A stretch of DNA of 64,000 nucleotides, taken from assembly GCA_017527865.1 (NCBI GenBank), contig JAFXPN010000038.1:1-64000 (forward strand). The letters run 5' to 3'. The notes beneath the pieces were generated by a model. It searched no databases and was not told the DNA's origin. It worked only from the letters and a program-made list of their open reading frames with translations. A program made the translations under genes and the position numbers. This DNA is from Clostridiales bacterium (GTDB lineage: Bacteria; Bacillota; Clostridia; Saccharofermentanales; Saccharofermentanaceae). Shown here piece after piece: positions 1 through 64,000 of the stretch (position 1 is its first letter; the number at the start of each line of letters is the position of its first letter).

Positions 1-353
1 AGATCCATACCGAGGATCCTGTCACCGGGTTCGAGGATGGCAAAGTAAACAGCTGTGTTAGCCTGTGCACCGGAGTGAGGCTGAACATTGGCATACTCAG
101 CGCCGAAAAGCTGCTTTGCCCTGTCGATAGCGAGCTGTTCTACGATATCAACATACTCGCAGCCGCCGTAGTATCTTTTTCCGGGATAACCCTCCGCATA
201 CTTGTTCGTAAGAACAGAACCTGCAGCCTCGAGGACTGCCTCGGAAACGATGTTCTCGGAAGCGATAAGCTCGATCTTATTCCTCTGTCTTTCGAGCTCC
301 TGCATTATCGCGGAATAAACTTCCGAATCCTGCGCCTTGATCTTGTCGTACAT
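1..353 (-). CDS. glyA: Serine hydroxymethyltransferase, N-terminal part (cut by window edge)
   Basis: PLP enzyme that interconverts serine and glycine while charging tetrahydrofolate with a one-carbon unit, in the cytoplasm. About 117 N-terminal residues are visible. They show the family opening with [11 protein letters not shown], the [17 protein letters not shown] block and [15 protein letters not shown], all SHMT hallmarks. The start ATG at 353 has an AGGAGG site just upstream. The catalytic lysine lies outside the window. The SleB-like gene ends 26 bases upstream on the same strand, so co-transcription is possible. Confidence 0.96.
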
Positions 354-378
354 GTTATTTTCCTCCTGCTTATTATTA

Positions 379-1044
379 TCAAAGATAATTCGGGCCAACA
401 CCTTCAGGCCTTAATACAGCATAATCATCGGGGAGCATCTCAACTTCATCTTCCTCCCAGTCCGGCATCCTGCGCTGACACGATTCACAGGAACACGGGA
501 TAACGGAAAAATAATTGCCGCCGAAATAAGCATAATTCGTAAATGCTCTTGAATAACCTGTAAATCCGTACGCATTGTAATAGACCATATGGCAGTCTAT
601 CTCATTGTTCTCGACCATCCTGTAAGCGATCACTACAGCCCATTCCGAGTCGAGTGACCGTCCGCAGTGTATCTCGTGTGTCTCCCGGTCGACGACCTCA
701 TACTGTCCCGGCCTCTGACATGTCGATATAACGGTCCTTGTCGGCCATCTGGAACAATTGGTCCTGTTAAGAACGGAAGCGGCCACAAAGACCTTATCGG
801 TAATATTGTCATCATTATCTTTCCCTTCGCCCTCAACAACGCGTGCAAAGAAGATGAAGTCGGCTGTGGAAAGACCGCAGGCATAAGCTTTCACCTCTGT
901 CGGCATATAATAACGCTCGGCATCGGTCGCATCGTTCCACATCATCTCAAATCTCTCGAATCTGACGTTGGCCGAGACCGGTTCGGCGATAACGAACGTC
1001 ATCATCGCCATAGTAATAAATACCGAAATAATCTTTTTTACCAA
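379..1044 (-). CDS. Secreted SleB/CwlJ-type cell wall hydrolase (Hydrolase_2)
   Basis: Exported protein of 221 residues. A signal peptide occupies about residues 1-26, ending near EPVSA. The middle holds the Hydrolase_2 pattern: ARVVEGEG with the likely catalytic Glu, then [12 protein letters not shown], followed by a conserved aromatic block around [12 protein letters not shown]. SleB and CwlJ relatives cleave peptidoglycan, often spore cortex, but nothing else here proves a sporulation role. The C-terminus is acidic with a short CSCESC cluster. The start is TTG at 1044, chosen because GGAGAGG precedes it. It lies between a small membrane protein and glyA. Confidence 0.8.
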
Positions 1045-1100
1045 AGGCCCTCTCCGTAACGCACAATTATGCGAGATTTTACTATTCTTTGCCCTTTAAA

Positions 1101-1364
1101 TCAAATAACCAGATTAATGATCAGACCTGCAAGTGCGCAAAGCAAGACTGCGGCTATAACCGACAGCCACATATGATCCTTCATAAACGGAACAAATCCC
1201 AGTATAAGAAGAACCGCAAATGCACAAGCAAAGAATATCAGCGGAAGCAAAGAAAACCACATGACATTCGAAACTATGAAAAAAGTCGTAATGATAGCAG
1301 CAAACAGAGGTATCGCCGTGAGGATCACGGAAACAGCAAGCTTATGTCTCAGATCAGTCCTCAT
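1101..1364 (-). CDS. Small hydrophobic membrane protein, unknown
   Basis: An 87-residue protein that is nearly all membrane segments: about residues 10-31, 35-58 and 65-87. A short basic N-terminus (MRTDLRHK) suggests a cytoplasmic start. No family is recognised. Its ATG lies immediately after the stop of the alpha/beta hydrolase, and its GGAGG ribosome site sits inside the end of that gene. The two are therefore probably translated in tandem and may act together at the membrane. Confidence 0.7.
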   Translation of the reverse strand: MRTDLRHKLAVSVILTAIPLFAAIITTFFIVSNVMWFSLLPLIFFACAFAVLLILGFVPFMKDHMWLSVIAAVLLCALAGLIINLVI

Positions 1365-1365
1365 A

Positions 1366-2388
1366 TCAATTCACCTCCAAAGCACCGGCCAAAGCATCCA
1401 GAACATTCTCATCTTCAAACATATCATTATGCCCGGTCTCCTCAACCGTAATGAAATCAGCGTTCGAACCCGTAAGTTCGGTAAACAGCGCTCTGGAAGA
1501 GCTTATCGGGATGATCTCATCATCGGCGGAAGCAATGATCGTTACCTTGCATCTTACATCGGGAGCAAACCTGTAAACGGGCATCTTATAAGCCACGAGG
1601 AGCTTAAGCGGACCGTGGAAGATGTTAAGAACGGAATTATAAAGATCGTAACCTGAATAATAAGGCGCCAGAAGGACCAGCCTGTCGATATCGGCATCTT
1701 CCCGCGATGCAAGGTATACGGCAGGACCGTTTCCGAGTGAGTAAGACAGAACGGTCACCTGCGACGTAGTATCAAGAGATCTGACCATATCGTAAGCATT
1801 AACGGCAAATTCTTCTATCAGATCCTCGCTCAGATCCCCCTCACTGTTCCCGTACGACGGATAATCGATAAATATAAAATCACAGGTGTTGTGAAGGAAT
1901 GACAACTCTTCGTGTTCGAGAATGTACAGGACTTTCCGTGATGAATCCTCTCCGTTCCCCCCGAAGTAAAGGATAACCCGGCGGGGTTTGTCATCCGGAA
2001 TGGCAGAAGCCGGGATTCGCCATCCCGACAAGCCGTCCGCTTCGATGATCACAGCCTCATCCTTAAGCTCTGAAAGGGTTTCATAATCATCTTCACTGAA
2101 ATTCGGTCTGAACACCATCTTCTTTCCGATATCATATACGGTAATGCTCAATACGGTACATATCCCGATAACCGCAAGGATAATGAAGACCGGTATCCTC
2201 ACCTTGGAAGGTTTCCCTTCAAGGATATGCATGAGGACAAAAGCGATAACAAATATAACTGCACAGATGATCAGACAGATCACTGTGATCGACCTTAACA
2301 CCGAAGCTAACAGCAGAACCAGACATCCTGCAAGTGACGCCAAAAGGGCTCCGGCAGCTGCTGTTTTGATTCTTTTACCGACGGTCAT
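1366..2388 (-). CDS. Membrane-anchored alpha/beta hydrolase
   Basis: About 340 residues. The first ~100 carry three or four membrane segments. An alpha/beta hydrolase fold follows: strand and oxyanion region RRVILYFGGNGE, FIDYPSYGNSEG, nucleophile elbow LSYSLGNGPA (Ser at the usual place, Gly before it replaced by Ser), acid in ASADDEIIP and catalytic His in ETGHNDMFE. This matches BEM46/YqkD-like hydrolases, whose substrates are unknown. The start at 2388 is preferred over an in-frame TTG at 2412 because GGAGGT lies five bases upstream. It is divergent from the carboxypeptidase across a palindrome. Confidence 0.85.
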   Translation of the reverse strand: MTVGKRIKTAAAGALLASLAGCLVLLLASVLRSITVICLIICAVIFVIAFVLMHILEGKPSKVRIPVFIILAVIGICTVLSITVYDIGKKMVFRPNFSEDDYETLSELKDEAVIIEADGLSGWRIPASAIPDDKPRRVILYFGGNGEDSSRKVLYILEHEELSFLHNTCDFIFIDYPSYGNSEGDLSEDLIEEFAVNAYDMVRSLDTTSQVTVLSYSLGNGPAVYLASREDADIDRLVLLAPYYSGYDLYNSVLNIFHGPLKLLVAYKMPVYRFAPDVRCKVTIIASADDEIIPISSSRALFTELTGSNADFITVEETGHNDMFEDENVLDALAGALEVN

Positions 2389-2422
2389 GTCTACCTCCGA
2401 GGTCTGCAACACAAATATAATA

Positions 2423-2443
2423 CAAGTGCAAACTTTACACTTG
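2423..2443. promoter_or_regulatory. 21-bp near-perfect palindrome, candidate operator
   Basis: Arms CAAGTGCAAA and TTTACACTTG flank a single central C, and nine of ten positions are complementary. It lies in the 79-bp space between the divergent hydrolase (2388) and carboxypeptidase (2468) genes and covers the whole -35 element of the latter. That geometry suits a dimeric repressor. The regulator is unknown. Confidence 0.6.
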
Positions 2444-2461
2444 GTCTTTGAATTATATAAT
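2434..2461 (+). promoter_or_regulatory. Sigma-A promoter of the carboxypeptidase gene
   Basis: TTTACA (2434-2439), 16-bp spacer, perfect TATAAT (2456-2461). Six bases separate the -10 box from the ATG at 2468, so transcription should begin at or next to the start codon. No ribosome binding site fits between. Confidence 0.75.
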
Positions 2462-2467
2462 TATAAT

Positions 2468-3496
2468 ATGGCAATTTCAAAAAAGAAGCGCAAAGTAAAG
2501 CTCAACATGCGGGGAAAGGCCTTTCTTGCAGGGTTCGTCGTATTGATAACAGTTACTGCGATAATTATCATTACGCTGGGCAGCAAAGAAAGCGGATCGT
2601 TGTCACAACAGGAGACTGTTATCACACCGTTAGAAACCGAGGCATCGGAGACAACTGAATCCGAAGCCCCGACACCTACCCCATATCCCGTACCGCAGCT
2701 TGACCTCCTCGGTAATATATACAGCAACTATGCAATATTGATCGATGCTGAAACCGGAACGGTTATCTGCGAGAAGAACGCCGATACTCAGGCTTTTCCC
2801 GCTTCTGTTACCAAGATGATGACTCTTCTTGTCGCCTGTGAACAGCTGTCTGATTATGATGAGGTTTATCCGCTTACAAGGGACATCTACGACACTCTCT
2901 ATTATCAGGATCTTGCCGCTGCAGGATACGAGTGCGATGAACCGGTCACCGTCAACGATCTTCTCTACGGACTTATGTTAAGATCAGGAGCTGAATGCTG
3001 CCTCGGTCTCGCCAAGAAGATATCAGGGGACGAACAGGGTTTTGTCGCTCTTATGAATGCAAGGGCTGCGGAACTCGGGATGACCGGAACCAATTTTACA
3101 AACTGCACCGGGCTTCACAACGCCGCGCATTACTCGACCGTCAGGGACATGGCGATCCTGCTCCGCGCCGGTCTTCAGAACGACAAATTCAGGGAAGTGT
3201 TCTCCACCACCGTGTATACTTCAACACCGACCGTTTATCATCCCGGCGGACTCACCATATACAGCACCTTCTATCAGACACTGTCATCGATGGATTTTGA
3301 AGGCGGATCATTTATCGGGGGCAAGACCGGATACACAGGAGAAGCGGGACAGTGTCTGGCTTCAGCGGCAACGATAGCAGGACGGGAGTATATCTTTGTT
3401 ACGTTCGGAGCATACAGAGCTGAGGGAGACAGGTCATCCCACCTCCACACAGTCGATGCCATCAACACATATCAGGCGCTCGCCGCTGCGCTATGA
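2468..3496 (+). CDS. D-alanyl-D-alanine carboxypeptidase (DacF/DacA type, S11)
   Basis: Penicillin-binding enzyme of 342 residues that trims the terminal D-Ala from peptidoglycan stem peptides outside the membrane. A basic N-terminus (SKKKRKVK) leads into one membrane anchor (about 18-38), then a Thr/Pro/Glu linker (TPTPYPVP). Motifs in order: SVTK nucleophile in FPASVTKMMT, SGAECC where SxN is usual (the SGA variant is common in clostridial homologues), and KTG in IGGKTGYTGEAGQ. The C-terminal PBP5-type domain is missing, so this is a short form. The ATG at 2468 has no Shine-Dalgarno, and the promoter suggests a leaderless message. The glycosyltransferase follows after 17 bases. Confidence 0.9.
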   Translation: MAISKKKRKVKLNMRGKAFLAGFVVLITVTAIIIITLGSKESGSLSQQETVITPLETEASETTESEAPTPTPYPVPQLDLLGNIYSNYAILIDAETGTVICEKNADTQAFPASVTKMMTLLVACEQLSDYDEVYPLTRDIYDTLYYQDLAAAGYECDEPVTVNDLLYGLMLRSGAECCLGLAKKISGDEQGFVALMNARAAELGMTGTNFTNCTGLHNAAHYSTVRDMAILLRAGLQNDKFREVFSTTVYTSTPTVYHPGGLTIYSTFYQTLSSMDFEGGSFIGGKTGYTGEAGQCLASAATIAGREYIFVTFGAYRAEGDRSSHLHTVDAINTYQALAAAL

Positions 3497-3513
3497 GCGG
3501 AGGTATTTAAGGA

Positions 3514-4476
3514 ATGAATGATACAGTGCTTTACATCGTAATCCCCTGCTATAACGAAGAGAGCGTTCTTCCTGTAACAGCGCCTCTTTTCAAGGAGCAG
3601 CTTCTCGGCATGGTAAATGAAGGTCTGATATCCGACAAGAGCAGGATACTGTTCGTTAACGACGGAAGCTGTGACAAAACATGGAACATCATAGAGGACC
3701 TTGCATGTTCCGATGAGTATTTTGAAGGAATATGCTTAAGCCGCAACAGAGGACATCAGAATGCCCTTATAGCAGGGCTGGAAGAGGCGGCTCCTCTTTG
3801 CGACATATCGATATCGATAGACTGCGACGGACAGGACGACATCAAAGCCATGACACAAATGGTCAAAGCTTATCACGACGGAAGCGAGATCGTTTACGGA
3901 GTCCGTAATTCAAGACAGACCGACACGGGATTCAAGAGATTCACCGCAAGAACATATTATAAGCTGTTAAGCTTCATGGGCGCCGATGTCGTCTATGATC
4001 ACGCAGACTACAGGCTTGTATCTTCAAGAGTCCTTAAAGAATTCGGTAATTTCAAGGAAGTTAATGTTTTCCTTCGCGGTATGTTCCCCTTGGTCGGATT
4101 CAGAAGCAGCTGCGTTTATTATGACCGCAATGAACGCATGGCCGGAAAGAGCCACTATCCTCTGACGAAGATGCTCGCCCTGGCATTCGAAGGGATCACC
4201 AGCCTCAGTATTAAACCAATAAGATTTATCACGGGATTCGGCATATTGATAGCTATTCTGAGCTTCTTCATGATCATATATACGTTTATCGGCTATTTCG
4301 CAGGCAATACCGTCCCGGGCTGGGCAAGCATGAGCTCTATAATCCTCTTCATGTCGGGAGTTCAGCTCATCTGTCTCGGTATCATAGGCGAATACATCGG
4401 TAAGATCTACCTCGAGACCAAACACCGTCCGAGATATATCATTTCAGAAAGAACCTTTGAGAAAAAAGAAGACTGA
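3514..4476 (+). CDS. GT2 family glycosyltransferase, DPM1/GtrB-like
   Basis: A 320-residue membrane glycosyltransferase of the polyprenyl-phosphate sugar transferase type. The N-terminal GT-A domain has VIPCYNEESVLPVT, the nucleotide site FVNDGSCDKTW and the metal-binding DCDGQDD. Two membrane helices at about 237-262 and 274-300 anchor the C-terminus, as in GtrB/ArnC. Members move glucose or a related sugar to undecaprenyl phosphate for envelope glycosylation; the sugar here cannot be told. GGAGG precedes the ATG. Proximity to the carboxypeptidase suggests a shared envelope operon. Confidence 0.9.
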   Translation: MNDTVLYIVIPCYNEESVLPVTAPLFKEQLLGMVNEGLISDKSRILFVNDGSCDKTWNIIEDLACSDEYFEGICLSRNRGHQNALIAGLEEAAPLCDISISIDCDGQDDIKAMTQMVKAYHDGSEIVYGVRNSRQTDTGFKRFTARTYYKLLSFMGADVVYDHADYRLVSSRVLKEFGNFKEVNVFLRGMFPLVGFRSSCVYYDRNERMAGKSHYPLTKMLALAFEGITSLSIKPIRFITGFGILIAILSFFMIIYTFIGYFAGNTVPGWASMSSIILFMSGVQLICLGIIGEYIGKIYLETKHRPRYIISERTFEKKED

Positions 4477-5199
4477 TCAGACTGCCGGCGCTATCGACTC
4501 GATACGCGACTCGATGCCTTCTGCCGCCTGTTCGAACATATCACCGGCCCACCCCTGAATATCATTTGCTATGCCGGCTGCCACGTTGTCCGATGAATAG
4601 GAATTGGAGATCTCACCGCTGCCCGTCACCGTAAAATCAACGCGAACAACAGTCTCGTCCCTTCCGTCAAGAGCGGCATAAGCCTTTCCTATAGCGAAAA
4701 GCTTATTGGCCAGAGACAGTTTAGCCGTCTGTCCCATATCAGGATGACAGGTTACCGTAAATACGGAATAATCTTCATTATGTGTGATATCGAGGATATT
4801 TCCGTCCTTAAGATTCTGAAGTGCATTACGGTCAAAGTTGGAGCTTAATTCGAGCAGGATCTCATCGCGGTATTCATCAGTCATCGTTATCGACAGACTG
4901 CCGTCATCGTTTGAGAATACCCGTATCCTTCCGTCTGAGGAATCCACAAACGTATCGATCTGCTCCTGCGTCACCTCTGACAGATAGATCGCCGGGATTT
5001 CAAGCGCTATGGAAGAATTGCCGTTTTCATCAATGAATTCGCGCGACGTGGGAAAGACCGCGGTATCATCGGTTATCCCCGGAACATCGATGCCATTATC
5101 GAGCAGATAAGATGATATCTGAGGTTTGAAAAGACGGAAACATATGACCAGCGCCGCAACAACTATTATAAAGACCAGTAATCTTCGTAAAAACTTCAT
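4477..5199 (-). CDS. Membrane-anchored extracytoplasmic protein, unknown
   Basis: A 240-residue protein not assigned to a family. One N-terminal membrane segment (KFLRRLLVFIIVVAALVICF, about residues 2-21) is followed by an acidic soluble region with alternating charged and hydrophobic strands and a TGSGEISNSYSS stretch. The end (about 205-240) looks helical and amphipathic. The start at 5199 directly follows the stop of the AIR-synthase-like gene. It meets the glycosyltransferase tail to tail with no space. It is the last gene of the nifS-thiI run and may be co-transcribed without sharing a function. Confidence 0.65.
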   Translation of the reverse strand: MKFLRRLLVFIIVVAALVICFRLFKPQISSYLLDNGIDVPGITDDTAVFPTSREFIDENGNSSIALEIPAIYLSEVTQEQIDTFVDSSDGRIRVFSNDDGSLSITMTDEYRDEILLELSSNFDRNALQNLKDGNILDITHNEDYSVFTVTCHPDMGQTAKLSLANKLFAIGKAYAALDGRDETVVRVDFTVTGSGEISNSYSSDNVAAGIANDIQGWAGDMFEQAAEGIESRIESIAPAV

Positions 5200-5200
5200 A

Positions 5201-6229
5201 TCACATACCGTACAGTTCATCTGCCTCGGGAGGCGTAAGCTCGACTCGTTCCCCGCTGCTCCTGTCGATCCGCACAAATCCGTCTTCGCTTGAAGTAAAC
5301 CTGCCGATAACGCATGCATCGATCCCTTCCGCCGAAAGAGCGTCAAGGATCCTGTCGGGTTCGGAAGAAGCGATCAGCATGGACCCCGATGATATCAGCC
5401 TGAACGGATTGACAGAAAGGGTCCTGCATATCTCATCAGTTGCATGTGTAACAGGAATAAGCCGTTCATCGATTTCAATTCCCAGACCGGATATATGCGC
5501 CATCTCATAAGCCGCGCCCAACACGCCCCCTTCTGTCACATCATGAAGAAGATCAGCAGCACACCGCTTATAACCCCTGTAAGTATCTTCAGCCGAAGAA
5601 GAGATCAAAGATCCTGTCACAACCCCTTCGGGAACCACGGATATCAGGGAATCATATGACGCAGCCTCATTCAAAAGAACGGGATCGACCGAAGCAAGCT
5701 TGTCGGCATGTTCTTTAACGGCAATGTAAGAACCCTCGATCCCGCATGATTTTGTAATGATAAGACTGTCTCCTTGAAGGGCTTTGCCGTAAGGCACGGG
5801 ATGATCCTTGCTTATAAACCCGAATGCAGTTGAGATCACGATAAAGGTGTTTACGGACTCAGAGACTTCGGTATGACCCCCGACTATATCCACTCCGATC
5901 TTGCGCGCTTCCCTCGATGCATCATCAACTATCCGGCTGATGTCTCCAGGATCACAGGATGGAGGAGCTATGATATCAATGAGTATTCCCGACGGCTTTA
6001 CGCCGCATGCCGCTATATCATTGCAGGATACATGAACAGTAAGAGTTCCCGACTGCATGCCGCCTGCCGTAACAGGATCCGAAGAGATGACCATCAGCTG
6101 GTCCCCTAAGTCTATCCACGCGCAGTCAGCACCGATATCGGCACCTATCAGTGTCGATGACGACAAAGAAGGAAGTCTGGAGAGCACCAGCGAAGAAAGC
6201 TGTTCGTTTGTAAGCTTGCCTATCTTCAT
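5201..6229 (-). CDS. AIR synthase/HypE-like ATP-dependent protein
   Basis: A 342-residue member of the PurM/HypE/SelD/ThiL superfamily, which uses ATP to make acyl-phosphate-type intermediates. Visible signatures are GADIGADCAWID and SSDPVTAG near the N-terminus, VHVSCNDIAACGV, DIVGGHTEV and LLHDVTEGGVLGA in the second half. The N-terminal Cys/Sec motif of SelD is absent and so is the C-terminal Cys of HypE, so it is probably neither true enzyme. The ATG overlaps the thiI stop by four bases, giving a nifS-thiI-AIR-like operon and hinting at a step in sulfur or selenium transfer. That role is inferred. Confidence 0.8.
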   Translation of the reverse strand: MKIGKLTNEQLSSLVLSRLPSLSSSTLIGADIGADCAWIDLGDQLMVISSDPVTAGGMQSGTLTVHVSCNDIAACGVKPSGILIDIIAPPSCDPGDISRIVDDASREARKIGVDIVGGHTEVSESVNTFIVISTAFGFISKDHPVPYGKALQGDSLIITKSCGIEGSYIAVKEHADKLASVDPVLLNEAASYDSLISVVPEGVVTGSLISSSAEDTYRGYKRCAADLLHDVTEGGVLGAAYEMAHISGLGIEIDERLIPVTHATDEICRTLSVNPFRLISSGSMLIASSEPDRILDALSAEGIDACVIGRFTSSEDGFVRIDRSSGERVELTPPEADELYGM

Positions 6230-7425
6230 ATCTCAATTATCTCGAGATTCTCGCCGGCGCCCTGTTTTACCATCGCCTCTATATCAAGGTTTTTCTCAGC
6301 CTCCTCGATATCAGCGTGCTTCGGATGCGTCTTAGGATGCTTGGCAACAAAGATCGTGCAGCAGTCTTCATACGGAAGTATTGACGTATCAAATGCACCG
6401 ATATCCCGTGAGATCCTGATAGTATCCTCCTTATCCATACCGATAAGAGGTCTCAATATCGGCATATCAGCAACTTCATTGGTTATGGCAATAGCTTCAA
6501 GGGTCTGACTTGCAACCTGTCCGAGGCTCTCTCCGGTTATCAGGCATTTGCAGTCTGACTGCAAAGCAAGCTTCTGAGCGATCTGAAGCATAACCCTGCG
6601 CATTACGATAGTGAGCATGTCATGCGGCGAATTCTTTACCATGTCGAGCTGAATCTTTGTAAAATCGACGATATAAAGGTTCATCCTGCCTGAGAACTTC
6701 GATACTATCTTCGCAAGATCGATAACCTTCTGCTTGGCCTGCTCCGATGTATACGGATAAGAATGAAAATACACCGCATCTATCGGCATGCCGCGCGAAG
6801 CCATCATGTAACCTGCAACGGGTGAGTCTATCCCTCCCGACAACAGCAGCATCCCCTTGCCGGCTGTCCCGACAGGAAGACCTCTGTGTCCCATGAGTTT
6901 GCCCGCATAGACATAATTAAACTCCCTGACCTCGACCTGAAGGATAAAGTCAGGATTATGAACATCAACGCTCAGACACTCAAAATGTTCAAGAATATAA
7001 GCTCCCACCTCTTCACATATCATGGGGGAATTCATCGGGAAACTCTTGTTTCCCCGTTTGCACTCGACCTTAAAAGTCTTGTGGGAAGGATTACGCTCGA
7101 GATGCTTCTTCACATATAAAGCCGCATTGGCATCAATATCATTGATATCCCCTTCAAACTTGCATGCAAGACTGACCGAAACGATGCCGAACACCTGTGT
7201 TACAGCGGTCATGAGCTCATGAGCTCTTTCCTCGTCCTCAAAGTAAGGATTACCCTCTTCCTTTGCCTCGATCCATATGCGGCTCTGGGACTGAAAGATC
7301 GCAAGCTTGCCGAACGTTCTTAATCTGTAGCGGAGGTTATTCATGAGCTGCGTCTCGAACCTTCCGCGGTTAAGACCCTTAAGAGTAACCTCCCCCATAC
7401 GTGCCAGGATAACATTAACAGCCAT
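6226..7425 (-). CDS. thiI: tRNA 4-thiouridine synthase ThiI
   Basis: A 399-residue sulfurtransferase that adenylates U8 of tRNA and inserts sulfur; in some bacteria it also feeds thiazole synthesis. Order: N-terminal ferredoxin-like region (VNVILARMGEVTLKGLNR), THUMP domain (about 60-165), then the PP-loop SGGIDSPVAGYMMASRG and the catalytic-region CCTIFVAKHPKTHP. The rhodanese tail of enteric ThiI is missing, as is usual in Bacillota. Its ATG shares one base with the stop of the cysteine desulfurase (TAATG), consistent with direct delivery of persulfide sulfur. Confidence 0.96.
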   Translation of the reverse strand: MAVNVILARMGEVTLKGLNRGRFETQLMNNLRYRLRTFGKLAIFQSQSRIWIEAKEEGNPYFEDEERAHELMTAVTQVFGIVSVSLACKFEGDINDIDANAALYVKKHLERNPSHKTFKVECKRGNKSFPMNSPMICEEVGAYILEHFECLSVDVHNPDFILQVEVREFNYVYAGKLMGHRGLPVGTAGKGMLLLSGGIDSPVAGYMMASRGMPIDAVYFHSYPYTSEQAKQKVIDLAKIVSKFSGRMNLYIVDFTKIQLDMVKNSPHDMLTIVMRRVMLQIAQKLALQSDCKCLITGESLGQVASQTLEAIAITNEVADMPILRPLIGMDKEDTIRISRDIGAFDTSILPYEDCCTIFVAKHPKTHPKHADIEEAEKNLDIEAMVKQGAGENLEIIEI

Positions 7426-8567
7426 TATCTTACATTCACCTCATAGAGTTTATATATCTCGTCCACAGCCTCAATAAAGCGTACGGCCTCATCCATAGTA
7501 TTATATCGCGAAAAGGAGAGCCTGACACTGTTGGAAGACACCTTGCGATCTATCCCCATGTTTTCCAGCACATAGGAGACTTTCTTCGAGCGTGATGCGC
7601 AGGCTGATACGGTCGATATATATATGTCGTACATTTCAAGACAATGAAGCATCGTCTCGGACTGGAAATTTCTGAATGCCACATTAAGCACGAACGGCAG
7701 CGCATCATCAGGCGAATTGATAACGGCTCCCCTCTTCTTAAGCTCCTCCCGGAGAAACCTGTTGATCTCGCGGACTCTTTCGACAGCACTGTCTCTTTCC
7801 TGTTCGGCAGCTGTCATTGCAGCAGCCATCGATGACGCGAGAGGCAGACTCTGTGTTCCCGATCTCATGCCGTCCTGCTGTCCGCCGCCGATTATGAGAG
7901 GCAGGATTCTGGTGTTCGTACGTACATAAAGCAGGCCCGATCCCTTTATTCCGTGTATCTTATGACCGGAAAAGGAGGCCATATCCACACCGGTCTTTTT
8001 CAGATCGACAGGAAGCTTTCCCAGGGACTGTACGCAGTCGAGATATATGGCTGCATCCGGGCAGCATTCCTTCCGAAGCTCAACTATGCTGTCGACAGGA
8101 AGGACAGCACCTGTCTCGTTGTTGACATGTGTAAAACACATAAGGGAAACGCCGCTCCTCATCATTTCAGAAAGCTCATCAAGATCAGGTTTTCCGTCAC
8201 GGCCGACGCTTACATATTTTATGTCGTACCCTTCTTTTCGAAGAAGTTCCAGTGTCTCGAGCGTGCACTTATGCTCAGTCTTCGTGGAGATCACGGTTTT
8301 GCCCTTACGGGGATTAGCTTTGACATAGCCCGTGATCGCGGTATTGGCACTTTCTGTTCCGCACGAAGTAAAGAACAGCTCTTCTGCGGAACAATTAAGA
8401 ACAGAAGCGCATTCTTCACGTGCTTTCAGATAAGCATTCAAAGACAAGTATCCGAGTTTGTGAAGTGACCCCGGGTTGCCCCACTTATCATCTGTCATTG
8501 CTTCATTGACCGCCTTTATAACCTCTTCACAAGGCCTGGTAGTCGCACTGTTGTCAAAATAGATCAT
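7425..8567 (-). CDS. nifS: Cysteine desulfurase (NifS/IscS family)
   Basis: PLP enzyme that strips sulfur from cysteine and holds it as a persulfide. 380 residues. Motifs: IYFDNSATTRP at the start, PLP-lysine motif FSGHKIHGIKGSGLLYV, GGGQQDGMRSGTQ, and the active Cys in STVSACASRSKKVS. A short Cys loop suggests the NifS/YrvO-like group dedicated to tRNA thiolation, which fits the coupled thiI. The start at 8567 is chosen over an in-frame TTG twelve bases upstream because AAGGGGA lies at the right distance. Confidence 0.94.
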   Translation of the reverse strand: MIYFDNSATTRPCEEVIKAVNEAMTDDKWGNPGSLHKLGYLSLNAYLKAREECASVLNCSAEELFFTSCGTESANTAITGYVKANPRKGKTVISTKTEHKCTLETLELLRKEGYDIKYVSVGRDGKPDLDELSEMMRSGVSLMCFTHVNNETGAVLPVDSIVELRKECCPDAAIYLDCVQSLGKLPVDLKKTGVDMASFSGHKIHGIKGSGLLYVRTNTRILPLIIGGGQQDGMRSGTQSLPLASSMAAAMTAAEQERDSAVERVREINRFLREELKKRGAVINSPDDALPFVLNVAFRNFQSETMLHCLEMYDIYISTVSACASRSKKVSYVLENMGIDRKVSSNSVRLSFSRYNTMDEAVRFIEAVDEIYKLYEVNVR

Positions 8568-8580
8568 ATTCCCCTTCAAA

Positions 8581-8608
8581 AATACAGCCGACCGGAAACC
8601 CGGCCGGC
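8581..8608 (-). terminator. Intrinsic terminator after rpsB-tsf
   Basis: Nine-pair stem GCCGGCCGG / CCGGTCGGC (one G-U pair) with loop GTTT, read on the minus strand, followed by TGTATTTTT. It lies 31 bases beyond the tsf stop and just before the cysteine desulfurase, so it separates the two operons. Confidence 0.85.
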
Positions 8609-8638
8609 ATAAAGAAAACTACCCGAATCGGACTGTTA

Positions 8639-9577
8639 TCAGAGTCCTGCCTGCTTTCTGACTTCCTCAGCGAAGTCCTCTTCCTTCTTCTCGATACCGT
8701 CACCAAGACCGTAACGTGTGAATCTTGCAACAGAGATCTCTGCGCCCATAGCCTTGGACTCAGCCTCGATGTACTGAGCGATAGTCTTGTCCTCGTCCTT
8801 TACATACTCCTGATCAAGCAATACGTTGAGCTTGTAGAAGTTCTTGATCTGGCCGGGAACGATTCTTGTCTCGATGATCTGAGCAGGCTTGCCTTCCTCG
8901 AGAGCCTTATTCTTGATGATCTCAGTCTCTCTGTCAAGAGCAGCCTGAGGTACCTCAGACTCAGCAACCCATGAAGGATTGGAAGCAGCGATCTGCATGC
9001 CGATATTCTTAGCCATTGTCTTGAAAGCGTCTGTTGCAATAACGGCATCATCGCTTACAGAGAACTCAACGAGAACGCCGACCTTACCGCCCATGTGGAT
9101 GTAAGATGTAACTGCACCGCTGCCGCTGACTTCATAAAGAGCGAATCTTCTTACAGAAGTGTTCTCACCGATATCAGCGATAGCTTCCTTTGTAGCAAGC
9201 TCAACTGTCTTGGAAGAATCGTTGTACATAGCTGAAGCCTTAAGAGCATCGATATCTGCAGGCTTAACTGTCATGATCTGTGTCTTAACATCCTCAACGA
9301 AAGCCTTGAACTTATCTGTAGCAGCAGCGAAGTCAGTCTCAATGTTAACCTCAACGATAGCACCTGTCTTCTGGTCATCAGAGATAACGGAAGCAACTAC
9401 GCCCTCTGCAGCAACACGGCTTGCCTTCTTCTCAGCCTTTGCCATGCCCTTCTCACGGAGCCAGTCCTTAGCCTTCTCAACATCACCCTCAGACTCGATG
9501 AGAGCCTTCTTGCAGTCCATGATTCCGCAGCCTGTAAGGTCACGGAGTTCTTTTACCTGTTTTGCTGATATTTCCAT
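8639..9577 (-). CDS. tsf: Elongation factor Ts
   Basis: Guanine nucleotide exchange factor for EF-Tu, 312 residues. The opening VKELRDLTGCGIMDCKKAL is the EF-Ts UBA signature, and the core motif FAAATDKFKAFVEDV follows. The C-terminal half repeats the dimerisation fold. AGGAGGAAT precedes the ATG at 9577. It follows rpsB after 30 bases in the widely conserved rpsB-tsf order and ends at a strong hairpin. Confidence 0.97.
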   Translation of the reverse strand: MEISAKQVKELRDLTGCGIMDCKKALIESEGDVEKAKDWLREKGMAKAEKKASRVAAEGVVASVISDDQKTGAIVEVNIETDFAAATDKFKAFVEDVKTQIMTVKPADIDALKASAMYNDSSKTVELATKEAIADIGENTSVRRFALYEVSGSGAVTSYIHMGGKVGVLVEFSVSDDAVIATDAFKTMAKNIGMQIAASNPSWVAESEVPQAALDRETEIIKNKALEEGKPAQIIETRIVPGQIKNFYKLNVLLDQEYVKDEDKTIAQYIEAESKAMGAEISVARFTRYGLGDGIEKKEEDFAEEVRKQAGL

Positions 9578-9607
9578 GATTATTCCTCCTGATTAATGAT
9601 AACGGGA

Positions 9608-10387
9608 TCAAGCTTCCTCGGAAGCAGCGATCTCTTCGATGGATGCCTCTGCAGGTGCCTCAAGATCATCTGCCTGAGCCATATCATCCACTGAACCCGC
9701 GAAGTCTTCACCCTGGTGAGCTTCGATAACAGCATCAGCCATTCTTCCTGCAATGAGCTTTACCGCACGGATAGCGTCATCATTGCCGGGGATAACATAA
9801 TCGATCTCGTCAGGATCGCAATTTGTATCGACGATAGCGATTATCGGAATACCGAGTCTTCTTGCTTCTGCAACAGCAAGATGCTCCTTCTTTGTATCAA
9901 CGATGAACATAGCAGCAGGAAGGTGATCCATGCCTACGATACCGCCGAGGTTAAGATCGAGCTTTGCCATCTCGAGCTTTAACTTGGCAACTTCCTTCTT
10001 AGGCAGAAGATCGAAATATCCGTCCTCTTCCATCCTGCGCAGTTCAAGAAGTCTTGCAACTCTTGTCTTGATCGTCTTGAAGTTGGTAAGCGTACCGCCG
10101 AGCCATCTGTTGTTTACATAGAACTGACCGCAGCGCTCTGCCTCTTCCTTGATGGAATCCTGAGCCTGCTTCTTTGTACCTACAAAAAGAATGTCACCCT
10201 GGGAAGCAAGTTCCTTCATCGCATCATAAGCTTCGTCGATCTTCTTGACCGTCTTCTGCAGATCGATGATGTGGATGGTGTTTCTCTCTGTGAAGATGTA
10301 CTCCTTCATCTTGGGGTTCCATCTTCTCGTCTGATGTCCGAAGTGGACGCCTGCTTCAAGCAGCTGCTTCATTAAAATAACGGGCAT
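9608..10387 (-). CDS. rpsB: 30S ribosomal protein S2
   Basis: Small-subunit ribosomal protein, 259 residues. Family signatures: [22 protein letters not shown] at the start, [21 protein letters not shown] and [13 protein letters not shown]. The last 30 residues are an acidic, Ala-rich tail seen in many Clostridia. The open frame extends upstream to 10531, but the ATG at 10387 has AAGGAGG and aligns with the family start. The 5' leader can pair with this start codon region, which suggests translational control. Confidence 0.97.
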
Positions 10388-10499
10388 AAAAAAATAATCC
10401 TCCTTGTTTTTCTTCCGCGAGACCCTGACTTTCCTTATAATTGCGATATTGAGCAAAGAAAGCACAAAGATTTTCCGTCTCACGTGATTTTTATGCCCG
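10381..10499 (-). ncRNA. Structured rpsB leader sequestering the start codon (candidate cis-regulatory RNA)
   Basis: Read on the minus strand, the first leader bases CGGGCATAAAAA (10499-10488) are perfectly complementary over 12 bp to TTTTTATGCCCG (10392-10381), which spans the rpsB ATG. Nested inside, CGTGAGAC (10484-10477) pairs with GTCTCGCG (10423-10416), with one G-U. A small TTGC/GCAA hairpin sits in the inner loop. The Shine-Dalgarno lies in the strand between the two stems. The predicted transcription start near 10496 places the left arm at the very 5' end. An autoregulatory S2 leader is a plausible reading. Confidence 0.6.
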
Positions 10500-10502
10500 A
10501 GT

Positions 10503-10531
10503 ATAATATCAAATACGCTCATCCATGACAA
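10503..10531 (-). promoter_or_regulatory. rpsB-tsf promoter
   Basis: TTGTCA at 10531-10526, 17-bp spacer, TATTAT at 10508-10503 on the minus strand. Predicted start of transcription is near 10496, giving a leader of about 110 bases. Confidence 0.8.
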
Positions 10532-10546
10532 GCATTACTTTGCCCG

Positions 10547-12079
10547 TCAGTAAAAATTCTCGTAAAATCTCGAACTTTTTGATAATTCCTCGTACAGATA
10601 ATCGAATCCCAATTGTTCGCACAGAGTAGGCGTGCCGGAGAAAAGATCCGTTCCGAGACCCAGCCTGTCCCCTTCGATCTCAAATCCGACGGCGCTCAGC
10701 ACGGTCGGCAGCATATCGAGGTGGGTAAAATCGCGGTCTGTTCTGACGGCATCTGCATCAACATTTATAAAACAGTTATATATCTGCCTGTCTTTCATAT
10801 CGAGGCCTCCGGACAGATAAGTCCCCATAAACGGATGATCACCCTGTATGACTATGACAGTGTCTTCGAACCAGGGCTGTTCCTGACACCATTCCACAAA
10901 GGCAGCTATCCTGGCATCGGAGCAGCTGACTACGTTGGCAAACTGTTCATCATAACGGTCTTCGCAAAGCTCACAGGTATACCCGTCAGGAAAATGCGTA
11001 TCAATGGTAAGTATAGTAAGGTTGAACGGAGTATCTGAAGAAGCCAGATCGGTAAGTCTGTCCTGAGCAATATCAAACAGCGTATGATCGAGGAATCCCC
11101 AACCGTACGCTTCGGAGATATACCCGTTGTCAAGCGCATAATAGACATCGCGGATTGAATATCCGCCGTGCTGTTCGAGCATTATCCTGCGGCCGCCGAA
11201 AGTCGCATCCGAACCGCACAAGAACTCCTGGACATAACCGTTACGGTTTAATATGTCACCTAACATTACGGTTCCCTTTGCAAAAGCCTCACGGTCCGTA
11301 AAATCGGCATTCCCGCCCACCGGAAACGCGAAAGGGATGCCGGCTTGTGACGAGAACATTCCCGCGATCGTCCAGTCACATCCGGGCAGGCACCTGAACC
11401 CTCCCGTTTCACCGCCGCTCCTGAAAGAGATGTTATCATTTGCAAGTTCCGTTAATCCCGGGATATAGTTAACTTCATCCTGAACACCGCCGTTCTGTTT
11501 ATCGGCATAGGAAAACTCCATGCTCTCGGCATAGATATATATCAGGTTCTTAGGGTTTTCCGCTCTTATGGTTACGGAATCGGGATCAACATAATAATCC
11601 TCATATATCGTTGTTGAATCGTTAAGCCTCTTTAAGTAAGAAGTCACGGACAGTTTCTCATCCGCTTTGACAAACACATAACATGCACCCGCGGCCGACA
11701 CAATTAAAGCAGCCGCAAACATTAAAGGTATAATGCCTATCTTAAGCTGCCTGACTTTCTTTCTGTTCTTAATCGAGATGACAATGCAAGATGCCAGAAC
11801 TCTGCCCGATAAGACGAGCATTATAAGAAAAAGAAATACGGCGGCAACACAAAGGACCGACGGAGCGCAGGAACTTATGATGCCGTTAACGATGCTCTTG
11901 TCCGTACCCTTAAGAGGGCTTTTCAGCGTATATATGACACTCTCTACGCTTATGCTGCCGAGAGTTCTCGTAAACCAGTCCAGAAGACTGCTGCCGACAA
12001 GACATACAGACAGGAATAAAAGAAGCAGTACAAAATATGCGATCAGCAAAACATGACGCAGTATCCCGTTTTTCTTCAT
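10547..12079 (-). CDS. Membrane phosphoglycerol transferase (OpgB/LTA synthase superfamily)
   Basis: A 510-residue enzyme with several N-terminal membrane helices (about 8-30, 75-98, 118-138) and a long extracellular sulfatase-like domain. Motifs: IYIYAESMEFSY (metal ligand Glu), GCDWTIAGMFSSQAGIPF, in which the Thr corresponds to the phosphoglycerol-accepting nucleophile of MdoB/OpgB, then CGSDATFGGR, TIDTHFPDG and IQGDHPFMG. The GxDWTIAG form is closer to OpgB than LtaS, so it may decorate glycans or lipids with glycerol phosphate rather than build a long LTA chain. It overlaps the upstream small membrane gene by four bases. A GDPD is divergent from the pair. Confidence 0.88.
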   Translation of the reverse strand: MKKNGILRHVLLIAYFVLLLLFLSVCLVGSSLLDWFTRTLGSISVESVIYTLKSPLKGTDKSIVNGIISSCAPSVLCVAAVFLFLIMLVLSGRVLASCIVISIKNRKKVRQLKIGIIPLMFAAALIVSAAGACYVFVKADEKLSVTSYLKRLNDSTTIYEDYYVDPDSVTIRAENPKNLIYIYAESMEFSYADKQNGGVQDEVNYIPGLTELANDNISFRSGGETGGFRCLPGCDWTIAGMFSSQAGIPFAFPVGGNADFTDREAFAKGTVMLGDILNRNGYVQEFLCGSDATFGGRRIMLEQHGGYSIRDVYYALDNGYISEAYGWGFLDHTLFDIAQDRLTDLASSDTPFNLTILTIDTHFPDGYTCELCEDRYDEQFANVVSCSDARIAAFVEWCQEQPWFEDTVIVIQGDHPFMGTYLSGGLDMKDRQIYNCFINVDADAVRTDRDFTHLDMLPTVLSAVGFEIEGDRLGLGTDLFSGTPTLCEQLGFDYLYEELSKSSRFYENFY

Positions 12080-12381
12080 TTCTTCGCCTTGATCTCGAGT
12101 CTTATCTCAAAGAATCTCTTAACAAATTCCGTTATATATGCGATCACCAAAGAAGATACAAAAGCCATTACGGTATAGATCTGCTGATCGCAGAAAGGAT
12201 ACGATCCCGTAAAGCGCATGACCAGATGAGATAGTATGTAGCATAAAATGGCATTCTCCGCCGCAGCGACCGCATAAAGGCCGATCGAAGTGAAGTCGAA
12301 CTTCATGTCATAGACTTTGCGGCGGCTCCATATGCCGCAGGTGATAAGAGGTATTACGACCAGATTTACAAAAGCTAACAT
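12076..12381 (-). CDS. Small membrane protein coupled to phosphoglycerol transferase
   Basis: A 101-residue protein with three likely membrane segments: about 2-18, 34-57 and 67-90 (VMAFVSSLVIAYITEFV). It ends in a basic tail (RLEIKAKK). No family is recognised. The start at 12381 is chosen over a TTG at 12396 because GGGAG lies just upstream. The ATGA overlap with the transferase gene indicates translational coupling and perhaps a subunit role. Confidence 0.7.
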   Translation of the reverse strand: MLAFVNLVVIPLITCGIWSRRKVYDMKFDFTSIGLYAVAAAENAILCYILSHLVMRFTGSYPFCDQQIYTVMAFVSSLVIAYITEFVKRFFEIRLEIKAKK

Positions 12382-12406
12382 TCTTTTCTCCCGCAAAAGA
12401 TATCAA

Positions 12407-12435
12407 TTATTGTATCACATACCGTATGTTATACT
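12407..12435 (+). promoter_or_regulatory. Candidate promoter of the GDPD gene with internal palindrome
   Basis: A -10 box TATACT (12430-12435) lies seven bases before the GTG at 12443. The matching -35 position holds only TTATTG (17-bp spacer), a weak fit. An 11-bp palindrome CATACCGTATG (12418-12428) occupies the spacer, a typical repressor position. Confidence 0.45.
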
Positions 12436-12442
12436 TAATAAT

Positions 12443-13807
12443 GTGAGAAAGAATCTACCCTGTTTCATTGCGCTGATATCCTTCATGATATGTTCCGTGT
12501 CGGCATCTGCCTGGAATATCATACGTTCGACTGACAATGCCGTGTATCTCGGGTTTTATCGTCTTTTGATCACTCACAGCATCTCCCCTGTACTCGATAC
12601 CGAATCAAAGATAAGCATCTTCTTTCTTATTTCAGGTGCCGCAGCATCAGTATTTCTGTTTGCCTTTTACGTCTCGGAAAGATCCAAAAAGACAGTTCTG
12701 CTCCCTTTGATCTTTATGTCCTGGCTGTTGATACTTTGCCAGACGGGCCTGACCCTTTCGGCATGTTATGTGATCGGCACAGGCCAAAGGAGCCATATCG
12801 CGCTTTTGACAGACAAGGCTGTTCTTAACGGCGCGGCAGGTCTCATGAAAGATCCGAGACTGTGGGGGCTTTCTGCAGCACTTCTTCTCATCACGGCTGC
12901 AATAACGTTCCTTTATCTGAAGTCCTTAAACAAAGATCCGCAAAGCATGTTTATCACGAAGCTGATCCCCTTAGTCTTATGTCTGACTGCAGTTGCAGCA
13001 ACTGTCTTAGCGCTTACTATGATAACAAGAAACCTCTCGGGGCTCTTTGAACTGCAACAGGAGATCAGCAGTGTCACAAAGCTCATATCCGAGCAGAAGA
13101 CTGTCATCCATGCCTGCGGCGAGTATGACGGTTATACCTACACCAACAGTCTTGAAGCACTTACAAATGCATACGACAACGGGAACAGAGTCATTGAGAT
13201 CGACTTTAATCTCACGAGCGACGGCCGTTTGATAGCAGGACACGAATCCGGACCCGATCAATGGGTCAGCGGCATTGATTCAGCAGATCCCCTGACCGAA
13301 GAAGAATTCCTGAACACAAGATACCCCGGAGATCTGACTACCATGGGACTAGAAGACCTGGCGGAATTCATGCGCCGACACGAGGATCTGTATGTTGTGA
13401 CGGACATCAAAGGAGACGGACTCGGAAACGACAACGGATGCCCGCTGATAGCGCAGACCTGCCCTGACCTTCTGGACAGATTTATCATTCAGATCTACCA
13501 CATATCCGAATACCCCCTTATAAGAAGTCTCGGTTTTAAGAACATGATCTTCACTTTATATGCGACAAGCGAAGATGAACGAAGGCCGGAAGTGCTGCTG
13601 CAGGATCTCAATGACTGTGACCTTATCGGACTCACCTTATGGGAAGACTGGGCAGATGACGGGTTTATAAACAGTTTAAGGCCTGCTGATACTGCGATCT
13701 TCGTTCATACAGTGAACGATACGGATGACATTTTATATGAGATCGGCAGAGGACTCTTTGTATATACAGATAATGTTGATAACAGCTCAATACGCGAAGC
13801 GAGGTAA
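12443..13807 (+). CDS. Membrane-bound glycerophosphodiester phosphodiesterase
   Basis: About 454 residues. The first ~220 carry around six membrane helices; the rest is a GDPD TIM barrel. The barrel shows HACGEYDGYTYTNSLEAL (catalytic His and the ENT-like NS), VIEIDFNLTSDGRLIAGHE (metal Glu/Asp and second His) and VVTDIKGDG. The enzyme hydrolyses glycerophosphodiesters to glycerol-3-phosphate. Its divergence from a phosphoglycerol transferase suggests turnover of glycerol-phosphate polymers or lipids. The start is placed at GTG 12443, since the frame upstream runs antisense through the neighbour. No ribosome site precedes it, and a -10 box sits seven bases away. PepV follows after six bases. 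Confidence 0.85.
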   Translation: MRKNLPCFIALISFMICSVSASAWNIIRSTDNAVYLGFYRLLITHSISPVLDTESKISIFFLISGAAASVFLFAFYVSERSKKTVLLPLIFMSWLLILCQTGLTLSACYVIGTGQRSHIALLTDKAVLNGAAGLMKDPRLWGLSAALLLITAAITFLYLKSLNKDPQSMFITKLIPLVLCLTAVAATVLALTMITRNLSGLFELQQEISSVTKLISEQKTVIHACGEYDGYTYTNSLEALTNAYDNGNRVIEIDFNLTSDGRLIAGHESGPDQWVSGIDSADPLTEEEFLNTRYPGDLTTMGLEDLAEFMRRHEDLYVVTDIKGDGLGNDNGCPLIAQTCPDLLDRFIIQIYHISEYPLIRSLGFKNMIFTLYATSEDERRPEVLLQDLNDCDLIGLTLWEDWADDGFINSLRPADTAIFVHTVNDTDDILYEIGRGLFVYTDNVDNSSIREAR

Positions 13808-13813
13808 TATGAT

Positions 13814-15103
13814 ATGGCACTGACATCATACATGGAAAGCTTTCTCAAAGAACTGACAGCCATTCCTTCTTCAGGAGGCTCGCCTTCCGAAGGAGCTCCG
13901 TATGGCAAAGAACCGCGGCGCGCGCTGGACTTCTTTCTGGACAGCGCCAAAGCAGCAGGTTTTAAGACCGGCGTTACCGGCGGCCGTGCCGGATGGGTGG
14001 AATTCGGAAAAGGAGACAGACTTATCGGCATCATATGCCATCTAGATGTTGTTCCGGCAGGAGACGGCTGGGAAACCGATCCGTTTACACTGACCTTTAA
14101 AGAAGATCCGGATATAGGCGTTGTCATGTACGGAAGAGGCATCGTTGACGACAAAGGTCCTGCGGCTGCTTCATTCTTCGCAATGAAAGAACTGCTCGAC
14201 GAAGGCAGGATCCCCGAAGACTTCAGGGTAAGGCTCATATTGGGGACAGATGAAGAACGCACATGCTCATGCGTAGAGTATTATGCAGATCATGAACAGA
14301 TACCTGATTTTGCGATAACACCTGATGCCGAATTTCCTGCCATCTACTGCGAGAAAGGCATTTTGCATATTAATTTCAAAGGAAAGAACACCGGCGGTTT
14401 ATGGGCACAGGGCGGATCGGCTCCGAACATGGTCCCCGCCAAGGCCCGCGCAGTTATCGACGGACTCGATATAACAGCAACAGGAAAGCCCGCTCACGCA
14501 TCAAAGCCCGAACTCGGCATCAATGCCATCGAGAAGCTGGTTGATACTCTTATAGAGAACAACATCCCGGCAGATAATTATCCGATATTGAAGTTCATCC
14601 GTGATTTTGATGCAGCAGCCTTCACGGGATGCTGTATCAAAGATGAATCAGGCGCTCTTTCTTCCAACATAGGACTTCTTAAAGCCGAAGCTGACGAATG
14701 CAGTGTGGTGATCGACTTCAGAGTTCCTTATTCCGTTGATCTCGACTCAGTCATCGGTTCCCTCAGGGAAAAAGCCGCTGAATACGGACTGACTGTACAG
14801 ATCGATGAAAGAATGGATTCCATCTACATGAACAAGGATTCTTCCGACATAAAAAAACTTACGAGGATCTGGGAAGAACATATGGACAGATTCACCGGGT
14901 TTAAAGAAGAATACCGTGAGAAATATACTGAAGCCATAGCTGTCGGCGGAGGAACATACGCAAGGCACATTCCCAATACCGTTGCGTTCGGCGTACAGGC
15001 GCCCTGGCACACCGACCAATGTCATCAGGCCAATGAAAGCGCCGCGGTATCAGATTTTCTTCAATGGGTGCAGATCATAAAAAAAGTGATCCTTGAGCAA
15101 TAA
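13814..15103 (+). CDS. pepV: Sapep/PepV-type M20 dipeptidase
   Basis: Zinc metallopeptidase of 429 residues that cleaves dipeptides or N-terminal residues in the cytoplasm. M20 metal ligands appear in order: His in IICHLDVVPAGDGW, bridging Asp in GIVDDKGPAAA, Glu pair in LGTDEERTC, Asp in TPDAEFP, and a C-terminal His in APWHTDQCHQANE. The lid domain lies between about 190 and 300. GAGGTAA overlaps the GDPD stop, so the two are one operon. The last codons form part of a 13-bp hairpin that terminates thrS from the other side. Confidence 0.92.
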   Translation: MALTSYMESFLKELTAIPSSGGSPSEGAPYGKEPRRALDFFLDSAKAAGFKTGVTGGRAGWVEFGKGDRLIGIICHLDVVPAGDGWETDPFTLTFKEDPDIGVVMYGRGIVDDKGPAAASFFAMKELLDEGRIPEDFRVRLILGTDEERTCSCVEYYADHEQIPDFAITPDAEFPAIYCEKGILHINFKGKNTGGLWAQGGSAPNMVPAKARAVIDGLDITATGKPAHASKPELGINAIEKLVDTLIENNIPADNYPILKFIRDFDAAAFTGCCIKDESGALSSNIGLLKAEADECSVVIDFRVPYSVDLDSVIGSLREKAAEYGLTVQIDERMDSIYMNKDSSDIKKLTRIWEEHMDRFTGFKEEYREKYTEAIAVGGGTYARHIPNTVAFGVQAPWHTDQCHQANESAAVSDFLQWVQIIKKVILEQ

Positions 15104-15116
15104 CTCAAGGATCACT
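15078..15116 (-). terminator. Intrinsic terminator of thrS, overlapping the pepV 3' end
   Basis: A perfect 13-bp stem: 15104-15116 pairs with 15085-15097 around a six-base loop. On the minus strand it is followed by a run of T (complement of the A tract at 15081-15085), a classic terminator for thrS. The pepV stop codon lies in the loop, so the last pepV codons are part of the stem. It may also stop pepV transcription, although the plus strand lacks a T tract. Confidence 0.85.
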
Positions 15117-15140
15117 CCGCCTTCTCATATTTGAGCGAAA

Positions 15141-16970
15141 TCAAAACTCCGAAGGAAGATCCAAAGTCCTGTCAGCATTAAGTTTCTTACACGTCTCGAT
15201 GAACTTTGAAAGAGGAACATTCCTGACCTGCTGATTAGATCCTCTGACATTTACGGAGACTTCTTCTGAAGCAGCTTCTTCTCCTCCCAATACAAGGATA
15301 TAAGGATCCTTCATATTCTTGAATCTCTTGATCTTATCTCTCATATTGATGTCATTATAATCGGCTTCAACACGTATGCCTGCGGCCTTAAGAGCAAGTT
15401 CGACCTTCTTGGCATATTCGTTGTGTTCTTCCCTTATAGGCACGATCGCGACCTGGAACGGATTGAGCCAGAACGGATATGCGCCCTTGAAGTGTTCTGT
15501 GATGATACCGATGAATCTCTCAAGAGATCCGAATATCGCACGGTGGATAACGATCGGCATCTTCTGGGAACCGTCCTTATCAATATAAGTAAGCTCGAAG
15601 TTGTGTGGAAGCTGGAAGTCAAGCTGTACGGTACCGCACTGCCATTCCCTGCCCAATGCATCCTTGATCTGAAGGTCGATCTTGGGGCCGTAGAAAGCGC
15701 CGTCTCCTTCGTTTACTTCATATTGTCCTTCGCCGTACTTCTCGTCGAGTATCTCTTTCAAAGAGGCTTCAGCCTGATTCCACGATTCGATATCGCCCAT
15801 GAAATCCTCGGGCCTCGTAGAGAATTCTGCGCGGTATGTGAGACCGAATGTCTTATATATCTCATCAGCGATAGCTATAACATCCTTGATCTCATCTTTG
15901 ATCTGTTCCTTCGTAACGAATGTATGGTCATCATCCTGACGGAATTCCTGAACACGGAAAAGTCCGTTCATCTGACCTGACTTCTCCTTGCGGTGAAGCA
16001 CATCATATTCGGAATATCTTATGGGAAGTTCCTTATATGAATGCATCGTCCTCTTATACTCGATCATGGCATTGGGGCAGTTCATAGGCTTTGCCGCCAT
16101 TGTGTCCTCTGCCTCGATCGAATAATTCTTTGCAGATTCATCAGAAGATATCGCATCATCTGCATCAGTGCCCTTTGTAACGCCGGGAACGATAAACATG
16201 TTATTTACATAATGAGCCCAGTGTCCCGATACGAGCCACAACTTCTTATTATTGATAAGAGGAGCGGATATCTCGTTATAATCATGCTTGGCCTGAAGTT
16301 CCCTCGAATACTTAAGGAGCTCTGAATAGACAGTCCATCCCCTGGGAAGCCAGTATGCCATTCCCGGAGCCGTATCACGGAACATGAACATATCGAGCTG
16401 AACACCGATCTTCTTATGATCTCTTTCCTGAGCTTCCTTAAGCCACTTTAAATGCTCCTTGAGTTCATCCTTTGAAGGGAACGCGAACAGATATATCCTC
16501 TGAAGCTGGTCCCTCTTCTCATCCCCGCGCCAATACGCGCCCGAGACATTCTTGATCTGGAAAGCAGCTCCCATGAGTTCCTGGGAATTGCTTACATGAG
16601 GGCCTCTGCAAAGGTCCACGAAATCATCACCTGTATAGTAGATGCTTATTATCTCGTCATCAGGAAGATCATTGATAAGTTCCGTCTTAAACTTCTGTCC
16701 TGCGAAAAGCCCGAGTGCCTCATCCCTTGTGATCTCTTTACGGGTCCAGTCTTCCCTTCTCTTGATGATCTCACGCATCTTATCTTCGATCACCTTATAA
16801 TCATCTTCTGCTACGGGACGGGGCAGTGTAAAGTCATAATAACACCCGTCATCTATCTGCGGGCCGATCGCATACTGAACATTGTCCTTACCGAATATCT
16901 CGATCACGGCCTTTGCCATGATATGGGCAAGTGAATGACGATATAAGCTTAAATATTCTTCTCGTTCCAT
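15141..16970 (-). CDS. thrS: Threonyl-tRNA synthetase lacking the TGS domain
   Basis: Class II synthetase charging tRNA-Thr, 609 residues. It starts directly with the editing domain (RHSLAHIMAKAV, first zinc/editing His pair). The second additional domain and catalytic core follow (RGWTVYSELLKYSRE, AAKPMNCPNAMIEYK, FRVQEFRQDDDHTF), then the anticodon domain (NPFQVAIVPIREEHNEYAKKV). The usual ~60-residue N-terminal TGS domain is absent. An acidic insert (about 270-300) precedes the MNCPN zinc site. The start at 16970 is favoured by GGAGGT upstream. The 36-base gap to the next gene leaves no room for a T-box leader. Confidence 0.95.
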   Translation of the reverse strand: MEREEYLSLYRHSLAHIMAKAVIEIFGKDNVQYAIGPQIDDGCYYDFTLPRPVAEDDYKVIEDKMREIIKRREDWTRKEITRDEALGLFAGQKFKTELINDLPDDEIISIYYTGDDFVDLCRGPHVSNSQELMGAAFQIKNVSGAYWRGDEKRDQLQRIYLFAFPSKDELKEHLKWLKEAQERDHKKIGVQLDMFMFRDTAPGMAYWLPRGWTVYSELLKYSRELQAKHDYNEISAPLINNKKLWLVSGHWAHYVNNMFIVPGVTKGTDADDAISSDESAKNYSIEAEDTMAAKPMNCPNAMIEYKRTMHSYKELPIRYSEYDVLHRKEKSGQMNGLFRVQEFRQDDDHTFVTKEQIKDEIKDVIAIADEIYKTFGLTYRAEFSTRPEDFMGDIESWNQAEASLKEILDEKYGEGQYEVNEGDGAFYGPKIDLQIKDALGREWQCGTVQLDFQLPHNFELTYIDKDGSQKMPIVIHRAIFGSLERFIGIITEHFKGAYPFWLNPFQVAIVPIREEHNEYAKKVELALKAAGIRVEADYNDINMRDKIKRFKNMKDPYILVLGGEEAASEEVSVNVRGSNQQVRNVPLSKFIETCKKLNADRTLDLPSEF

Positions 16971-17008
16971 CGGGACCTCCATAATATACGTATTCAAACG
17001 CGTTATAA

Positions 17009-17037
17009 ATACTACACTTTAAAAGGGACTTCATCAA
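17009..17037 (-). promoter_or_regulatory. Candidate thrS promoter
   Basis: TTGATG at 17037-17032, 17-bp spacer, TAGTAT at 17014-17009 on the minus strand. The -35 box overlaps the stop of the pseudouridine synthase gene. Transcription would start near 17002, about 30 bases before the thrS ATG. Confidence 0.5.
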
Positions 17038-17672
17038 GACTCGGGAAGTATAAATTCAAGACGTTCTCCCGTTGTCGGATGATCAAATGATAATCCTGCC
17101 GATACAAGTCCGAGTCCATCCCGGCTTCCCGGTCCGCCGTATTTGACATCGCCCTTAAGCGGGTGACCGATGTGCGCGAACTGAGCTCTTATCTGATGAT
17201 GGCGTCCTGTAAGAAGAGTCACACAGGTCTTGGTAAACTTCCCGTCATACTCACCGGCATCATAGATCAGCTCGCATCTTTTACTGCCAGGGACCTGCGT
17301 TTCAAATACCCTGACCTTATTATTCTTCTCATCCTTTACAAGATAATCGACCAGTCTTCCGTGACCTTCCAGATAACCCGTTACCGTGGCGCGATAGCTT
17401 TTCGAGAAAGACCCGTTCCTGATCTGTTCCGACAGACGGGAAGCGCATTTAGATGTTCTGGCGAAGACCATAAGTCCCGATACATTGCGGTCAAGACGGT
17501 GGACAAGTCCGAGATATACGTTGCCCGGCTTATCATATCTGTCCTTGATATAGGCCTTAAGGAATGTGAGCATGTCGGGAGCATCCGATCCGTCAGACTG
17601 CGACAGGAAACCTGCAGGCTTTACAGCGACGATAAGATGGTTATCTTCGTATACTATGCGCGGGGAGTCCAT
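17034..17672 (-). CDS. RluA/RluD-family pseudouridine synthase
   Basis: About 212 residues, converting uridines to pseudouridine in rRNA or tRNA. The catalytic motif GLVHRLDRNVSGLMVFAR contains the essential Asp, and HHQIRAQFAHIGHPLKGDVKYGG is the second conserved block. There is no S4 domain, so it is the short RluA/YlyB-like type; the target site is not predictable. The ATG at 17672 is used, with an in-frame GTG at 17690 as alternative. Either start lies inside the end of the methyltransferase gene, pointing to coupled expression of two RNA-modifying enzymes. Confidence 0.9.
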   Translation of the reverse strand: MDSPRIVYEDNHLIVAVKPAGFLSQSDGSDAPDMLTFLKAYIKDRYDKPGNVYLGLVHRLDRNVSGLMVFARTSKCASRLSEQIRNGSFSKSYRATVTGYLEGHGRLVDYLVKDEKNNKVRVFETQVPGSKRCELIYDAGEYDGKFTKTCVTLLTGRHHQIRAQFAHIGHPLKGDVKYGGPGSRDGLGLVSAGLSFDHPTTGERLEFILPES

Positions 17673-18565
17673 CTGCTTGTCTGACCGCACGGCAGTCCGA
17701 TATCCATATGTGTAACGGGAAGTCCTAATTCTGAAGAGACTGTCTTGCCTCCGAACCTTGAAGCGCAGGTAAGATCAAGGACATTTCCGACGGCAGCCGA
17801 ACCTAATTCAGTTGCATAGGAGCTTATGATCACGAACAGCGGATCATCTGAGAGCAGCATCGATGCCCGCGATACAAATTCATAAAGTGAACGCTCAATC
17901 TCCCATAGTTCCCCCGAGGGTCCTCTTCCGTACTTCGGAGGATCCATGATGATCCCGTCATACTTTCTGCCGCGCCTTATCTCACGCTCGATAAATTTTC
18001 TGCAGTCTTCATTGATAAACCTTACATAACTGTCAGCAAGCCCGCTCGCGGCTATGTTCTCTTTAGCCCTTGTTATCATGCCCTTGGAAGAATCTACATG
18101 TACGACTTCCGCTGCCCCGTGTGCAGCTGCGGCGCAGGTGGCGGCACCGGTATACGCAAAAAGATTCAGGATCTTGATATCATCCCTGCCGCTTTTACGG
18201 GCTTCGGAGATCAGTTTTCCGGTAAAGTCCCAGTTAGAGGCCTGTTCCGGAAACAGGCCGGTATGCTTAAACGATGTAGGTTCAATAATAAACTTAAGTT
18301 CTTTCCCCAAGGAATCATAACTTATCTGCCAGGTAGAAGGCATCGGCTTAAGGCGGCGCCACGATCCGCCCCCTGAATTGCTCCTGTTATAAACAGCATG
18401 AGGATTAGGGATATCGTCCCATGTAACGGCTTTGCCTTCACAGAACACAGGCCATATCGCCTGAGGATCCGGCCGCCTAAGCAGCACATCGCCCCAGCGC
18501 TCATACTTCTCGGCATCTCCTGCATAGAGTACCTCAAAGTCTTTCCATCTGTCCGAAATAAACAT
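17654..18565 (-). CDS. Class I SAM-dependent methyltransferase, rRNA type (RlmK/RlmI-like)
   Basis: A 303-residue methyltransferase. The SAM-binding motif is KILNLFAYTGAATCAAAA with VVHVDSSKGMI as the acidic loop. IIMDPPKYGRG is the catalytic motif typical of RlmI/RlmK-type RNA methyltransferases, and its end overlaps a pseudouridine synthase gene, supporting an rRNA role. The N-terminal ~90 residues carry a WKDFEVLYAGDAEKYERWG region found in bacterial members. No PUA domain is visible. A weak GGGA precedes the ATG. The modified base is not predictable from sequence. Confidence 0.85.
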   Translation of the reverse strand: MFISDRWKDFEVLYAGDAEKYERWGDVLLRRPDPQAIWPVFCEGKAVTWDDIPNPHAVYNRSNSGGGSWRRLKPMPSTWQISYDSLGKELKFIIEPTSFKHTGLFPEQASNWDFTGKLISEARKSGRDDIKILNLFAYTGAATCAAAAHGAAEVVHVDSSKGMITRAKENIAASGLADSYVRFINEDCRKFIEREIRRGRKYDGIIMDPPKYGRGPSGELWEIERSLYEFVSRASMLLSDDPLFVIISSYATELGSAAVGNVLDLTCASRFGGKTVSSELGLPVTHMDIGLPCGQTSRWTPRA

Positions 18566-18581
18566 ACTGATCCCGGCTAAT

Positions 18582-19436
18582 TCAGCGCACCGTCAAAGAT
18601 GCGGTCGTACCTGCTGTTCCGCCGTCAAACGAGATCTCAACGGTATAGGAGCCTGCCCCGTAATCCTGTCCCCAAAAACTGCAGGCCGCCGTTGTTTCTC
18701 CGTTAAGAACGATCTGTTCACTTTGGACAACTTCGCCGTCTTTTATCAGATCAGCCGTCAGTTCAAGATACATCGGCCGGTCAAAGTAAAATACGGCAAG
18801 CATCGCTTCAGGCGAGATCAACGAATTCGCATCAAGGGGATTTGACATGACCGGATCATACCAGACGGAATCGATGAGACTTTCATCGAAGAACGGCTCA
18901 TAGAATGAGGTAGGCATACCATTCTCATCCACAAATACCAGCGATTCGTACGGAACAAAGAATACATCGATGAGCTCCGACATATCTTCTATCGTCCAGT
19001 CACCCTTCTGCCCTTTTAATTCAAAAGTCACCTCGACGTCTCTTGTCTCAGCATTCCCGAGCGCCTCTTCGATATAAGCTTCGGTACCCATGGATATGCC
19101 GTCGATCAGTCTTACGTCGTGGAATGTAACAGGGATCTCTACCTTTGTCCTGTTCTTGTTTACCCTTGCCTCACCTAATTCATAGGAGATCTCCGCAACA
19201 GCTTCAGCCGCAAACTCAAGGCTTTGTTCCGGCATATCAGGCACTGAATAGTCATCATCATATTCGTCAAGTCCGTTTACAGGATCCTCGATGAAGGCAT
19301 CTATCGCTTCCGTCAGGATCTTTGATGCTTCTTTGGCGGAGATACTTGCCAGGAATTCGGAACAACCCGTCGAACCTGCAACTATGCAGGTCAAAAGGAA
19401 CAGACAAACAGACTTTTTTAAGAAATTTATGTTCAT
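18582..19436 (-). CDS. Lipoprotein, unknown
   Basis: A 284-residue predicted lipoprotein. A signal peptide ends in the lipobox AGSTGC at about residues 20-25, and the mature part is acidic. Residues about 75-150 resemble a DUF5105/DUF4878-like fold (VEIPVTFHDVRLIDG, VEVTFELKGQKGDWTIEDM). The C-terminal ~80 residues (YLELTADLIKDGEVVQSEQ) look like an Ig-like beta sandwich. GGGTGA precedes the ATG. It sits before the methyltransferase on the same strand and diverges from the two-component system; a surface sensing link is possible but unproven. Confidence 0.75.
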   Translation of the reverse strand: MNINFLKKSVCLFLLTCIVAGSTGCSEFLASISAKEASKILTEAIDAFIEDPVNGLDEYDDDYSVPDMPEQSLEFAAEAVAEISYELGEARVNKNRTKVEIPVTFHDVRLIDGISMGTEAYIEEALGNAETRDVEVTFELKGQKGDWTIEDMSELIDVFFVPYESLVFVDENGMPTSFYEPFFDESLIDSVWYDPVMSNPLDANSLISPEAMLAVFYFDRPMYLELTADLIKDGEVVQSEQIVLNGETTAACSFWGQDYGAGSYTVEISFDGGTAGTTASLTVR

Positions 19437-19496
19437 AATTCACCCATAATACACAATTTTGAAACTGATTATACAACATCTGAGTGTTTTTTAATA

Positions 19497-19502
19497 TATA
19501 AT
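19497..19502 (+). promoter_or_regulatory. -10 box upstream of the two-component operon
   Basis: Exact TATAAT 34 bases before the response regulator ATG, in an AT-rich stretch. The expected -35 position has no good match, so the promoter may need an activator, perhaps the regulator itself. Confidence 0.4.
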
Positions 19503-19535
19503 ATGAAACGATGAAACTTAATGGAAGGACCTGTT

Positions 19536-20231
19536 ATGTCTTCAACTCCTCATATACTGATTTGTGATGATGACCCTATCGTCCACGAGTCTTTAAGGCT
19601 CTATTTTGATAACGAACATTATACCCATTCAGATGCTTATGACGGCAATGAATCCTTACAGCTGGCTATACAGGACAAGCCTGATCTTATCCTGCTCGAT
19701 GTGATGATGCCGGGAATGAACGGACTTGATGTATGCCGTGAGCTGCGCAAGACGATCACGACGCCTATCATTATCCTGACAGCCAAGGGAGAAGAGATAG
19801 ACAGAGTCCTCGGACTGGAACTGGGAGCAGATGACTATATCGTCAAGCCTTTCTCTCCCAGAGAGGTCGTAGCAAGGATCAAAGCAGTCCTCAGAAGGAC
19901 CGAATCTTTACAGGAACACTCTCCCTCGACCCAGATACTGAGATTCGACGGACTTGAGATCAATATCGAGAATTATTCCGTAAGGGTCAATTCCGAACAG
20001 ATACCTTTTACGCCTAAGGAAGTAGAGATACTGCATCTGCTTGCTATGAAGCCCGGAACCGTAATGAGCCGCGAACAGATCATCAATCAGGTCTGGGGCG
20101 ATAATTTTGACGGAGACCTTCGTACTATCGACACTCATATCAAGCGCATAAGGCAAAAGATCACATATGAAGGCTGCAAGTGGAATATATCGACCGTTTA
20201 CGGAGTAGGATATAAATTCGAGGTCTCCTGA
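19536..20231 (+). CDS. OmpR/PhoB-family response regulator
   Basis: A 231-residue transcription factor. The receiver domain has acidic pocket ICDDDP, phospho-acceptor Asp55 in ILLDVMMPGMNG, LTAKGEE and VKPFSPREVVARI. The C-terminal winged helix (about 130-230) ends with RTIDTHIKRIRQKI and TVYGVGYKFE, the OmpR signature. The start at 19536 is preferred over an in-frame ATG at 19521 because GGAAGGA lies between them. The sensor kinase gene begins right after its stop. Confidence 0.94.
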   Translation: MSSTPHILICDDDPIVHESLRLYFDNEHYTHSDAYDGNESLQLAIQDKPDLILLDVMMPGMNGLDVCRELRKTITTPIIILTAKGEEIDRVLGLELGADDYIVKPFSPREVVARIKAVLRRTESLQEHSPSTQILRFDGLEINIENYSVRVNSEQIPFTPKEVEILHLLAMKPGTVMSREQIINQVWGDNFDGDLRTIDTHIKRIRQKITYEGCKWNISTVYGVGYKFEVS

Positions 20232-22034
20232 TTGTTCAGAAGAAGTTACATAATGCGCCGTATGTTCATGCTGGTGTTTGCCGCACTGGCAGCGTCTGCA
20301 TTGCTCGCAGCCGTAGCATTCGGTGTCGCCGGCCGTAAAGCGGCTTTCAATTACAACGCAGAAGAATCCTATACAAAAGGGATGAACATAGCACAAGTGA
20401 TCGATGATGTATCCGATGATCTGACGCTGTGGCAGATCTATGAATACATCCTCTACCCGTCCGGTTCACTGAACACCCAGTACTTCATTGCCGACGCTGA
20501 CGGCAATATCGTGATTCCTGACAAATCATATCAGGGGAAGGATGATAAAGGCCTGTCTGCTGCCGAATTTGTAAACAGCAATATAAACAACGAGGAAGCA
20601 TGGGACGGCAACATCGCTTTCCTTAATTCAGGATTCGAAGAACAGTCAATGATCATAAAGATCCCATTCACAAATGAAAACGCCGAATACTATGTCATTC
20701 AGCATACAGTCATCGATGAGAACAGTGATCTGATCAGCAACTATGTCAATATCCTTCTGCTGTCTACGCTCGCTGCGGCTCTAGCAATGATGATACCGAC
20801 AGTAATAATCGTAGAACTGGTAACCGAGCCATTGCAGGAGGTAAACAGGACTGCCAAGGAATACGGACGCGGCAATCTTCTCATCAGGGCAAATGAAAGC
20901 CATGTCGGAGAAGCAGGAGAACTTGCCCAGTCCTTCAACATCATGGCCGATAAGCTGTCCCGCTCGATCAATGACCTTACTAACGAAAGGAACAGACTCG
21001 AGAATATCTTCAACGTGATCTCCGAAGGGATCATTGTATTTAACAAGGACGGCAGCGTAACATTCTCCAACGACAAGATGACCGACATATTTGCCAAGGT
21101 TCCCCGTAAGAATACATTTGCGGAGAAACTGCAGATCGTTCCTTTCGAACAGTTTTGGGAAGACCTTGCAGAATGCATGCTGACGGCACAGATCAAGGAA
21201 AATGTTGAAGAAGGCACAAATTACGCCTATCAGTACACGATAGTTCCGCGTTATGATGCCGCTGACGAGTCTGTCTGCATCGGCGCCACCGGCTTTTTCA
21301 GGGATATAACGGAAGAGCACAAGCTTGAGATGACAAGACAGGACTATGTAGCCAATATTTCTCACGAACTGCGTACTCCCCTTCAGACTTTAAGAGGTCT
21401 TGTCGAGCCTCTTGCAGACGGTATGGTCAAGAACGAAGAGGACCGCATGAGATACTACAACATCATCCTCGACGAGACATTAAGACTGTCAAGACTGATA
21501 GATGACATGCTCGAATTATCAAAGCTCCAGTCACGAACGATAGCTTTCCAGATGTATCCTTTCGATCTCAACGCGCTGCTCGACAGTGTAATGACAAGAT
21601 TCAAGCCTGTAATGGCTGATGCAGGAATTTACTTCAGCAGTCACAGCACGACAGATACACTTCCCACGGTAATGGGCAATCCTGACAGAGTAAACCAGAT
21701 ACTCGTCATACTTCTTGACAATGCAAAGAAATATACACCGCAGGGCGGAAGCATCACTATAAGCAGCGATTACAATGAGGATATCGGAAAAGTATACATT
21801 TCCGTATCGGATACCGGTCAGGGCATTCATGAATACGACATCAACCACATCTTCGAGAGATTCTTCAAAGCCGACCGCGCCCGCGGCAAGAAAGGAACCG
21901 GATTGGGTCTTGCGATCGCCAAGGAGCTTTTGACTTACATGGGCGAGGATATTACAGTCGAGAGCGAATACGGTAAAGGATCTAAATTCACGTTTACGCT
22001 CAAGAAAGCCGAAGCTGCCAACAACTGGGAATAA
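20232..22034 (+). CDS. Sensor histidine kinase with HAMP and PAS domains
   Basis: A 600-residue membrane kinase. Layout: membrane helix about 12-32, extracellular sensor about 33-173, second helix about 175-198, HAMP linker (TEPLQEVNRTAKEYGRGN), PAS domain about 255-355, HisKA with phospho-acceptor His378 in NISHELRTPLQTLRG, then an HATPase domain (DNAKKYTPQGG, VSDTGQGI, GTGLGLAIAK). The architecture resembles WalK/PhoR. The start is TTG at 20232 with GAGGT upstream; ATG at 20253 is an alternative. The signal is unknown. The response regulator ends at the preceding base. Confidence 0.93.
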   Translation: MFRRSYIMRRMFMLVFAALAASALLAAVAFGVAGRKAAFNYNAEESYTKGMNIAQVIDDVSDDLTLWQIYEYILYPSGSLNTQYFIADADGNIVIPDKSYQGKDDKGLSAAEFVNSNINNEEAWDGNIAFLNSGFEEQSMIIKIPFTNENAEYYVIQHTVIDENSDLISNYVNILLLSTLAAALAMMIPTVIIVELVTEPLQEVNRTAKEYGRGNLLIRANESHVGEAGELAQSFNIMADKLSRSINDLTNERNRLENIFNVISEGIIVFNKDGSVTFSNDKMTDIFAKVPRKNTFAEKLQIVPFEQFWEDLAECMLTAQIKENVEEGTNYAYQYTIVPRYDAADESVCIGATGFFRDITEEHKLEMTRQDYVANISHELRTPLQTLRGLVEPLADGMVKNEEDRMRYYNIILDETLRLSRLIDDMLELSKLQSRTIAFQMYPFDLNALLDSVMTRFKPVMADAGIYFSSHSTTDTLPTVMGNPDRVNQILVILLDNAKKYTPQGGSITISSDYNEDIGKVYISVSDTGQGIHEYDINHIFERFFKADRARGKKGTGLGLAIAKELLTYMGEDITVESEYGKGSKFTFTLKKAEAANNWE

Positions 22035-22045
22035 ACCGTCATACA

Positions 22046-22771
22046 ATGGGCATAAGGGTCAACAAATACATCGCATCGAGCGGATACTGTTCAAGAAGAC
22101 AGGCAGATATCCTTGTTGAAGAAGGTCATGTTAAGGTTAACGGGGTCACGGCCGTCAACGGAACCGTAGTAGAAGACGGTCAGAGCGTCACAGTAGACGG
22201 CAGGGATATCATTCCTGAAGAAAAGAAGATATACATAGCACTCCATAAACCGCTGGGGATAACTTGCACTACTGACAGACGGGATCCGACCAACATCATC
22301 GATTATCTCGATATGGATGACAGGGTATTCCCTATCGGAAGACTTGATAAGAATTCGTCGGGACTGATCCTTCTGACCAACGACGGAGATATAGTCAACA
22401 AGCTTCTGAGGGCAGAGAACGGTCACGAGAAGGAATACCAGGTCCGGGTAGATAAAAAGATCAGACCCGGCTTTAAGGAAGAGATGGAAAGCGGAGTTGA
22501 GATACTGGGGCAAAAGACACTCCCCTGCCATGTCGAGATCACGGGAACGCATACTTTTAATATAATCCTGAAACAGGGACTCAACCGCCAGATACGACGT
22601 ATGTGCGAAGTGTTGGGGTACCGCGTTACCAGGCTTCGAAGGATAAGATTCGTAAATATAACACTGGGAGACATGAAGCCCGGAGAAAGAAGGTATCTGC
22701 GCAAAGATGAGGTTTCCGATCTGATCAGGCTCTGCAGCGGGTCTTCAGAATCTTCCGATAAGCCTCACTAA
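22046..22771 (+). CDS. rluB: RsuA/RluB-family pseudouridine synthase
   Basis: A 241-residue rRNA pseudouridine synthase. The N-terminal S4 RNA-binding domain (RVNKYIASSGYCSRRQADILVE) is followed by the catalytic motif FPIGRLDKNSSGLILLTNDG and the C-terminal LKQGLNRQIRRMCEVLGY block. RluB modifies 23S rRNA near the peptidyl transferase centre; RsuA-like members act on 16S. The gene starts 11 bases after the kinase stop without a good ribosome site, so it probably depends on upstream translation. Its end overlaps yqeG by 27 bases on the other strand. Confidence 0.93.
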   Translation: MGIRVNKYIASSGYCSRRQADILVEEGHVKVNGVTAVNGTVVEDGQSVTVDGRDIIPEEKKIYIALHKPLGITCTTDRRDPTNIIDYLDMDDRVFPIGRLDKNSSGLILLTNDGDIVNKLLRAENGHEKEYQVRVDKKIRPGFKEEMESGVEILGQKTLPCHVEITGTHTFNIILKQGLNRQIRRMCEVLGYRVTRLRRIRFVNITLGDMKPGERRYLRKDEVSDLIRLCSGSSESSDKPH

Positions 22772-23242
22772 CTTCTCGAACGGTCTTTTGAGAACAACAT
22801 ACCATATCTCCCTGCGCGAGTATCTCTCGACCATGATCGTATATACACCCGCAAGCTTTCCTGCTATTACATCGGTAAAGACCTGATCGCCTATCATCAC
22901 ACACTCCGAAGAAGATCTGTCCATGAGCTTCATCGCACGGCAGATACCGTCCGGACGCGGCTTATGCGCATAGGTAACACACGGGATCCCGAGAATATCA
23001 GCTATCTTTGCAGATCTTCCGGACTTTGCATTTGACACAAGACAGCAGCTGAAGTTCTTTTCGCGCAGGGCCGAGATAAACTCATGTGCGTAACTGCCGG
23101 GTTCAGTGGCGTGATCCGGTCCCAGGGTGTTGTCAAAATCAAGGAGCAGACACGTCTTCCCCGCGCCGGCAAGCTGATCGAGGGGGATCTCAAATACATT
23201 TTTATATACTTTGTCGGGTTTCATCGCTTTAAAGATATTCAT
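22745..23242 (-). CDS. yqeG: YqeG-family HAD phosphatase
   Basis: A 165-residue HAD-IIIA phosphatase. Motif I is LLLDFDNTLGPD, motif II CCLVSNAKSG, and motifs III/IV AHKPRPDG and VMIGDQVFTDVIAGKLAG. In B. subtilis yqeG lies near yqeH and nadD-yqeK, and relatives act on phosphatidylglycerol phosphate or small phosphate esters; the substrate here is not known. It converges on and overlaps the rluB-like gene. It diverges from lysC across a 93-base AT-rich gap. Confidence 0.9.
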   Translation of the reverse strand: MNIFKAMKPDKVYKNVFEIPLDQLAGAGKTCLLLDFDNTLGPDHATEPGSYAHEFISALREKNFSCCLVSNAKSGRSAKIADILGIPCVTYAHKPRPDGICRAMKLMDRSSSECVMIGDQVFTDVIAGKLAGVYTIMVERYSRREIWYVVLKRPFEKLVRLIGRF

Positions 23243-23282
23243 ATTCTAAAGATTGTAAATATAAAAACATAAAAAGCAAATA

Positions 23283-23322
23283 ATATCTTGTGATAATATA
23301 AGTGGCGGTTGAAACAAGATAT
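23283..23322 (+). promoter_or_regulatory. Inverted repeat in the lysC leader
   Basis: Perfect 9-bp arms ATATCTTGT (23283-23291) and ACAAGATAT (23314-23322) lie 22 bases apart. The right arm ends two bases before the GAGGT ribosome site of lysC. As RNA it would make a stem next to the ribosome site; as DNA it could be an operator. No lysine riboswitch is present. Confidence 0.4.
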
Positions 23323-23335
23323 ACGAGGTATCGTT

Positions 23336-24688
23336 ATGAAGATAGCAAAATTCGGAGGCTCGTCACTTGCTGACGCATCACAGATAAAAAAGGTATGTGA
23401 CATCATACTCGCCGATCCTGACAGAAGGATCATAGTTGTCTCTGCTCCCGGCAAACGGACCAAAGAAGACATCAAGGTTACCGATCTTCTAATCTACGCA
23501 GCAAATGCTGCCTTAAAGAACGGGAACTGCGAGGAAGAGCTCGCTGCCGTCATCGAGCGTTTCAACAGCATCTGCGCAGAGCTTAAGGTTACCGAAGTCC
23601 TTCCTCAGATAACAGACGCGCTTAACAGTGCCGTATCGACGGACAGATCGGATGAGAACTGTTTCATAGACACCGTCAAAGCCATGGGAGAAGACTGCTG
23701 CGCAAGGCTTGTGGCTTCTTACCTTACTTCTATCGGACATCCGGCCAGATACTGCAACCCCAAAGAATGCGGTCTGTTCCTTGAACGCGATCTTGCGGGC
23801 AAAGCGCGCATACTGGGCGAATCATATGACAATCTCGAATCACTTAAATACAGCAAGGAACTCTGCATATTCCCCGGATTCTACGGCTACGGCAAAGACG
23901 GCCGCATCATCACGTTCTCGAGAGGAGGTTCCGATATAACCGGTTCTATCCTCGCAGGAGCTGTCAATGCCAATGTCTATGAGAACTGGACTGACGTAGA
24001 TAATGTTTTTGCGGTCAACCCCTCTTTGGTAAAGAACCCCTTCCCCATTACGGAGATCACCTACGACGAGATGAGAGAGCTTGCATATGCCGGATTCTCC
24101 GTTCTTCATGAAGAAGCCCTTTATCCCGTTTATGTAAGAGGCATTCCCGTTCACATCCGCAATACCAACAATCCGTCGGCTAAGGGAACGCGTATCGTTT
24201 CCGAGAGAACACACTATGATTCTCTGGTCACGGGAATCGCAGGCGAGAAAGGCTTCCTTACGATCACGGTCACCAAATATCTTATGAACCACGAAGTGGG
24301 ATTCATTTCCTCATTGCTGAAAATACTGGCTGAAGAGGGCGTGCCGATAGAGCATATACCTTCAGGCATCGATTCGGTTACCATCATCGCGCGCAAGAAA
24401 TACTTTACGCCTGATAAAGAAGACATAATCATCAACCGTTTCCGCAACGAAGCGAGGGCAGAATCCGTAAAGATCGACCGCGATCTTGCGATAGTAATGA
24501 TCGTCGGACAGGCGATGGAAAAATCAGTAGGTATCATGGCACGCGCTGCATCAGCATTATCTGCTGCGGGCATCAACCTCCGCATAGTAAACCAGGGTGC
24601 ATCCGAGATATCGATGATGTTCGGTGTTTCCGAGGAATATACTGACTACGCCGTTCGCGTCCTCTACAAAGAACTCTTCCGCTACTGA
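23336..24688 (+). CDS. lysC: Aspartate kinase
   Basis: First enzyme of the aspartate pathway (lysine, threonine, methionine, diaminopimelate), 450 residues. The kinase domain opens with KIAKFGGSSLADASQIKKV; FSRGGSDITGSILAGAVNA and NWTDVDNVFAVNP mark the ATP/aspartate site. Two ACT domains at the end (about 310-450, including VGFISSLLKILAEEGVPIEH and GIMARAASALSAAGIN) bind feedback amino acids. The start at 23336 uses GAGGT; an in-frame TTG at 23309 is less likely. Its 3' end overlaps comEC by seven bases tail to tail. Confidence 0.95.
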   Translation: MKIAKFGGSSLADASQIKKVCDIILADPDRRIIVVSAPGKRTKEDIKVTDLLIYAANAALKNGNCEEELAAVIERFNSICAELKVTEVLPQITDALNSAVSTDRSDENCFIDTVKAMGEDCCARLVASYLTSIGHPARYCNPKECGLFLERDLAGKARILGESYDNLESLKYSKELCIFPGFYGYGKDGRIITFSRGGSDITGSILAGAVNANVYENWTDVDNVFAVNPSLVKNPFPITEITYDEMRELAYAGFSVLHEEALYPVYVRGIPVHIRNTNNPSAKGTRIVSERTHYDSLVTGIAGEKGFLTITVTKYLMNHEVGFISSLLKILAEEGVPIEHIPSGIDSVTIIARKKYFTPDKEDIIINRFRNEARAESVKIDRDLAIVMIVGQAMEKSVGIMARAASALSAAGINLRIVNQGASEISMMFGVSEEYTDYAVRVLYKELFRY

Positions 24689-26742
24689 TCACGGAACGGC
24701 CATCTGAGGATCGTCCCCGAACGTCCGGTCTCGATTATCAGCGCACCGGAGCAGTCCGTGCGTTTTATCAGACAGCCGTATTCTTCCAGTCTTCTGAGAG
24801 TATCCGGCGCAGGATGACCGTACATATTGCCTGCACCTACCGAGATCACTGCGATCTTGGGGGAAACACATTCTATGAATTCGGTTGAAGTTGAATATGA
24901 AGAACCGTGATGAGCGACCTTAAGGATATCCGAATCGATGTATTCGCCCCGGCAGATCAGAGCAAGCTCGGTTTCAATTCCGATGTCACCTGTAAATAAA
25001 ACGGAAAGATCGCCGTAAACGAGCCTTAAGACCACACTGTCTTCGTTGCTGCCGTCAACCGCTTTTAACGGCCATATACAATTAAGCTCAAGTTCATCTG
25101 TGATATTCATCTGCCATCCTGCATTTATATCAAAACAATCAAGAAGAACATCGATCCTTCCCTGATCATAAAGATATTGAAGACCTCCTGCGTGATCCTC
25201 GTCCAAATGCGTTGCTATGGCCAGATCAACTTTTTCTATCCCGTAATAATCAAGAGCAGGAGCTATGATATACTGACCGGCTGAAGTAACGCCGCCGTCG
25301 ATCAGCACACTCCTGCCTTCGCCCATGATAAGGCAGCTGTCCCCCTGCCCGACATCAAGAAAGACTATGGTCACATCGGGAGAATTGACGGCAGAAAATA
25401 CCATGATTCCGGTTGCTATGCCGAGAAGTGCAAGGCAGGGCCTTATCAGAAACCGGCGCGCAGTCCCCGGAGGGAGCAGGAAGACACACAGCACGGCAAA
25501 TGCCGAATATATAAAGGATTCTGACAATCCGTTCGTTGATAAACTGTGGAAGGACAATGCCGGGCATAATGAAGTAATACCGGTCAGAAGCTTAAACAGA
25601 ACGGAACATGCAAACGGCATACCCGTCAGAACGGTCGGAATAAAGAATACACATGCCGCCGAAGCGATAAAAGATGCCGTTATCTGCACTGCAAGGTGAA
25701 CAAAGGATATATAACAGCAAGTCCTTCCTCGGAAAGGCATCATTCCGATCATCGCAGATATAACGGGCACGAGCGCTGATATCATCGTCTGAGGCATATC
25801 GACGCGTTTTAACAGCTCCTCCAGTCTGCCGCCGAAGAGCCTTATCGCAGCTGCCGCCGCAAAGCTCATCTGAAATCCCGCTGAAAGAACGCTGTACGGG
25901 TCATCTGCCATCAGAACAGCCGCAGCCAATGCCATTCCCGATATCCAGTCTCTGGACAAATAATTGCCGATGCTCATAAAACAGGCCCTGGTTACGGACT
26001 CCGACCATCCAGTCAGAGTTCCGACAAGAACACAAAAAAGGATATAAGCAGGCGCGCCCTTCCCGCGGCTTATGTGAGACTTCCTCAAAAACTCGGACAG
26101 GATCATCAGAAACGCCGCAAAATGCGTCCCTGACACAGCCAGAAGATGAGAACAGCCCGACAGTCGGAACTGCCTTGACACTTCATCGCTTATAAGCGAG
26201 TCATCTCCCATGAACAGGGCCCCTGCGAGCGCCTTATCCTCATCATCATCGAAAAGCGATACAACATACTTCCTGATCTCATGGAAAAAGCGTGACAACC
26301 CGTCTTCCAGCCGCATTATCACGGGACCGTCTTTGATCTTCCTGATCTCATCGGAATAAAAGACTCCGGATATGCCGCGTCTTCTTAAATGATCCGCATA
26401 ATCAAACTGACCGGGGTTTGACGGTTTATCGAATACCTTGACATATCCGCTGATAAACACCCTATCGCCCGGTATTAAACCGTCATCCGGATCACCGTTA
26501 TACAGTATTCTTCCGAAGGCCGAGGTCTTTATAACCGCCTGCATGCTTCCGTCAAGCTTCAGCTCCACACTTCTTATAACCCCTTCGGATTCGATCCTGC
26601 CGCCTTTAACGGTTACGGGAACAAGATAAGTAACCAGATACACTGTAATTACAGCGATCAGAACCGGAACTGCCAACGGATGCCGCTTAACTGACGCGAT
26701 TATACGTTCAAATGCATAAGATGTCTGATTTTTGAGTTTCAT
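24682..26742 (-). CDS. comEC: DNA internalisation channel ComEC/Rec2
   Basis: Competence protein of about 686 residues that passes single-stranded DNA across the membrane. An N-terminal OB-like extracellular region (about 40-150) is followed by the competence domain with many helices (LAVSGTHFAAFLMILSEFL and SESVTRACFMSIGNYL are signatures). The C-terminal metallo-beta-lactamase domain (VTIVFLDVGQGDSCLIMGEG, ATHLDEDHAGGLQYL, KVAHHGSSYST) is the candidate nuclease that degrades one strand. The ATG at 26742 follows the usual family N-terminus, but no ribosome site is visible. comEA is about 17 kb away, outside any shared operon. Confidence 0.93.
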   Translation of the reverse strand: MKLKNQTSYAFERIIASVKRHPLAVPVLIAVITVYLVTYLVPVTVKGGRIESEGVIRSVELKLDGSMQAVIKTSAFGRILYNGDPDDGLIPGDRVFISGYVKVFDKPSNPGQFDYADHLRRRGISGVFYSDEIRKIKDGPVIMRLEDGLSRFFHEIRKYVVSLFDDDEDKALAGALFMGDDSLISDEVSRQFRLSGCSHLLAVSGTHFAAFLMILSEFLRKSHISRGKGAPAYILFCVLVGTLTGWSESVTRACFMSIGNYLSRDWISGMALAAAVLMADDPYSVLSAGFQMSFAAAAAIRLFGGRLEELLKRVDMPQTMISALVPVISAMIGMMPFRGRTCCYISFVHLAVQITASFIASAACVFFIPTVLTGMPFACSVLFKLLTGITSLCPALSFHSLSTNGLSESFIYSAFAVLCVFLLPPGTARRFLIRPCLALLGIATGIMVFSAVNSPDVTIVFLDVGQGDSCLIMGEGRSVLIDGGVTSAGQYIIAPALDYYGIEKVDLAIATHLDEDHAGGLQYLYDQGRIDVLLDCFDINAGWQMNITDELELNCIWPLKAVDGSNEDSVVLRLVYGDLSVLFTGDIGIETELALICRGEYIDSDILKVAHHGSSYSTSTEFIECVSPKIAVISVGAGNMYGHPAPDTLRRLEEYGCLIKRTDCSGALIIETGRSGTILRWPFRDQ

Positions 26743-26781
26743 ACCGTTATGGTAAAATACGGAATCATTGAATATAACTGC

Positions 26782-26815
26782 AAAAAACCGACAAAAAACG
26801 ACAAAAAACGACAAA
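26782..26815. repeat. Phased A-tracts between comEC and engB
   Basis: The 10-mer ACAAAAAACG occurs twice in tandem (26791-26810), with a variant on each side. A6 tracts begin at 26782, 26793 and 26803 and an A3 at 26813, spaced by 11, 10 and 10 bases. One helical turn between tracts predicts a bent DNA segment, lying between the divergent comEC and engB starts. Confidence 0.6.
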
Positions 26816-26831
26816 GACAGGTTTCATAGAG

Positions 26832-27422
26832 ATGGATATCAACTTCAGAAAAGCAAGGTTCAAAGCATTGGCAGCCACGATAGATCAGTGTCCTGAATCT
26901 GACCTGCCCGAGATAGTCCTGTCCGGAAGATCAAATGTCGGTAAATCCTCTCTTATAAATGCTCTTACGGATAACAGAAAACTTGCCAGAGTATCACAGA
27001 CTCCGGGCAAGACACGGGCAGTCGTCTTCTTTGATATAGACGGCAAACTCCTGATAGCGGATCTTCCGGGATACGGATATGCAAAAGTATCGAGGGAAAA
27101 GAAAGCAGAATTCTCATCATTGGCAGACAGTTATTTTACTTCGGGCAGGAAGATAAGCCTGGTGCTTCATCTGATGGATATAAGACGCGATCCTACCGAA
27201 GAAGATATCGCGATGTTCGAATATATGAACACCAATAATGTCCGCTATTTTGTGGTATTTACAAAATGCGACAAGTTCTCGGCGGCAGGTCTCCGCAAAC
27301 GCCTTGATGAAATAAATAAAATTTATGATTTTGAAGAAAACGCTGATATATTCGCAGTTTCGTCTGACAAAAAGCTGGGTATTACCGAGCTTCAAGAGGC
27401 GATTGCCAAACTCTTGCTGTGA
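26832..27422 (+). CDS. engB: Ribosome biogenesis GTPase EngB/YsxC
   Basis: A 196-residue GTPase needed for 50S subunit assembly. G1 SGRSNVGKSSLINAL, G2/switch region RVSQTPGKTRAV, G3 DLPGYGYAKV, G4 FTKCDK and G5 AVSSDKKLG are all intact. The start at 26832 aligns with the family (DINFRKARFKALAATIDQ). No strong ribosome site is visible; GACAGG lies about 11 bases upstream. It diverges from comEC. Confidence 0.95.
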   Translation: MDINFRKARFKALAATIDQCPESDLPEIVLSGRSNVGKSSLINALTDNRKLARVSQTPGKTRAVVFFDIDGKLLIADLPGYGYAKVSREKKAEFSSLADSYFTSGRKISLVLHLMDIRRDPTEEDIAMFEYMNTNNVRYFVVFTKCDKFSAAGLRKRLDEINKIYDFEENADIFAVSSDKKLGITELQEAIAKLLL

Positions 27423-27435
27423 CTTCGGATAAAAA

Positions 27436-27465
27436 TTGTAAAATTTGGACAGTTGCTTTTATTAT
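27436..27465 (+). promoter_or_regulatory. Candidate promoter of the PRPP synthetase pair
   Basis: TTGTAA (27436-27441), 18-bp spacer, TATTAT (27460-27465). It lies in the 90-base gap after engB, about 48 bases before the first PRPP synthetase ATG, which has an AAGGAGA site. Confidence 0.55.
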
Positions 27466-27512
27466 TATGATAGATGATACTAATCTGAGATAAAGAGATA
27501 AAGGAGATTCGA

Positions 27513-28706
27513 ATGCTTCAGCTTGAACCTTACGGTCCTATCGGTATTATCTCTCACAACGCAAACGAGAAGTTTGTGAAATCGGTAAGCGATGTCTTAT
27601 CTTCAAAGAGAAAGAAGCGCTTTGAAAATAACGCCAATCCGTACGTACACACCCCCGGATACTACAGATCCAATTATCTGATCGAATCAGATCTTATCCG
27701 TTTCCAGTCCGGCGAGGGCAAAGTTCAGATAGAAGAATCCATAAGAGGTCATGATATCTTCATCATCACTGATATCCTGTCACATAACGAGACAATGGAT
27801 ATCTTCGGATATAAGCATATCCTTTCCCCGGATGATCATTACCGCGATCTTCTCCGTATAGTATCCACATGTTCCGGAAAAGCGCGCAGGATCAACATAA
27901 TAATGCCGTTCGTTTATGAAGGCAGACAGGAAAAACGCGAGACTTCCAATGAATCCATGGATGTTGCAGCGATGCTCAAGCAGCTTTATGAACTCGGTGT
28001 TGCCAATCTCATAATCTTCGATCCTCACGATGCAAGGATCGCGAATGCGGTTCCTCTTATGGGAATTGACTTCCCTAAGAGCGCATACAAGATAATCTCG
28101 ACATTGTTGTCAACATTCGACTCGATCCGACTTGAGAAAGACAAGACTATAGTTGTAAGCCCCGATGAATCGGGAGTTAACAGAGGAATCTTCTATTCTT
28201 CCCTTATGAACCTGCCTCTCGGTATCTTCTACAGGGACAGGGATTATACGAAGAAGGTCAACGGAGAACACCCAATCAAGTCATATGAATATCTTGGAGA
28301 CGATATAGCGGGCCGGGATGTCCTGATCATTGACGACATGATCAATTCCGGAAGCACTATGCTCCGCACATCCAAGATCCTTAAGAATCACGGTGCAAGA
28401 GATATCTACTGCTGCGCGCCTTTCGGACTGTTCACTGACGGACTTGATACCTTTGATGAAGCTTATGAGGACGGGATCATCAAATCCGTACTGTGTACGA
28501 ATCTCAATTACCATCCCGATGAACTGCTCGAGCGCAAGTGGTATGTAAACGTTGATATGATCCCCTATATCGCCAGGATCATAGAAGCCGTTAATGCTAA
28601 TGAATCGGTAACCGACCTGATCAATTCTACCTCAAGGATAACCGATTTCTTAGGACAGATACGTATCGGCGAGCTTTTCGATGAAGATGATCTGACAACA
28701 GGCTAA
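27513..28706 (+). CDS. Ribose-phosphate pyrophosphokinase paralogue 1
   Basis: A 397-residue PRPP synthetase-like protein, longer than the usual ~315 because of inserts. Family blocks: IEESIRGHDIFIITD, IIMPFVYEGRQEKRETSNES, FDPHDARIAN (ligand His), VVSPDESGVNRG and the PRPP loop VLIIDDMINSGSTMLRT. PRPP synthetase makes the activated ribose used for purines, pyrimidines, NAD, His and Trp. The catalytic-arm position reads FYRDRDYT where its neighbour and canonical enzymes have KRR, so it may be less active or regulatory. AAGGAGA precedes the ATG. Confidence 0.88.
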   Translation: MLQLEPYGPIGIISHNANEKFVKSVSDVLSSKRKKRFENNANPYVHTPGYYRSNYLIESDLIRFQSGEGKVQIEESIRGHDIFIITDILSHNETMDIFGYKHILSPDDHYRDLLRIVSTCSGKARRINIIMPFVYEGRQEKRETSNESMDVAAMLKQLYELGVANLIIFDPHDARIANAVPLMGIDFPKSAYKIISTLLSTFDSIRLEKDKTIVVSPDESGVNRGIFYSSLMNLPLGIFYRDRDYTKKVNGEHPIKSYEYLGDDIAGRDVLIIDDMINSGSTMLRTSKILKNHGARDIYCCAPFGLFTDGLDTFDEAYEDGIIKSVLCTNLNYHPDELLERKWYVNVDMIPYIARIIEAVNANESVTDLINSTSRITDFLGQIRIGELFDEDDLTTG

Positions 28707-28735
28707 GGCAAATATTATTATTGAAGAGGTGCACG

Positions 28736-29944
28736 ATGACTTCAATTCCCGCAGATGAGAGATCCTACTCAAGATACAACCAGTACGGTGAGAACCCGAT
28801 GGCTCCCGTCGCTCCTATCGGGCTTATTCAGCTTAAAGGCAGCGTAGACTTTACAGAGAAGGTCAATTATTATCTCACAACGAGAAGATCCGAATATCAA
28901 CAGGAAGCCATAGTTTCCAAATATCCGGGCTTCTACCGTCAGGATTACCGCATAGAAGTCGAGAATGCGAGATTCTCATCGGGAGAAGGCAAAGCCGTTA
29001 TCAAGAATACGGTCAGAGGCCATGACTTATACATCATATGCGATGTAATGAATCCCTCCATCACTTATAAGATGTTCGGGCAGATGAACCACATGAGTCC
29101 GGACGATCATTATCAGGATCTGAAGAGAGTCATACTCGCCTGCTCAGGTAAAGCCAGAAGGATAAATGTCATCATGCCCTTCCTGTACGAGAGCCGCCAG
29201 CACAAGAGGAATGCAAGAGAATCGCTTGACTGCGCATTCGCTTTGGAAGAACTGTACGGCCTTGGAGTTTCCAACATCATCACTTTTGACGCGCATGATG
29301 AGAGAGTTGCAAATGCCATTCCCCTGTCCGGCTTCGAATCTCTCCCTTCCAATTATCAGATGATAAAAGAGATGTACCGCCAGATCCCCGATCTGTCATT
29401 CACCAAAGGTAAGTTTATGGTGGTCTCCCCTGACGAAGGCGGTATCGGAAGAGCAATGTATTACGCATCGATCCTCGGCGTACCTCTCGGTACTTTCTAT
29501 AAGAGAAGAGATTACACAACCGTAGTAAACGGCAGAAATCCCATTATCGCACATGAGTTCCTCGGAGATTCAGTAGAAGGCATGGATATCCTCATCGTCG
29601 ACGATATGATCTCATCGGGTGATTCGATGCTCGATATCGCTAAAGCGATGAAGGAAAGAGGCGCCCGCAAGGTATTCTGCGCCGTTACATTCGGTCTTTT
29701 CACGGAAGGCATCGAGAATTTCAATAAAGCATACGAGAACGGCATTTTCGACAAGGTATTCGCGACCAATCTTATCTACAGAAGACCCGATCTGCTTGAA
29801 GCTCCCTGGTATGCCGATGTCAATATGTGTAAGTTTGTCGCTTTGCTCATCGACGCGATCAACCATGATGCTTCTTTGTCAAATCTCATTAATCCGACGG
29901 AGAAGATCAAGAAGCTGTTGAAGGAGAAGGGCGAGAACATCTGA
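28736..29944 (+). CDS. prs: Ribose-phosphate pyrophosphokinase paralogue 2
   Basis: A 402-residue paralogue starting 29 bases after the first copy. It has KNTVRGHDLYIICD, VIMPFLYESRQHKRNARES, FDAHDERVAN, VVSPDEGGIGRA, the catalytic-arm FYKRRDYT and the PRPP loop ILIVDDMISSGDSMLD. Keeping KRR makes this the likelier catalytic partner. Both share the long clostridial architecture and insert positions, so they arose by duplication. The start at 28736 follows GAAGAGGTG; an in-frame TTG at 28721 is discounted. A mixed complex of the two products is an inference. Confidence 0.9.
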   Translation: MTSIPADERSYSRYNQYGENPMAPVAPIGLIQLKGSVDFTEKVNYYLTTRRSEYQQEAIVSKYPGFYRQDYRIEVENARFSSGEGKAVIKNTVRGHDLYIICDVMNPSITYKMFGQMNHMSPDDHYQDLKRVILACSGKARRINVIMPFLYESRQHKRNARESLDCAFALEELYGLGVSNIITFDAHDERVANAIPLSGFESLPSNYQMIKEMYRQIPDLSFTKGKFMVVSPDEGGIGRAMYYASILGVPLGTFYKRRDYTTVVNGRNPIIAHEFLGDSVEGMDILIVDDMISSGDSMLDIAKAMKERGARKVFCAVTFGLFTEGIENFNKAYENGIFDKVFATNLIYRRPDLLEAPWYADVNMCKFVALLIDAINHDASLSNLINPTEKIKKLLKEKGENI

Positions 29945-29948
29945 TCAT

Positions 29949-30323
29949 ATGGCTCAGAGCAGAAACTCATCCGGTAAAAAGAGATCATCCTCAGGAGGAA
30001 GAAAGAATTCTTCCTCTTCTTCTGCAAGGAAAACTTCCGGGAGGGCTTCTCCCCGCTCTTCACGGAGTCCTTCAAGATCCGCCGTAAGCGCTTCGCCGTC
30101 CCTTGCCGATTGGTTTCACGCATTCACTAAGACACGCGCATTTATTCCCGTTGCAAGCGTTGCGGTTATTACCGTGCTTGTCCTTATCGATCTTCTTTTG
30201 TCATGGAACAACTATGACAGGTTCTTTAAGATACTGGGATTTGAACTCCTGATAGTCGGTATCATCTGGGTTATCGGACTGGTATTAAGCTTCGGCGAGA
30301 CCACTCCGTCATCCGAGGACTGA
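29949..30323 (+). CDS. Small Ser/Arg-rich membrane protein, unknown
   Basis: A 124-residue protein in two parts. Residues 1-50 are low complexity, rich in Ser, Arg and Lys (RSSRSPSRS), strongly basic and probably disordered. Residues 64-84 and 93-115 are two membrane helices, and the tail is short and acidic. No family is recognised. A basic tail ahead of the membrane could contact nucleic acid or lipid. It lies four bases after the second PRPP synthetase and eight before rqcH, so it is probably co-transcribed. Confidence 0.65.
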   Translation: MAQSRNSSGKKRSSSGGRKNSSSSSARKTSGRASPRSSRSPSRSAVSASPSLADWFHAFTKTRAFIPVASVAVITVLVLIDLLLSWNNYDRFFKILGFELLIVGIIWVIGLVLSFGETTPSSED

Positions 30324-30330
30324 ACCGCAG

Positions 30331-32253
30331 ATGCCATTTGACGGTATAACTTCTCATCTTCTTGCCAGGGAACTCGACTCCAGACTTGCGGGATCCAGGA
30401 TAGATAAGGTCTTTCAGCCCGACAGACAGACGCTTATCCTCCATATCCGCGCCAACGCCCGTATGGAAAAACTGCTCATCTCCTGCAATCCTGCTTCCGT
30501 GCGCATGAATCTGACTTCAGCGGACAGAGAGAATCCCAAGATGCCTCCCTCCTTCTGCATGCTGCTGCGGAAATATCTGTCAGGAGCCAGGATAGAATCC
30601 GTAACCTGTCCTTCATACGAACGAATAATCGAGATCAGAACAAGCACCACCGACGAGCTTCATGATCCAAAGACTTACACGCTTATCTGCGAACTCATGG
30701 GCAGATATTCGAATGTCATACTCGTCAGCAGCACCAATAAGATAATCGACAGCCTCGTCCATGTGGACATATCGGTAAACAGGTACCGCGAGGTCATGCC
30801 GGCGCGTATCTATGAATACCCGCCGCAGCAGGATAAATACACCCCGGAGCAGGCAAAAGAACTTATTAAAGACAACAAACTCCCCATAAGGCCCGAGCAG
30901 CTCTCGCGCCCGCTCGAAAAGGCATTGATCAACTCGGTAAAAGGCTTGTCACCGGCTCTTACCAGACGGCTGATCTCGGATTTGAGAACAGATGACAGGA
31001 CCGCTGTCAAAGATCTTGATCCAGCCGTCCGCGACTTAGGCATAAAGACCATCGGCAGATTCCTCGATGATGTTTCAGATAATAAGACAACCCCGGCTGT
31101 ATACTGCTCGGAAGACGGCAGTCCGGCAGAATATCTCCCCTTCCTTTTCGGGCATGAGAGTAATACCGAATGTTTTGATACGATATGCGAAGCCATTGAT
31201 GCTTTCTACCGCGCCAAAGACAGAACAGCCGACCTGGAGCGCAAGAAACAGCGCATAACCGCTATAGTCGATACTGCATTATCGCATGCCGTAAGGAAAC
31301 TCGAGATACACGAGAAGGATCTCGAGGACGGAGGCAAAGCGGACTACTACAAAAAATGCGCCGATCTTATATTATCCAACACATACCGGATAGAATCCCA
31401 TTCTTCCTCATTTACCTGCGAAGATTACTACTCGGATCCACCGGCGATGATAACGATTGCATTGGATCCCGTGACCGATGCATCTTCCAATGCACAAAGC
31501 TATTACAGAAGATTCCGTAAATCAAAACGTAAATACGAGCTTGCCGAGGAATATATCAAGGCTGACAAGGAGGCAGTATCCTATTTCAGATCATTAAAGG
31601 CTGCCGCATCATCAGCATCATGCGAAGAAGATATCGAGGCACTGGAACGTGAGATCGCTTCATTTACGGAAACCTCCTACTCAAAGAAGAAGGAGAATGT
31701 AAACCGTGGAGATCCCAACAGATCCGTAGGAATGGCCAAATCAGGCAAACACGCATCCAGAGCAATGAGAGAAGCAGCCAGGAAAGCCGCGATAAGAAAC
31801 CGGGAGAGATCGCAGCGCAAGGCAGAACCCGCCGCACTCTCTTACCGCAGATACAAGACCTCAGACGGATACGAGATCTTATCAGGAAGGAACAACATCC
31901 AGAATGACGAACTGACTTTCAGGATCGCCTCAAAAGACGACTGGTGGTTTCATATTAAAGGACTGCCCGGAACACATGTTATCTTAAGATCCCGCAAAGG
32001 AGAGGAATTTCCTTCGGATAACGCGGTGATCGAGGCTGCTTCACTTGCCGCCTTCTTCTCAAAGAGCATCATGGTCGAAGAACACTCCGAAGGCAGAGGA
32101 AGTCATGCGGGAAGCATAAAAGCAGAAGTCGATTACTGCCCTGTTTCTCATGTCAGGAAGATCCCCGGAGCCCGCCCCGGAATGGTAATATACGAGAATT
32201 ATTATTCAGTACTGGTCGAAGCCAAAGAACCCGGAGTTCCGAACAATCTGTAG
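30331..32253 (+). CDS. rqcH: Ribosome quality control protein RqcH (NFACT family)
   Basis: A 640-residue bacterial Rqc2/NEMF homologue that binds stalled 50S-peptidyl-tRNA and adds Ala tails. The NFACT-N domain starts with MPFDGITSHLLARELDSRLAG and FQPDRQTLILHI. A helical HhH and coiled-coil middle (about 280-460) carries many charged heptads. The C-terminal NFACT-R domain has SKDDWWFHIKGLPGTHVILR and ADYC-type VDYCPVSHVRKIPGARPGMV. Older databases call this a fibronectin-binding protein. Its last 52 bases overlap queH on the opposite strand. Confidence 0.94.
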   Translation: MPFDGITSHLLARELDSRLAGSRIDKVFQPDRQTLILHIRANARMEKLLISCNPASVRMNLTSADRENPKMPPSFCMLLRKYLSGARIESVTCPSYERIIEIRTSTTDELHDPKTYTLICELMGRYSNVILVSSTNKIIDSLVHVDISVNRYREVMPARIYEYPPQQDKYTPEQAKELIKDNKLPIRPEQLSRPLEKALINSVKGLSPALTRRLISDLRTDDRTAVKDLDPAVRDLGIKTIGRFLDDVSDNKTTPAVYCSEDGSPAEYLPFLFGHESNTECFDTICEAIDAFYRAKDRTADLERKKQRITAIVDTALSHAVRKLEIHEKDLEDGGKADYYKKCADLILSNTYRIESHSSSFTCEDYYSDPPAMITIALDPVTDASSNAQSYYRRFRKSKRKYELAEEYIKADKEAVSYFRSLKAAASSASCEEDIEALEREIASFTETSYSKKKENVNRGDPNRSVGMAKSGKHASRAMREAARKAAIRNRERSQRKAEPAALSYRRYKTSDGYEILSGRNNIQNDELTFRIASKDDWWFHIKGLPGTHVILRSRKGEEFPSDNAVIEAASLAAFFSKSIMVEEHSEGRGSHAGSIKAEVDYCPVSHVRKIPGARPGMVIYENYYSVLVEAKEPGVPNNL

Positions 32254-32792
32254 ATCTTATCCCTGAATTCGGACGATTCCAGCGAGAATATACAGCCGCA
32301 GTACTTCTGCCTGTAAAGACCGATGTCACGCGCCATATTCTGACCTTTACGGAATCCCGGACGGAAATCGATATATTCGAACTTAACACCGTAGATCTCC
32401 GCCTTCTGTTCGGCTGTATGCCTTATGAGTTCGTGCTGCTGATAAGGACTGACAAGAAGGGTCGTACAGAAAGATTCATATCCGTTCTCCGAAGCATATG
32501 AGGCGACGGCATCAAGTCTTATGTCATAGCACATATGACATCTGCTCTCATAATCGGCAAGGTACGTCTTCTCTTCCCAATAAGACTGCAGGCAATTATC
32601 TCCGCCTTCGATCAGATCAACGGAAAAATGATCGGCGCATCTGTGCAGATTATCAAGTCTCCTTTGCCATTCGAACGCAGGATGGATATTCGGGTTATAC
32701 CAGAAAAGATCGATATCCCTGCCTTGTTCCAGTAGCATATCAACAGGATACATCGCACACGGACCGCAGCATGCATGAAGGAGCATGGCCAT
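32202..32792 (-). CDS. queH: Epoxyqueuosine reductase QueH
   Basis: A 196-residue enzyme for the last step of queuosine synthesis in tRNA, reducing epoxyqueuosine. It carries the QueH Cys set: ACCGPCAMYP at the N-terminus, CHMCYDIRLD in the middle and KYCGCIFS near the end, expected to hold an iron-sulfur cluster and a second metal site. The ATG shares a base with the ruvB stop (TGATG), making it the last gene of a ruvC-ruvA-ruvB-queH run. Its 3' end overlaps rqcH by 52 bases, an unusually long convergent overlap. Confidence 0.93.
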   Translation of the reverse strand: MAMLLHACCGPCAMYPVDMLLEQGRDIDLFWYNPNIHPAFEWQRRLDNLHRCADHFSVDLIEGGDNCLQSYWEEKTYLADYESRCHMCYDIRLDAVASYASENGYESFCTTLLVSPYQQHELIRHTAEQKAEIYGVKFEYIDFRPGFRKGQNMARDIGLYRQKYCGCIFSLESSEFRDKIYRLFGTPGSLASTSTE

Positions 32793-33907
32793 CAGGATCG
32801 TCCCCCGTCATTTATAAGAGAGTCGATCGTAAGGTTCTCGAACGCATTCCTGTTGCGCTCTTTAAACCCTGCAGGCTCAGCCATTCCCAGATGCTCGAAG
32901 GCCCGGGACGTGAGTACTCTTCCCCTTGGCGTCTTGGCGATAAACCCGTTCTGAAGAAGGAATGGTTCGTACACATCCTCAATGGTTACGGGATCTTCAC
33001 CCGTTACGGCCGCAAGGGTCTCAAGTCCGACAGGACCGCCTCTGAAAACATCGGCTATAGAAGTCAGTATTCTCCGGTCCACGGCGTCGAGTCCGATATC
33101 ATCAATATCAAGGGCCTTCAATCCGAAGTCCGATACTTCCTTATCGATGATGTCTTTATTCATATGCAGAGCGTAGTCACGCATGCGCTTGAGCAGTCTT
33201 ATCGCTATTCTCGGTGTGCCTCTTGATCTTCCGGCGATATTACGCAATCCTTCTTCATCGATCTTTATATCCATAAGAGCTGCATCCCGGCTTAAGATCG
33301 ACATAAGATCTTCCGTCTCATAAAGCTCAAGCCGGTGGATCATACCGAACCTGTCTCTTAACGGTGCAGACAGCATGCCTGCCCTTGTAGTCGCACCGAC
33401 TAACGTAAAATGAGGCAGATCAAGTCTGACAGATCTTGCCGACGGACCTTTGCCTATCATAAGATCAAGACAGTAATCCTCCATAGCGGGATATAGTATC
33501 TCTTCAACACTTCTGTTCAATCTGTGGATCTCATCGATGAACAACACTTCATTCTCGCCGAGATTTGTAAGTATCGCAGCAAGATCCCCTGTCTTCTCGA
33601 TCGAAGGACCTGTGGTAATATGCATCCCGACACCCATCTCCGAGGCAATTATGCCCGCAAGAGTTGTCTTGCCCAATCCCGGGGGACCGTACAACAGCAC
33701 ATGGTCTAAGGCTTCACCGCGCGTCTTCGCCGCATTAATGAATATCTTAAGATTCTCCTTGACCTTCGACTGACCGCTGTAATCCTCAAACGTTATCGGT
33801 CTTAAAGTCTTCTCGTCACGGTCGTCAAACTGCTTGGATCTGCCGATAACGCGCTCTTCATCTTCATATCCGTTAAAGCCCTGATCGTAATTCATATCCC
33901 GGCTCAC
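32792..33907 (-). CDS. ruvB: Holliday junction branch migration ATPase RuvB
   Basis: AAA+ motor of the RuvAB complex, 371 residues. Walker A is [14 protein letters not shown], Walker [10 protein letters not shown], sensor [20 protein letters not shown] and arginine-finger region [15 protein letters not shown]. The winged-helix end has [26 protein letters not shown]. The N-terminus is about 25 residues longer than average. GTG at 33907 overlaps the ruvA stop by four bases; ATG at 33895 is an alternative. Confidence 0.96.
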
Positions 33908-34542
33908 CTCGCAAGGCTCTTAAGAGATTTCTTGATCAGAGTCTGAAGATCGATGCCATCCTCATAACAGGAACTCACGGTCTGTGCCGCAGTCTGCTCC
34001 TTATACCCCAATACGACTAACGCTTCGATCGCGTCAGATGCAATGCTGCCCATATCGGATACAGCCTCTCCAGAAGGATCGCGCAAAGCTCCTTTGCTCT
34101 TGGCAGAAGCCGATGAGCCGGCCGATATGCCGGATTTCTTAAGTTTATCCTTCAGTTCAAGCACTATCCTTTCAGCGCCCTTCTTACCAAGTCCTTTGAC
34201 CGAAGTCAGATAAGTTATGTCACTGCCGACAACGGCAAGAGCAAATCTGTCGGGCTCGACCTGCGCACATATGGAATGAGCAACCTTTGGACCGATCCCC
34301 GATACGCCGATAAGGCTTAAGAACATCTCCTTCATCTCAAGCGACGGAAAACCGTATAAGGTAATATCGTCCTCTCTTACACTCTGATAGATCCAGACCT
34401 TAACTTCAGCACCTTCCGGACCTATCTTATCGGATATCGAATAAGGACAGATCACCTCATATCCAATCCCGTTATTATCGATCACGATATCGTCTTCATC
34501 TTTACTTACGAGTATTCCTTTGATATATGAATATATCCCCAT
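33904..34542 (-). CDS. ruvA: Holliday junction DNA-binding subunit RuvA
   Basis: A 212-residue tetrameric protein that holds the four-way junction for RuvB. It has the N-terminal OB fold ([21 protein letters not shown]), two helix-hairpin-helix motifs ([35 protein letters not shown]), a flexible linker rich in Ser and Ala, and a C-terminal three-helix domain ([16 protein letters not shown]) that contacts RuvB. AAGGAGTG precedes the ATG. Confidence 0.96.
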
Positions 34543-34582
34543 CTGTTCACTCCTTAAGGCTCGTCAATGATTATATATCATT

Positions 34583-35143
34583 TTAACCGAATTCATTCCT
34601 TCTGCTGTATCCGTATCTTCCATACTGATAACCGGAAACGGCCATACCGGAATTAACAATTCCGGTATTCGCGAGACAAATTGCCATCGCAAGCCCGTCT
34701 GCGGCATCATCGGGCTTCGGTATCTCCTTTAGACCGAGCAGCGTCTTTACCATCGCCTGAACCTGTTTCTTCTCGGCTTTGCCGTATCCTGTAACGGCAA
34801 GCTTAACCTGCCCCGGCGTAAACTCGTATACAGGAATATTGGCGCGCGCCGCCTCGAGAAGGACCACTCCGCGGGCTTGAGCCGTACCGACGGCTGTAGT
34901 CCTGTTTGCCGAGATAAACAATTCCTCAACGGACATATAATCCGGCTTATACATCTCCAGAAGATATCTGATCTTCTCATTAATGGAAAGCAGCCTTAAA
35001 GGAAAATCAGTACCCGCCTTTGTCTCTATGACACCATAGTCAACTGCCGAGAGCTTATTACCCGTCTTCCTGATTATTCCGTAACCCGTGATCGCATACC
35101 CGGGGTCGATACCGATATATGTTGTAGACTGTGGCTCGGGCAT
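34583..35143 (-). CDS. ruvC: Crossover junction endonuclease RuvC
   Basis: A 186-residue resolvase that nicks Holliday junctions symmetrically. Catalytic acids sit in IGIDPGYAITGYG (Asp), SVEELFISANRTT (Glu) and the C-terminal KPDDAADGLAMAI (Asp pair). The family motif GTAQARGVVLLEAA is present. The start at 35143 has only a short CAGGG site, with a strong promoter about 40 bases upstream. It is the first gene of the ruvC-ruvA-ruvB-queH unit, with a 40-base gap to ruvA. Confidence 0.95.
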   Translation of the reverse strand: MPEPQSTTYIGIDPGYAITGYGIIRKTGNKLSAVDYGVIETKAGTDFPLRLLSINEKIRYLLEMYKPDYMSVEELFISANRTTAVGTAQARGVVLLEAARANIPVYEFTPGQVKLAVTGYGKAEKKQVQAMVKTLLGLKEIPKPDDAADGLAMAICLANTGIVNSGMAVSGYQYGRYGYSRRNEFG

Positions 35144-35182
35144 CCCTGCTGCACGCTGTCTCCATTCTGAACATTTGTTTGC

Positions 35183-35211
35183 ATTATACTATTGCTGTTC
35201 AAGAACGTCAA
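35183..35211 (-). promoter_or_regulatory. ruvC-ruvA-ruvB-queH promoter
   Basis: TTGACG at 35211-35206, 17-bp spacer, perfect TATAAT at 35188-35183 on the minus strand. The -35 box and spacer lie inside the last codons of the pyrimidine phosphorylase gene. Confidence 0.75.
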
Positions 35212-36523
35212 TAACCGATCTTCTTTTCTCAGGCGCTCCGGGCATGATATTGTAGGCTTTGAATACTTTATCGGCGATCTCCTTCAATGCATTACTGTCA
35301 GGCGTTATAACGGAATCCTTACCTACATACAGTTCACACAGAACATCACCGTAACTTACTTGATCGCCCCGTTTCTTTATGAACTTTATTCCCGCGCCGT
35401 AATCGATCTCATCGTCCTTCTTCAATCGTCCCGCGCCGAGCATCACTGATGAATAACCTATCTCATCAGTTCTTATCGATCTGACATATCCGTCCCTCTT
35501 TGACCTTACCTCAAAGATCTTATTCGGTCTGTCACGGTATACGGGAACGCCGTCGATGAACTCTCCTCCCTGCGACCTTATAAGCTTGACGAACTCATCG
35601 CGAGCTCTGCCGTCATTAAGCCTCGCTCTTAATTCTTCTATAAGTTCATCCGATGAAAGCTGCCCTTGTTTATCCGCAAGCATGATCATCTTTGATGCGA
35701 TAACGGTTGCGATATCGACAACATCCTCCTCCCCTTTGCCGGAGAGCGTATCCCATACCTCTTCCATTTCCATGATATTTCCGCAGCATCTGCCCAGGGG
35801 CTGATCCATATCTGTAATGACAGCAACTGTCCTTCGGCCAGCAAGGTTTCCTATCCTGATCATCGCTTTGGCAAGATCCCTGGCGCGGTCAACATTATTC
35901 ATATACGCACCGCTTCCGCAGGTAACATCGAGCACGATGGCATCTGCTCCTCCTGCAAGTTTCTTGCTCATGATTGATGAAGCTATGAGAGGTATTGAAT
36001 CGACAGTGCCGGTAACATCTCGCAACGCATAGAGGATCTTATCCGCGGGCGCAAGATCGGGAGTCTGTCCGGATATTACAACACCGACAGATCTTACGAG
36101 CTCGCCGAACCGGTCCTGCGGGACATTGATATCAAATCCTTCAATCGAGGAAAACTTATCGACTGTTCCTCCGGTAAACCCGAGCCCTCTTCCCGTCAGC
36201 TTTACGATCTTAACACCAAACGAACTGCATAAAGGCATGACCAGCGGAGTTATCTTATCTCCGACACCTCCTGTCGAATGCTTATCGACGGTAATATCAC
36301 CCACAAAAGAAAGATCGTTCTGCTCTCCGGATCTTGCCATTTCCAAAGTAAGCGTTGTCATCTCACGCTCATTCATTCCGTTGAGCACTATAGCCATAAG
36401 AAGGGCCGACGCCTGATAATCCGGTATACTTCCGTCTGTAACGCCTTTTACGAAAAACGCTATCTGCTCGTCATTAAGCTCACGGCCGTATCTTTTATCA
36501 AGGATAATATCGATCACATTCAT
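35189..36523 (-). CDS. pdp: Pyrimidine-nucleoside (thymidine) phosphorylase
   Basis: A 444-residue salvage enzyme that splits uridine, thymidine or deoxyuridine with phosphate. Signatures are VDKHSTGGVGDKITPLVMP (phosphate and base site), LTGRGLGFTGGTVDK and DKILYALRDVTGTVDSIPLIASSIMSKKLAGG. The C-terminal pyrimidine phosphorylase domain (about 345-435) contains SKRDGYVRSI. Pdp and DeoA share this fold; length and host group favour Pdp. The ATG directly follows the stop of the EAL protein gene without a gap. Confidence 0.94.
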   Translation of the reverse strand: MNVIDIILDKRYGRELNDEQIAFFVKGVTDGSIPDYQASALLMAIVLNGMNEREMTTLTLEMARSGEQNDLSFVGDITVDKHSTGGVGDKITPLVMPLCSSFGVKIVKLTGRGLGFTGGTVDKFSSIEGFDINVPQDRFGELVRSVGVVISGQTPDLAPADKILYALRDVTGTVDSIPLIASSIMSKKLAGGADAIVLDVTCGSGAYMNNVDRARDLAKAMIRIGNLAGRRTVAVITDMDQPLGRCCGNIMEMEEVWDTLSGKGEEDVVDIATVIASKMIMLADKQGQLSSDELIEELRARLNDGRARDEFVKLIRSQGGEFIDGVPVYRDRPNKIFEVRSKRDGYVRSIRTDEIGYSSVMLGAGRLKKDDEIDYGAGIKFIKKRGDQVSYGDVLCELYVGKDSVITPDSNALKEIADKVFKAYNIMPGAPEKRRSVIDVLEQQ

Positions 36524-38794
36524 TTATATAAACTCCTCCTCGAATTCTTCGATCGTTACAGGCTTAGAGAAATGGTTTCCCTGGAACAGCTTACAGCCCA
36601 TCCGGACCAGCTGCTGATACTGATATTCGCTCTCCACACCCTCTGTCAGCGGAACAAGATCAAGATCTTTGGCCATCGCTATTATGTTGTAGATTATCTT
36701 GCCTGCTTTGGGATTATCATCTGTATTGCGTAGGAATACCATATCGATCTTAAGAACATCGACCGGCATATCCTGAAGCAGATTAAGAGAAGAAAAACCG
36801 CTCCCGAAGTCATCCATTTCCACGATAAATCCTGCATCACGCAGTCTCTCTATGTCTTTGATCCTCATGTCGGAGTTATTGATCATAACCGTCTCAGTCA
36901 GTTCTACACGCAGCTTCTCAGCCTTAATCCCATATTCTTCGACCAGCCTTTCAAGTTCAAACGGGACATCCATAAAATAGAAGTCCTTGGGAGAGATATT
37001 GATCGATATGAACATGTCTATGCCTTGGTCCTGCCAGCGCTTCAAAACCTCACACGCACATCGCCAGATATGGTTGTCAACATCAGCAATAAGACCGTTG
37101 CGCTCAAGAACAGGAATGAAGACTGCAGGAGAAAGGATTCCTTCAGTAGGATGTGTCCATCTTGTAAGAGCCTCGGCTCCTACAACATTCCTGTTAGGAT
37201 CCACTATCGGCTGCAGATACGGCATGATATGCCTTTGCTCGATCGCCTCCTGAAGCTGTGAAGTTATCATATTCTCCTTAAGGATACCGTTTCTTATCTT
37301 TTCATCATAAAAAGCAATATGGACGTTATAATCACCCTTTATGCTGTTCAAGGCCAGGTGTGCGCGGTCGAACATCACTGCAACATCAGAATCGAATCTG
37401 GTCGTCTCGTAGATTCCCATATGCATAACTATCTTATGTGCTTTGGAACCTTCCCCGACAACTAATTCAGATAAAGCCTTGTCTGCAATATCCCGGTCAA
37501 AATCTTCCGAAGGCATCATTATGCCGAACGAATCTCCTCCGATGCGGCCGTACAGCCATGAACGGCCGGCATCTTTCTTGATACGTTCGGCTATATTCTT
37601 TAAGACAAGATCACCGTATTCCATTCCATATACGTCATTGACGATCTTAAATTCACTGATATTCATATAGATGACGTAATAGCTCCGGCGGTTATCGTCA
37701 TTGATCCTGTTCCATATAAGCTCGTTTAAGTATTCACTTGTATAAAGTCCCGTAAGTCTGTCATGAGTGGCATTATAGAACTCGCGCCTTATCCTCTTCT
37801 GCTCGTCCGTGTCGTCTCTGATCCTTAAGAACGATCCTGTCAGTCTGTCTTTGTCATCATACAGAACACGACGTTCCAAAGTATAATATCTTTCCTCCTC
37901 TTCGACGGTTATATCCTTTTTATGTGTGGAATCATCATCGACAGCTGTTACATCTTCTCCGAAAATCCGTAATAACTTTGACGTAGTTTCTTCATATCGC
38001 GATTGTTCGACTCCTGTCAGTCTGACAGCAGGTTCATTTGCCCAGATACATTTCCCTTCAAGATCATAGAAAAACAGCGATTCGTTCATCTCGGAAGCAA
38101 TACCTGCGAGCATCCGGTCAAGAAGTCTCATCGGTCTGTAATAAAGAGCAAAGTAATAGACCATGAACGCATATATGGCAAACGCAAGCATGGACAGATC
38201 TATCGGTTTTCTCGAGAAGATATAGTAAGACTCGACCAGACAGGATATGACCATTGCGGCAGTCATGGTCGAATATCTCTCTTTATATATCCGGGGGGAC
38301 TTAATAAGTTTTACAATAATAATTCCGAGAGAAGCAAAGAAAATTCCGTATACTATAACACGGTGTAAACTCTGACCCCAGTGCGGAACAAGAAGATAAT
38401 AAGCATATCCGTCGACCATCGTCTTCTCGACAGAGAATGTATGATGGGTAAAGATATTAAGCAATAACTGAATTCCGTCGACGGCTATAAATCCCCAGAC
38501 GGTATATTTAAGCAACTTATTCTTCCACTCGATATTGCAGTAATCCATCGTAAATCTCAGCACGCGGTAAACACAGATAACCATACCGATGAAATACACA
38601 TAACGTCCGATATCAGATACCAGCTTGGGACCCGGCACGATAAGAAGATAATTTCCGACAACAGGTATGAGTACTCCGATGATAAGGCGCCTTACCGAAT
38701 CAGCTATCGGGTTTAAGGACCGCCGTGATTTGACAGCACATACGATCAACGCTGCTATGAAAACGGTAAATATACATGCGTAAACAGTTCTCAT
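36524..38794 (-). CDS. Membrane GGDEF-EAL protein, probable c-di-GMP phosphodiesterase
   Basis: A 756-residue signalling protein. About seven membrane helices (residues 3-230) resemble the 7TM sensor of histidine kinases. A PAS-like domain (about 235-330) follows, then a GGDEF domain whose motif reads GGDSF (near residue 420) without an RxxD inhibitory site upstream, so cyclase activity is unlikely. The EAL domain (about 525-750) is complete: GAEALTRW, FISINISPKDF, VELTETVM, EMDDFGSGFSSL, LKIDMVFL and LTEGVE. Expected output is c-di-GMP hydrolysis, perhaps stimulated by the degenerate GGDEF. GAGGTC precedes the ATG. Confidence 0.9.
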   Translation of the reverse strand: MRTVYACIFTVFIAALIVCAVKSRRSLNPIADSVRRLIIGVLIPVVGNYLLIVPGPKLVSDIGRYVYFIGMVICVYRVLRFTMDYCNIEWKNKLLKYTVWGFIAVDGIQLLLNIFTHHTFSVEKTMVDGYAYYLLVPHWGQSLHRVIVYGIFFASLGIIIVKLIKSPRIYKERYSTMTAAMVISCLVESYYIFSRKPIDLSMLAFAIYAFMVYYFALYYRPMRLLDRMLAGIASEMNESLFFYDLEGKCIWANEPAVRLTGVEQSRYEETTSKLLRIFGEDVTAVDDDSTHKKDITVEEEERYYTLERRVLYDDKDRLTGSFLRIRDDTDEQKRIRREFYNATHDRLTGLYTSEYLNELIWNRINDDNRRSYYVIYMNISEFKIVNDVYGMEYGDLVLKNIAERIKKDAGRSWLYGRIGGDSFGIMMPSEDFDRDIADKALSELVVGEGSKAHKIVMHMGIYETTRFDSDVAVMFDRAHLALNSIKGDYNVHIAFYDEKIRNGILKENMITSQLQEAIEQRHIMPYLQPIVDPNRNVVGAEALTRWTHPTEGILSPAVFIPVLERNGLIADVDNHIWRCACEVLKRWQDQGIDMFISINISPKDFYFMDVPFELERLVEEYGIKAEKLRVELTETVMINNSDMRIKDIERLRDAGFIVEMDDFGSGFSSLNLLQDMPVDVLKIDMVFLRNTDDNPKAGKIIYNIIAMAKDLDLVPLTEGVESEYQYQQLVRMGCKLFQGNHFSKPVTIEEFEEEFI

Positions 38795-38890
38795 ACGACC
38801 TCAATGCGTAAAAATATACTTACATAGATTTTACAAGAACGGTCAGTTCTTATTCCAACTTATATTATAAATTAAATTTTAATAAATTAT

Positions 38891-38930
38891 AATAATAAAT
38901 ATAAAAGACCGGGCATCCTGCCCGGTCTTT
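38891..38930 (-). terminator. Intrinsic terminator after tRNA-Lys
   Basis: A perfect 11-bp stem: AAAGACCGGGC and GCCCGGTCTTT around a five-base loop (38904-38930). On the minus strand it continues into TATATTTATTATT. It lies six bases beyond the tRNA 3' end. The 38795-38903 stretch between it and the EAL gene is AT-rich and holds only a 6-bp inverted repeat AAGAAC/GTTCTT (38835-38851). Confidence 0.85.
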
Positions 38931-38936
38931 ATAGTC

Positions 38937-39012
38937 TGGTGCACCTCCAGGGACTCGAACCCTGGGCCCACTGATTAAGAGTCAGTTGCTCTACCATCTG
39001 AGCTAGAGGTGC
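38937..39012 (-). tRNA. tRNA-Lys (anticodon CTT), CCA encoded
   Basis: A 76-base cloverleaf on the minus strand. The acceptor stem GCACCTC pairs with GAGGTGC, followed by discriminator A and encoded CCA. The D arm is GCTCAGATGGTAGAGC. The anticodon loop CTCTTAA in stem ACTGA/TCAGT gives anticodon CTT, reading AAG. The T arm is CAGGGTTCGAGTCCCTG. It is a single-gene unit with its own promoter and terminator. Confidence 0.96.
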
Positions 39013-39026
39013 TTGACAGCCTGATT

Positions 39027-39054
39027 ATTATAACATTGTCGTTTCCTTTGTCAA
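39027..39054 (-). promoter_or_regulatory. tRNA-Lys promoter
   Basis: Full consensus TTGACA (39054-39049) and TATAAT (39032-39027) with a 16-bp spacer on the minus strand. Transcription should begin near 39020, about eight bases before the mature tRNA. A stable RNA promoter of this strength is expected. Confidence 0.85.
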
Positions 39055-39099
39055 CCTTTATTTCAGCTTTTTTCAGATACGATACAAGTTAATCCCTTA

Positions 39100-40551
39100 T
39101 CACACCTTAAGTTCTACTTCTTCTACCTGAAGATCGTCTTTATGAGAGCTTAAAATGGGGTTTACCACCTCATTAAGAAAAGCCTCTACCTGCTGAGGGC
39201 AGCGTCCGATATAGAGCTTGGGATCAGCCACTTTAAGAAGATCATCCATGGTAAGACCGAATTCCGGATCAGCAGCAATTCTCTCAAGAAGATCATTAGG
39301 CTTCCCTTCCTTCTTGACAACGGCACCTGCCTGCATGGAAAGCTGTCTTATCTTCTCGTGAAGTTCCTGTCTGTTTCCGCCCTTCTTTGTAGCCTCCATC
39401 ATGACATTCTCTGTCATCATGAAAGGAAGCTCATCCATAATATGCTTTTCGATGATCTTGGGATATACAACCAATCCGGATACGATATTAGTATATATAC
39501 CGAGAATGGCATCAACCGCGAGGAAAGCCTCAGGAACGGAGATCCTCTTGTTGGCAGAATCATCGAGCGTTCTCTCGAACCACTGCTCGGAAGAAGTCAT
39601 CGCAGGATTAAGAACGTCTGCAATAACATATCTGGACAAAGATGCGATCCTCTCCGATCTCATCGGGTTTCTCTTATAAGCCATAGCGGAAGAACCGATC
39701 TGATTCTTCTCGAAGGGCTCCTCGATCTCCTTAAGATGCTGGAGGAGTCTTATGTCATTAGAGAACTTGTGAGCGCTCTGCGCTATGGCACAGAGTGCAG
39801 AAAGAACAGTAAAATCGATCTTTCTGGAATAAGTCTGACCCGATACATAGTAAGAGGACTCAAAGCCCATCTTCTGACAGATCTTCTTATCAAGCTCAAT
39901 GCATTTGGCATTATCGCCTTCGAACAGTTCCATGAACGAAGCCTGTGTACCTGTAGTTCCCTTGCATCCGAGAAGCTTTAAAGATGCTATTGCATTCTCT
40001 ACGGTCTCAAGATCGAATACGAGATCCTGAAGCCACAGTGACGCTCTCTTACCTACAGTTACAAGCTGAGCGGGCTGGAAATGTGTAAAGCCCAATGTAG
40101 GCATTGCCTTATATTCATCTGCAAACGATGCGAGTTTCGAGATAAGGACTACGAGTCTCTTCTTAACGAGTTCGAGAGCATCTCTCATGATAATGATGTC
40201 TGTATTATCCCCTACATAGCATGATGTTGCTCCGAGGTGGATTATACGGTCAGCGCCTGAACCTGCAACCTGCTTGCCGTAAGAATGGACATGCGCCATT
40301 ACATCATGCCTGCGGATCTTCTCCTCAGCTGCAGCATCCTCATAATCGATCTCATCCTTGTGAGCCTTCAGGTCTGCGATCTGTTCATCTGTAATATCAA
40401 GGCCTAATTCCTTCTCGGCTTCCGCAAGCGCTATCCACAACAGTCTCCACGTTTTAAACTTCTTATCGGGCGAGAAGATATACTGCATCTCCTTGCTTGC
40501 ATAACGCGAATTTAAAGGACTCTCGTATGAGGGCTTGGAAGTAAAAGGCAT
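39100..40551 (-). CDS. purB: Adenylosuccinate lyase
   Basis: A 483-residue enzyme acting twice in purine synthesis: SAICAR to AICAR, and adenylosuccinate to AMP. Superfamily signature IGSSAMAYKRNPMRSERI carries the flexible catalytic Ser loop. HDVMAHVHSYG and LGATSCYVGDNTDI mark the other active-site regions. It begins at ATG 40551 with CGGAGG upstream; an in-frame TTG at 40572 is less likely. Length and C-terminal helical domain match the larger, eukaryote-like PurB group found in many Clostridia. It follows the aminotransferase after 21 bases. Confidence 0.95.
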   Translation of the reverse strand: MPFTSKPSYESPLNSRYASKEMQYIFSPDKKFKTWRLLWIALAEAEKELGLDITDEQIADLKAHKDEIDYEDAAAEEKIRRHDVMAHVHSYGKQVAGSGADRIIHLGATSCYVGDNTDIIIMRDALELVKKRLVVLISKLASFADEYKAMPTLGFTHFQPAQLVTVGKRASLWLQDLVFDLETVENAIASLKLLGCKGTTGTQASFMELFEGDNAKCIELDKKICQKMGFESSYYVSGQTYSRKIDFTVLSALCAIAQSAHKFSNDIRLLQHLKEIEEPFEKNQIGSSAMAYKRNPMRSERIASLSRYVIADVLNPAMTSSEQWFERTLDDSANKRISVPEAFLAVDAILGIYTNIVSGLVVYPKIIEKHIMDELPFMMTENVMMEATKKGGNRQELHEKIRQLSMQAGAVVKKEGKPNDLLERIAADPEFGLTMDDLLKVADPKLYIGRCPQQVEAFLNEVVNPILSSHKDDLQVEEVELKV

Positions 40552-40572
40552 ATAGGGACCTCCGTTGATCAA

Positions 40573-41862
40573 TTATGCTTCGAGAAGCTTCTCTACAGCA
40601 GACAGTTTAACACAAACTGAGAATACTTCGATAGCCTGATTGATATCTTCAAGAGAAGGAAAACTGGGGGCGATCCTGATATTGGAATCATCAGGGTCCT
40701 TACCGTAAGGATAAGTAGCTCCCGCAGGTGTAAAGGCAACACCGAGTTCATTGCATTTTGCCACAACAGCCTTAGCTGTTCCGGGCATCGTAAATACAGA
40801 GATGAAGTAACCTCCCAGAGGCTTGTGCCAGTAAGCTGCATCGGTTCCGGCAAGTTCCTTCTCAAGGATATCGAGTGTCAGCTCGAACTTGGGACGGAGG
40901 ATCTCGGCATGTCTGGCCATATGAGCCTTCAAAGCCTCGATGTCAGGAATGAATCTGATATGAGCAAGCTGATTAACCTTATTGGAACCGATCGTCTGAA
41001 TGCCGATGTACTTGACGGCATACTTATAGTTTTCTTCGTTAGCAGCAAGGCAAGAGATACCTGAGCTTGCGAAAGTTACCTTGGAGGAAGAAGCAAACTC
41101 ATATACACGTGAAGGGTTGCCTGCGTCCTCACAAAGGCCGAGGATATCAGGTAACTTTCCCTGCCTGCTCTCTTCGTTATACAGGTGGTGAACGCAGTAA
41201 GCATTATCCCAGAAAAGTCTGAAATCAGGGGCAGCCGTCTTCATGGAAGCAAGTCTCCTGCAGACTTTCTCCGAATATACATATCCGTCAGGATTGGTGT
41301 AACAGGGTACGTTCCACATACCGAGCACAGTAGGATCCTTTACAAGTTCCTCCACTATATCCATATCAGGTCCGTCTTCCTTAAGAGGTACGGGAATGAG
41401 CTCAAATCCGCATGTCTCAGTTACTTTGAAGTGTCTGTCATAACCCGGAACAGGGCAAAGCCACTTCCTCCCTTCAACCTGGGACCAGGGCTTCGGGGAA
41501 TCATGCTCACCAAAGACCATAGCTCTCATGATCGTATCAAACATAAGGTTCAGCGAAGATCCGTTGCCGATAAAGATGTTATCTGCATTTCTGGCGCCTA
41601 TAACATCCGCGAAAAGCTTCTTCACCTCGGGAAGTCCCGTAGCAACACCGTAGTTTCTGGTATCAGAACCGTCCTGAGACTTGAAGCCCTCTTGGGAAAG
41701 ACCTGCGTACATCTCATCAGACATAGAAAGCTGGTTGGGAGAGGGCTTGCCGCGTGTCATGTTAAGAGAAAGGTTCATGCCCTTATACTCTTCTATGCGC
41801 TTCTCAAGCTGTGCCTTCTGCTCCAGCAGCTCTTCCCTGCTCATTTCCTTAAAAGACTTCAT
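40573..41862 (-). CDS. Aspartate aminotransferase, MocR-like class I
   Basis: A 429-residue PLP aminotransferase of the Asp_aminotransf group (PF12897). Conserved parts: NLSLNMTRGKPSPNQLS near the start, CPVPGYDRHF, VPCYTNPDGYVYS, FWDNAYCVHHLY and the PLP-lysine motif FASSSKVTFASSGIS. Family members transfer the amino group of aspartate to 2-oxoglutarate. Pairing with purB makes sense because both concern aspartate nitrogen, though that link is inferred. The ATG at 41862 has GGAGG five bases upstream, better than an earlier in-frame start at 41913. Confidence 0.9.
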   Translation of the reverse strand: MKSFKEMSREELLEQKAQLEKRIEEYKGMNLSLNMTRGKPSPNQLSMSDEMYAGLSQEGFKSQDGSDTRNYGVATGLPEVKKLFADVIGARNADNIFIGNGSSLNLMFDTIMRAMVFGEHDSPKPWSQVEGRKWLCPVPGYDRHFKVTETCGFELIPVPLKEDGPDMDIVEELVKDPTVLGMWNVPCYTNPDGYVYSEKVCRRLASMKTAAPDFRLFWDNAYCVHHLYNEESRQGKLPDILGLCEDAGNPSRVYEFASSSKVTFASSGISCLAANEENYKYAVKYIGIQTIGSNKVNQLAHIRFIPDIEALKAHMARHAEILRPKFELTLDILEKELAGTDAAYWHKPLGGYFISVFTMPGTAKAVVAKCNELGVAFTPAGATYPYGKDPDDSNIRIAPSFPSLEDINQAIEVFSVCVKLSAVEKLLEA

Positions 41863-41947
41863 TTTGACCTCCGGTCCCCTATGTTTTGAATTTTCAAAGA
41901 GTCTTAATTGCATTTTTGACGTTACTATTTATATTTACGCCTTGTAG

Positions 41948-41976
41948 AATATAGTAAACATGCAAGTTAATGTCAA
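41948..41976 (-). promoter_or_regulatory. Promoter of the aminotransferase-purB operon
   Basis: TTGACA (41976-41971), 17-bp spacer, TATATT (41953-41948) on the minus strand. It gives a leader of about 80 bases before the aminotransferase ATG. No purine riboswitch or PurBox was recognised in the leader. Confidence 0.8.
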
Positions 41977-41997
41977 TCATTATTCATTGTTATTTAT

Positions 41998-42357
41998 CTA
42001 AAAAGGGATAATTTCTACATTTTGTATCATTCCGTCCCTTCTGTGAGTCACACATCCCGCCAAAAAGTGTACATTCATGTTATAAAGCCCGTATCTGCTG
42101 ATAAGCATCCTTGTAGTATTAAGGATCTTTAATCTCTTCCGGGCAGTTATAGATCTTAACGGATCTGCATATATCGTATCCTCAAGCCTGGACTTTACCT
42201 CAATCACATAAAGCTCATCATCTTTTGTCATAACAACATCGAGTTCTCCCATGTTATGGACGGTAAAATTGCGAACAAGGAATGTATACCCGTGCTCTGC
42301 CATATATCTGATAACGGCATCCTCTGCTTCATTGCCTATCTTCTTTGTCTGTCTCAT
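41998..42357 (-). CDS. yraN: YraN family (UPF0102) nuclease-fold protein
   Basis: A 119-residue protein with a restriction-endonuclease-like fold. The pattern GELDVVMTKDDELYVIEVKSR gives the (E)D and ExK acids of the nuclease core; KIGNEAEDAVIRYM is the usual opening. Biochemical function is not settled, with links to Holliday junction and competence genes by neighbourhood. AGGAAGGAA precedes the ATG. It is divergent from birA with only 37 bases between. Confidence 0.9.
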   Translation of the reverse strand: MRQTKKIGNEAEDAVIRYMAEHGYTFLVRNFTVHNMGELDVVMTKDDELYVIEVKSRLEDTIYADPLRSITARKRLKILNTTRMLISRYGLYNMNVHFLAGCVTHRRDGMIQNVEIIPF

Positions 42358-42380
42358 ATTCTTTCCTTCCTTTGTTAGTG

Positions 42381-42390
42381 GTAATATATC
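42381..42390. promoter_or_regulatory. Overlapping divergent -10 boxes of birA and yraN
   Basis: The segment gTAATATATc reads as TAATAT (42382-42387) toward birA and TATATT toward yraN. The birA reading is seven bases from its ATG. Neither strand has a good -35. Overlap would force the two polymerases to compete for the site. Confidence 0.4.
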
Positions 42391-42394
42391 TTGG

Positions 42395-43396
42395 ATGTTC
42401 AGTACTAAAGATCACGTTATTTCCAGACTTCTCCGCTCCGGTGAATACATATCCGGACAGTCGCTGTCGGACGAACTTAATATCAGCCGAGCCGCGGTCA
42501 ATGCTGCCGTCCGGTCATTGAAACAGGACGGCTACGATATATCGTCCGTAACCAATAAAGGTTACAGGCTCAACAACCGGCCGGATCTTCTTACGGCAGG
42601 TTCGCTGCTTTCCCTTCTTCCAGAGGCCAGAATGAGAGATGTCATTATCCTTGACAAGATCGACTCTACGAACAAATACCTTAAGAGTCTGGCTTCCGAA
42701 GGAGCGCCTTCCGGAACTGTCGTCATTTCAAACTGCCAGACAGAGGGCCGCGGGAGACTCGGAAGATCCTTTATATCTCCTCCGGATAAAGGCATATACC
42801 TTTCATATCTCATGAAACCCTCCGTCCCCTTCGATCTCGTAAGCAGGATAACATGCTGGACTGCGGTCACTGCCGCAAATGCAGTCGAAGAGGCATGCGG
42901 AATCTGTCCGGATATCAAGTGGGTCAATGACCTTCAGATCAACGGCAAAAAGATCTGCGGCATCCTTACCGAGATGATAGTGGAATCAGAGATATCATCT
43001 ATAAGCAATGTCATTATCGGCATCGGCCTCAACGTCAACCACTTACCGTCCGATTTCCCTGATGAATTAAGGAATACGGCTGCTTCTCTTCGTATGGAAC
43101 TGCCGGGAAACGAACCGCTTTACCGGGCTTCGATCACGGCAGGTCTTATTAACGGATTAGACCGTATGTGCCGGGAATTTCCGGATGCACATGACAGATA
43201 TCTCGATTCATACCGCAGGCTCTGTTCAACGACAGGTCTTGATGTATCGGTAGTTTCAGCTCACAATCACACGTCCGAGATCCCCCGCACGGGCAAAGCC
43301 ATGAGCATAGGAGATGATTTCTCTTTGAAAGTCCTCTTTGATGACGGACATGAGGAGAATCTATCGAGCGGCGAAGTATCAGTCAGACGCAGATAA
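42395..43396 (+). CDS. birA: Biotin-protein ligase / biotin repressor BirA
   Basis: A 333-residue bifunctional protein. The N-terminal winged helix (ISGQSLSDELNISRAAVNAAVRSLKQDGYDI) binds DNA. The ligase domain has IDSTNKYLKSLA, the biotinyl-AMP loop GRGRLGRSF, IKWVNDLQINGKKICGILTE and IIGIGLNVNH. It attaches biotin to carboxylases and represses biotin genes. The start is at ATG 42395, since residues before it in the frame are antisense to yraN. No ribosome site is seen, so the message may be leaderless. Its 3' end overlaps comEA by 14 bases. Confidence 0.94.
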   Translation: MFSTKDHVISRLLRSGEYISGQSLSDELNISRAAVNAAVRSLKQDGYDISSVTNKGYRLNNRPDLLTAGSLLSLLPEARMRDVIILDKIDSTNKYLKSLASEGAPSGTVVISNCQTEGRGRLGRSFISPPDKGIYLSYLMKPSVPFDLVSRITCWTAVTAANAVEEACGICPDIKWVNDLQINGKKICGILTEMIVESEISSISNVIIGIGLNVNHLPSDFPDELRNTAASLRMELPGNEPLYRASITAGLINGLDRMCREFPDAHDRYLDSYRRLCSTTGLDVSVVSAHNHTSEIPRTGKAMSIGDDFSLKVLFDDGHEENLSSGEVSVRRR

Positions 43397-44069
43397 GATC
43401 TTTTATAGCGTTATATTTAGCTTCCCCTATCCCGGATACATTCATTATCTCCTCAATATTTGCAAAGGAACGCTGCGATCTGTATTCGATTATCGCATCA
43501 GCGGTAACAGCTCCTATGCCGGGAAGCGACATCAAAAGATCCCTGTCAGCGGAATTGATATTGACCCTGCTTGAATGCACTGCCGTGAGCGAAGAGCCTG
43601 ACCCCTGACCATCTCCCCATATGGTCTGATCACCGGATCTCAGTATCTCATTATCTTCACTTTCCTCATCCTCTCCCGGGATATAGATTGAAACATTGGA
43701 ATCTATGATATAGACAAGGTCAATCCTGTCAGCTGCGGCATTCTCCGTAAGGCCGCCCGCAAGAGCGACTGCATCATTCAAAATAGAACCGCGTTCTATC
43801 TCATAAACACCCGGATTGTTTACACAGCCGCAAACATAGACATCGACAAACGTAACTGTCTGCTCAGTTTGAGAAGGTGAAATCTCTTCCTCAGATCCGG
43901 AAGGTTCAGTATCAACCGTCACTGCAGTATCACCGATGCCGGTGCCGGAAAAGCCGTCGAATGATCCGCTCAGAAACAGCTTGTAAAACAAGCTTATCAG
44001 CGTAATGAGAACGAATGACGTTACATATATCAGGTTCTTTCCGAACTTGTTATTGCCTTTGCTATTCAT
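43383..44069 (-). CDS. comEA: Competence DNA receptor ComEA
   Basis: A 228-residue membrane protein that binds incoming double-stranded DNA. The N-terminal membrane anchor is at about 13-32, followed by an acidic Ser/Thr linker. The SLBB domain is VDVYVCGCVNNPGVYEIERGSILNDAVALAGGLT, a second acidic linker follows, and the C-terminal double helix-hairpin-helix is VNINSADRDLLMSLPGIGAVTADAII with FANIEEIMNVSGIGEAKYNAI. It is not beside comEC here. AGGGAT precedes the ATG. Confidence 0.93.
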   Translation of the reverse strand: MNSKGNNKFGKNLIYVTSFVLITLISLFYKLFLSGSFDGFSGTGIGDTAVTVDTEPSGSEEEISPSQTEQTVTFVDVYVCGCVNNPGVYEIERGSILNDAVALAGGLTENAAADRIDLVYIIDSNVSIYIPGEDEESEDNEILRSGDQTIWGDGQGSGSSLTAVHSSRVNINSADRDLLMSLPGIGAVTADAIIEYRSQRSFANIEEIMNVSGIGEAKYNAIKDLICV

Positions 44070-44087
44070 AATTCTATCCCTACAGAC

Positions 44088-44116
44088 AGAATAGCATCGG
44101 CGTCGGTTAATTACAA
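44088..44116 (-). promoter_or_regulatory. comEA promoter
   Basis: TTGTAA (44116-44111), 17-bp spacer, TATTCT (44093-44088) on the minus strand, about 19 bases before the comEA ATG. Confidence 0.6.
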
Positions 44117-44135
44117 TACTTTTTCTAACAGTTTG

Positions 44136-44462
44136 TTACTTTTTATTCCAGAGACTCTCAAGATCATAATCTGCCCTTAATTCAGGGTGCATGACATGTA
44201 CGACGATATCCTTAAAGTCGATCAAAATCCACTTATCACCCGATCGTCCTTCAACATGATCTGCAACAATGCCGTCCTCGTTCTTGAGTATATATTCCAC
44301 CTCATCTGCAAGCGCCTTTATCTGCGTTGTGGAATTGCCCGTCGCGATAACAAAATAATCAGCCAGAGTAGTCTTATCGGCAACATTGATAACTTCAATG
44401 TCTGATCCCTTCTTGGATTCAAGGATGTCCACTATCTTATTCACTAATTCTTCAGTTGTCAT
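44136..44462 (-). CDS. rsfS: Ribosomal silencing factor RsfS
   Basis: A 108-residue protein that binds L14 and blocks joining of ribosomal subunits under starvation. The DUF143/Iojap pattern is visible: ADYFVIATGNSTTQIKALADEVEY, GRSGDKWILIDFKDIVVHVMHPE. The ATG at 44462 has GGAG upstream. It follows the nadD-yqeK fusion after 29 bases, the conserved nadD-yqeK-rsfS order of Bacillota. Confidence 0.95.
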   Translation of the reverse strand: MTTEELVNKIVDILESKKGSDIEVINVADKTTLADYFVIATGNSTTQIKALADEVEYILKNEDGIVADHVEGRSGDKWILIDFKDIVVHVMHPELRADYDLESLWNKK

Positions 44463-44491
44463 TTTTGTCTCCTGCTCGTTTTCTTATTTGA

Positions 44492-45724
44492 TTATAACCC
44501 CAGATCAGACATGAAGTCTAACGACAACGGATGCATTTCCTGTCCCCGGGATTCGAATTTCCTCTTCATTGAAGCTGCGACCATGCGCAGAGCTTCATCA
44601 AGATCCGTGAAAGCCGTCTGCCTTTCTTTCTCAAGATCGGCATACGTTCTTGACGGTTCAAGTTTATCTGCCAGATAGACGATCTTCTCCAGAAGCGACA
44701 TATTCCCTCTTCCTGTAGTGTGATACGTTATCGCATCGAGGATATCAGGATCCGTGATGCCGAATTCCTCCTGAGCGAACAAGGCTCCGGCAGGTGAATG
44801 CAGAAGTTTCTTTTCTGTGAACAATTCACCTGAATACCTGTAAGCCATTTCTTTCTGAAGTGATTCATCAAGTTCCTTGGCACAGTCATGAAGCTGTCCT
44901 GCGATAAGGGCTCTGTCACACAGGCTCGTATCATACCTTAAAGCATATCTTGCGCTCAGAATGCCGACGTTCAATGTATGGAGCAGTCTTTTTGGTCCAA
45001 GATACCGGTACAGCTTTATTGCATTCTCATAATAATCCTCTGCTGTCTTTTGCGACACCGACATCAGCGGATCCTCATCACTGTACAGCGCATGAGTCGC
45101 AATGAATTCTTTTACAGACTCCGGAACCTCGGACAGATCGTGTCCGGCACGGATATCACTTGATGCGGCGGCTACCTGTTCCGTTCTGAAGCTTTTTATG
45201 TCCGCAGAAGGACCGAACAACTTCCGCAGCCTTGCTATCTGTTCATCAACATCCACACCGTCACCGGGTCTCGATGCAACAAGCAGCCCGGCCTGTTCCA
45301 GTATCTTTTCAGACTCATACCATTGGTCAAACTTAGGAAGCACATCCGAACCCGTAAGCCAGTAATACTTATGATTCTGATGCGCCTGTTTCTGTTTTAT
45401 TCCGCATGATCCGAGAAACGTCCGGATATAAGAAGGCTTTGTTATCTGCTTTATCGTTGTTACGGTATAGCTGGTGCCGCTGTACATGAATTCAACATCG
45501 CTTACAAAGACATTTTCGCCTTCAAAATCCTGTTCTACGGCATTCTTTGTCATATAGAACCGGTACGGAGCGGCACTGACCTGCGATCCGGTCTTAAAAG
45601 GATTTCTTGCAGAAGGTATGACTATCACGGCATCTATAATGCCGCTTTTCAAAGCTCCCCTTATTATCGACTCGTGTCCGTTGTGAAAAGGATCGAACTG
45701 CCCTCCGAACAGACCGATGTTCAT
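44492..45724 (-). CDS. nadD: NadD-YqeK fusion: nicotinate-nucleotide adenylyltransferase plus HD hydrolase
   Basis: A 410-residue two-domain protein. Residues 1-210 form NadD, making deamido-NAD from nicotinate mononucleotide: IGLFGGQFDPFHNGHESI with the HxGH motif, VIPSARNPFKTG and SSDIRAGHDLSEVP as the ISSTxIR-like motif. Residues about 225-410 form YqeK, an HD-domain Ap4A hydrolase: RLLHTLNVGILSARYA, LIAGQLHDCAKEL, HSPAGALFAQEEFG and ITYHTTGRGNMSLLEKIVYLADKLEP. In most Bacillota these are adjacent genes. The ATG overlaps the purD stop by four bases. Confidence 0.93.
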   Translation of the reverse strand: MNIGLFGGQFDPFHNGHESIIRGALKSGIIDAVIVIPSARNPFKTGSQVSAAPYRFYMTKNAVEQDFEGENVFVSDVEFMYSGTSYTVTTIKQITKPSYIRTFLGSCGIKQKQAHQNHKYYWLTGSDVLPKFDQWYESEKILEQAGLLVASRPGDGVDVDEQIARLRKLFGPSADIKSFRTEQVAAASSDIRAGHDLSEVPESVKEFIATHALYSDEDPLMSVSQKTAEDYYENAIKLYRYLGPKRLLHTLNVGILSARYALRYDTSLCDRALIAGQLHDCAKELDESLQKEMAYRYSGELFTEKKLLHSPAGALFAQEEFGITDPDILDAITYHTTGRGNMSLLEKIVYLADKLEPSRTYADLEKERQTAFTDLDEALRMVAASMKRKFESRGQEMHPLSLDFMSDLGL

Positions 45725-46980
45725 GAAGCGCCTAACGTCCTTCCTATATCGTGACGGTAGTGAGCATCCTTGAAGCTTATCTTTGCAACGCCTTCATATG
45801 CGCCGTCAATAGCTTCATCAAGGGTATCTCCTTCATCATAAACACAAAGGACACGGCCTCCGTTTGTAACGAGCTTGCCGTCCTTAAGCGCGGTTCCCGC
45901 CTGGAAAACAAGTTTTCCGCAGGTATCGATGCCTGTTATCTCATATCCCTTGGCATAGCTTTGAGGATATCCTCCGGACGCCATTACAACAACGCAGGAA
46001 CACTTGTCCTTCCACTTGATGTCGATCTTATCAAGATTGCCGTCGATAACGGCATCAACAATATCGAGAAGAGAAGTCTCAAGCAGAGGAAGAATAGCCT
46101 GCACTTCAGGATCACCGAATCTGCAATTATACTCTACGACCTTAGGTCCTTCAGGGGTAAGCATAAGACCGAAGTAGATAACGCCCTTAAAAGGTCTCCC
46201 CTCCGCCTTCAATGCTTCAACGGTAGGCGTAATGATCTCATCCTGGATCCTCTTCTTCAACTCGGGCGTCATATCAGCTCCGGGAGTTACTGCACCCATA
46301 CCGCCTGTATTAAGGCCTTCATCATGATCATTTACGCGCTTGTGATCTCTGGATGAGATCATGGGAACTGCGACATTACCGTCCGAGAATGAGAGGATCG
46401 TGAGTTCCGGGCCGGTCATGCATTCTTCGATGACAACAGTCGAACCTGCTGAACCGAACTTCTGATCACCCATCATTTCCTTAACTGCCTGCTTAGCCTC
46501 ATCAAGAGTCTGCGCGATGATAACTCCTTTTCCCAAGGCAAGTCCGTCACACTTGATAACGATAGGCATCTTCTGAGTATCAAGATACGCAAGCGCCTTT
46601 TCTTCGTCATCAAAGATCTCGTATGCAGCAGTAGGTACGTTATACTTCTTCATGAGGCTCTTGGAGAAAGCCTTGGAAGACTCAATGATAGCTGCATTAG
46701 CCTTAGGACCGAAAGCTCTGATGCCCTCTTCCTCAAGCCGGTCTGCAAGACCGAGCGCCAGCGGATCCTCAGGAGCGATGAATACTAGATCAAACTGACC
46801 TTCCTTGGCGTAAGCTACGAGCTTCTCGATCTCATTAGCCTTGATATCAACGCAAGTTGCGATAGAAGCGATTCCGCCGTTACCGGGAGCACAGAAAAGT
46901 TCTGTTACCCTGGGATCCTGCTGTAACTTCCAGCAGATCACATGCTCTCTTCCGCCGCTTCCAACTACTAATACTTTCAT
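45721..46980 (-). CDS. purD: Phosphoribosylamine-glycine ligase
   Basis: A 419-residue ATP-grasp enzyme for the second step of purine synthesis, joining glycine to phosphoribosylamine. VLVVGSGGREHVICWKL opens the protein. PIVIKCDGLALGKGVIIA and VVIEECMTGPELTILSFSDG form the ATP-grasp core, and the signature YFGLMLTPEGPKVVEYNCRFGDPEVQAILP carries the metal ligands. GGAGG precedes the ATG. It is separated from other pur genes and leads into nadD-yqeK and rsfS. Confidence 0.96.
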   Translation of the reverse strand: MKVLVVGSGGREHVICWKLQQDPRVTELFCAPGNGGIASIATCVDIKANEIEKLVAYAKEGQFDLVFIAPEDPLALGLADRLEEEGIRAFGPKANAAIIESSKAFSKSLMKKYNVPTAAYEIFDDEEKALAYLDTQKMPIVIKCDGLALGKGVIIAQTLDEAKQAVKEMMGDQKFGSAGSTVVIEECMTGPELTILSFSDGNVAVPMISSRDHKRVNDHDEGLNTGGMGAVTPGADMTPELKKRIQDEIITPTVEALKAEGRPFKGVIYFGLMLTPEGPKVVEYNCRFGDPEVQAILPLLETSLLDIVDAVIDGNLDKIDIKWKDKCSCVVVMASGGYPQSYAKGYEITGIDTCGKLVFQAGTALKDGKLVTNGGRVLCVYDEGDTLDEAIDGAYEGVAKISFKDAHYRHDIGRTLGAS

Positions 46981-47037
46981 ATTACGTGCCTCCGTGAGGT
47001 ATTTATTTCCAGAAGGTATTGTACCACACCGACAGGG

Positions 47038-47895
47038 TCAGACGGGCTCTCTTCCTTCTTTAAAAAGTGTCATCATCTCATTAGTCAGACTGAAGTCATC
47101 GGGCTGAAGCACCACATTCTCTCTTCTTACCCATTCAGCTACCGACAATTCGTCTTCATCTCTTACGATCTCATCCGAACCGTCAAGCTCACAGTAGAAT
47201 CCCGCGAGGATATCATCAACAACGCCCCACGGCTGAGACTTATAGTATCTTATATTCTTCACTTTAAGACCTGTCTCTTCCGAAGCCTCTCGTGCGACAG
47301 TCTGTTCAAAAGTCTCTCCTATCTCGGTAAAGCCCGCGATCAGCGCATAATAAGGAACATCACTTCTTCCGTTGTACTTCGTAAGAAGGATCTGATCGTC
47401 CTGTCTTGATCCACCCCGCTTGATAAGACCTACAATTACGGCAGGCACGACTCTCGGGTAGATTGTATTGCCGCACTTATCACATACGATCGCACGCTCG
47501 ATCTTGCTTCTTCCCGTAAGTTCGCCGCATCTTCCGCAGTATCTGTTATTCAAATACCACGAATTAAGCTGCTTTGCCGTGAACGCCTCGAATATACTCT
47601 TCTTGGGAACACCCTTAAGTCTTCTGAAATCTCTTACCCGAACATGCGAATAATCATCAGATGCCTTGATCTGCTCATCTTCAGCCAGAAAGATATTATC
47701 CTCATCCATGGAGAACAGATATGTCAGTCTTTGCGGTCTTTCATCAAGATCAGACAATCTGGGGAAAGGCTTGCCGTGCTTATTGACCAACAGCTTTCCA
47801 TCCTTATCGAAATGAATGATCAGACTGTCGTCATCAGCCTTAAGGCCGGGTATAAAACTATTCTTGAAATTATGCGGATAAATGTCTTGTATCAT
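47038..47895 (-). CDS. nudC: NAD+ diphosphatase NudC (Nudix)
   Basis: A 285-residue hydrolase that cleaves NAD(H) and can remove NAD caps from RNA. The zinc ribbon is YCGRCGELTG...CDKCGNTIYPR, and the Nudix box is GFTEIGETFEQTVAREASEETGLKVK. SQPW is present but the usual following PFPxS is replaced by GVVDD, so substrate range may differ. The start ATG has no ribosome site. A good promoter places transcription start on that ATG, inside the end of the sortase gene. Confidence 0.9.
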   Translation of the reverse strand: MIQDIYPHNFKNSFIPGLKADDDSLIIHFDKDGKLLVNKHGKPFPRLSDLDERPQRLTYLFSMDEDNIFLAEDEQIKASDDYSHVRVRDFRRLKGVPKKSIFEAFTAKQLNSWYLNNRYCGRCGELTGRSKIERAIVCDKCGNTIYPRVVPAVIVGLIKRGGSRQDDQILLTKYNGRSDVPYYALIAGFTEIGETFEQTVAREASEETGLKVKNIRYYKSQPWGVVDDILAGFYCELDGSDEIVRDEDELSVAEWVRRENVVLQPDDFSLTNEMMTLFKEGREPV

Positions 47896-47901
47896 GAAGT
47901 A

Positions 47902-47930
47902 ATTGTACTGTTAAGACGTCCTGATGGCAA
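47902..47930 (-). promoter_or_regulatory. nudC promoter, leaderless arrangement
   Basis: TTGCCA (47930-47925), 17-bp spacer, TACAAT (47907-47902) on the minus strand. Exactly six bases follow before the ATG at 47895. The -35 box and most of the spacer lie in the last codons of the sortase gene. Confidence 0.7.
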
Positions 47931-48651
47931 CGACAATTCTTCTTCCGTCAACGTGAGTGTATTCGCATGTCACGAGCAGAAGATACTGATTGCCCGGAGA
48001 AACAGGTTCATGTGTCTTTACGACACCGTACTCTGTGATCTGACTTAAGAATTCTGTCTCGGTCTGTTCATCAGGAAAATTGCTCCATCCGAAAAAAGTG
48101 TATTCACCGCCGTCCACAGCAACATCAAGAACCGAGATGACTTTATAAGTCCTGCATCCGTCCACTGTATCAAAATGAATCAACCCATTATCATTAAAGA
48201 AATCCTCATCCTCAAATCTCATTAGATCGGCAAACATAGTTCCGTTCCTGTTATTATGCGCAAACACTTCGAGAACGTCATCTGACAGATCAGAAGATCT
48301 TCTTATAAACGGGCAGCCGCTGCTGTCGCTTTCTCCCATATAGTTATGACTGAGATAGTAATAGTATCCTGTGGCATCTGTCCGGTCTCTCATGACCGGA
48401 TAGTGTATTGACGTTCCTTCAACACTTATATAACCGACATAGTCCACATACTCATTTGCAAGATTTATCAGCTCCTCATTAACTGACGTATCATCCAAAC
48501 CGCCTGCAATGCTTACATTTTTATATTCTCTCTTATACAGTTCTTTTGAATACAGCCCGTCAGGTCCGCCGTTCTTATCGAGCATAAAAAAGAACATCGA
48601 TATACCGAACAAAATCCCTTCACAAGCCGCAAGAATTATGGCTTTATGCAT
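47911..48651 (-). CDS. srtB: Class B sortase
   Basis: A 246-residue membrane transpeptidase. The N-terminal anchor is at about 3-22, and the sortase barrel follows. Catalytic residues are His132 in VFAHNNRNGTMF, Cys229 in LLVTCEYTHVDGRR, and an Arg in the GRRIVVAIR strand. VDYVGYISVEGTSIHYPVMR is the typical class B N-terminal strand set. Its location directly after the giant VPQTG-bearing protein suggests it anchors or polymerises that substrate. The start at 48651 is chosen because AAGGAGG precedes it; longer in-frame starts are rejected. Confidence 0.93.
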   Translation of the reverse strand: MHKAIILAACEGILFGISMFFFMLDKNGGPDGLYSKELYKREYKNVSIAGGLDDTSVNEELINLANEYVDYVGYISVEGTSIHYPVMRDRTDATGYYYYLSHNYMGESDSSGCPFIRRSSDLSDDVLEVFAHNNRNGTMFADLMRFEDEDFFNDNGLIHFDTVDGCRTYKVISVLDVAVDGGEYTFFGWSNFPDEQTETEFLSQITEYGVVKTHEPVSPGNQYLLLVTCEYTHVDGRRIVVAIRTS

Positions 48652-48729
48652 ATAATGCCTCCTTAATCGCAGTATACAAAGTCGAAAAGCAGATTTTGAT
48701 ATAATCCGCTCCGTCCCCAAACTGATAGA

Positions 48730-48757
48730 GGGCTGTCTCTTTATTTTGAGACAGCCC
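48730..48757 (-). terminator. Hairpin between the adhesin and sortase genes
   Basis: A perfect 10-bp stem, GGGCTGTCTC and GAGACAGCCC, with an eight-base loop, starting seven bases past the adhesin stop. No T run follows on either strand, so it may be a weak terminator, a processing site or a 3' end stabiliser. The sortase may depend on read-through or on a TATACT box at 48676-48671. Confidence 0.55.
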
Positions 48758-48763
48758 CGGATA

Positions 48764-51700
48764 TCAGCGTTTCCTTTTGCCCGGAATGAAAACAACAGCT
48801 CCTGCCAGACTGAAACAAAGAGCGAGTATCAAAAGTGCTGCATTGCGATATGAAGGATCATAGTCATTTCCGGTCTGAGGCACAAAAGTTATTGTCTGAG
48901 ACCATTCGTTCCAATCTTCGTGTGACTTTATCAACACACCTGTCCTATTGTCATATACCCGTTCAAATATTACGAGTTTTTCCCCTGTATATCCGCTGCC
49001 GTCAAAGCACAAAGAGATATCGATACTTCCGTCGGAGCAGACCGGGGAAAAGACAGTTGAACAGTGGGCATCTGATTCACCTGTCGCAAGATTCATAAGA
49101 TCCGTCTCCATCCTATACTCACAGCCTGCAGTAAGCCCCTCATAGAAGACCGTATCGATCACGGTTACTTCGTTTGATGTCGCAACCGACCTGCTGCCAT
49201 CGACTCCGTGAGCCGATGACCGAAGATCACTCACTGTCAGTGTCTGATCCTCATCATTTATGTCAGCATGGATACTTACAAGCACTCCGGGAGCTGTATA
49301 CATCTCCTCGAACGCAATAATCTTATTGTAATGGCGTGCCACTATATCGCCGGCATCAACTGTAAATGTCAGTTCGACATAACCGCTGCTCTCCGCAGGC
49401 GTGAAAGTAATCTCGGCCTTTACTTCCTGTCCGTTCTGAACAAGGGTTCCGGACTCGATCACATTTCCATCAGCATCTGTCACGCCATACTGCAAGTTAC
49501 CGACGATCGTGTAAGATGTTCCGGGAACAAGGTTCTCATAGTAAACACGGTCTGTTACTGTTACAAGGTCGGCACCCTCAGGAAGAGTGCTGCCCGTCTC
49601 GGTATATGCAGTAGTATGCAGATCAGGCATATAGACTGTCTGCTGTACATCGGAAAGATCACAGTGATTTGCAACACAGATACCGCTGTTCGCATGGAAA
49701 AGCTTCTCTGTTACTATCAGGTAGTCATAGTGCATATCTGCAAGTCTTATACTGTCGATCGTAAATACAACCTCTGCATATCCGCTTCTGCCGGTTGCCG
49801 TGAACGGCGCGGATGTTACCAAACCGCCTTCATCTGCCGGGATAGCCCTTGAATGAAGATTTCCGTTCTCATCTGTCCAGCAGGCCCAAAGCTGGCCTTG
49901 GATAAAGTAGCTGTCTCCAGCTTCGACGTTAGACCACCAAACATTATCGACGATCCTTGCATTCTCCATAAGAGGAAGAACGGTCCGTCCCATCGCGCCG
50001 GGTGTCGTATCTGCCGAGAATGCACTTGTATGCACCTCAGGTACAAATACCGTCTGGTCGTAGTTGTTCATACCGTATCCGCCGTTAACATCAGCATAGT
50101 TCTCGTGTGTAACGATACAAATGCCGTTAAACCACAATTCCTCGAACACGATAATGTCGCGTCCTGCGTACCTTGTGGTATCAAGCTTGTAGTCAAAGAC
50201 CACATCGCCTTCGTGTGTCTCAGGCGTAAAGGTATATTCAAGTTCTGTCACTTCACCTGATCTTGCGTGAATCAACCCGCCGTCAACAGGGTTTCCGTTC
50301 TCATCGTAATCAATAAGATGCAAAGATCCTCTTATCGTGTACTCCACGGGACCTAAGCCTCTGTAGTGAACGATGTCACGGACGGTCGTAAGACCTGCCT
50401 CAAGAGTGCTTACGGAAGTCTGCAGGTCGGCTGCGCCGGAACAAATATCACCCAAGGTAATCGTCTGTCCTTCATCATTGATATCCGCATGGATCTCAAA
50501 TTCGAATCCGGACTCGGATGTTATCGTCTCGAATGAAACGATCGCTCTCGGTGCAGTTATCTCAACACCGTTAATCGTCTGTCCTATCTGACTGATGATA
50601 TAAAGCGTATTGACGTGGTACACAACATCCACTGTTCCGTCAGAAGTTGTCGGAGTAAATGTCGTGGATGCCGTGAAAGGCTGGCCGTTTCTGTCAAGAA
50701 CAGGTTCACCTGTCTGCTTGTCCATAATGATGCCCGTCACGGTGTACTCTTCGCCGATATGAAGATTATGGTAAGAAACAGTATCGATAAACTCGACATC
50801 CTCACCTATCAGACCATACTGACTGCGAGTGACCGGATCGATCATCTGTGTTCCGATCTCGGGATGAAGATGGATAGTCTGACCTTCGTCCGTCACATCC
50901 TCGTGCTTGGCAAGCATTACCTCACCAACTCCCGTGTTTTCCGTGTCAAGCTGCCACAACTGTTCGAAGCATACTATATCGGCATCGTAAGAACCGTTAC
51001 ATACCCAAGACGTATCAACGATAAAGTGTACATCCACCGTGCCGTTTCTCGACTCAGGTACGAATTCCTGTTCTGCCGTAGTATATACGATCGAAGGATT
51101 CTGTCTGTTTACGATCCTTCCTCTCATCACATAAGTCTCACCGGGATTAAGGTTAGTATAGCTTACCGTATCGGTAAACGGAACCGCAGAACCCAGGCGG
51201 CCGTCGTGTGTACCGGTCTGATCGTCAACGATAGTCGTTCCGATGACAGGTATTTCAGGTGTAACAGACTGAGGAAGGTCGTCGATCTCGGTATGTCCGC
51301 CGATAAGGATACCTTCTTCCGTTCTCAGATACTCGAATGCAACAAGCGTTCTCTCTTCATACCGGAATATATTAACCAGCAGATCCGATGTATCTATAGT
51401 AAAGATGACATCGACCGTACCGCTTGCAGCAGGAGCAACGAATGTTTTAGTAGCAACCACAGGATCGCCGTTGGAATAGGCAAGTCTCTTGCCCGTTGTC
51501 TGATCGTACAGATGGCAGGTAAGCGTATAGGTCTCGCCTACATGAAGATTTGTATAAGAAACTGTATCTCTTACCTGAACGATACGACCTGCAACCGTCT
51601 GATGTTCTTCCGTAACACGGTCAACAAAGGTTGTTCCGATATCCGGAGGAGTGATGTTGATCGTCTGACCTTCATCAGTGATATCCGTATGTCCACCGAT

Positions 51701-54700
51701 AAGGACCTCGCTTGCAGAGTACAGATACTCATAGCAAACGATATCCTTTGTCACCGTCATTACGATCTGCTCAACAGAGCGACCGTCCGGACCGTAGTAA
51801 AGCTCATTGTACAAAGATGCCTCTATAATGGAAGCTGTACTGATGGTTATCGGCACTTCGACCGTACCGTCTTCCGTCTGAGGAACAAAGCTTATCCTGC
51901 CCGTAAACGGATTTCCGTCCGTATCGCAGAGGATCAAACCCGTACCCTTGTCATAGACATGAGCTTCCAGGAAATAAGTCTCACCGACGTGCAGGTTCTC
52001 ATAAGTAACAGTATCGATGAACTCAACCGTATCACCTACTGCGGCATTTGACCTGATCTCCTGTACGCTTGTAAGCGTTGTACCGACTTCGGGTGAACCT
52101 AATGTGACAGTCTGGCCTGCATCATCGAGGTCTTCGTGTGTTGCAACAGGACCGTCATCGTACCACTGATGGTAAGGTGTCTTGTCATCCGTTGCCGTGA
52201 AAGAAAGACTCTCAAAACATACGATATCTCTTGAAACATACTCGATAACACCATTTGCATCAACCGTGACCTCGATTATGGCAGCCGTATCTATTACAAA
52301 ACTGACCTGTACCGCGCCATTGGGTGTATCAGGTGTAAATGTCACACTCGAAGTGTACGCATTGCCATCCGCATCGAGCAAGGGTTCACCCGTCTTCAAC
52401 ATTATCGTTCCGGTAACGATATATTCCTCACCCGGAACAAGATTTGTGTAAGCAACGGTATCGACAAACTCGACCGTCTCACCTATATGTCCGATGTGGT
52501 CCAAAGACAACGCATCGACCAAGGTTGTTCCGATAGCAGGAGCAAGGTTATAGACTGTGCTTTCGTAATTGTCGATCACAAAGTCAGGAGCAGACGTATC
52601 TTTTCCGACTATGGTGAAAGCAACTTCGTTTCTGTTAAGGGTAGGAACCCCATTCTCATCAACGAAGAAGTAACCCTCAGGCAAACCTGTCTCGACTACC
52701 ACATACTTACCCGATCTTAACGGATCTGATACATAGCAGCCTTCTGCCTCATCCCAAACAATCTGTGCATCAACGAGTTCGCCGTTCTTAAATGTCTTGG
52801 CGACTGTATCAACGCCCTCGTCAAATACGCCGTTGCCGTTCACATCGCTGTAAACGGTAAATCCTGCATTCCTTATAGCCTCGTTTGTGTCACCGTCAAG
52901 CTTGTGTATCTTTATCGGTGCCGTATAAGGCGTTTCTTCTACATCCGCTTCATCTGCAGACGTGAACTGTCTTGCAGGAAGAACGATCGGGAACACATTA
53001 GGATTCACATAGAAATCGAACGGTGCCGTTGTCTCTCTTACGAGATAGTGTGTGTAGTAGTTCATCGTGCCGTTCATGACATCATCGGCAATCTCAGGGA
53101 ACTCTTCAGCAAGAACCTGAGATGTCAGGACAAAGTGATAGGTTAATATACCGTCTCTGTCCGTATCAGCCAAGGTTGCGATAAGCTTATCTGCATCCTC
53201 TTCGATGACACCGTTGGCATTGACATCACACCACAGCTCGAATGTTGCATTGTAGCCTCCCTCATATCCTGCAAGGATCTCGGAAGTCCACTCATCACGC
53301 TTATTGATCGTGAAATCGTGCGTGATATAAGGTCTCTCTGTCACGTTTGCCGATACAGATGCGGAATACAATCCGCCTGTAAGAGTCATGGGCGTGACAG
53401 TCGTATTGAGGTAATAACCCGTCGAAGGGGAAACCTCAGCAACAAGGTACTTTGTAGGATAGTTCTTTGCCGAAGTACCAGTAATGGTACCGTCAACATT
53501 GATACACTCGGGGAAATGAGCCTGAATCGTAGCTCTGTCCAAAGTGTAGTTCCAGGTAGCAACACCATTGGCGTTGGTTGTTGAATTACCAAGAAGTCTG
53601 TCAACATCTGCTTCAAGAGTACCGTTCTGGTTCACATCAACATACAACGCATAGACAGCACCGCGAACTCTTGCACCTGTGTTCTCATCCTTCTTGACCA
53701 CTTCAAAAGCGAGTTCGACCTTGTGTTCCTCTAACATTGTGGAAGAAACTTCCATTGTTATCGTTCCCGTGCCTATCGTTGCAGAAGATGAATCCACAAT
53801 GATCGTTACAGGAGTCTCGTTAATGTAGTAGTCATCAGGGGCAACCTCTTCTTTTACAAACAGCCTTGCCGTAAAGCTCAACGGATCGGAAGGATCCACA
53901 AGGGCCGTCAAAGCCTGTACAGAAGCATTAGTGCTGTTGGGATTAAGCCGATAAGACCAGCTCATCACACCGTCACGATCTGTATCCGTCGTTCTTGCAA
54001 GCCTTGTGTCATTTGCATCAAGAGAGCCGTTGTTGTTCGTATCGAGATACAGACTGAACACTGCCTGCGTACCGGTATAAGTACCAATAGGCCTGTTTGT
54101 TTCAGAATCAACCTTGGTGAGATTGATATTGAGAGTTATATACGGATAGTTGTTCATATAAAGTGTTGCAACACCCGTACCGCCGGCAGGAACAGTCATA
54201 CCGTGTGCCGACGTATCACGATAGTATCCGTTAGGCGCAGTTTCCTCTCTGACGAGAAGATGCACCGCACTTGTGGAACTCAGTCCGTAAGCCGAATACC
54301 TGAGATCCGAGAAATGGATAACTCCATCCTTCGTACCGTCTGCCATATCTGCCAATGTTCCGATCAGGGTATCGGCAGAGTCGATCCTGCCGTTGTTGTT
54401 CCTGTCTATATAAAGAGAACAGGAGAACGTGCCGGAATAATTAGTAAGGGCTGCATTTGTTGTATAGTCCCTCTTATACACCTCGGCACTGAATGTCCTT
54501 TCCCTGTTTTCGCATACAACGGATAAAGGAACATGACGGTTATCCTCGGTTACAGTAACGTACCTGTAGAAGTATTCATATACGCCGTTGCCGTCAGCAT
54601 CTCTTCCGAGCCATCCGTTAGGAACCTCAAAGTTATTGGAAGCAGGAAGGATCTCACGAACCTCATATTTACCATAAGGCAAATGACCTAAAACATCTGC

Positions 54701-57700
54701 GCCGGTCCTTTGAACGGGATGGAAATCTCCCGTCACCGGATCAGCAGTATTCAGAACTGTACCCTCTCCCATACCTACTATGCCGAAAGGAATCCAATTC
54801 TTATTCTCGTCCCAGTTGTCCCAGTTGTCGTTATCCGTTCCGTCTGCCGTTGTAAGATAAGATCTGATATAGGCGATCTGTTCGGCTGTAAGTTCCGGGT
54901 AAGTATCAAACAGGTTAAAACCAAGCCTCTGTGACGCAACGGTTCCCCAATGACCATGAGCGCCGTCCCAACCTGCCGTACAACTATATACAACACCCCA
55001 CTCGCGCAAACGTATCCTATAATCCCAGTTAACATCGTAAGTGCGTCTTGTGTATGTGTTGGTTCCGTCAACTACTCGCTCTTCTTCGGAAGGAGTATTA
55101 CTCAAAACACCTGTTGCGTAAGTAATGGCTCCGTTCTCACTTCTGACCTCAAAACTGATTCCATCAACCCCGGCGCCAAACTCATCAACCTTGACAACAT
55201 CAAGCTCACCATAGGAGATGTTATTGTCAATATAATCGTAATAGTAGTTTTCCCACCATTGAGTTGAACCTGATGAAGTATCCAAAGAAAGCGGATATAC
55301 ATGATCGAGTGTACGAGGATCGCAAAGATATGTCACGCCCTCTGAATCAACATGGAATACGGCATAGAACTCATGCGCTCCGTCGCCGTTTGCCCGTCCG
55401 GTTTCAATCCAATACGGACTCGCGTTTTCAGTCTGCAACATAATATTGTTTGCATTTCCTGTAAGTTCGCCTTCGTACCAAGACTCAGTAACGATGAAAT
55501 AACTGTCCAGGAGCAATCCGGTAACATGAGATGTCTGATCCTGCCCGTCACGTCCTAAAACGTGCCATCCGGTACTTGTACCGTTGTTACCATAATAATG
55601 ATAGTATTCAGGCTCGTGTCCCCTGAAATCAGTCAAGGGTGTAGTAGGTTGCCAATAGACAGCAGCCTCAGTTCCTGAGCCATATGCAGGCTTGATATCA
55701 CCTGTCATAATGGCCGATGCAGAAATGACATTCTGATCGCCGTCAGCCCATCGCTGAGCATACTCGCGGCTCCAGTTACCGCCGTACAAACTGAACGATA
55801 CACGTCTTACAGAATTAAAGAAACTGTATGCCTCAGACGGATCGCCTTCCCATCTCTTGATAAGGCCAAGTGAACCCCAGCCGCTGTCCGAATTACCGTT
55901 AGAAAGAGTGAATGTTGCCGTTCCGGAAGCAAACGCCCATTTATCTGCACCTGCGCCTCCGTTTGTACTCCATGTTACAGGAGTCCCGTTTGCATCTGTC
56001 GTAAACGACGCGGTCGCTTCTACACGCTCATACGCTGCAGAAGGCGCAGATACTTCACTGAAGGTGTATGTACTATTAGGCAAAAGACCTTCGATCTCTG
56101 CTGTACTGGTGGTTGTTGTAAACGTAACAGTATTTCCGCTAAGTGTATACTCGTTATTCTGTGTTCCATTAATATTAAATGCACCGGCATCAAATCCGGG
56201 ACCACTCAACGAGATAACACAACCTGCAAGTCCGGCGCCTGTTGTTGCATCGACTTTTTGAATGAAGACATGACCGGATTGAGGCTGAGACGAAGTGATC
56301 CGTCCCTCATACACTTGCGTCTGGGATGTTTCTTTCCATGAAACTGTTACTGTACCTGTAGCATTACCGCCGTTATAAGAAGGTGTCGAAACACCGAAAT
56401 TTATAACACCGCCGAATTCTTCACAAAATCTTGTATATTCGCCCGCTGCATCCTTTACGGCTGCAACGATCGCACTTCTTACATTAGCGGCACCCTGCTG
56501 CAATGAAACATAACGGGTAACGGTTCCTACCGTAACTGTCGCATTGGAGCCTGCACCGCTCGTGCTGACAGACCATCTCTGTGATCTGCTCTGTGAATTC
56601 CACGAGGGTTGTGAAATATCTGCCCTGTCACTGATCTGGATCGTCCAGATTCCGTTACTGTATGTTGCAATATAGTACTTTGTACCCGAAGACAAAGATG
56701 AAGCATGGAACGACGCATTACCCGGATGGAAGTGCCTTGAACATACCATCGTTATTGATGTATGTCCTGCGGCATTGAGCCATTGACCGAGAACCCCGCT
56801 GAAATCAGAAGCCGTTCCCCCGCCTGCGGCAGAGGCTCTGTTAAAAGCACAGGTTCCTGTTTCACTGAAACCCTCTGCCACAGGATAATTGACAGTGCCG
56901 ACATCAGTAATGGCATCGGATGTACTCCAAGAAGCAGGATTAACAGAACCGTCAATGGTTTCATCCATTACCCACCGGAACCATACTTCACCATTATCAT
57001 CGATCTCGACAACAACGACACCGTAACCGTATTCTGCCTGAAGCTCCTCAGTAAGTGTTTGTGCTGTTTCATACGCCCAGGCGTAGTCATCGGCCACATA
57101 ATCGTCATCTTCTTCTACCTGATAGAACAGTCTGTCAGTATCAAAAACACCCGTTGTGTACATACCGGTATATCTGGCAGTAGCCTCAGATGAAGATGTT
57201 GCAACCACATAATAGTCTGCATTATAGTTTGAAGTTGTGTACTTCGTACCATCCATATCAGCAGCACCGACAGTGATCACGCCATCGATACAGCCGGGTA
57301 TGAATGCTCTTGTCGAGATATTGTTGTTACCGGCAGCTCCGATGACTACAATACCAGCATCAAGAGCTTCCTGAATAATGTCCCTGATTATGGCATTCTT
57401 CTCAATGTTAAGAGCCGTCATCGAGAAATTGATAACTGATACATTAAGATCGATGGCTACACGGAATCCTGCATAGATATCGGCAGCACTCGCCTTACCG
57501 TCATCGGAAACCTTTATAGACAAAACTCTGGCATACGGATTCTCCTCACGGATAAACCCAAGCATATCAGAACCATGTCCGTTATAATCCGATGTATCAT
57601 CACCCAATACGGAATAATTGATATTGGCATTAGCCCCTGTATCAATGAGTGCAGCATATCCGTTAAAACTGAAGTTTGCAGTATCGATATCATTAAGGTT

Positions 57701-58873
57701 AGCGATAGCATCGTTACCGTTATTGATATCAGACATATCCGCTACATCCTGCTCTTCAGGTTCATTCTCATACTCATCCGCAGGAACAGGCGGTACTGTT
57801 GTTTCGTCATCTTCCGTGACCGGTATGTCTTCAACAAGATCGCGTATTTCTTCACCTGAAACCATTTCCTCATCCGGAATACTGCGGGTTTCCTCTATGA
57901 GAGGTTCATCTTCATTCTCATCACCGGCTGCAACAGTCGCCGCATCTGACAGATCAGTGATGTAACCAACCTTATCGACATAATATGAATATGCATATCT
58001 TGCTGTCTCTACGGAATCAAATGCTATGATATACACATCATCATAATTAGACAAAACCGTTGTTGATCTTGTAAATATCTCCGGATTAGATGTCTGTACA
58101 AAGAGTTCCTGTGTGTTAATCACAGACTCATCTATTTCCGAGTAATAGTGATCAAACTCCACATACTCTATCGGAACAGGTGTAGGAGTCGGTGTAGCAG
58201 TCGGAGTCGCTGTCGGAGTAACAGTAGGAGTTACTGTATCCGTAGGAACAACCGTAGGCGTAGCCTCGGGTTCCTCTTCATCTGGAACAGGAGTTGCTGT
58301 AGGAGTAACCTCTGTTTCGTCTGTTCCGTCATCTTCAGGAACAGGTGTAGCAGTAGGTGTAACTTCTGTCTCTTCCGAAGCATCAGTCTCCTCGGTTTCT
58401 TCCGTAACTTCAGTCTCCTCGGTTTCTTCCGTAACTTCAGCTTCTTCAGTCTCTTCGGTTCCTTCCGTGGTTTCAGAAGAAACAACCGAAGGAATTGACT
58501 CTGATTCTTCTGTTGATTCCGTCCCGCTTGTTTCTTCTCCCGCTTCATTTATCTCATCATTTACGTCAGCTTCTTCTGTTACACCGGGGTCATCATCAGC
58601 TACGTCACTTTCTTCCTGCAGTTCTGAATCTTCCGTTATAAATACATCAGATCCGCCTTCGTTGTCTCCCGGATCCGTCGCCTCATTTACCTGATCATCT
58701 GTTTCTATCGTATCTGCTGAAAGATTGCCTGCATTATTCGTCTTCCCGTCCTCAGGAGGAATAACGAAGACAGAAAACAAAACTGCTGCGGCAAGAACAC
58801 AAGAAAGCGCCCTGACCCTGTACCTGCCCAGGATCTTCAGCAAATAAACATCTTTGTTCAAGGTGCTTTTCAT
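48764..58873 (-). CDS. Giant cell wall-anchored VaFE/SpaA-type adhesin with subtilase-like domain
   Basis: A 3369-residue surface protein. Signal peptide about 18-40. Thr/Glu- and Thr/Pro-rich stalk about 45-235. Propeptide-like strand region about 255-310. Subtilase-like domain about 400-580 with Asp411 (LIDTG), His433 (NGHGSDM) and Asn516 (AAGNNN) but no GTSMAxP serine motif; YTGMYTTG (568-575) sits there. A Ser/Gly-rich beta region and SpaA/Cna_B-like modules follow to about 1450. Five modules with DxNxNG loops lie near 1490, 1610, 1750, 1885 and 2010. Nine VaFE T-Q ester modules span about 2110-3325. Sorting signal VPQTG (3331-3335), hydrophobic helix and KRKR tail end it. The start has GGAGG and overlaps the DUF5688 stop by four bases. 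It is likely a long, self-crosslinked fibre for adhesion. Confidence 0.92.
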   Translation of the reverse strand: MKSTLNKDVYLLKILGRYRVRALSCVLAAAVLFSVFVIPPEDGKTNNAGNLSADTIETDDQVNEATDPGDNEGGSDVFITEDSELQEESDVADDDPGVTEEADVNDEINEAGEETSGTESTEESESIPSVVSSETTEGTEETEEAEVTEETEETEVTEETEETDASEETEVTPTATPVPEDDGTDETEVTPTATPVPDEEEPEATPTVVPTDTVTPTVTPTATPTATPTPTPVPIEYVEFDHYYSEIDESVINTQELFVQTSNPEIFTRSTTVLSNYDDVYIIAFDSVETARYAYSYYVDKVGYITDLSDAATVAAGDENEDEPLIEETRSIPDEEMVSGEEIRDLVEDIPVTEDDETTVPPVPADEYENEPEEQDVADMSDINNGNDAIANLNDIDTANFSFNGYAALIDTGANANINYSVLGDDTSDYNGHGSDMLGFIREENPYARVLSIKVSDDGKASAADIYAGFRVAIDLNVSVINFSMTALNIEKNAIIRDIIQEALDAGIVVIGAAGNNNISTRAFIPGCIDGVITVGAADMDGTKYTTSNYNADYYVVATSSSEATARYTGMYTTGVFDTDRLFYQVEEDDDYVADDYAWAYETAQTLTEELQAEYGYGVVVVEIDDNGEVWFRWVMDETIDGSVNPASWSTSDAITDVGTVNYPVAEGFSETGTCAFNRASAAGGGTASDFSGVLGQWLNAAGHTSITMVCSRHFHPGNASFHASSLSSGTKYYIATYSNGIWTIQISDRADISQPSWNSQSRSQRWSVSTSGAGSNATVTVGTVTRYVSLQQGAANVRSAIVAAVKDAAGEYTRFCEEFGGVINFGVSTPSYNGGNATGTVTVSWKETSQTQVYEGRITSSQPQSGHVFIQKVDATTGAGLAGCVISLSGPGFDAGAFNINGTQNNEYTLSGNTVTFTTTTSTAEIEGLLPNSTYTFSEVSAPSAAYERVEATASFTTDANGTPVTWSTNGGAGADKWAFASGTATFTLSNGNSDSGWGSLGLIKRWEGDPSEAYSFFNSVRRVSFSLYGGNWSREYAQRWADGDQNVISASAIMTGDIKPAYGSGTEAAVYWQPTTPLTDFRGHEPEYYHYYGNNGTSTGWHVLGRDGQDQTSHVTGLLLDSYFIVTESWYEGELTGNANNIMLQTENASPYWIETGRANGDGAHEFYAVFHVDSEGVTYLCDPRTLDHVYPLSLDTSSGSTQWWENYYYDYIDNNISYGELDVVKVDEFGAGVDGISFEVRSENGAITYATGVLSNTPSEEERVVDGTNTYTRRTYDVNWDYRIRLREWGVVYSCTAGWDGAHGHWGTVASQRLGFNLFDTYPELTAEQIAYIRSYLTTADGTDNDNWDNWDENKNWIPFGIVGMGEGTVLNTADPVTGDFHPVQRTGADVLGHLPYGKYEVREILPASNNFEVPNGWLGRDADGNGVYEYFYRYVTVTEDNRHVPLSVVCENRERTFSAEVYKRDYTTNAALTNYSGTFSCSLYIDRNNNGRIDSADTLIGTLADMADGTKDGVIHFSDLRYSAYGLSSTSAVHLLVREETAPNGYYRDTSAHGMTVPAGGTGVATLYMNNYPYITLNINLTKVDSETNRPIGTYTGTQAVFSLYLDTNNNGSLDANDTRLARTTDTDRDGVMSWSYRLNPNSTNASVQALTALVDPSDPLSFTARLFVKEEVAPDDYYINETPVTIIVDSSSATIGTGTITMEVSSTMLEEHKVELAFEVVKKDENTGARVRGAVYALYVDVNQNGTLEADVDRLLGNSTTNANGVATWNYTLDRATIQAHFPECINVDGTITGTSAKNYPTKYLVAEVSPSTGYYLNTTVTPMTLTGGLYSASVSANVTERPYITHDFTINKRDEWTSEILAGYEGGYNATFELWCDVNANGVIEEDADKLIATLADTDRDGILTYHFVLTSQVLAEEFPEIADDVMNGTMNYYTHYLVRETTAPFDFYVNPNVFPIVLPARQFTSADEADVEETPYTAPIKIHKLDGDTNEAIRNAGFTVYSDVNGNGVFDEGVDTVAKTFKNGELVDAQIVWDEAEGCYVSDPLRSGKYVVVETGLPEGYFFVDENGVPTLNRNEVAFTIVGKDTSAPDFVIDNYESTVYNLAPAIGTTLVDALSLDHIGHIGETVEFVDTVAYTNLVPGEEYIVTGTIMLKTGEPLLDADGNAYTSSVTFTPDTPNGAVQVSFVIDTAAIIEVTVDANGVIEYVSRDIVCFESLSFTATDDKTPYHQWYDDGPVATHEDLDDAGQTVTLGSPEVGTTLTSVQEIRSNAAVGDTVEFIDTVTYENLHVGETYFLEAHVYDKGTGLILCDTDGNPFTGRISFVPQTEDGTVEVPITISTASIIEASLYNELYYGPDGRSVEQIVMTVTKDIVCYEYLYSASEVLIGGHTDITDEGQTINITPPDIGTTFVDRVTEEHQTVAGRIVQVRDTVSYTNLHVGETYTLTCHLYDQTTGKRLAYSNGDPVVATKTFVAPAASGTVDVIFTIDTSDLLVNIFRYEERTLVAFEYLRTEEGILIGGHTEIDDLPQSVTPEIPVIGTTIVDDQTGTHDGRLGSAVPFTDTVSYTNLNPGETYVMRGRIVNRQNPSIVYTTAEQEFVPESRNGTVDVHFIVDTSWVCNGSYDADIVCFEQLWQLDTENTGVGEVMLAKHEDVTDEGQTIHLHPEIGTQMIDPVTRSQYGLIGEDVEFIDTVSYHNLHIGEEYTVTGIIMDKQTGEPVLDRNGQPFTASTTFTPTTSDGTVDVVYHVNTLYIISQIGQTINGVEITAPRAIVSFETITSESGFEFEIHADINDEGQTITLGDICSGAADLQTSVSTLEAGLTTVRDIVHYRGLGPVEYTIRGSLHLIDYDENGNPVDGGLIHARSGEVTELEYTFTPETHEGDVVFDYKLDTTRYAGRDIIVFEELWFNGICIVTHENYADVNGGYGMNNYDQTVFVPEVHTSAFSADTTPGAMGRTVLPLMENARIVDNVWWSNVEAGDSYFIQGQLWACWTDENGNLHSRAIPADEGGLVTSAPFTATGRSGYAEVVFTIDSIRLADMHYDYLIVTEKLFHANSGICVANHCDLSDVQQTVYMPDLHTTAYTETGSTLPEGADLVTVTDRVYYENLVPGTSYTIVGNLQYGVTDADGNVIESGTLVQNGQEVKAEITFTPAESSGYVELTFTVDAGDIVARHYNKIIAFEEMYTAPGVLVSIHADINDEDQTLTVSDLRSSAHGVDGSRSVATSNEVTVIDTVFYEGLTAGCEYRMETDLMNLATGESDAHCSTVFSPVCSDGSIDISLCFDGSGYTGEKLVIFERVYDNRTGVLIKSHEDWNEWSQTITFVPQTGNDYDPSYRNAALLILALCFSLAGAVVFIPGKRKR
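58384..58437 (-). repeat. 27-bp tandem repeat in the adhesin stalk
   Basis: Two exact 27-bp units (58384-58410, 58411-58437) encode EVTEETEET twice. Degenerate copies continue on both sides, and about 100 bases away ETEVTPTATPVP occurs twice. The region is prone to slippage and so to stalk length change. Confidence 0.8.
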
Positions 58874-59826
58874 GCTATCTTTTCCTCCATATTGAAAACA
58901 CTGATCATGAAGTTATCCGCATCGCAAAAATACAAAGACGAAGACAGCATCTGCTCTCCATCAGACAGATAACACTCATTTGATTCCCTTAACATCTCTA
59001 TAAGACATTCCGGCGGAATTCCCGATACAACCGGGACTATAAGGCATTCATTAACCGAAGTCGGAACAATAAAATAATCCGATTCAGCCTTTAACGCTAT
59101 CTTTTCTCTTACCTCTTCGAAAATGATGCCGGAACTGGCTCTGAATCCGCTCTTATTGGTAAGCATGTAAACACGTTTTTCAGGATCTGTTTTTCCTATC
59201 GTCTTTCTGATCTGAGCTTCACTTTGACCGTTTTTTCTCAATACCGATCTGACGACTGAATCAAAAGATTTTATCTTCGGTGACAACAGTCTGCATGTAT
59301 TTTTCATCGCGGAACTGTACAGTTCTTCCTCATCAAGACCGGTCATATCCATCAGCCTGTTATCGATAATACTGCTGTAAACACCGGTATCATCAGATGT
59401 TATGACCCAGCGGTAGATGATGCACAGATCCAGGAAAGGTCTGTGAGGAACATCATTTATATATATTGAAGCCGTTCCGGGATTAACCAGTTCCGCCACT
59501 ACATTCTTTTTGACCGCATCCAGATTCAATCCGGATGATATACTCCTGCCCTTGATCAAAGCCTTCTTCATTGAATCGGCAACATTACAGAGTTCGACCA
59601 TGATATCCCGGCTGCTCTGATAAGACTTATAGATATCTTCAAAATAATAAGTCGGCTGCACAGTCGGTGCTTTAACGGAGTTTTTTGGCGAGAAAGTGAA
59701 TCCGTCAAGGGTTTTCCCACGTTTGACAACAGGCATGGTCTTAACTTCGTACCCTTCAAACTCTTCTCCCATGACATCCGGAAAAAGGTCACAAAACGTT
59801 TCTTTAAGTTCTTCGTAAGTCAGCAT
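58870..59826 (-). CDS. DUF5688 family protein
   Basis: A 318-residue cytoplasmic protein with no signal peptide or membrane segment. It matches DUF5688 in outline: MLTYEELKETF, VVKRGKTLDGFTF, QPTYYFEDIYKSYQ, VYMLTNKSGFRASSGIIF and YFIVPTSVNECLIVPV. The family is widespread in gut Lachnospiraceae and relatives, and its function is unknown. The start at 59826 is chosen for GGAGGT upstream; earlier in-frame starts at 59841 and 59865 would lie in or near the leader hairpin. Its stop overlaps the adhesin start (ATGA), so the two are translationally coupled. A regulatory or export-assisting role is conceivable but unproven. Confidence 0.8.
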   Translation of the reverse strand: MLTYEELKETFCDLFPDVMGEEFEGYEVKTMPVVKRGKTLDGFTFSPKNSVKAPTVQPTYYFEDIYKSYQSSRDIMVELCNVADSMKKALIKGRSISSGLNLDAVKKNVVAELVNPGTASIYINDVPHRPFLDLCIIYRWVITSDDTGVYSSIIDNRLMDMTGLDEEELYSSAMKNTCRLLSPKIKSFDSVVRSVLRKNGQSEAQIRKTIGKTDPEKRVYMLTNKSGFRASSGIIFEEVREKIALKAESDYFIVPTSVNECLIVPVVSGIPPECLIEMLRESNECYLSDGEQMLSSSLYFCDADNFMISVFNMEEKIA

Positions 59827-59855
59827 ATCTCTTACCTCCATGTATTTTGGGCATG

Positions 59856-59882
59856 AAAAAAGCACCGCTTCGCGCGGTGCTT
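59856..59882 (-). terminator. Intrinsic terminator in the DUF5688-adhesin leader
   Basis: A perfect 9-bp stem AAGCACCGC/GCGGTGCTT with a five-base loop, followed by TTTT on the minus strand. It ends only about 30 bases before the DUF5688 ATG. It may end the prkC-rsgA-rpe transcript, or act as an attenuator for the surface operon, since no promoter fits between it and the gene. Confidence 0.75.
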
Positions 59883-59903
59883 ATGTCATACCTTGATGAG
59901 TAT

Positions 59904-59932
59904 ATGCTAATCTACAGCGTATGGATTTTCAA
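59904..59932 (-). promoter_or_regulatory. Candidate promoter of the DUF5688-adhesin operon
   Basis: TTGAAA (59932-59927), 17-bp spacer, TAGCAT (59909-59904) on the minus strand. Transcription would start near 59897, ahead of the terminator hairpin, giving a leader of about 70 bases. A two-codon frame (ATG ACA TAA, 59889-59881) precedes the hairpin. The rest of 59933-60016 shows no further clear signal. Confidence 0.4.
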
Positions 59933-60016
59933 TATCAAATAATTCCCGTTTTCAAGTTCTAATAATAGTACACTTCAGGCAGGAACATCAGTGTTTACGG
60001 GCACTTTCTGGATTTG

Positions 60017-60688
60017 TTATACCGTTTCACCTATCAGTTCATACAACCCCTTTGCAGCCTGTCCGGGATCTTCCTTCCCGAACACCGCGCTTCCTGCCAC
60101 GAGAAGCCTTGCGCCTGCATCTGCAGCCTCTTTGACGGTCTTATCGTTTATGCCGCCGTCTACCGAGAGTATAGCTTCAGATCCGTTCTCATCGAGTCTT
60201 CTCCTGTAATCTGCTATCCTTTCGGTCGATCCGGGCATATAGCTCTGGCCGCCGAATCCCGGGCGGACGGACATGACAAGGATAAGATCGGCCGCATCCT
60301 TTACAAGGAACGGATAGATCTCGGATGCCGGAGTATCGGGATGTATCGCTACGCCTGCTTTCTTTCCCAGAGCCCTGATCTTTTCTATCAGTTCAAACGG
60401 ACTGTCCGTGCATTCGACATGGAAGGTAATATAATCCGATCCCGCCTGGGCGAAAGGCTCTATAAATTCTTCGGGATTGGTTATCATCAGGTGTGTATCG
60501 AGTATAAGATCACTGTGCTTTCTGATGGATTTTACGACCGGAACACCAATCGTAAGATTAGGAACATAGTGTCCGTCCATAACATCAAGATGCAGAAAAC
60601 TGCAGTACGGGGTTATGCTCTCGACATCTCTCATAACATAACCGAAGTCAGCAGACAGCAGCGACGGTGATATCTCAAATCTTCTCAT
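60017..60688 (-). CDS. rpe: Ribulose-phosphate 3-epimerase
   Basis: A 223-residue TIM-barrel enzyme of the pentose phosphate pathway. Motifs are ISPSLLSADFGYV, HLDVMDGHYVPNLTIG (metal His/Asp), HLMITNPEEFI, VMSVRPGFGGQSYMP and SVDGGINDKTV. Its ATG overlaps the rsgA stop by four bases, keeping the common prkC-rsgA-rpe order of Bacillota. Confidence 0.96.
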   Translation of the reverse strand: MRRFEISPSLLSADFGYVMRDVESITPYCSFLHLDVMDGHYVPNLTIGVPVVKSIRKHSDLILDTHLMITNPEEFIEPFAQAGSDYITFHVECTDSPFELIEKIRALGKKAGVAIHPDTPASEIYPFLVKDAADLILVMSVRPGFGGQSYMPGSTERIADYRRRLDENGSEAILSVDGGINDKTVKEAADAGARLLVAGSAVFGKEDPGQAAKGLYELIGETV

Positions 60689-61602
60689 TTATAGCCTCCG
60701 GAACAATTAGGTCTCTTGCTGTATAAGTATTCATAGAACTCACGGTACCTGGCATATCTTCCTTCATCGATACCGCTTCCGACAAGTTCCCTTACCCGGC
60801 ACTGCCGCTCGGCAATATGCCTGCAGTCGGAAAACCTGCACCCTTCGGAAGCTCTCACGATCTCGGGGAAACCGCCTGCTACCTCCGTATATAATACACC
60901 CACTTCAAACAGATCGAGAGATGTAAATCCCGGAGTATCCGTAATAAACCCGTCTCCGTACTCGAAAAGCTCAGTGTGCCTTGTCGTGTGTTTACCTCTT
61001 TTAAGCCTGTCGGATATGTTTCCGACTGTCACGGTGTGTTCCCCGAGAAGCTTATTGCAAAAAGTGCTCTTTCCCACACCGGAAGGTCCGGCAAGTCCCG
61101 TTATCCCGGAATCCAACGCGTTGATCAGCTCTTCGGGTATGTCTTCGTTTCTGCTTATCGAATGACTGTAAAAGCCGGCATTCTCATAAACAGCGGCAAG
61201 ATCATCACAGGCATCTGGCGACTTGTCTCTCTTTGAGAAAAGGATAAACGGCCTGATATCCAGTTTGCCGCATATTATAAGCATCTTATCAAGTAACTTA
61301 AGGTCGGGCACGGGATCAGTGCACGAGAAAAAGAGAAAGAGATTATCGATATTGGCAAGAGGAGGTCTTACCAGATAATTCTTACGCGGAAGTATCTTCT
61401 CGAGAACAAAAGGTATATCAGGATCTCCCGACTCACAGGTTATCACGCGGTCCCCCGTCAAAGGCGTAAGTCCGCTTAATCTTATATTCCCTCTGATCTG
61501 ACACAGCCGCACGGATCCGTCATCACAACGGACGGAAAAGGTGCCGCCGACACCTTTGGTGATTATGCCTGCCGCTTCGCCTGACCGGGCACGATCAGAC
61601 AA
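60685..61602 (-). CDS. rsgA: Ribosome small-subunit-dependent GTPase RsgA
   Basis: A 305-residue circularly permuted GTPase that checks late 30S maturation. The order is OB domain (GGTFSVRCDDGSVRLCQIRGN), G4-like LFSKRDK, G1 GLAGPSGVGKSTFCNKLLG, G2 RLKRGKHTTRHTELF, G3 ITDTPGFTSLDL, then a zinc knuckle CRFSDCRHIAERQCRV. Its start lies eight bases inside the prkC gene, so the three genes are one transcription unit. Confidence 0.95.
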   Translation of the reverse strand: MSDRARSGEAAGIITKGVGGTFSVRCDDGSVRLCQIRGNIRLSGLTPLTGDRVITCESGDPDIPFVLEKILPRKNYLVRPPLANIDNLFLFFSCTDPVPDLKLLDKMLIICGKLDIRPFILFSKRDKSPDACDDLAAVYENAGFYSHSISRNEDIPEELINALDSGITGLAGPSGVGKSTFCNKLLGEHTVTVGNISDRLKRGKHTTRHTELFEYGDGFITDTPGFTSLDLFEVGVLYTEVAGGFPEIVRASEGCRFSDCRHIAERQCRVRELVGSGIDEGRYARYREFYEYLYSKRPNCSGGYK

Positions 61603-63634
61603 CAGGCACCTCTTCTACCGGCTGCTCGACAACGATCGGATCAAAGACAGCTGTATATATTATCGTAGTGGGAGTGAGCGGGTCACCGTCAGGATCATAG
61701 ACTACGAACGAATATGTCTCTGCCTCCGTTACCACGTTGTTGTAAGGATCAAGCCATCTTGCAAACCTGTAACCCTCCGCAGGAGTCGCAACAAGCGTTA
61801 CAGTTGTTCCCACATCATATTCACCGCCGCCCACGGCAGTTCCCTGGCCGGAGACAACCGTCTGAACGCTGACCTGGGAAGGAGGCGGAGTCGGAGTTCC
61901 TCCCCTCTGTACATCCTCCATGGTTCCGATGTAAAGGGTTATGGACGATCTGCGGGGCAAAGTGATGCCTGCTACGGGATCTGTCAGGATGACGAACTGT
62001 TCAGTCTCCGGAAGCACAAGTACATCTGTGGAACCTTCGATATGTCCGATATTGATCTCTTCATTCTCAAGAAGGATCCTGGCTTCCTGAAGTGTATGCC
62101 CGGAAAGATCGGGAACCGTAGAACTTGAAGGAGCCTTAGCATAAACGATGACAACAGGCGATCCGACTTCAACGACCGAATTCGCAGGAGGTTCGGTACG
62201 AAGGACCTGTCCGGGATCGTAATCGGAGTTTGCCTCCTCAAGAACACTGACTTGGAATCCGAGCGAAGACAACAGCGAATAGACCTCGTGATAATCAAGT
62301 CCGGCATAATTACTGAGAGCGACCGTCTCTGCCTCACCGGCAACGGTCAATACTATCTTGTGGATATCGGAACCCGCCGCAAGGACGACTCCCTCATTTA
62401 TGTTCTGGGCAAGTATCGTTCCCAAGGGGGAATCCGATGTAACCTGTGTCTCTATCTCGTAAGATATGTTATTAGCCTCGAGCTCGGCAATAACGGAATC
62501 AATGTTCATGCCGACATAATTACGCACAGTGTAATCATTCTTCTCTTCGATATGTGTAGCCGTATTGATCGAATTGATGATAAGAACAGAAACACCGACA
62601 AGAACACCGAGGATCAGCATAACGACAAGCACCAGAAGTATGTTGTCGCGAAGCCTAGACAGTCTTCTTGATTCGGCAGCTTTCTCGAGGTCGCTTATCT
62701 TATCATAATGCGGATCCTGTCTGAAAGAGACGGTCCCCTGAGGCTGATCATTACGAGGTTCCGAATCGGGAGAACCGATTATTCCGTATACTCCGTTCGG
62801 ATCGACCATCAGCGAATCGAGTTCCGTTACCATCTGCCTTATGGATGAATACCTCATCTCAGGCAGCTTCTGCATGCACTTTATGATGATCGCATCAAGA
62901 CCGCGGGGAATATCGGGAACATAGGAGGAAGCCACAGGCGGCTTATCCTGAAGATGCTTTACTGCAATGGCAATATCAGAATCACCGTCGAAAGGAACTC
63001 TTCCCGTCACCATCTCGAAGAGCATGACTCCGACCGAATAAATATCGGTAGCGGGTCCGACATTCGACCCTCTCGCCTGCTCAGGCGAAAAGTAATGAAC
63101 CGAGCCTACCGCTCCTCCGGAAGACATTGTGATCGTGTTGCCGGATGCGGCTCTGGCGATGCCGAAGTCGGTTATCTTGGCAATGCGCTCTCTTGAGATA
63201 AGGATATTCTGGGGTTTTATGTCTTTATGCACTATGCCGTTCCTGTGTGCATATTCAAGCGCCATTCCAACCTGTATGACTATCGGTACGGCTACCTTCC
63301 AGTCAAGATGGCCGTTCTGATTGATAAGATCTTTTACGGTGATACCGTCAACGTATTCCTGAACGATATATCTGAAGTTGCCTTCATGACCGACTCCGAA
63401 CACCTTGACGATATTGGAATGATTAAGAGAGGATACCGCTTTTGCCTCCATGTCAAACCGACGAATGAATTCATCATCAGCGGAAAACTCAGGTTTCAAT
63501 ATCTTGATCGCAACCTTAACTCCCGTACCGGTATCCGTAGCAAGATAGACATTGGCCATGCCGCCGGAACCGATAAGCCGGTTTATCTTATATTTACCTG
63601 CAAATATCATGCCCTCAGGGCTTTGTACGCTCAT
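61595..63634 (-). CDS. prkC: PASTA-domain Ser/Thr protein kinase PrkC with extra C-terminal domain
   Basis: A 679-residue membrane kinase that senses muropeptides or lipid II. The kinase domain (about 10-275) has GSGGMANVYLATD, VAIKILKPE, the loop GIVHKDIKPQNIL, TDFGIARA and SPEQARG. A single helix at about 331-352 is followed by three PASTA repeats (about 366-574). A Thr/Pro linker leads to a beta domain, VVSGQGTAVGGGEYDVGTTVTLVATP (about 590-665), similar to InlB B-repeat/Flg_new modules and unusual for PrkC. GGAGTGG precedes the ATG. The usual PP2C phosphatase gene is not upstream; rlmN is instead. A TATAAT-rich stretch at 63660-63680 may hold a promoter. Confidence 0.94.
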   Translation of the reverse strand: MSVQSPEGMIFAGKYKINRLIGSGGMANVYLATDTGTGVKVAIKILKPEFSADDEFIRRFDMEAKAVSSLNHSNIVKVFGVGHEGNFRYIVQEYVDGITVKDLINQNGHLDWKVAVPIVIQVGMALEYAHRNGIVHKDIKPQNILISRERIAKITDFGIARAASGNTITMSSGGAVGSVHYFSPEQARGSNVGPATDIYSVGVMLFEMVTGRVPFDGDSDIAIAVKHLQDKPPVASSYVPDIPRGLDAIIIKCMQKLPEMRYSSIRQMVTELDSLMVDPNGVYGIIGSPDSEPRNDQPQGTVSFRQDPHYDKISDLEKAAESRRLSRLRDNILLVLVVMLILGVLVGVSVLIINSINTATHIEEKNDYTVRNYVGMNIDSVIAELEANNISYEIETQVTSDSPLGTILAQNINEGVVLAAGSDIHKIVLTVAGEAETVALSNYAGLDYHEVYSLLSSLGFQVSVLEEANSDYDPGQVLRTEPPANSVVEVGSPVVIVYAKAPSSSTVPDLSGHTLQEARILLENEEINIGHIEGSTDVLVLPETEQFVILTDPVAGITLPRRSSITLYIGTMEDVQRGGTPTPPPSQVSVQTVVSGQGTAVGGGEYDVGTTVTLVATPAEGYRFARWLDPYNNVVTEAETYSFVVYDPDGDPLTPTTIIYTAVFDPIVVEQPVEEVPVV

Positions 63635-63730
63635 TAATCCACTCCTGCATCAAGATTACCTTATATTATATATTATAAGTGGTCAGCGGTGATCCTCTCG
63701 ATTTCGTCACATCTTACAAATTGATTACAC

Positions 63731-64000
63731 TTAAGCCTTGTTTTTTTCCTCTATTCCACGCCTTAACTGACCGCAGGCAGCCATTATATCCGATCCCATC
63801 TCTCTTCTTAACGTAACATTTATCCCCTTGTTCTCCAAAGCCCGTCGAAAAGCCTCTACACGCTTCGGCACACATCTCTTATAAGGGCTGCCGGGGAACT
63901 CATTGGCCGCAATAAGGTTGACATGACAGTTCATACCTGAAAGCAGTGAAGACAGCTGATCGGCACATGCAAAAGTATCGTTCACCTCATTGAAGAGCGA
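63731..64000 (-). CDS. rlmN: 23S rRNA (A2503-C2)/tRNA methyltransferase RlmN, C-terminal part
   Basis: Only the last 89 codons lie in the window. HVNLIAANEFPGSPYKRC and LENKGINVTLRREMGSDIMAACGQLRR are the RlmN end, including the catalytic-side Cys in AACGQL. RlmN is a radical SAM enzyme methylating A2503 of 23S rRNA and A37 of some tRNAs. The start and the CxxxCxxC cluster are outside. Its stop is 96 bases before prkC. Confidence 0.93.
   Translation of the reverse strand, partial: SLFNEVNDTFACADQLSSLLSGMNCHVNLIAANEFPGSPYKRCVPKRVEAFRRALENKGINVTLRREMGSDIMAACGQLRRGIEEKNKA

Follow-up and report, generated by a model that had tools for sequence, protein, structure and literature searches.

Co-inheritance of a DUF5688 gene with a giant VaFE-repeat surface protein behind a conserved, terminator-like leader

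AlpA was reported to bind inside its promoter, after which RNA polymerase bypasses a terminator located directly upstream of the first gene (PMC7969949), and LoaP, a paralogue of NusG, was described as an antitermination factor acting at a leader terminator that gates a costly operon (PMC12691694). For cwpV of C. difficile, control of a large surface protein was proposed to lie in a leader terminator that DNA inversion makes or breaks (PMC2784873). VaFE/TQ adhesins such as Cpe0147 of C. perfringens are described as secreted proteins with a stalk of TQ and SpaA domains and a sortase signal (PMC12679949), and SrtB of C. difficile is a class B sortase that was reported to cleave (S/P)PXTG motifs (PMC4155245).

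We analyzed a stretch of 64,000 nt from a Clostridiales genome (the window), in which the minus strand carries, in this order, genes for a PASTA-domain kinase, RsgA, ribulose-phosphate 3-epimerase (RPE), a DUF5688 protein, a giant secreted protein, a sortase and a NudC-type hydrolase (Table 1). The best start of DUF5688 is the ATG at 59826, which is preceded by GGAGGT; a longer start at GTG 59865 is unlikely. The stop of DUF5688 overlaps the ATG of the giant as ATGA, and the ATG of the sortase (48651) follows the giant after exactly 112 nt, so that the coupled pair and the class B(-like) sortase downstream, both proposed in the preliminary description, were confirmed on the window sequence. 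The genome of the window (assembly 94.5% complete) contains one DUF5688 gene, one TQ/VaFE protein and one detected sortase, and since each of the three is single, their adjacency is not a matter of chance. An Rfam scan of the window gave a single match, a tRNA.

Table 1 Features of the DUF5688-giant locus, with coordinates in the window.
Feature	Coordinates	Strand	Basis
SigmaA-like promoter (predicted)	59904..59932	-	TTGAAA-17-TAGCAT, consensus scan
Second, overlapping promoter match (predicted)	59909-59938	-	TTGATA-18-TAGATT, consensus scan
Leader hairpin and T-run	59860..59882	-	Predicted intrinsic terminator, 34 nt upstream of DUF5688 start
DUF5688 protein, 318 aa, predicted cytosolic, pI 4.9	58870..59826	-	PF18941, 184.5 bits; AlphaFold2
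Giant secreted wall-anchored protein, 3369 aa	48764..58873	-	Profile matches and sequence features
Subtilase (S8) domain of giant, residues 408-584	57122..57652	-	PF00082, BPN' match, alignment
Nine TQ/VaFE (ester-bond) repeats of giant	48944..52564	-	PF18202 / NF033903
VPQTG sorting motif of giant	48869..48883	-	Hydrophobic segment and basic tail after motif
Class-B-like sortase, 246 aa	47911..48651	-	PF04203; class B sortase structures; TIGR03064

Profile searches found nine TQ/VaFE repeats and three SpaA stretches in the giant (PF18202, 521.9 bits against a cut-off of 23.8; NF033903, nine stretches with 623.7 bits against a cut-off of 24). Its N terminus is signal-peptide-like and is followed by an acidic linker, an S8 domain, the stalk of SpaA and TQ/VaFE domains and a sorting signal, in which VPQTG at residue 3331 precedes a hydrophobic segment and then KRKR. 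The TQ repeats are expected to form Thr-Gln ester bonds. When the first 600 residues were searched, PF00082 matched residues 416-560 (E 1.3e-11, 44.8 bits against a cut-off of 21.8); it was not listed when the whole 3369-aa protein was scanned at E 1. The domain matched subtilisin BPN' (E 9e-9), with D411, H433, N516 and S562 aligned to the catalytic Asp/His/Asn/Ser set. In an alignment of 17 S8 domains this set was kept in all 16 full-length ones, and the Asn and Ser were kept in a partial one (L093). The window giant carries an intact-looking subtilisin-type domain that goes beyond a plain adhesin stalk. The preliminary description had recognized a giant VaFE protein, and its repeats stood up to profile search, but the subtilase domain had been overlooked, as had the promoter-like sequence and the terminator-like hairpin of the leader. 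The heads varied among 54 giant N termini from the chromosomal site (the window and 53 relatives), where Pfam identified NlpC/P60 in 15, S8 in 12, TED in seven and TED_2 in six; the window giant had no TED match in its first 600 residues or, at E 1, over its full length. Compared with Cpe0147, with which it shares secretion, the sortase signal and the TQ and SpaA stalk (PMC12679949), the window protein differs in its size of 3369 aa, subtilase head, DUF5688 neighbor and guarded leader, its ester bonds being predicted.

The sortase matched PF04203 (27.2 bits against a cut-off of 26.6), its best PDB matches were class B sortases (best E 1e-18), and H132, C229 and R237/R238 are present at the expected positions. 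Its score against the TIGR03064 equivalog, 102.7 bits, lies below the cut-off of 153.75, and we therefore name it class-B-like only, which separates it from SrtB of C. difficile. VPQTG had earlier been taken as an odd signal for a class B sortase, a view that was not borne out, since SrtB is reported to cleave xPxTG-type signals of the form (S/P)PXTG (PMC4155245), among which VPQTG is ordinary. A sortase gene comes next after the giant at many loci of the chromosomal site, not at all of them, and all five such genes tested matched PF04203.

Within the genus, 56 of 59 genomes, including that of the window, contained DUF5688, as did 80 of 85 in a larger genus draw; none of 40 genomes from other families of the order had it. 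Two named records of the genus that bear no metagenome-assembly label, Ruminococcaceae bacterium AB4001 and YAD3003, have the locus as well. We read 89 genus loci (84 and 4, plus the window), and 53 of them lay at the RPE/TPK or NudC/aminotransferase site, in 52 Saccharofermentans-type genomes; two were cut at DUF5688, which left 51 assessable loci. In all 51, a large exported protein was encoded by the first or second gene after DUF5688, and 47 of these proteins contained a TQ repeat or an LPxTG-type motif, the four unmarked ones being truncated or split (L088, L090, L109 and L120). None of seven readable RPE-TPK sites that lacked DUF5688 (L165, L167, L169-L173) had a TQ/LPxTG giant, and at L169, L170 and L171 another exported protein came next. 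Genome G018 was considered as a case of a giant without DUF5688; its giant is cut at a contig end and the genes downstream match the site, so that it is no counter-example. These observations make the association of giant and DUF5688 at this locus well supported from sequence, although the site loci share descent and the counts and p-values overstate their independence.

The coupling of the two starts was common but not fixed as the preliminary description had it. Among 54 pairs, a scripted tally found seven ATGA junctions and one -1 overlap, about a dozen more had a GTGA junction on reading of the rows, and in six of the 51 assessable loci a gene was interposed (three transposase-like, three glutamate-rich secreted). 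The transposase-like genes, so named from their sequence, stand between DUF5688 and the giant in L073, L080 and L081, where a second terminator-like hairpin lies directly before the giant. The glutamate-rich secreted proteins, of about 200 aa, occupy the same position in L097, L108 and L109, the loci most closely related to that of the window, and the one tested had no Pfam match.

A GC-rich hairpin with a T-run ending at most 45 nt before DUF5688 was found in 52 of 55 leaders at these loci, which places a predicted terminator between promoter and first gene as in AlpA-type and Q-type systems, compared with 18 of 131 matched genes from the same loci; these controls depend on an in-house ORF caller and on a simple rule for calling hairpins, and some of the 18 are giants themselves. 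For the leader of the window, the computed folding energy was -22.7 kcal/mol (z -6.0). Across 50 leaders, 8 of 10 stem pairs showed compensatory changes, and the hairpin had a single orientation at 53 of 55 loci. The stem lies 27-54 nt from the start codon, and conserved promoter-like sequence is found between TPK and the hairpin, in many relatives as a TTGAAT-17-TATACT-like element 16-22 nt upstream of it. In the window the promoter scan gave two matches against 0.8 expected by shuffling, a slight excess, and a promoter score of at least 9 of 12 was reached in 29 of 53 leaders against about nine expected from shuffles, an excess that holds for the group only. A search of 20 genomes for an exact 14-mer of the promoter, TATTGAATGAGACT, gave 14 occurrences, all but one of them (13) at this leader. 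In the main clade, two TGAGAC-type copies 20 bp apart overlap the -35 element; in the subgroup of the window they are degenerate. The conservation of the leader, as judged from sequence, is well supported. The leader terminator was found at none of 29 DUF5688 genes located elsewhere in the genus, and outside the genus 6 of 34 DUF5688 leaders had one against 6 of 98 controls, a weak excess (p 0.076).

Sequence searches identified the window protein as DUF5688 well above the gathering cut-off of PF18941 (34.5 bits), and a single AlphaFold2 model had a mean pLDDT of 93 and a pTM of 0.85. The protein is acidic, as in the giant-linked set as a whole (median pI 5.2). The model had no relative of known function and no confident match to a nucleic-acid-binding fold: none of 353 Foldseek matches in the PDB and none of 616 in a viral structure search reached E 0.001, and the best VIA match (Z 4.5) was not meaningful. 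A DUF5688 profile gave one match among the sequences of solved structures, which at E 0.018 is not credible, and the window protein had no match in PHROGs or PADLOC. A resemblance to DUF1444 was unsupported, as in a Pfam scan of 50 members only DUF5688 was consistent. With tblastn, the window DUF5688 matched two plasmid and five phage records, all at less than 25% identity. Our literature search covered two topics, and found no paper naming DUF5688 and none combining VaFE, sortase and rumen.

DUF5688 genes also occur on mobile elements of the genus. Several of them are immediately preceded by genes for a VaFE giant, a sortase and a small wHTH-like protein, and genes for a primase-like protein and a relaxase of the MobA type come next. 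Nine VaFE giants in the genus were read without an adjacent DUF5688. A draw of 391 genomes at class level contained 34 with DUF5688, and none of 36 class-level loci tested outside the genus had an LPxTG neighbor. A different picture emerged from named relatives outside the genus, of which the 45 nearest were taken and 43 were assessable: on conjugative elements, 30 of the 43 had an LPxTG protein within 650 nt upstream of DUF5688, a count that does not represent 30 independent events, since elements spread, and that may come from one or a few element lineages. The one partner examined combined TED, 13 SpaA domains and an anchor, and the order in Lachnospiraceae elements is a TED-SpaA-LPQTG giant, DUF5688, RadC, Toprim, MobC and relaxase. 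The view that DUF5688 outside the genus never adjoins surface proteins was thus overturned for the nearest relatives, and the contrast between 30 of 43 and 0 of 36 assigns the giant link to one DUF5688 lineage, not to the whole family. The neighborhood survey that the preliminary description had named beforehand accordingly came out in favor of a tendency to adjoin giant sortase-anchored proteins within this lineage (51 of 51 at the site, 30 of 43 on elements), but not family-wide.

In a quick version of the DUF5688 tree, from which sequences shorter than 255 aa or with stops had been removed, the VaFE-linked genes formed one group of 49 rows (SH-aLRT 88). Four more genes from this chromosomal site formed a second set on a long branch, which may reflect either a second recruitment or fast divergence. 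The divergence of DUF5688 tracked that of the neighboring RPE (rho 0.81), and, given RPE, it also tracked the giant's last TQ repeat (partial correlation 0.35, a value reached in 0 of 500 permutations).

In Lachnospiraceae elements, a terminator-like hairpin was found before the giant itself in 21 of 27 cases. Among distinct element leaders with a gap of at least 40 nt it was present in 13 of 16, against 17 of 159 other genes (p 3e-9). The interval separating this hairpin from the upstream lipoprotein-like gene hardly accommodates a promoter, so that the hairpin may act within an operon. Three of eight other giants of the genus had such a hairpin. In many element hairpins (L248-L286), before giants and before DUF5688, an apical GCCAA...CTT seems common while the stems differ, and it is possibly a protein-binding RNA motif.

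We tentatively read the locus as an attenuator-gated surface-display operon in which DUF5688 is the cytosolic partner of the giant, and rate this reading a little short of even. Gene order, co-inheritance, domain content and the conserved leader with its compensatory changes are seen in the sequence itself. Transcription would begin at the sigmaA-like promoter, located after the RsgA-RPE genes and ahead of DUF5688, and RNA polymerase would run into the intrinsic terminator before the transcript exceeds some 30-50 nt. With a terminator so close to the start and behind a promoter, the cassette would be transcribed by read-through, only such transcripts reaching DUF5688, the giant and the sortase, and the costly giant is probably made only when the leader stop is overridden. 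DUF5688, first and translationally coupled, would remain in the cytosol and serve the giant, most likely by keeping the nascent, self-cross-linking chain of beta repeats, thousands of residues long, unfolded or by pacing its export, so that the TQ and SpaA domains would bond only outside the cell. The sortase would then use VPQTG to attach the giant to the wall, and a subtilisin-like head, elsewhere NlpC/P60 or thioester, would be displayed on a cross-linked stalk. We infer termination at the hairpin and an agent that overrides it, as well as the function of DUF5688 as a holdase and the pairing of sortase and substrate. Counting against this explanation, DUF5688 is widespread without such partners, VaFE giants occur without an adjacent DUF5688, and fold searches gave no relative of known function.

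DUF5688 may act either as an export holdase or as a regulator; the preliminary description had suggested a chaperone or secretion control, which may hold, and the leader terminator adds a regulatory reading to it. A cytosolic holdase or secretion pacer is favored, because the partners are all very long chains of domains expected to cross-link on folding, while heads and sortases vary. As the main rival, DUF5688 may regulate its own operon, it or a partner at the locus-specific promoter letting polymerase pass the terminator in response to a signal. Its leading position in the operon, after a leader terminator that hardly varies, the promoter motif almost unique to this leader and the TGAGAC-type copies over the -35 in the main clade all point this way, and AlpA, as described, provides a precedent for a promoter-bound protein that allows bypass of a terminator upstream of the first gene (PMC7969949). 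The likeness to AlpA and lambda Q, a terminator between a promoter with a special element and the first gene (PMC7969949), is one of predicted arrangement and not of membership. An acidic protein with no confident nucleic-acid-binding fold match, degenerate repeats in the subgroup of the window itself, and elements in which the hairpin precedes the giant and DUF5688 follows it leave the regulator rather unlikely. LoaP was considered as the overriding factor and was not supported, since G007, G001, G017, G049 and G053, which are 98-100% complete and all have the site, each gave a single NusG-domain match, and the DUF5688 leader is too short for a separate recognition hairpin. The window genome encodes two NusG-domain proteins (G000:C20:18634-18978 and G000:C27:15984-16265), one of them a likely paralogue, and several relatives have a weaker NusG match some 25-45 kb from the DUF5688 locus.

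It is less likely still that DUF5688 is a hitchhiker, the cassette having come from a conjugative element in which DUF5688 performs an element-type job unrelated to the giant. The giant-sortase-wHTH-DUF5688-primase-relaxase modules of the genus, the Lachnospiraceae elements and the many DUF5688 genes located elsewhere would suit such an origin; yet at the chromosomal site the order is reversed and the pair is nevertheless kept in 51 of 51 loci and jointly absent from seven, and DUF5688 shows partial co-divergence with the giant. That the hairpin is a shifted terminator of the upstream RsgA-RPE-TPK operon, with the cassette living on leaky, unregulated read-through, we regard as improbable: some sites without DUF5688 do have hairpins directly after TPK, and 18 of 131 control genes have a terminator as close, but promoter-like sequence is conserved upstream of the hairpin, after TPK, and with 27-54 nt from stem to start there is little space for another promoter. 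A phase-variable switch of the cwpV kind, with inversion making or breaking the terminator, shares the logic of promoter, leader terminator and large surface protein (PMC2784873) and is nonetheless highly improbable, given the one hairpin orientation at nearly all loci and the lack of a long, cwpV-like inverted-repeat pair around the leader segment of the window, where the best pair is the hairpin itself. A further inverted pair in the window (18 nt, 78%) straddles the 3' part of the leader's upstream neighborhood at the end of RPE.

To our knowledge, how proteins that bond covalently on folding are exported without jamming the secretion channel is an open question. On a wider and rather doubtful reading, one DUF5688 lineage would be a dedicated cytosolic partner of giant self-cross-linking proteins on chromosomes and conjugative elements alike, guarded in both settings by a terminator immediately ahead of the operon or of the giant, as a general two-part safety system. 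If true, its parts would be gated transcription and then a holdase or secretion pacer for covalently self-locking domains. If a conserved gene for a cytosolic protein is linked to such proteins both in rumen bacteria and on gut conjugative elements, this would be a first lead to a role of DUF5688, and the guarded leader permits a direct reporter test.

Several further observations were made at individual loci. In L091, L146 and L183, DUF5688 precedes an apparent beta-glucosidase, a DJ-1-like protein and a thioredoxin, respectively, judged by sequence or gene size. The Clostridiales-3 sRNA (RF02942) was found near the starts of conjugative element segments (L265:94-361, L258:8-273 and L253:175-429). 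A 3'-end frameshift of the giant in L057, L061 and L064 was considered and rejected, as the frame instead runs past the IPKTG signal, antisense over the aminotransferase. In eight genomes (L052, L057-L059 and L061-L064), the frame of the giant appears to continue in this way beyond the sorting signal over the 3' end of the converging aminotransferase gene, giving a long basic tail with no sortase next; three of these eight were inspected closely.
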